This document shows, piece by piece, positions 1-14,378 of a stretch of DNA of 14,378 nt. Every line of letters begins with the position of its first letter. Position 1 is the stretch's first letter. The notes under the pieces were generated by a model. It searched no databases, was not told where the DNA came from, and worked only from the letters and a program-made list of their open reading frames with translations. This DNA is from Synergistales bacterium (GTDB taxonomy: Bacteria; Synergistota; Synergistia; Synergistales; 79-D21), in contig JADLKH010000005.1 in NCBI GenBank assembly GCA_015657435.1, positions 396,395 through 410,772 on the forward strand, in the 5' to 3' direction. Position numbers and translations under genes: made by a program.

Positions 1-43
1 CGCCGAGTAAAAGCCCTATCCCGAAGGGCACCATCCATTCCAT
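1..43 (-). CDS. yvcK: Start of probable YvcK-family protein (partial, runs off the window)
   Basis: An ATG at 43 opens a frame that stays open to the window edge and encodes MEWMVPFGIGLLLG, a hydrophobic start that could be a membrane anchor. It begins two bases after the rapZ stop codon, so the two genes are probably cotranslated. A second in-frame ATG at 34 is an alternative start. The name rests mainly on context: yvcK (gluconeogenesis factor, UDP-sugar-binding) very often follows rapZ/yvcJ. Fourteen residues are too few to prove the family. Confidence 0.45.
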   Translation of the reverse strand, partial: MEWMVPFGIGLLLG

Positions 44-45
44 CG

Positions 46-939
46 CTACCACACCTGCTCCTTGTCGATATCACGGTGCCTCACGACGCAGGCATGGCCC
101 GATTTCCCAAACCGGGCGGCAAACCACTCCGCGACTGCGACAGAGCGGTGCCTGCCTCCGGTGCACCCCACGGCGATGTGGATCTGCGTCTTTCCCGTCC
201 CTTCGTAAAGAGGGACGAGAAGCTCGAACAGTTCCTGCTGGCGCTTGAGAAACTCCGTCGCAGCCGGGGAAGTCTTGAAGACAAACTCGACCACCTCCGG
301 GTCCCTGCCGCTCAATGCCCGCAGGTTGGGTTCGTAGTAGGGGTTGCCTAGGAAACGGACATCGACGAGATAATCGCAGTCCTGCGGAATACCATGCTTG
401 TACCCGAAGGAGGTCAAGAAAAGGGTGAGTCGTCCCGGTGGCGTTCCCAGGCTTTCGAGGACACGGGCACGCAGTTCGGAAACGTTGAGCCCCGTGGTGT
501 CCAGGACGACATCGGCGGCTTCCTTGAGCGGACCCAGGCTTTCCCTTTCCCTCTGGATCCCTTCCTGAGTGGAAAGGTCCGGCCCCAGAGGGTGGCGCCT
601 TCTGGTGCTTTCGAATCGCCTGATCAGGGCCGAGTCGGAAGCATCCATGAACAGCAGCGTGACGCTTCCCAGCCGGCGCTTGAGGCTCTCCATCACGGCC
701 TCGATATCTCTTAGAAGGTCGTCTCCCCTGATGTCGACCACGGCCACGACTCCGTGAAGGACGGCTGCACGGTGCCTCCCGAGAACCTCAATCAGCTGAG
801 GCAAAAGCGATGGGGGGATATTGTCGATGGCAAAAAAGCCCTGATCCTCAAGGATGTGCAGGGCGGTCGACTTCCCTCCGCCGGACATGCCTGTTATGAT
901 GACGATTTTGTCAACGCCCGTGCCCACCGTTTCCGGCAT
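46..939 (-). CDS. rapZ: RapZ/YvcJ-family nucleotide-binding protein
   Basis: This 297-residue protein has the usual RapZ/YvcJ length and both ends of the family. A Walker A P-loop GMSGGGKS lies at residues 17-24, followed by IDNIPPSLLP. DIRG lies at 69-72, and the C-terminal signature GCTGGRHRSVA at 258-268. Known relatives bind and hydrolyse ATP/GTP. In E. coli RapZ is an RNA adaptor that controls amino-sugar synthesis (GlmS) through small RNAs, while in Firmicutes YvcJ is linked to competence. Which role applies here cannot be told from sequence. The start is supported by a GGAGGA ribosome site that overlaps the stop codon of the upstream mog gene, so the two are probably translationally coupled. 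A yvcK-like start follows two bases after its stop. Confidence 0.95.
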   Translation of the reverse strand: MPETVGTGVDKIVIITGMSGGGKSTALHILEDQGFFAIDNIPPSLLPQLIEVLGRHRAAVLHGVVAVVDIRGDDLLRDIEAVMESLKRRLGSVTLLFMDASDSALIRRFESTRRRHPLGPDLSTQEGIQRERESLGPLKEAADVVLDTTGLNVSELRARVLESLGTPPGRLTLFLTSFGYKHGIPQDCDYLVDVRFLGNPYYEPNLRALSGRDPEVVEFVFKTSPAATEFLKRQQELFELLVPLYEGTGKTQIHIAVGCTGGRHRSVAVAEWFAARFGKSGHACVVRHRDIDKEQVW

Positions 940-949
940 GTCCGTCCTC

Positions 950-1789
950 CTAGCCGTGGGAATGGCCGTGTCCCCCTTGAGCTGCGCATTCCCCTTCCCA
1001 CCCGTTCAGGATATCGATCGCATGTCGAAGGACTCCCGAAATCGATTCGTAGCACTGTCGGGCTCCCCTTTCGCTGCCCGGGAAAGCGATCACGAGAGAC
1101 CGGTTCCTCGTCACCGCAAGCCCCCGGCTAAGGATTGAGCGGTCAAGCAGCGGTTCCGTTTTTCTCCTCATGGCTTCGCCTAGTCCCGGGACAATCCTGT
1201 CCGCCACATCCTGCAGGGCTTCAGGGGTCACATCCCTTTCGGAAAGCCCTGTCCCGCCGGTGACGAGGATCAGGTGGAGAGAGTCTGCATCGGCCCAATC
1301 CCTGATCGTCCCGGCAATCACGGAACGATCGTCCGGAACGATGGCCCGCTTCGATACCGTGGCCCCGAGAGGGATCACCAGTTCCTCGAGAGCGGGTCCG
1401 GCGGTGTCTTTCCTTTCCCCTCTGCTTCCCTTGTCGCTGACCGTCAGGATCCCTACCCTGACCGGCCTGAGGAGGTGTGTTTTTTGCGAAAGGGAAACAA
1501 AACCGCCCTTGACCGGCAGAAGGCTGAAGAATGTCCCTACAGGCTTCCCGATCGACAGGACAGGGCCCTCCTTGCCGAAAGAGACGAAAGCCCCTTCCTC
1601 CATCGGACAATCCAAAGAGAAGACAATCTGCCACTGTCCTTCTTCCAGGCTGTCGGTGTGGCCGGGACCCGACCCCAGGATTTCCGCGGGTTTTCCGTTC
1701 ACCCTGCACTCCCCGTCATTCCCGGTGTGAAGGTAGATCACAGGGAGGCTGTATTGATTCGAACCGTCTACAAGACGAATGACCCTCAT
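950..1789 (-). CDS. mog: MogA/MoaB-type molybdopterin adenylyltransferase with an extra N-terminal domain
   Basis: The 279-residue protein has two parts. Residues about 110-263 are a MogA/MoaB domain: it opens RVGILTVSDKGSRGERKDT and carries the family motif VTGGTGLSERDVTPEA at 177-191 and FPGSERG near 236. Such domains bind molybdopterin and adenylate it with ATP, preparing it for metal insertion by MoeA. Residues 1-109 are a beta-rich extension that I do not recognise; it lacks an obvious MOSC cysteine motif. The C-terminus ends in a histidine-rich tail (GGHGHSHG) that could bind metal. The frame stays open upstream to 1978, but the ATG at 1789 is the likely start: it has an AGGAGGG ribosome site and overlaps the moaC stop as ATGA. 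The upstream extension only shadows moaC. Confidence 0.9.
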   Translation of the reverse strand: MRVIRLVDGSNQYSLPVIYLHTGNDGECRVNGKPAEILGSGPGHTDSLEEGQWQIVFSLDCPMEEGAFVSFGKEGPVLSIGKPVGTFFSLLPVKGGFVSLSQKTHLLRPVRVGILTVSDKGSRGERKDTAGPALEELVIPLGATVSKRAIVPDDRSVIAGTIRDWADADSLHLILVTGGTGLSERDVTPEALQDVADRIVPGLGEAMRRKTEPLLDRSILSRGLAVTRNRSLVIAFPGSERGARQCYESISGVLRHAIDILNGWEGECAAQGGHGHSHG

Positions 1790-2277
1790 CTTTTCCCTCC
1801 TGAGGCAGCCCGGTATTCTCCGCTCTTTCCACCCTTTTTCATGAGAAGGCGGATATCCCGGATTTCGATTCCCTTGTCCAGAGCCTTGCACATGTCGTAA
1901 ACGGTCAGGGCAGCGACGGAAACACCGGTCAAGGCTTCCATTTCCACCCCGGTGACCTCCCGGGCCTTCACCTCGCACTCGATCCTGACCGCCTTTCTTT
2001 CCGGCACAAGTTCACAGCGGAGGGAGGCCTTGTCAAGACGGATACCGTGGCAAAGGGGGATCAACACGGGGGTCTGCTTCGCTCCCTGAATACCCGCCAG
2101 TTCGGCAATCCGGAGGACATCGCCTTTCTTGACCGCGCTGTCCCGAACTGCCGCGAAAACCGTATCGGGAAGGAACACCCACCCCTCTGCGATCGCTTCC
2201 CTTTCAGTTTCGGGTTTCCCGGACACATCCACCATCACGGGGTGCCCATCCCTGTCCAGATGCGTGAATTCCCCCAT
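1786..2277 (-). CDS. moaC: Cyclic pyranopterin monophosphate synthase MoaC
   Basis: MoaC converts the MoaA product, 3',8-cyclo-dihydro-GTP, into cyclic pyranopterin monophosphate, the second step of molybdenum-cofactor synthesis. The 163-residue length is typical. The conserved blocks AGIQGAKQTPVLIPLCHG, VTGVEMEALTGV and YDMCKALDKG are all present. The residues known to matter in the E. coli enzyme fall at the same numbers here (K51, H77, D128, K131), so the enzyme should be active. It starts three bases after the moaA stop, with a GGGGGATGA ribosome site inside the end of moaA, and its stop overlaps the mog start by four bases. The gene therefore sits in a tightly coupled moaA-moaC-mog run. 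Confidence 0.96.
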   Translation of the reverse strand: MGEFTHLDRDGHPVMVDVSGKPETEREAIAEGWVFLPDTVFAAVRDSAVKKGDVLRIAELAGIQGAKQTPVLIPLCHGIRLDKASLRCELVPERKAVRIECEVKAREVTGVEMEALTGVSVAALTVYDMCKALDKGIEIRDIRLLMKKGGKSGEYRAASGGKR

Positions 2278-2280
2278 CTG

Positions 2281-3195
2281 TCATCCCCCTATCCGGGACA
2301 TATGCTGGGAGGAAGCCGCTGCATCCTTCCAGCACTTCGGTTTCCTCTCCGCTTCCGCAAGGATCAGATCGCGAACGGTTTCGAGGTCCCCCCGACGAAG
2401 GGGTTCCCTCAGGGAGATCCCGTCGGCGCTGAACAGACAGCTCCGCAATTCCCCCGAAGCGGTGATTCTCAATCGGTTGCAGGTTTCGCAAAAGTGATGG
2501 CTGACCGCCGCGATAATCCCGAGCCGCTGTCCGTTTTCCGAATGGACAAGGGTACGGGCCGGCCCCTCCGGAACTCCATGATTGGGGTCCCTTTTGCCGC
2601 ATATCTCCGGGATCCATTTATCACCGTCAGGCAGTCCCTTCACGATTTCGTCCGCCGAGATGAACCGGTCCCGGGTCCAAACGGAGTCATCCAGGGGCAT
2701 GAACTCGATCAGCCTGAGGACTGCATCGCAGGATCGCGCGAATCCGAGAAGGGCCGGGATCTCCCCTTCATTGACCCCTCTCATCAGGACCGTGTTGATC
2801 TTGATCGGGATTCGTGATCGGGACCGGAAGGCAACGATCCCCTGCAGTACTTCCTCCAGGGAACCGAGCCGGGTCAATGCCCGGAACTTTTCGGGGTCCA
2901 TCGAATCCAGGCTGATGTTAAGGCCGCAAAGCGGGATCTTCGACAGCTCTTCAGCGCATGGCAGCAGGAAGGACCCATTTGTCGTCAGGGCTACATGAAG
3001 CGTTGGGATTTCTCCGACGAGACGCTTGAGGAAATCGGTCAATCCCTTCCTGACCATGGGCTCGCCTCCTGTGAGACGAACCTTTCTGACCCCCATCCCG
3101 TGAAGGAGCCGGCAAAGGAGCAGAATTTCCTCGTACCGCAGAATCTCATCGTGCCCAAGCCAATTGATCCCATCCTCAGGCATGCATATCGTCAC
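2281..3195 (-). CDS. moaA: GTP 3',8-cyclase MoaA, intact from residue ~25 on; 5' end corrupted in this sequence
   Basis: MoaA is the radical SAM enzyme that rearranges GTP in the first step of molybdenum-cofactor synthesis. The clean frame starts with a GTG at 3195 that is unlikely to be the real start. It encodes VTICMPEDGI, so only the last cysteine of the N-terminal radical-SAM cluster motif (CX3CX2C) is kept. The rest is normal: GGEP at 43-46, the C-terminal cluster motif CETC with a third cysteine 13 residues later (C236, C239, C253), and the family's C-terminal GG. Upstream, 3187-3250 still resembles an N-terminus of the type RHIDYLR..TDRCSYRCTYCMP, but broken by small indels, and is preceded by a good ribosome site at 3257-3265. 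The true start is probably near 3248. As written, the product would lack the SAM cluster. Confidence 0.9.
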   Translation of the reverse strand: MTICMPEDGINWLGHDEILRYEEILLLCRLLHGMGVRKVRLTGGEPMVRKGLTDFLKRLVGEIPTLHVALTTNGSFLLPCAEELSKIPLCGLNISLDSMDPEKFRALTRLGSLEEVLQGIVAFRSRSRIPIKINTVLMRGVNEGEIPALLGFARSCDAVLRLIEFMPLDDSVWTRDRFISADEIVKGLPDGDKWIPEICGKRDPNHGVPEGPARTLVHSENGQRLGIIAAVSHHFCETCNRLRITASGELRSCLFSADGISLREPLRRGDLETVRDLILAEAERKPKCWKDAAASSQHMSRIGG

Positions 3196-3256
3196 AGCCG
3201 GTGTATAGCTACAGTCAGTTAATAGATATGCCTTTTAATATTCAGAGCTGTGTGGT

Positions 3257-3265
3257 CCTCCTTCC
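3257..3265 (-). promoter_or_regulatory. moaA: Probable ribosome binding site of moaA
   Basis: On the minus strand this reads GGAAGGAGG, a near-perfect Shine-Dalgarno sequence. It lies some 60 bases upstream of the GTG that opens the clean moaA frame, about where the true start of a full-length MoaA should be. No start codon stands at the right distance; the bases after it read ACCACACAGC. I infer that the start codon was lost to the sequence damage in this block. Confidence 0.5.
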
Positions 3266-4790
3266 CGATACCTCGGCCATCGATCCGTCCCATGCGCTTC
3301 GACACACTCTCTCTCCGTAGTCTGATAAACGCATTGCCGATTGACACATGTTACACAGGATGGCTTCAGTGTGGTTTCTCGGCCGGCTCAAAATGGGTTC
3401 CCAGGGTGTCCCCTCTTGTCACAGTCAGAGCGTCTAGGCGTTTCCGTCGCTTGGCTCTATCCAGACTGGTCCACCGAAACCCCCGAGGGCGACGGGACTC
3501 GCTCTCCGTCGTGAATGTGAGTCATACGCGGTGTCCTCCGCGACCTCGACTCGGTCTACCAAATCCGCCTCCTGAGAGAACCAGTAAAAAGAAACACCGT
3601 AATGTCTTGCACACCGGCTGACATCTTATACTCGGATCTCTCCTCCACGACAATAAGTGTGTGACAACTCGGAGATATCCTTCGGGCTCCCTCTCGACAC
3701 AAATAGACACGTGTTATTCAGCGTAAAGATTCGTTTCTCACATCCATATATATTTCATTATTAGCAAGTTCCGCCTCAGCTGTCTTAGAGAAAGTCGTGT
3801 ACCGACGTTTTGCCACCAAGACAGTGGCATGGCGGTTGTGCAACCGCAGGGCACGACGCTCTGCGAGGCCACCCTTATCCACCGCTCTCGGATGGCTTGA
3901 TGATCGCGTGCGCGCGTGTGACGGGAGATCGTTCTATATAATGCGTAAATGGCGCCTAGCGTAGAAGACGTCAATCTAGAGGCAGGACTGCTTAGGAAAA
4001 CGACTTACTAATATAGTTCAGAGCCATACCTATACATACCCAATGCGAGAGCTATGGTTGCACGAAGCCCTACGTGAAGGCCGGTCTTCGTCCTAAGCCT
4101 TCGGAAAAGACTCTCGTGCAGGCGAATTCGCCGTTGTGAATACCAGACATTCAGCTTCTTCGCGGACATAATTCGACCGTTTCGGAGACAGGTGTACGTA
4201 ACCGTCCGCCTCATGCACTCGCCCCATCGTTCGCACGCGCGAAACGAGAGAGACCCGAAAACCTTTCCTGCCGCCTATTTTTCGGCCGCCCTTACCTTCA
4301 GCACTCCTCTACCCGGAGGAGACGAGTGCGGGAGCATCATTTCACATTCCTGCCTCCCGTGAAACGCCAAGAGCACCTCGGATCATCGATTCACGGGTCG
4401 CAAGCGAAAGAACCCCTGACATGGCAAGCACTGCGGGAAAAACCCCAAACTCCAGTACCGCCACCGCTGTCGACATCGTGGAAACCCGTGAATCCCGAAG
4501 AAAGTCCACTCTTTCCCACTTGGCCTCCGCATCATTGCGGTCCCGCTCTCCGCCTAAAAGGATCTCTCCCTCCGAGGCGATGACCTCCGCGTGTGGTCAC
4601 GCTTCCCTTTTGCCGTCCAGCGCCGATCAGCACGAGATCATGGGTTCCGCCGCGTTCGGAGAGCTCTTCCACTGACTAATGGCATCATGAATCTCCGCGC
4701 ACATGTACCTGAACATTCCTCTCCGATGTCGCCGAATTCCCTTCCAGAAACCTTGCCCGACTCCGCCTTCCGAGTTTTCGATCCACTCAT
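3260..4790 (-). pseudogene. moeA: Frameshifted remainder of the MoeA-PBP fusion gene (MoeA domain III/IV plus PBP-like domain)
   Basis: This continues the open 4791-5342 frame, through many frameshifts and stops. MoeA features can be picked out in sequence: the molybdopterin-binding part (THDLVLIGAG, KGS, VIASEGEIL, a GIxGFP turn followed by STAVAVLEF) and the C-terminal beta domain (EADGYVH at 4212-4192). Next come traces of the substrate-binding-protein domain found in some MoeA fusions: LFVSRGSPKDI (about 3706-3674), a sequence at 3640-3580 that realigns to EIRYINRQRGAGTR, one at 3526-3440 like YTHIAVAAAVASG, and an ending like EALGGYD near 3300-3265. The whole gene would encode about 630-690 residues. 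Both ends of this interval are approximate. The breakage is probably sequence error, but true decay is not excluded. Confidence 0.65.
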
Positions 4791-5342
4791 TCATCGGACA
4801 AATCTCGTCCCGGTCGGTGATGAAAAGACTTTCGGCCTCGAAAGCGGGATCATCCCCACCCCTGCCCCCAGCAGGAGAGCCAAAAGAGGCGGATCAACGC
4901 TTTCCCCCCGGCGCGCCAGAATCTGGCCCCGCATGACATCCTCGCCAACGGGGCGGACGTTCGAACCCGGAGGCAGGGCTTTGGAAAGGATCAAATCGCC
5001 ATCCTCAGCCGTCGATGTGTCCTCCACCATGGCGACCGCGTCGCTCCAATCCGGAAGAGGACCCCCGGTGTTGACCCATAGGAAATGGTCCCGGGCGAGG
5101 CGGACGACCGTCGCGGTGGTGGCACGGCTTGTTTCGGCCGCCACGACGGCATACCCGTCGACGGCGGACGCGACATAATGCGGCACGTTCCGGTTCGAAA
5201 GGACATCATCCGCCAGGATAAGTCCCTGTCCTCTTTCGGTGGGAATGGCTTCGGCCCGCGGATGCCCAAGTCCCATGGCCGCTGCCAGGATCATTTCCCT
5301 GGCTTCATCAAGGCTGACGTGTTCCCTGCAAGGTTTTACCAT
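4791..5342 (-). CDS. moeA: MoeA-type molybdopterin molybdotransferase (PBP-fusion class), N-terminal part only
   Basis: This is the readable first 183 residues of a second MoeA, which inserts molybdate or tungstate into adenylated molybdopterin. Visible motifs are HYVASAVDGYAV at 55-66, NTGGPLPDWSDAVAMVED at 91-108 and VRPVGEDV at 129-136. The last is characteristic of MoeA proteins that carry a C-terminal periplasmic-binding-protein-like domain. The frame derails exactly where RP(K)V..IPTGDE is expected, giving PKVFSSPTGTRFVR and a stop; a one-base shift restores DEICPMNEWIEN. The truncation therefore marks the edge of the corrupted block rather than a natural C-terminus. The ATG overlaps the end of the upstream moeA by seven bases and has a GGAGG ribosome site, so the two are translationally coupled. 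Confidence 0.85.
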   Translation of the reverse strand: MVKPCREHVSLDEAREMILAAAMGLGHPRAEAIPTERGQGLILADDVLSNRNVPHYVASAVDGYAVVAAETSRATTATVVRLARDHFLWVNTGGPLPDWSDAVAMVEDTSTAEDGDLILSKALPPGSNVRPVGEDVMRGQILARRGESVDPPLLALLLGAGVGMIPLSRPKVFSSPTGTRFVR

Positions 5343-6565
5343 TCCAAAACCTCCACGGTTTCTCCCTTCCTTCGCGTTTCCTCGTTTTCCGTGAGCCGGA
5401 TAAGCCCTTTCGCATCCCTCAGGACCGAGACATACCCCGATTTCCCCGGCATGGGCAGGACTTCACCATTCAGGTCAACAGCAGGAATGAACTCTTCCAC
5501 TCCCGCCTTTCCGAAGACGTCCGAAGCCAAGCGAGCTTGGACAGTCCTGAACGGAAGGGCTTCGATGCCTGCCAGGCGGTAAAGCAGCGGCAGCAGCACC
5601 GTGATTGCGACGATGGAACAGGACAAGGGATGCCCCGGCAGCCCCATGACCAGACGCCTGTCCGGCAGGCAGCCGGCCATGAGAAGGGGTTTCCCGGGGC
5701 TCATGTTGACGCCCCTCACGAGAAGGCCTGGTGAAGGAAGGTTTTCCATGATTTCGGAACAGAAATCCCTGACGCTGACCGAAGACCCTCCACTCAAAAT
5801 CAGGATATCGGCCTCCTCCAGATTTTTCATGACGGATTCAGCGAGGCTCTCCCTGCAATCCGGCACGATTTCCAGGCGCCTGGAGGGAAAACCGTGGCGA
5901 GAAAGCAGGAATTCGAGAAACCAGGCGTTCGCGTCCCTGATCTTCCCAGGCGGGAGCTCCGGCGTCTCAGCGGGAACGATTTCGTCACCGGTCGAAAGGA
6001 TTCCGATCTTCAGGTCAAGGAGTTCAACAGAGCAGATCCCCAATGTTGCCAGGATTCCTACGTTCCGGTAATCCAGCAATTCGCCCGCGCCTAAAATTTT
6101 TTCTCCCCTGACGATTTCCTCCCCGCGGAAAACCAGGTTCTCCCCCGACTGGAGAGCCTTCCTGACTTCCACCCAGTTCCCCGCCTTTACGGTATCTTCG
6201 ACCATAACGACGGCATCGGCCCCCTCCGGGATCATCCCTCCGGTATGGACCAACAGGCACTCCCCTTCCCCGATCGCAGCCTCGGACCACACCCCCATCG
6301 GTATTTCTCCCCTGACCCGGAGGAAAACGGGAAGGGCGTCCGAGGCCCCTGCCGAATCCCCGGACCGGAGCGCATATCCGTCCCGAGTACTGCGGGAAAA
6401 GGGCGGATAATCGAGGGGGGAAAGCCGGTTTTTGCCGCTGCGCTTCCCAAGGGATTCATCCAGGTGTGCAAAACGGCTTTTCAAGGGCCAGGGAAAATCG
6501 AGAGCACTCGAAACATATTCGATTGCGTCTTTTCGCAGCATCAGTTCTTTTGCAAAACCTGACAT
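5336..6565 (-). CDS. moeA: Molybdopterin molybdotransferase MoeA (plain form)
   Basis: The 409-residue protein has the full MoeA layout and length. STRDGYA lies at 59-65, TGGMIPEGADAVVMVED at 108-124, STGDE at 191-195, SGGSSVSVRD at 258-267, SPGKP at 289-293 and GLPGHPLS at 308-315, followed by the C-terminal beta domain. MoeA catalyses metal insertion into adenylated molybdopterin in the cytoplasm. The family's usual SGGVSVG is here SGGSSVS, a mild divergence in the molybdopterin-binding region. The frame stays open to 6868, but the ATG at 6565 is the likely start: homology begins there (KDAIEYVSSAL) and GGTGGAG lies at the right distance. The region above belongs to the SPOR gene. The second moeA overlaps its end by seven bases. 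Confidence 0.94.
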   Translation of the reverse strand: MSGFAKELMLRKDAIEYVSSALDFPWPLKSRFAHLDESLGKRSGKNRLSPLDYPPFSRSTRDGYALRSGDSAGASDALPVFLRVRGEIPMGVWSEAAIGEGECLLVHTGGMIPEGADAVVMVEDTVKAGNWVEVRKALQSGENLVFRGEEIVRGEKILGAGELLDYRNVGILATLGICSVELLDLKIGILSTGDEIVPAETPELPPGKIRDANAWFLEFLLSRHGFPSRRLEIVPDCRESLAESVMKNLEEADILILSGGSSVSVRDFCSEIMENLPSPGLLVRGVNMSPGKPLLMAGCLPDRRLVMGLPGHPLSCSIVAITVLLPLLYRLAGIEALPFRTVQARLASDVFGKAGVEEFIPAVDLNGEVLPMPGKSGYVSVLRDAKGLIRLTENEETRRKGETVEVLEW

Positions 6566-6590
6566 GCGGGGATCTCCACCCTTTTCGATC

Positions 6591-7343
6591 TTAGGGCAGC
6601 CTGACAACAAGGACAGGATACCCTTTTTCGCTGAGCGTCTTCGCCAACTTATCCGCCGCAACCCTCTCGGTGCCTGCCAGGACAAGAACCTTGGACAGCG
6701 TTGCCTCACCGGACTTCGCCTCGACCAGTTTTGCGGGAAATCCTTCCTGCTTGAGCTTCCTGAGGAGGTTTTCGGCGTTGACTCGATCCTTGAAGGCCCC
6801 AACCTGGACATTCCAGGTTTCTTTCCCGAGCTGTTCCGGCGCAGTCTTGGGCTGGGGCGGCGGTGCAACGGTTTTCTGGGTCTGGCTTCCGCCTCCCGGT
6901 GCCGTAACGGGAGGCACGGTCGGTTTCGCAGCGATGGGCTTCGCTACAGGCTTCGCCTGAACGACCTTCGTGTTCTTGGCGGATTCCGGTTTCGTCTGGG
7001 CGCTTCCTTCCGGAACAGCCACTACAGACTCTCCCCCGCCGATTTCTACCGCGTCGGAGCTTGTCTCGTCAACCGAGCCCGTCTCCGTACTTTGTGTCTG
7101 CTCCAAAACGGGAGGGAGGCTCTCTCCATTGGGCGACGGGAAGAAAAACAGACGGATGCCGAACACAAGGGTGCCTACGGCCACCAGACCGACGATTGGA
7201 AGCATGAATTGACCGAAGCCAAACGTCGCCTTCCGGGACCGACTCCTGCGGCTTCTTCTCGAGGGAAGCCTCTTTTGCGGTCTCGGATGACCCGCAGAGG
7301 TGTCTTCTTCCATTTCTTCCCATTCGTCGGGTTCAGATCGCAT
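6591..7343 (-). CDS. Single-pass membrane protein with C-terminal SPOR domain
   Basis: The 250-residue protein has a short acidic start, a basic stretch (KRLPSRRSRRSRSRK, 24-38), one transmembrane segment at about 46-68, then a long low-complexity linker rich in proline, alanine, lysine and threonine with KP repeats. It ends in a SPOR domain at about 175-250 (ETWNVQVGAFKDRVNAENLL ... LVVRLP). SPOR domains bind glycan strands lacking stem peptides, which accumulate at the division septum, so the protein is probably anchored in the inner membrane with the SPOR domain outside. That fits its place just after ftsQAZ; FtsN and DedD have the same architecture, but equivalence is not shown. The ATG at 7343 has a GGGGGAGA ribosome site and overlaps the upstream radical SAM gene by 11 bases. 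The open frame above 7343 is a shadow of that gene. Confidence 0.88.
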   Translation of the reverse strand: MRSEPDEWEEMEEDTSAGHPRPQKRLPSRRSRRSRSRKATFGFGQFMLPIVGLVAVGTLVFGIRLFFFPSPNGESLPPVLEQTQSTETGSVDETSSDAVEIGGGESVVAVPEGSAQTKPESAKNTKVVQAKPVAKPIAAKPTVPPVTAPGGGSQTQKTVAPPPQPKTAPEQLGKETWNVQVGAFKDRVNAENLLRKLKQEGFPAKLVEAKSGEATLSKVLVLAGTERVAADKLAKTLSEKGYPVLVVRLP

Positions 7344-8835
7344 TGCTTCTCCCCCTTTTTCTCTTGTCGACAAGGGTTTCCATCCAATCCACCATTTCAG
7401 GGCCACCCCAGGAAAGACGATATTCCAGATCGGCCTCCCTCGCGCTCGAAAAACGGATCTCGCAACCCCTGCCCAGACTTTCCGAAATCGCGGACTTGAG
7501 GAGCCGGAACCGTCTTTCCGCTCCCGCGATGCCAACAAAGGCCCTATCGCCCCAGGGTGTTCCCGGTTTGGGAACGAAAGCATTCACCGAGAGCGACACG
7601 GACAGACGCAATTCTTTTCTGATTGCTTCCGCAAGAGCGGCGATGGCGACAATATCGTCTTCCGTCTCGGCCGGAAGCCCGATCATGAAGTAGAGTTTCA
7701 CTTTTTTCATGCCTTCGATCGAGGCCATTTCCAGCTTATCAAGAATCTCGCGATTGGTGAAAGGTTTCCCGCACCTCAGACGCATGCGGTCCGTTCCTGT
7801 TTCGGGCGCGATGGTCAGGCTTTCCCTTCCGGATTGCCTCAAAGCCCGCACCATCCTCCTTGTCAGGTTGTCAACTCGCAGCGAAGCGAACGATACGCCT
7901 TTGTTCAGTTCCTCAAGGCGGTCCAGCAGCATTTCAAGTCCAGGATAATCCCCCGCTTCAGGCGTGACCAGACCGACCTGTCCAAACGGGACCCTTGAAG
8001 CACATTCTTCCAGCGTCTCGATCACCCTGTCCAGAGGTCTCTGCCGAAGAGGGGAAAAACAGGCGGGAAGAACACAGTACGGACATCCTCGAGTACAGCC
8101 CCTCTGCAGTTCCAGAAGAAGCGTTTCCCCAAAAGCGGATTTTGGGGTGATCCAAATCCCATGCCCCACCGATTGCCCACATGGCGTCGTCGCCCCGGTT
8201 TTCACCCCGCTGCCGAGAAGATCGAGCGCCTTCTCCTCCCCCAAACCCGGGACAAGAACGGATGGGTGCTGGTCAAGGGCTCTCAGGAGCTTTTCCCGGG
8301 CCGCACCTGGCTGGTGGTTCCTGAAGCAGGCGACGAGGTGGGGAATGACGGGTTCGCCATCCCCCAACACGATGAAATCGGCAACCGCCAGAAGCATCGC
8401 GGGATTGATCGAAGTGAACGCCCCGGCTGCCCCGATCAGCGGGAATTCCCCCGAATCCCGTTGCCTGCGCCTCAATGGAATGCCGGCCAAACGCAGAAGT
8501 TGAAGAAAATTCAAGGCATCGGGTTCATAGGCGATGCTCGCCGTGATGATGGGAAAATCCTGCAGGGGACGGTGGTTTTCGATGGAAAGGTTGGGGATTG
8601 GCGAGAGGAAGAACCGCTCAACGCCAACCCCCAGTCTTTTCAAGTGATAAAAGACATAATGAAAGCCCAGGTTCGAAATCCCGGTCCCATAGTCGGAAGG
8701 AAAGACCAGAGCCCAGGAAGGATCGCCTCCCTGAGGCACGGGAAGAACCGCCACCTCTTCCAGAGTAACGGGATCCCACTCCCGGCCAAACCGGGAACGG
8801 TCTCTATCCGCGGGAACCCGTCTACTTGCCCTCAA
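7333..8835 (-). CDS. Radical SAM protein, B12-binding-like N-terminus
   Basis: The 500-residue protein carries a radical SAM cluster motif CTRGCPYC (C247, C251, C254), set in ELQRGCTRGCPYC as in B12-type radical SAM enzymes. The N-terminal region FPSDYGTGISNLGFHYVFYH, with RFGREW just ahead of it, resembles the domain found before the radical SAM core in the TIGR03960-type family. LTIAPETGTDRMR and YFMIGLPAETEDDI fit the rest of the barrel. Related proteins are often fused to or next to a TIGR03936-type domain. Substrate and reaction are unknown to me. The start is a TTG at 8835 with GGGAGG upstream; no ATG exists near the N-terminal homology. Its start overlaps a possible terminator after ftsZ, and its stop overlaps the SPOR gene. 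Confidence 0.88.
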   Translation of the reverse strand: MRASRRVPADRDRSRFGREWDPVTLEEVAVLPVPQGGDPSWALVFPSDYGTGISNLGFHYVFYHLKRLGVGVERFFLSPIPNLSIENHRPLQDFPIITASIAYEPDALNFLQLLRLAGIPLRRRQRDSGEFPLIGAAGAFTSINPAMLLAVADFIVLGDGEPVIPHLVACFRNHQPGAAREKLLRALDQHPSVLVPGLGEEKALDLLGSGVKTGATTPCGQSVGHGIWITPKSAFGETLLLELQRGCTRGCPYCVLPACFSPLRQRPLDRVIETLEECASRVPFGQVGLVTPEAGDYPGLEMLLDRLEELNKGVSFASLRVDNLTRRMVRALRQSGRESLTIAPETGTDRMRLRCGKPFTNREILDKLEMASIEGMKKVKLYFMIGLPAETEDDIVAIAALAEAIRKELRLSVSLSVNAFVPKPGTPWGDRAFVGIAGAERRFRLLKSAISESLGRGCEIRFSSAREADLEYRLSWGGPEMVDWMETLVDKRKRGRSNAI

Positions 8836-8864
8836 AAAAAAGACGCCTCCCGGCAGCCAGCGTC
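8834..8864 (-). terminator. Possible intrinsic terminator after ftsZ
   Basis: On the minus strand, GACGC and GCGTC can pair around a 13-base interior, with CT/AG as possible further pairs, and are followed directly by eight T residues. The hairpin begins in the last bases of ftsZ. The T-run includes the first two bases of the TTG start codon of the next gene, and the 3' arm contains its ribosome site. It may end or attenuate transcription leaving ftsZ. The stem is short, so this is tentative. Confidence 0.4.
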
Positions 8865-10053
8865 AGTCTCCAGCCTTCCGCCGGCGGATGACCGATGGGA
8901 TATCAAGATGGTTCGTCGGTACCCCGCTGATCTTGAAAAGATCCTCTTCCTGAGAGGAAGATCTGACCTCCGCTTCCTCCAGGTCGATGCGGTTTTTCCT
9001 GACGCGAGGGGGCATCTGCTGGACAGGTTGGGAAGAAACGGCTTTCCTCACCGTTTCAACCTTCCTGATCGGCGAAGGCACGGTGATCTGCTCGGAAAAC
9101 CCTGTCGCAATAACGGTGATCTGTATCTTTTCACCCATGGAAGGATCGACCACGTTGCCCCAAATGATCGTGGCGTCTTCGTCCGCCGCTTCCGTGATCA
9201 CGCTTGCCGCTTCGTTGATCTCATGGATCCCGAGGCTGGGGCCTCCCGTCACGTTGAAAAGGACGCCTTTCGCCCCCGCCATCTGGGTCTCCATCAAGGG
9301 ACTATTGATCGCCGCCCTCGCCGCGCTTTCCGCCCGAGACTCGCCTTCCGCCTCGCCGATGCCCATGATTGCCGAACCCGCATTGCTCATGACCGTCCTG
9401 ACGTCGGCGAAATCGACGTTCACCAAACCGGGTCGGAAAATCAGGTCGGTGACTCCCTGCACGGCCTGCCGCAAGACATCATCCGCAAGCCTGAAGGCAT
9501 CACAAAGGGCGGTTTTGCAGTCGGAGATTTCCAGCAGTTTGTCATTGGGGATGACGATGAGCGCGTCGACCTTGTCCTTCAGGTTCTCAATCCCGTTTTT
9601 CGCCTGCATCAGGCGTTTCTTTCCCTCAAAAGAGAAGGGGCGGGTGACGACCGCCACAACAAGAACGCCCATCTCCTTGGCCACTTCAGCGATGACCGGA
9701 GTCGACCCCGTTCCGGTCCCACCGCCCATTCCGGCAGTCAGGAAAACCATGTCGGCTCCCTCCAGGAGCTGACGGATCTCCTCCCGGGATTCCTTTGCCG
9801 CCTTCATGCCGACTTCGGGATCTGCTCCGGCACCCAGCCCGCGGGTCAATTCCTTGCCGAGGACTACCCTGACGTCGGCTTCGGAGGTTTGAAGGTGAGC
9901 CATATCCGTGTTGGCTCCCACGAACTCCACGCCGACAAGTCCACTTCGGGCGATATGATTCAATGCATTGTTCCCGCCGCCGCCGATGCCCATGACCTTG
10001 ATGACTTCCCTGAATGGACGGCTCGCTTTTTCGATCTCAAAAATGTCGGCCAT
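8863..10053 (-). CDS. ftsZ: Cell division GTPase FtsZ
   Basis: FtsZ is the tubulin-like GTPase that polymerises into the cytokinetic Z ring. The 396-residue protein has IGGGGNNALNHI near residue 23, the tubulin signature GGGTGTGS at 110-117, and the T7 synergy loop NVDFADV at 212-218, which supplies the catalytic aspartates. A variable linker from about 330 leads to the C-terminal peptide LDIPSVIRRR, the binding site for FtsA and other partners. The usual DIPxFLRR core is slightly changed (valine-isoleucine in place of phenylalanine-leucine). The ATG at 10053 follows a GCAGGAGGCG ribosome site in the 30-base gap after ftsA. Confidence 0.98.
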   Translation of the reverse strand: MADIFEIEKASRPFREVIKVMGIGGGGNNALNHIARSGLVGVEFVGANTDMAHLQTSEADVRVVLGKELTRGLGAGADPEVGMKAAKESREEIRQLLEGADMVFLTAGMGGGTGTGSTPVIAEVAKEMGVLVVAVVTRPFSFEGKKRLMQAKNGIENLKDKVDALIVIPNDKLLEISDCKTALCDAFRLADDVLRQAVQGVTDLIFRPGLVNVDFADVRTVMSNAGSAIMGIGEAEGESRAESAARAAINSPLMETQMAGAKGVLFNVTGGPSLGIHEINEAASVITEAADEDATIIWGNVVDPSMGEKIQITVIATGFSEQITVPSPIRKVETVRKAVSSQPVQQMPPRVRKNRIDLEEAEVRSSSQEEDLFKISGVPTNHLDIPSVIRRRKAGD

Positions 10054-10083
10054 GCCGTTCGCCTCCTGCAGGATCCAGAATGG

Positions 10084-11409
10084 TCAAAACAAGTCCTTCA
10101 CGGATTTCCGGATATTCTCCATCACGGTTTTGAGAGTTCCGTCACCAGCCTTTTTCCTGCCGTTCCCGGCACTCATGCCTCCCCTGGCCCCTCGTTTGTT
10201 TCGAAGGGTCGAAACAGCCCCCTCCGAAGGCAGATCCGACTCGATGTAACGATAGGGGTTCCTTTCCTTCTCCAGGATGTAACGGATGACTCCGGCTCCT
10301 CCGGAGTATTCTTCGCTGTTCATCCCGGGGGGCATGCGGTTCGCGTCGATCGGTCCCGCCACCCGTACCGGCATGTCCAGCAACCTCGAGACATAGGCAT
10401 CCAACCCGGCCAGTCTGGAGACTCCACCCGTCAGGACGACTCCGCCGGGCATCATGGAAATTCCCGATTCCTTCAACTCGTTTACGACAAGAGAAGAGAA
10501 AAGTTCATCAAGGCGGCAGGCAATGACCTCAACAACCTCACGAACACTGAAGGAAAGGGTTTTTCCCATGCTCTCGATTTCGATCTTTTCGTTCTGTCCA
10601 AAACCGTCCGGCGAAAGGGACACGCTCTTCTTCAGGGCGTCGGCACGGCTGATCGGAATTCTCAAGACACAAGCCAGGTCGTTGGTGATATGATCTCCGC
10701 CGACAGGAATGACGGAAAGCCTCCTGGGCCTTCCCTCTGAGAACACCGAAACTCCCGTTGTTCCCCCGCCCAAATCCACCACCGCCACACCGGCCATGGC
10801 TTCTTCGTTGGAAAGGCATCCCAAAGAACTGGCAAGGGGCTTCATGACAAGCCCGGAGACCTCCAGACCTGCCTTGCCCACGCTGTTGACGACGTTCTGG
10901 ATCACTGCGCTCGGCACGATGATCGACTGGAGCTCCACCTCGAGCCTGACTCCCGTCATATCGAGAGGGTCATCGATTCCCGGGTGTCCATCCAGAGTGT
11001 ATTCAACGGGAATCGTGTGGAGGATGCAGCGGTTGACGGGGACGGCAATCTCGGATTGGGCGGCTTCGATGATGCGGTCCACGTCATCCATGGTCACCTG
11101 CCTTGCCGACCGGCCGAGCGAGATCATTCCCTTTGTCCGTACGCTGGTCGCCTCAGCACCCGAAAAGGCCACCGTCACCTCGTCGATTCCCAGGCCCACC
11201 ATGCTCTCGGCGTCTTCAATCGCCGCCTGAATCGAACGGGTGGCCTGGTCCAGGTTGACGATCATCCCTTTCCTTATTCCCATGGAAGGGGCCTCTCCGA
11301 CTCCGATGATCTGCGCTTCGCCAGATCGGGAATCCAGCTCTGCCACGACTACCGCGATTTTAGTGGTACCCAGGTCCAAACCGACCAAAAGATCGGGTCC
11401 GTCTTTCAA
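10084..11409 (-). CDS. ftsA: Cell division protein FtsA
   Basis: FtsA is the actin-like ATPase that ties FtsZ filaments to the inner membrane and recruits later division proteins. The 441-residue protein shows the actin-fold phosphate motifs LVGLDLGTTKIAV (8-20) and VDLGGGTTG (211-219), the adenosine motif TGGVSRLAGL near 340, and an FtsA-type 1C domain between the first two. It ends in a basic, amphipathic helix (TLKTVMENIRKSVKDLF) of the kind that inserts into the membrane. The start is TTG at 11409: its bases overlap the ftsQ stop as TTGA, and AAGGGAG lies nine bases upstream. That arrangement couples FtsA translation to FtsQ. Confidence 0.96.
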   Translation of the reverse strand: MKDGPDLLVGLDLGTTKIAVVVAELDSRSGEAQIIGVGEAPSMGIRKGMIVNLDQATRSIQAAIEDAESMVGLGIDEVTVAFSGAEATSVRTKGMISLGRSARQVTMDDVDRIIEAAQSEIAVPVNRCILHTIPVEYTLDGHPGIDDPLDMTGVRLEVELQSIIVPSAVIQNVVNSVGKAGLEVSGLVMKPLASSLGCLSNEEAMAGVAVVDLGGGTTGVSVFSEGRPRRLSVIPVGGDHITNDLACVLRIPISRADALKKSVSLSPDGFGQNEKIEIESMGKTLSFSVREVVEVIACRLDELFSSLVVNELKESGISMMPGGVVLTGGVSRLAGLDAYVSRLLDMPVRVAGPIDANRMPPGMNSEEYSGGAGVIRYILEKERNPYRYIESDLPSEGAVSTLRNKRGARGGMSAGNGRKKAGDGTLKTVMENIRKSVKDLF

Positions 11410-12260
11410 TTCGATTCGCTCCCTTCCGGCCTCAGCCGCTTGCCGTCCGTTCCGTCAGGAGGTACATGCCTTGCGACGATCTTCCCTTCGTATGTGGCGT
11501 CGACGATCAGAGTGCCTTCTCCTGCACGCCCCGGTTCCGCCAGGATCTTGCGTATCGCGGGAAAAATCGTTTCCCATTCTTTCGTTTTGTCTCCCAATTC
11601 CAATTGTATCCTTTGGCTGTTCCTTTGCGCAACGACTTTCAAGTATCGGACCCCTCCACGCATGGAAACCGTCGTTCGAAGCGGCCTTCCGAACCATCCC
11701 TGTTTTGAAAGCTCGTCATTCCACTCCCTGAGGTCCTGAACCGGGAGTGTGGACAGCTGGACGATAGACTGGCGCCGGCTAGGGTCCCCAAAGGGGTTAA
11801 GGAGGTTCTTGTCCCACTCCCAGCACGGCAGCATGACGGGCTTCCTTCCCTTCTGGGCGTTTTCGGCCATCGAAAGGGACCTGGGCCAAATGGTTCCATC
11901 CTCGGAGAGGATAAAATCCTGTCCCTGGTAAACCAGGACAAGCCAAGGAACATGGGGACGAACGGAGATCCCGATTCGGCCCCATCCCGTAATCGAGACC
12001 GTAATTTCGGCGGGATACCGTTCCTCAAGTTCCCGGACAATCGCGTCTCTTCTCAGGAGGGGGATAATCCAGAACCGCCTGGAAAGACTTCCGATCGACC
12101 GCCACAGGACCGGGTCCGGCAAGCTTCCCGAAGGAACCACGGTCAACTCGACAAGACGCAGGAGTTGGTAATGGTTCTCCGCTCCGCACAGGATTCCGAT
12201 AAAAAGGGCAAGCCACAGGAACTTTCGCCCCAGGCCGCTTCGTCTACTCCCAGGGGCCAC
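11406..12260 (-). CDS. ftsQ: Cell division protein FtsQ/DivIB-like
   Basis: The 284-residue protein has a short basic N-terminus, one membrane segment at about 13-28 (KFLWLALFIGILCGA), and a periplasmic part that begins with LVELTVVPSGSLPD, matching the start of a POTRA domain. A later ATYEGKIVARH resembles the end of an FtsQ beta domain (usually a D-R/Y-x..V). FtsQ forms a complex with FtsB and FtsL and links the Z ring to septal wall synthesis. Sequence similarity is weak, as is normal for this family; the identification leans on size, topology and its slot between murB and ftsA. The start is GTG at 12260, overlapping murB by 17 bases, with GGAGGTGA upstream. Confidence 0.85.
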   Translation of the reverse strand: MAPGSRRSGLGRKFLWLALFIGILCGAENHYQLLRLVELTVVPSGSLPDPVLWRSIGSLSRRFWIIPLLRRDAIVRELEERYPAEITVSITGWGRIGISVRPHVPWLVLVYQGQDFILSEDGTIWPRSLSMAENAQKGRKPVMLPCWEWDKNLLNPFGDPSRRQSIVQLSTLPVQDLREWNDELSKQGWFGRPLRTTVSMRGGVRYLKVVAQRNSQRIQLELGDKTKEWETIFPAIRKILAEPGRAGEGTLIVDATYEGKIVARHVPPDGTDGKRLRPEGSESN

Positions 12261-13166
12261 CGAGGAGGTTCACCTCCAGTTCCAGCCAGATTCCGGTTGC
12301 ATCGTACACCCGACGCCTGCAGACGCGAATGAGCTCCCATATGTCGCTGGCCGTGGCAGAACCGGCATTCTCAATAAAGTTCGCATGAAGTGGCGAGACT
12401 CTTGCGTCCCCGATCCGGAACTCCTTGCACCCGGAACGATCAAGGAGGAGTCCCGCGGGGTCCTCCCCGATTCCGGGATTCTTGAACACGCAACCCGCAG
12501 TCATCGCGCCATGCGGCTGCCCTTTCCGAAGCGACCAGAAACGCAGGACCCGTTCTCTGACCTGCGACCTTTCGGCCGGGTCAAGCTTCAGGCCGCACCG
12601 CGTTATCAGCCGATCCCCCTCACCCAGCGAGCTGGAACGGTAACCGAAACTGACCTCGCGAGATTCCCAGCGCCTGAAGGTGCCGTTCTCCTCCACCGAT
12701 TCGATCCACTCGACTTTTTGCCCCATGGAATCCGCCCCTGCTCCGGCGTTGCAGATCAAGGCGCCTCCGATACTCCCATGGATCCCCGTTGCGAATTCCA
12801 ACCCCGAAAATCCGCGAGCCAGGCTGAAATTCAGCAGGTGCCGGGTAGGACAACCGGCATCCGCTTCAACAAAGAGAGTCCCGTGGTTTCCCGTCCTCCA
12901 TGAAAAACCTCTCATTCGCCCCATCCAGAGGGTCAGTCCCGGCAGTCCCGACGGGTGGACAAGGATATTGCTCCCGCCCCCAATCCTCCAGACCGGCACA
13001 CTCTCCTCCCGGCAAAAGGCAAAAGCCCCGTGCGCCTCATGGGCAGTGCGCGGGGCCAGCAGAAATTCAGCAGTTCCTCCTGCCTTCCAGGTCGTCAGGG
13101 GGCAAGAGGGACATCGGGCTGAAGAGGGATATTCAGTTTTCCTTCAAGCGCTGCAGGCCATGGCAT
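12244..13166 (-). CDS. murB: UDP-N-acetylenolpyruvoylglucosamine reductase MurB, frameshifted near its N-terminus
   Basis: MurB is the FAD enzyme that completes UDP-N-acetylmuramic acid, using NADPH. Conserved blocks are VPVWRIGGGSNILV (FAD site), LEFATGIHGSIGGALICNAG, FGYRSS, AGCVFKNP (with the cysteine variant of the catalytic serine), SPLHANFIENAG and the C-terminal LELEVNLLG. The intact frame lacks ATG, GTG or TTG between the murC stop and a GTG at 12999, which lies inside the FAD motif. Upstream in that frame the protein continues as TTWKAGGTAEFLLAPRTAHE. The missing N-terminus (MPWPAALEGKLNIPLQPDV) lies in another frame from an ATG at 13166. One extra base in the G5 run at 13098-13102 would join them, giving 307 residues, normal for MurB. 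The start overlaps murC by 23 bases and its ribosome site is weak. Confidence 0.85.
12264..12277 (-). promoter_or_regulatory. ftsQ: Palindrome containing the ftsQ ribosome binding site
   Basis: The minus strand reads GGAGGTGAACCTCC: a 5-bp stem with a four-base loop, ending three bases before the GTG start of ftsQ. The 5' arm is the Shine-Dalgarno sequence itself, so the hairpin would hide it until ribosomes finishing murB open it. The bases also encode murB residues, so chance is possible. Confidence 0.35.
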
Positions 13167-14378
13167 CGGCAACGGGCTCTTGCTGTTCGAGGCGGCTCAT
13201 GAGCTGTTCGCATGCCGCGTTGACGTTTCCGGCTCCCAGCGTAAGGACCAGGTCATCGCGCCGGGCTTCCCTCCCGATCCGCTCGACCGCTTCCTGGATA
13301 TCGCTACACAGCGTTACTTGACGAGCTCCTCTTTCGACCATCGTCCTTGCGATGAGGTCCGAGCAGACCCCCGGTATCGGCTGTTCATCCGCCGGGTAGA
13401 TGGGAACAAGGAAAAGCCGGTCTGCCAGTGTCAGCACTTCGGCAAACTCTCTGTAGAGAGCGGCCGTCCTGGTGAAACGATGCGGCTGGAAAAGCGTGAT
13501 GATCCGGCGCCCCGGAAAGATCGAACGCACCGCGCGCAGGGTTGCCGCCACTTCTCTCGGGTGATGGCCGTAGTCGTCGTAGAGTTCGATTTCTCCCACC
13601 GAACCCATGTACTGCAGGCGCCTTTTCGCACCCTTGAAGGCTTTTAGCGCCTCGCTCGCCGTTTCGAAGGGAACGTTCATGCACGACGAAGCTGCACAGG
13701 CCGCCAAGGCATTCAGGACATTGTGGTCTCCCGAAACCTTCAGCGAGATCGAGCCTTTCGGCTTGCCGTGGTGCAGGACGTTGAAAGACACCCCACCCTT
13801 CGGGATGTGGTTGACGTCGGAAGCCCCCCAATCCCAAGCTGCGCCCCAACCGTAGGTCGTGTAGGTCGTCGAGCCGCCGTCGTTGCGGCTCTGCTCGATC
13901 AGCCTGGCAGCCCCCGGGTCTTCCGCGCAAATGACAACGGATGAATCCATTTTCCGGTTCCCGAGGAAGCGGGTGAATGCCCGCTCGACCTCCTCACGGG
14001 TCCTGTAGTGATCGACATGATCCCAGTCCACGTTGGTCACAACCGAAACATTCGTCCTAAAAAGCTCGAACGATCCATCGCTTTCGTCAAGTTCAGCCAC
14101 CATGGGGAGTCCCGCTCCGAGACGCGCATTCGCCCCGATGTCGCAGATCTCCCCTCCTATCGCCACGGTTGGTTTCAATCCTGCCCGATCGAGAATGAGG
14201 GCCGTCATCGAGGAAGTGGTCGTCTTCCCATGGGTTCCCGCTATCCCTACACCGAAACGCTCGTTGAAGAGGGCGCTCAGGACCTCCGCCCGCCTGGCGA
14301 TGGAGATTCCCCGCCTGGCGGCCTCGATCAGTTCCTCGTTATGCTCGGGAATCGCGCTGCTGTAGACCAGAAGGTCGG
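13144..14378 (-). CDS. murC: UDP-N-acetylmuramate--L-alanine ligase MurC (5' end outside the window)
   Basis: MurC adds L-alanine to UDP-N-acetylmuramic acid, using ATP, as the first step in building the stem peptide. The frame runs off the window edge, leaving 410 residues of a family that is usually 450-480 long, so about 45-50 N-terminal residues are missing. The P-loop GTHGKTTTS is encoded at 14238-14212. Other Mur-ligase marks are ELDESDGSFE, TNVDWDHVDHY, SGDHNVLNALAA, YDDYGHHPREV and FQPHRFTRT. An ATG at 14208 lies after the P-loop and cannot be the real start. The gene ends inside the start of murB, with which it forms a coupled pair. Confidence 0.96.
   Translation of the reverse strand, partial: DLLVYSSAIPEHNEELIEAARRGISIARRAEVLSALFNERFGVGIAGTHGKTTTSSMTALILDRAGLKPTVAIGGEICDIGANARLGAGLPMVAELDESDGSFELFRTNVSVVTNVDWDHVDHYRTREEVERAFTRFLGNRKMDSSVVICAEDPGAARLIEQSRNDGGSTTYTTYGWGAAWDWGASDVNHIPKGGVSFNVLHHGKPKGSISLKVSGDHNVLNALAACAASSCMNVPFETASEALKAFKGAKRRLQYMGSVGEIELYDDYGHHPREVAATLRAVRSIFPGRRIITLFQPHRFTRTAALYREFAEVLTLADRLFLVPIYPADEQPIPGVCSDLIARTMVERGARQVTLCSDIQEAVERIGREARRDDLVLTLGAGNVNAACEQLMSRLEQQEPVADAMACSA

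Follow-up and report, generated by a model that had tools for sequence, protein, structure and literature searches.

Between the readable part of a MoeA-PBP fusion gene and that of moaA in a Synergistales bacterium lies a stretch that looks noncoding, and the locus raises the question of whether the two genes decayed in this lineage or whether the DNA was wrongly written. The window, which is the whole stretch of DNA that was analyzed (14,378 nucleotides, positions 396,395-410,772 of contig C5), comes from an assembly of 6 contigs and 2.68 Mb with a completeness of 85.58% and a contamination of 3.68%; the genus belongs to Synergistaceae. On the minus strand, a Pfam search gave the order murC, murB, a gene at the ftsQ place, ftsA, ftsZ, a radical SAM gene, a SPOR gene, moeA, moeA-PBP, moaA, moaC, a MoCF-domain gene and rapZ. 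The gene at the ftsQ position had no Pfam match, and no RNA gene reached the gathering score in an Rfam scan of the window. The order from moeA to rapZ was conserved in all four same-genus genomes (L021-L024). In the genome studied here, moeA-PBP and moaA were each found as a single copy.

The damaged block occupies approximately 3187-4842 on the minus strand (1.66 kb) and takes the place of the last three quarters of MoeA-PBP and the first 29 codons of moaA (Table 1). As a preliminary description of this DNA had recognized, two genes are cut: MoeA-PBP, which starts at 5342, is legible for ~166 residues, and moaA can be read from ~3186 to 2281. The upper edge had been placed at 4825; however, the first residue that differs from an intact homolog (P0123) is 167, which moves this edge to ~4842. 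Inside the block, the missing parts of both genes are collinear and in order, broken up by frameshifts. For example, FFGIHGFP ends at 4479 (minus strand) and STAVAVLEF starts at 4473, exactly as previously placed. The sequence CGGCTGTGACGATATGCATG was also present at minus 3181-3200 as claimed, but the motif near 3195, which had been reconstructed as RCTYCM, reads RCRYCM in intact MoaA. Among the domains of the fusion protein (PF03453, PF00994 and PF12727), MoeA_N is in the readable part of the window's gene and the other two are illegible there, whereas the MoeA N-terminal, MoCF and PBP-like domains of P0123 all scored above cut-off. Similarly, Radical SAM and Mob_synth_C were above cut-off in the window's MoaA, but the Radical SAM match begins only at profile position 19 because the start of moaA is scrambled; in an intact MoaA (P0001) the two matches begin at profile positions 1 and 2.

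Table 1. Features of the damaged locus and further damaged stretches in the same assembly (window coordinates unless a contig is named)
Feature	Position	Strand	Evidence
moeA, intact, upstream of the damaged gene; control flank	5336..6868	-	Pfam MoeA_N, MoCF_biosynth and MoeA_C above cut-off
MoeA-PBP fusion gene, legible 5' part (residues 1 to ~166)	4843..5342	-	160/160 identical to P0123
Noisy part A: MoeA-PBP columns ~500-1300	4070..4842	-	pair-HMM against P0123/P0001 codon profile; tiles collinear
Central junk: ~196 nt without detectable homology replacing ~60 columns	3873..4069	-	tile alignment; HMM
Noisy part B: 3' end of MoeA-PBP plus moaA codons 1-29	3187..3872	-	pair-HMM; tiles
Readable remainder of moaA, intact residues 30-330; control flank	2281..3186	-	301/301 identical to P0001
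Further scrambled block that interrupts a threonine dehydratase gene	C6 ~117,840-120,150 (L034:17840-20000, L067:1-1150)		homology traced; far edge from ORF reading
Raw-looking junk at contig start	C2 1 to ~3,300 (L091:1-3300)		composition alone

Intact copies of both proteins were detected in a protein collection by searches that each scored just ~8,000 candidates sharing most words with the query. A search with the window's MoaA returned P0001 (330 aa, listed as from a Synergistales bacterium), and one with the MoeA-PBP of a relative returned P0123 (641 aa, compared over residues 1-160). Both are complete; the window copies are the same outside the block, without a single amino acid difference in 461 flanking residues, and illegible in the block. 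The entries for P0123 and P0001 both give 97,142 bases as the length of the longest contig, and the two may therefore share one contig. Judging from these sequences, intact identical genes exist on other contigs, whose source assemblies are possibly not independent of the one studied here. In each of the four same-genus relatives, both genes are intact, MoeA-PBP has 642 aa and its end is overlapped by moaA. In these genomes, 2003 nt without an internal gap separate the start of MoeA-PBP from the position that corresponds to residue 4 of the window's MoaA ORF; in the window, this interval is 2156 nt. The block has a net excess of 153 to 156 nt, nearly all of it from the central piece, where the HMM placed ~132 extra nt in columns 1300-1400. 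Against the relatives' DNA, columns outside the block showed no insertion and one deletion, at the lower edge.

To what extent the block still resembles the two genes was analyzed with pair-HMMs. Alignment to the P0123/P0001 codon profile, an approach proposed in the preliminary description, gave a log-odds of 695 nats; in a rerun with coarser bins the value was 658 nats, and all 10 shuffles scored 206-221. When the profile was built instead from the DNA of the four relatives, the block reached 297-298 nats, and all 20 shuffles, each permuted within 100-nt pieces and fitted with equal settings, gave 31-57. Finer bins and more rounds yielded 343.6 and 337.0 nats from two starts (six of six shuffles at 38-49); thus, the equal-settings refit lowered the block from 337-344 to 297-298 nats and left the conclusion unaffected. 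Simulated genes scored 1148-1168 nats when error-free (two of two), 553-616 with 15-16% error (four of four), 400-424 with 25%, 314-336 with 35% and 173-203 with 50% (two of two each). The block, at 298 nats, falls between the simulations with 35% and 50% error and therefore behaves like a gene with slightly more than 35% error.

We also divided the region into 17 tiles of 150 nt that overlap and, at the two ends, extend into the flanks; each tile was compared with four shuffles. Sixteen tiles scored above the best of their own shuffles and 15 mapped collinearly, which agrees with the earlier view that the missing parts can be followed in order through shifting frames. Tile 3980-3831 was marginal (16.4 versus 16.2 for its best shuffle) and out of order, and tile 4080-3931 was below the best of its four shuffles. 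Thus, ~196 nt (4069 to 3873) are without recognizable content where ~60 columns would be expected. The worst part had been located centrally, and junk without homology is indeed found there, but in a narrower interval than the 3720-4140 given before. The possibility that the center is displaced genomic DNA was considered and rejected, as 3700-4140 matches only itself in the assembly. Two overlapping noisy halves, with the same columns read twice, were also rejected: central tiles do not match neighboring columns above shuffles, the exception being again tile 3980-3831, whose marginal match is far out of order.

When fitted to P0123/P0001, columns 500-2000 contained 0.149 insertion events, 0.120 deletions and 0.079 substitutions per column. 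The flanking columns 400-500 had no insertions, 0.011 deletions (about one, at the edge) and 0.003 substitutions, and columns 2000-2100 had no insertions, no deletions and 0.002 substitutions. This corresponds to ~35 errors per 100 columns in the block, ~27 of them indels, and to about one or none in the flanks; the flanks had been described as free of such damage, and this agrees. Indels outnumber substitutions in the block by at least ~3 to 1 (0.269 versus 0.079 per column) and make up 77-81% of the fitted events, a share that depends on the fit and is firm mainly in part A. Shuffled sequence fitted in the same way is also indel-rich (~0.25 insertions, 0.25 deletions and 0.27 substitutions per column), and the indel share is therefore best trusted in the well-aligned part A. 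This part had 0.064 insertion events, 0.113 deletions and 0.035 substitutions per column, and certain 50-column pieces in it carried just 1-3 events, the cleaner sequence being at ~4319-4473 and 4567-4663. In part B, the error level was flat, with 0.146 insertion events, 0.148 deletions and 0.090 substitutions per column. Deletions thus exceed insertions in part A and roughly equal them in part B. The damage had been called largely insertion-type, which is correct for the net length but not outside the center, where deletions are as common as insertions.

Two further analyses of the confident columns contributed little. The homopolymer analysis was left with 2 insertions and 1 deletion because columns adjacent to indels are not confident, and it is therefore uninformative on the platform. 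Mismatch frequencies at the three codon positions were 0.10, 0.09 and 0.46; this pattern was rejected as proof of coding constraint, as simulated error-laden genes gave the same and shuffles, in their few confident columns, mostly lean alike.

The assembly was surveyed with a codon-usage score in 53 stretches of 20 kb, which together cover 1.06 of its 2.68 Mb (40%). In this sampled 40%, two further damaged stretches were found, at unrelated places (Table 1), and the block in the window was the third longest among the 40 low-scoring runs listed. The block on C6 interrupts a threonine dehydratase gene for which an intact protein is available (P0241, 327 aa, 98% over the whole query). With the C6 copy shifted by one residue, 99 of 99 and 161 of 162 residues agreed with P0241 (260 of 261 compared); an ungapped comparison gave just 173 of 261 because of an additional residue in the C6 copy, at an NN pair. 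The N-terminus of the enzyme (a profile of 63 residues) was traceable in the scrambled part, with a score of 72.1 versus a maximum of 17.0 in 20 shuffles. Without the clean in-frame codons, the score was 56.6 (maximum of 20 shuffles, 18.0), and with more of the near sequence omitted it was 50.0 versus a shuffle maximum of 16.2. Several N directly precede the edge of this block. At its start, C2 is C-rich over one stretch (57-66% C) and 88% A over another of 200 nt; a permease gene that appears clean by eye follows. None of the 40 listed runs fell within the first 4 kb of C1, C4, C5 or C6.

Some other low-scoring stretches proved to be ordinary: the longest (L050) is an rRNA operon, and L027 and L047 contain RNase P RNA and tRNAs, respectively. 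The second longest run (L093) has long open frames in AT-richer DNA; it was set aside, together with L084, L086 and L087, after a look at the frames of all four and at the letters of L084 and L086. A weak Rfam match to SECIS_4 (L065:6301-6338, 40.3 bits with a cut-off of 38) may mark a selenocysteine signal or may have arisen by chance.

The assembly is dotted with N, single or double, 419 of them in 1.06 Mb (e.g., L035:437-824 and L036:10298-10946), and the stretches taken from relatives (L021-L024 and L039-L042) have none. The window is exactly an N-free stretch, with one N a base before its start and another just past its end (L026, 394 and 14773). In the first 680 kb sampled, 143 single N were located in ORFs of at least 300 aa, some of which may be on the wrong strand, and occupied codon position 3 in 79 cases, position 1 in 59 and position 2 in 5; 48 further single N were outside such ORFs. 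The pattern is as if polymorphic sites had been masked.

That the written sequence of the block is wrong is close to certain. The intact copies are identical outside the damage, and therefore the fault lies with the assembly and not with biology. Real decay of moeA-PBP and of the 5' end of moaA in this lineage, for which one could cite that the frames are truly broken as written and that the genome yielded no second copy of either gene, is very improbable. No amino acid has changed on either side while ~35 changes per 100 columns are found inside, and therefore decay cannot have accumulated in between; in addition, it would have had to start and stop at two points within two genes. In decay, substitutions would dominate and divergence would not be confined, whereas here indels account for ~77% of the events in the fit (subject to the dependence on the fit described above), the reverse of the balance seen in bacterial mutation. 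Indels are quoted as 1.8-11.9% of bacterial mutations in PMC8717266, which cites Sung et al. 2016; the indel-rich exception described there, Acidobacterium capsulatum, had 31 indels versus 88 substitutions, and an indel rate of about one fifth of the substitution rate is given for Vibrio in PMC5854121. The suggestion in the preliminary description of sequence error instead of decay is thus borne out by the intact identical copies, the indel-rich errors and the damage elsewhere in the assembly. Even less credible is genuine hypermutation confined to this locus, or its programmed scrambling, in living cells, and a real subpopulation with a locally hyper-indelled stretch that destroys the molybdenum cofactor pathway appears just as far-fetched. 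Confined damage with clean flanks would suit hypermutation, and the upper edge carries one copy (4841-4863) of a weak 23-nt direct repeat (78%), whose other copy is at 2928-2950, although such two-copy repeats often occur by chance. However, apart from this repeat and one 18-nt inverted repeat (78%), no repeats were found in 2900-5100, the other damaged stretches are at sites with no relation to this locus, including a contig start, and identical intact copies exist, as judged by a protein search that would miss broken copies.

It is also unlikely, though less so, that two low-quality read tails (e.g., Sanger or 454 finishing reads) meet in the middle of the block and that no long read was involved. 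Such tails would account for central junk flanked by recognizable sequence on both sides and for the different error mix of the two halves. However, there is no smooth gradient, as cleaner pieces of part A are located between bad ones and part B is flat, and in our judgment the kilobases of odd-composition junk at the start of C2 look more like failed single-molecule reads than like Sanger tails.

Very probably, the deposited assembly contains uncorrected sequence at the block; its most likely source is one or two raw single-molecule long reads placed across a gap. Indel-rich errors between sharp edges, the central junk and the other damaged stretches argue for this assembly error, and we infer a long-read platform from the type of error and the raw-read look of the C2 start. 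The error type is consistent with the indel-rich error described in PMC7006217 for single-molecule long reads. Some observations argue against a raw long-read patch: the estimated error of ~35% or more is high, the same source citing claimed errors of recent reads of <1% for SMRT and <5% for nanopore, and no N occurs in the block although N are scattered across the rest of the assembly. The uneven error, with cleaner 50-column pieces in part A and none in part B, fits two reads or a weak consensus equally well. A gap between well-resolved contigs may have been bridged by a noisy long read during scaffolding or gap filling and never polished. Underneath the block there would be an unremarkable MoeA-PBP gene, followed by the first part of an equally unremarkable moaA.

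The block is not a real feature. False pseudogenes that arise when sequencing errors place frameshifts and stops in true genes, and that comparison with intact relatives reveals, are described for Kastor (PMC12007338). The genes of the window resemble the artifacts of long-read or hybrid assemblies reported there in being falsely broken and exposed by intact relatives; however, the errors given for Kastor amount to <0.05% of the genome, whereas here ~35% error is confined to a 1.66-kb patch. Patches of this kind may depress the completeness score of the assembly (85.58%). Pathway losses deduced from it need to be checked against intact copies elsewhere, and a gap patch can imitate gene loss: this genome could be scored as lacking MoaA and MoeA-PBP, and hence as being without the molybdenum cofactor.
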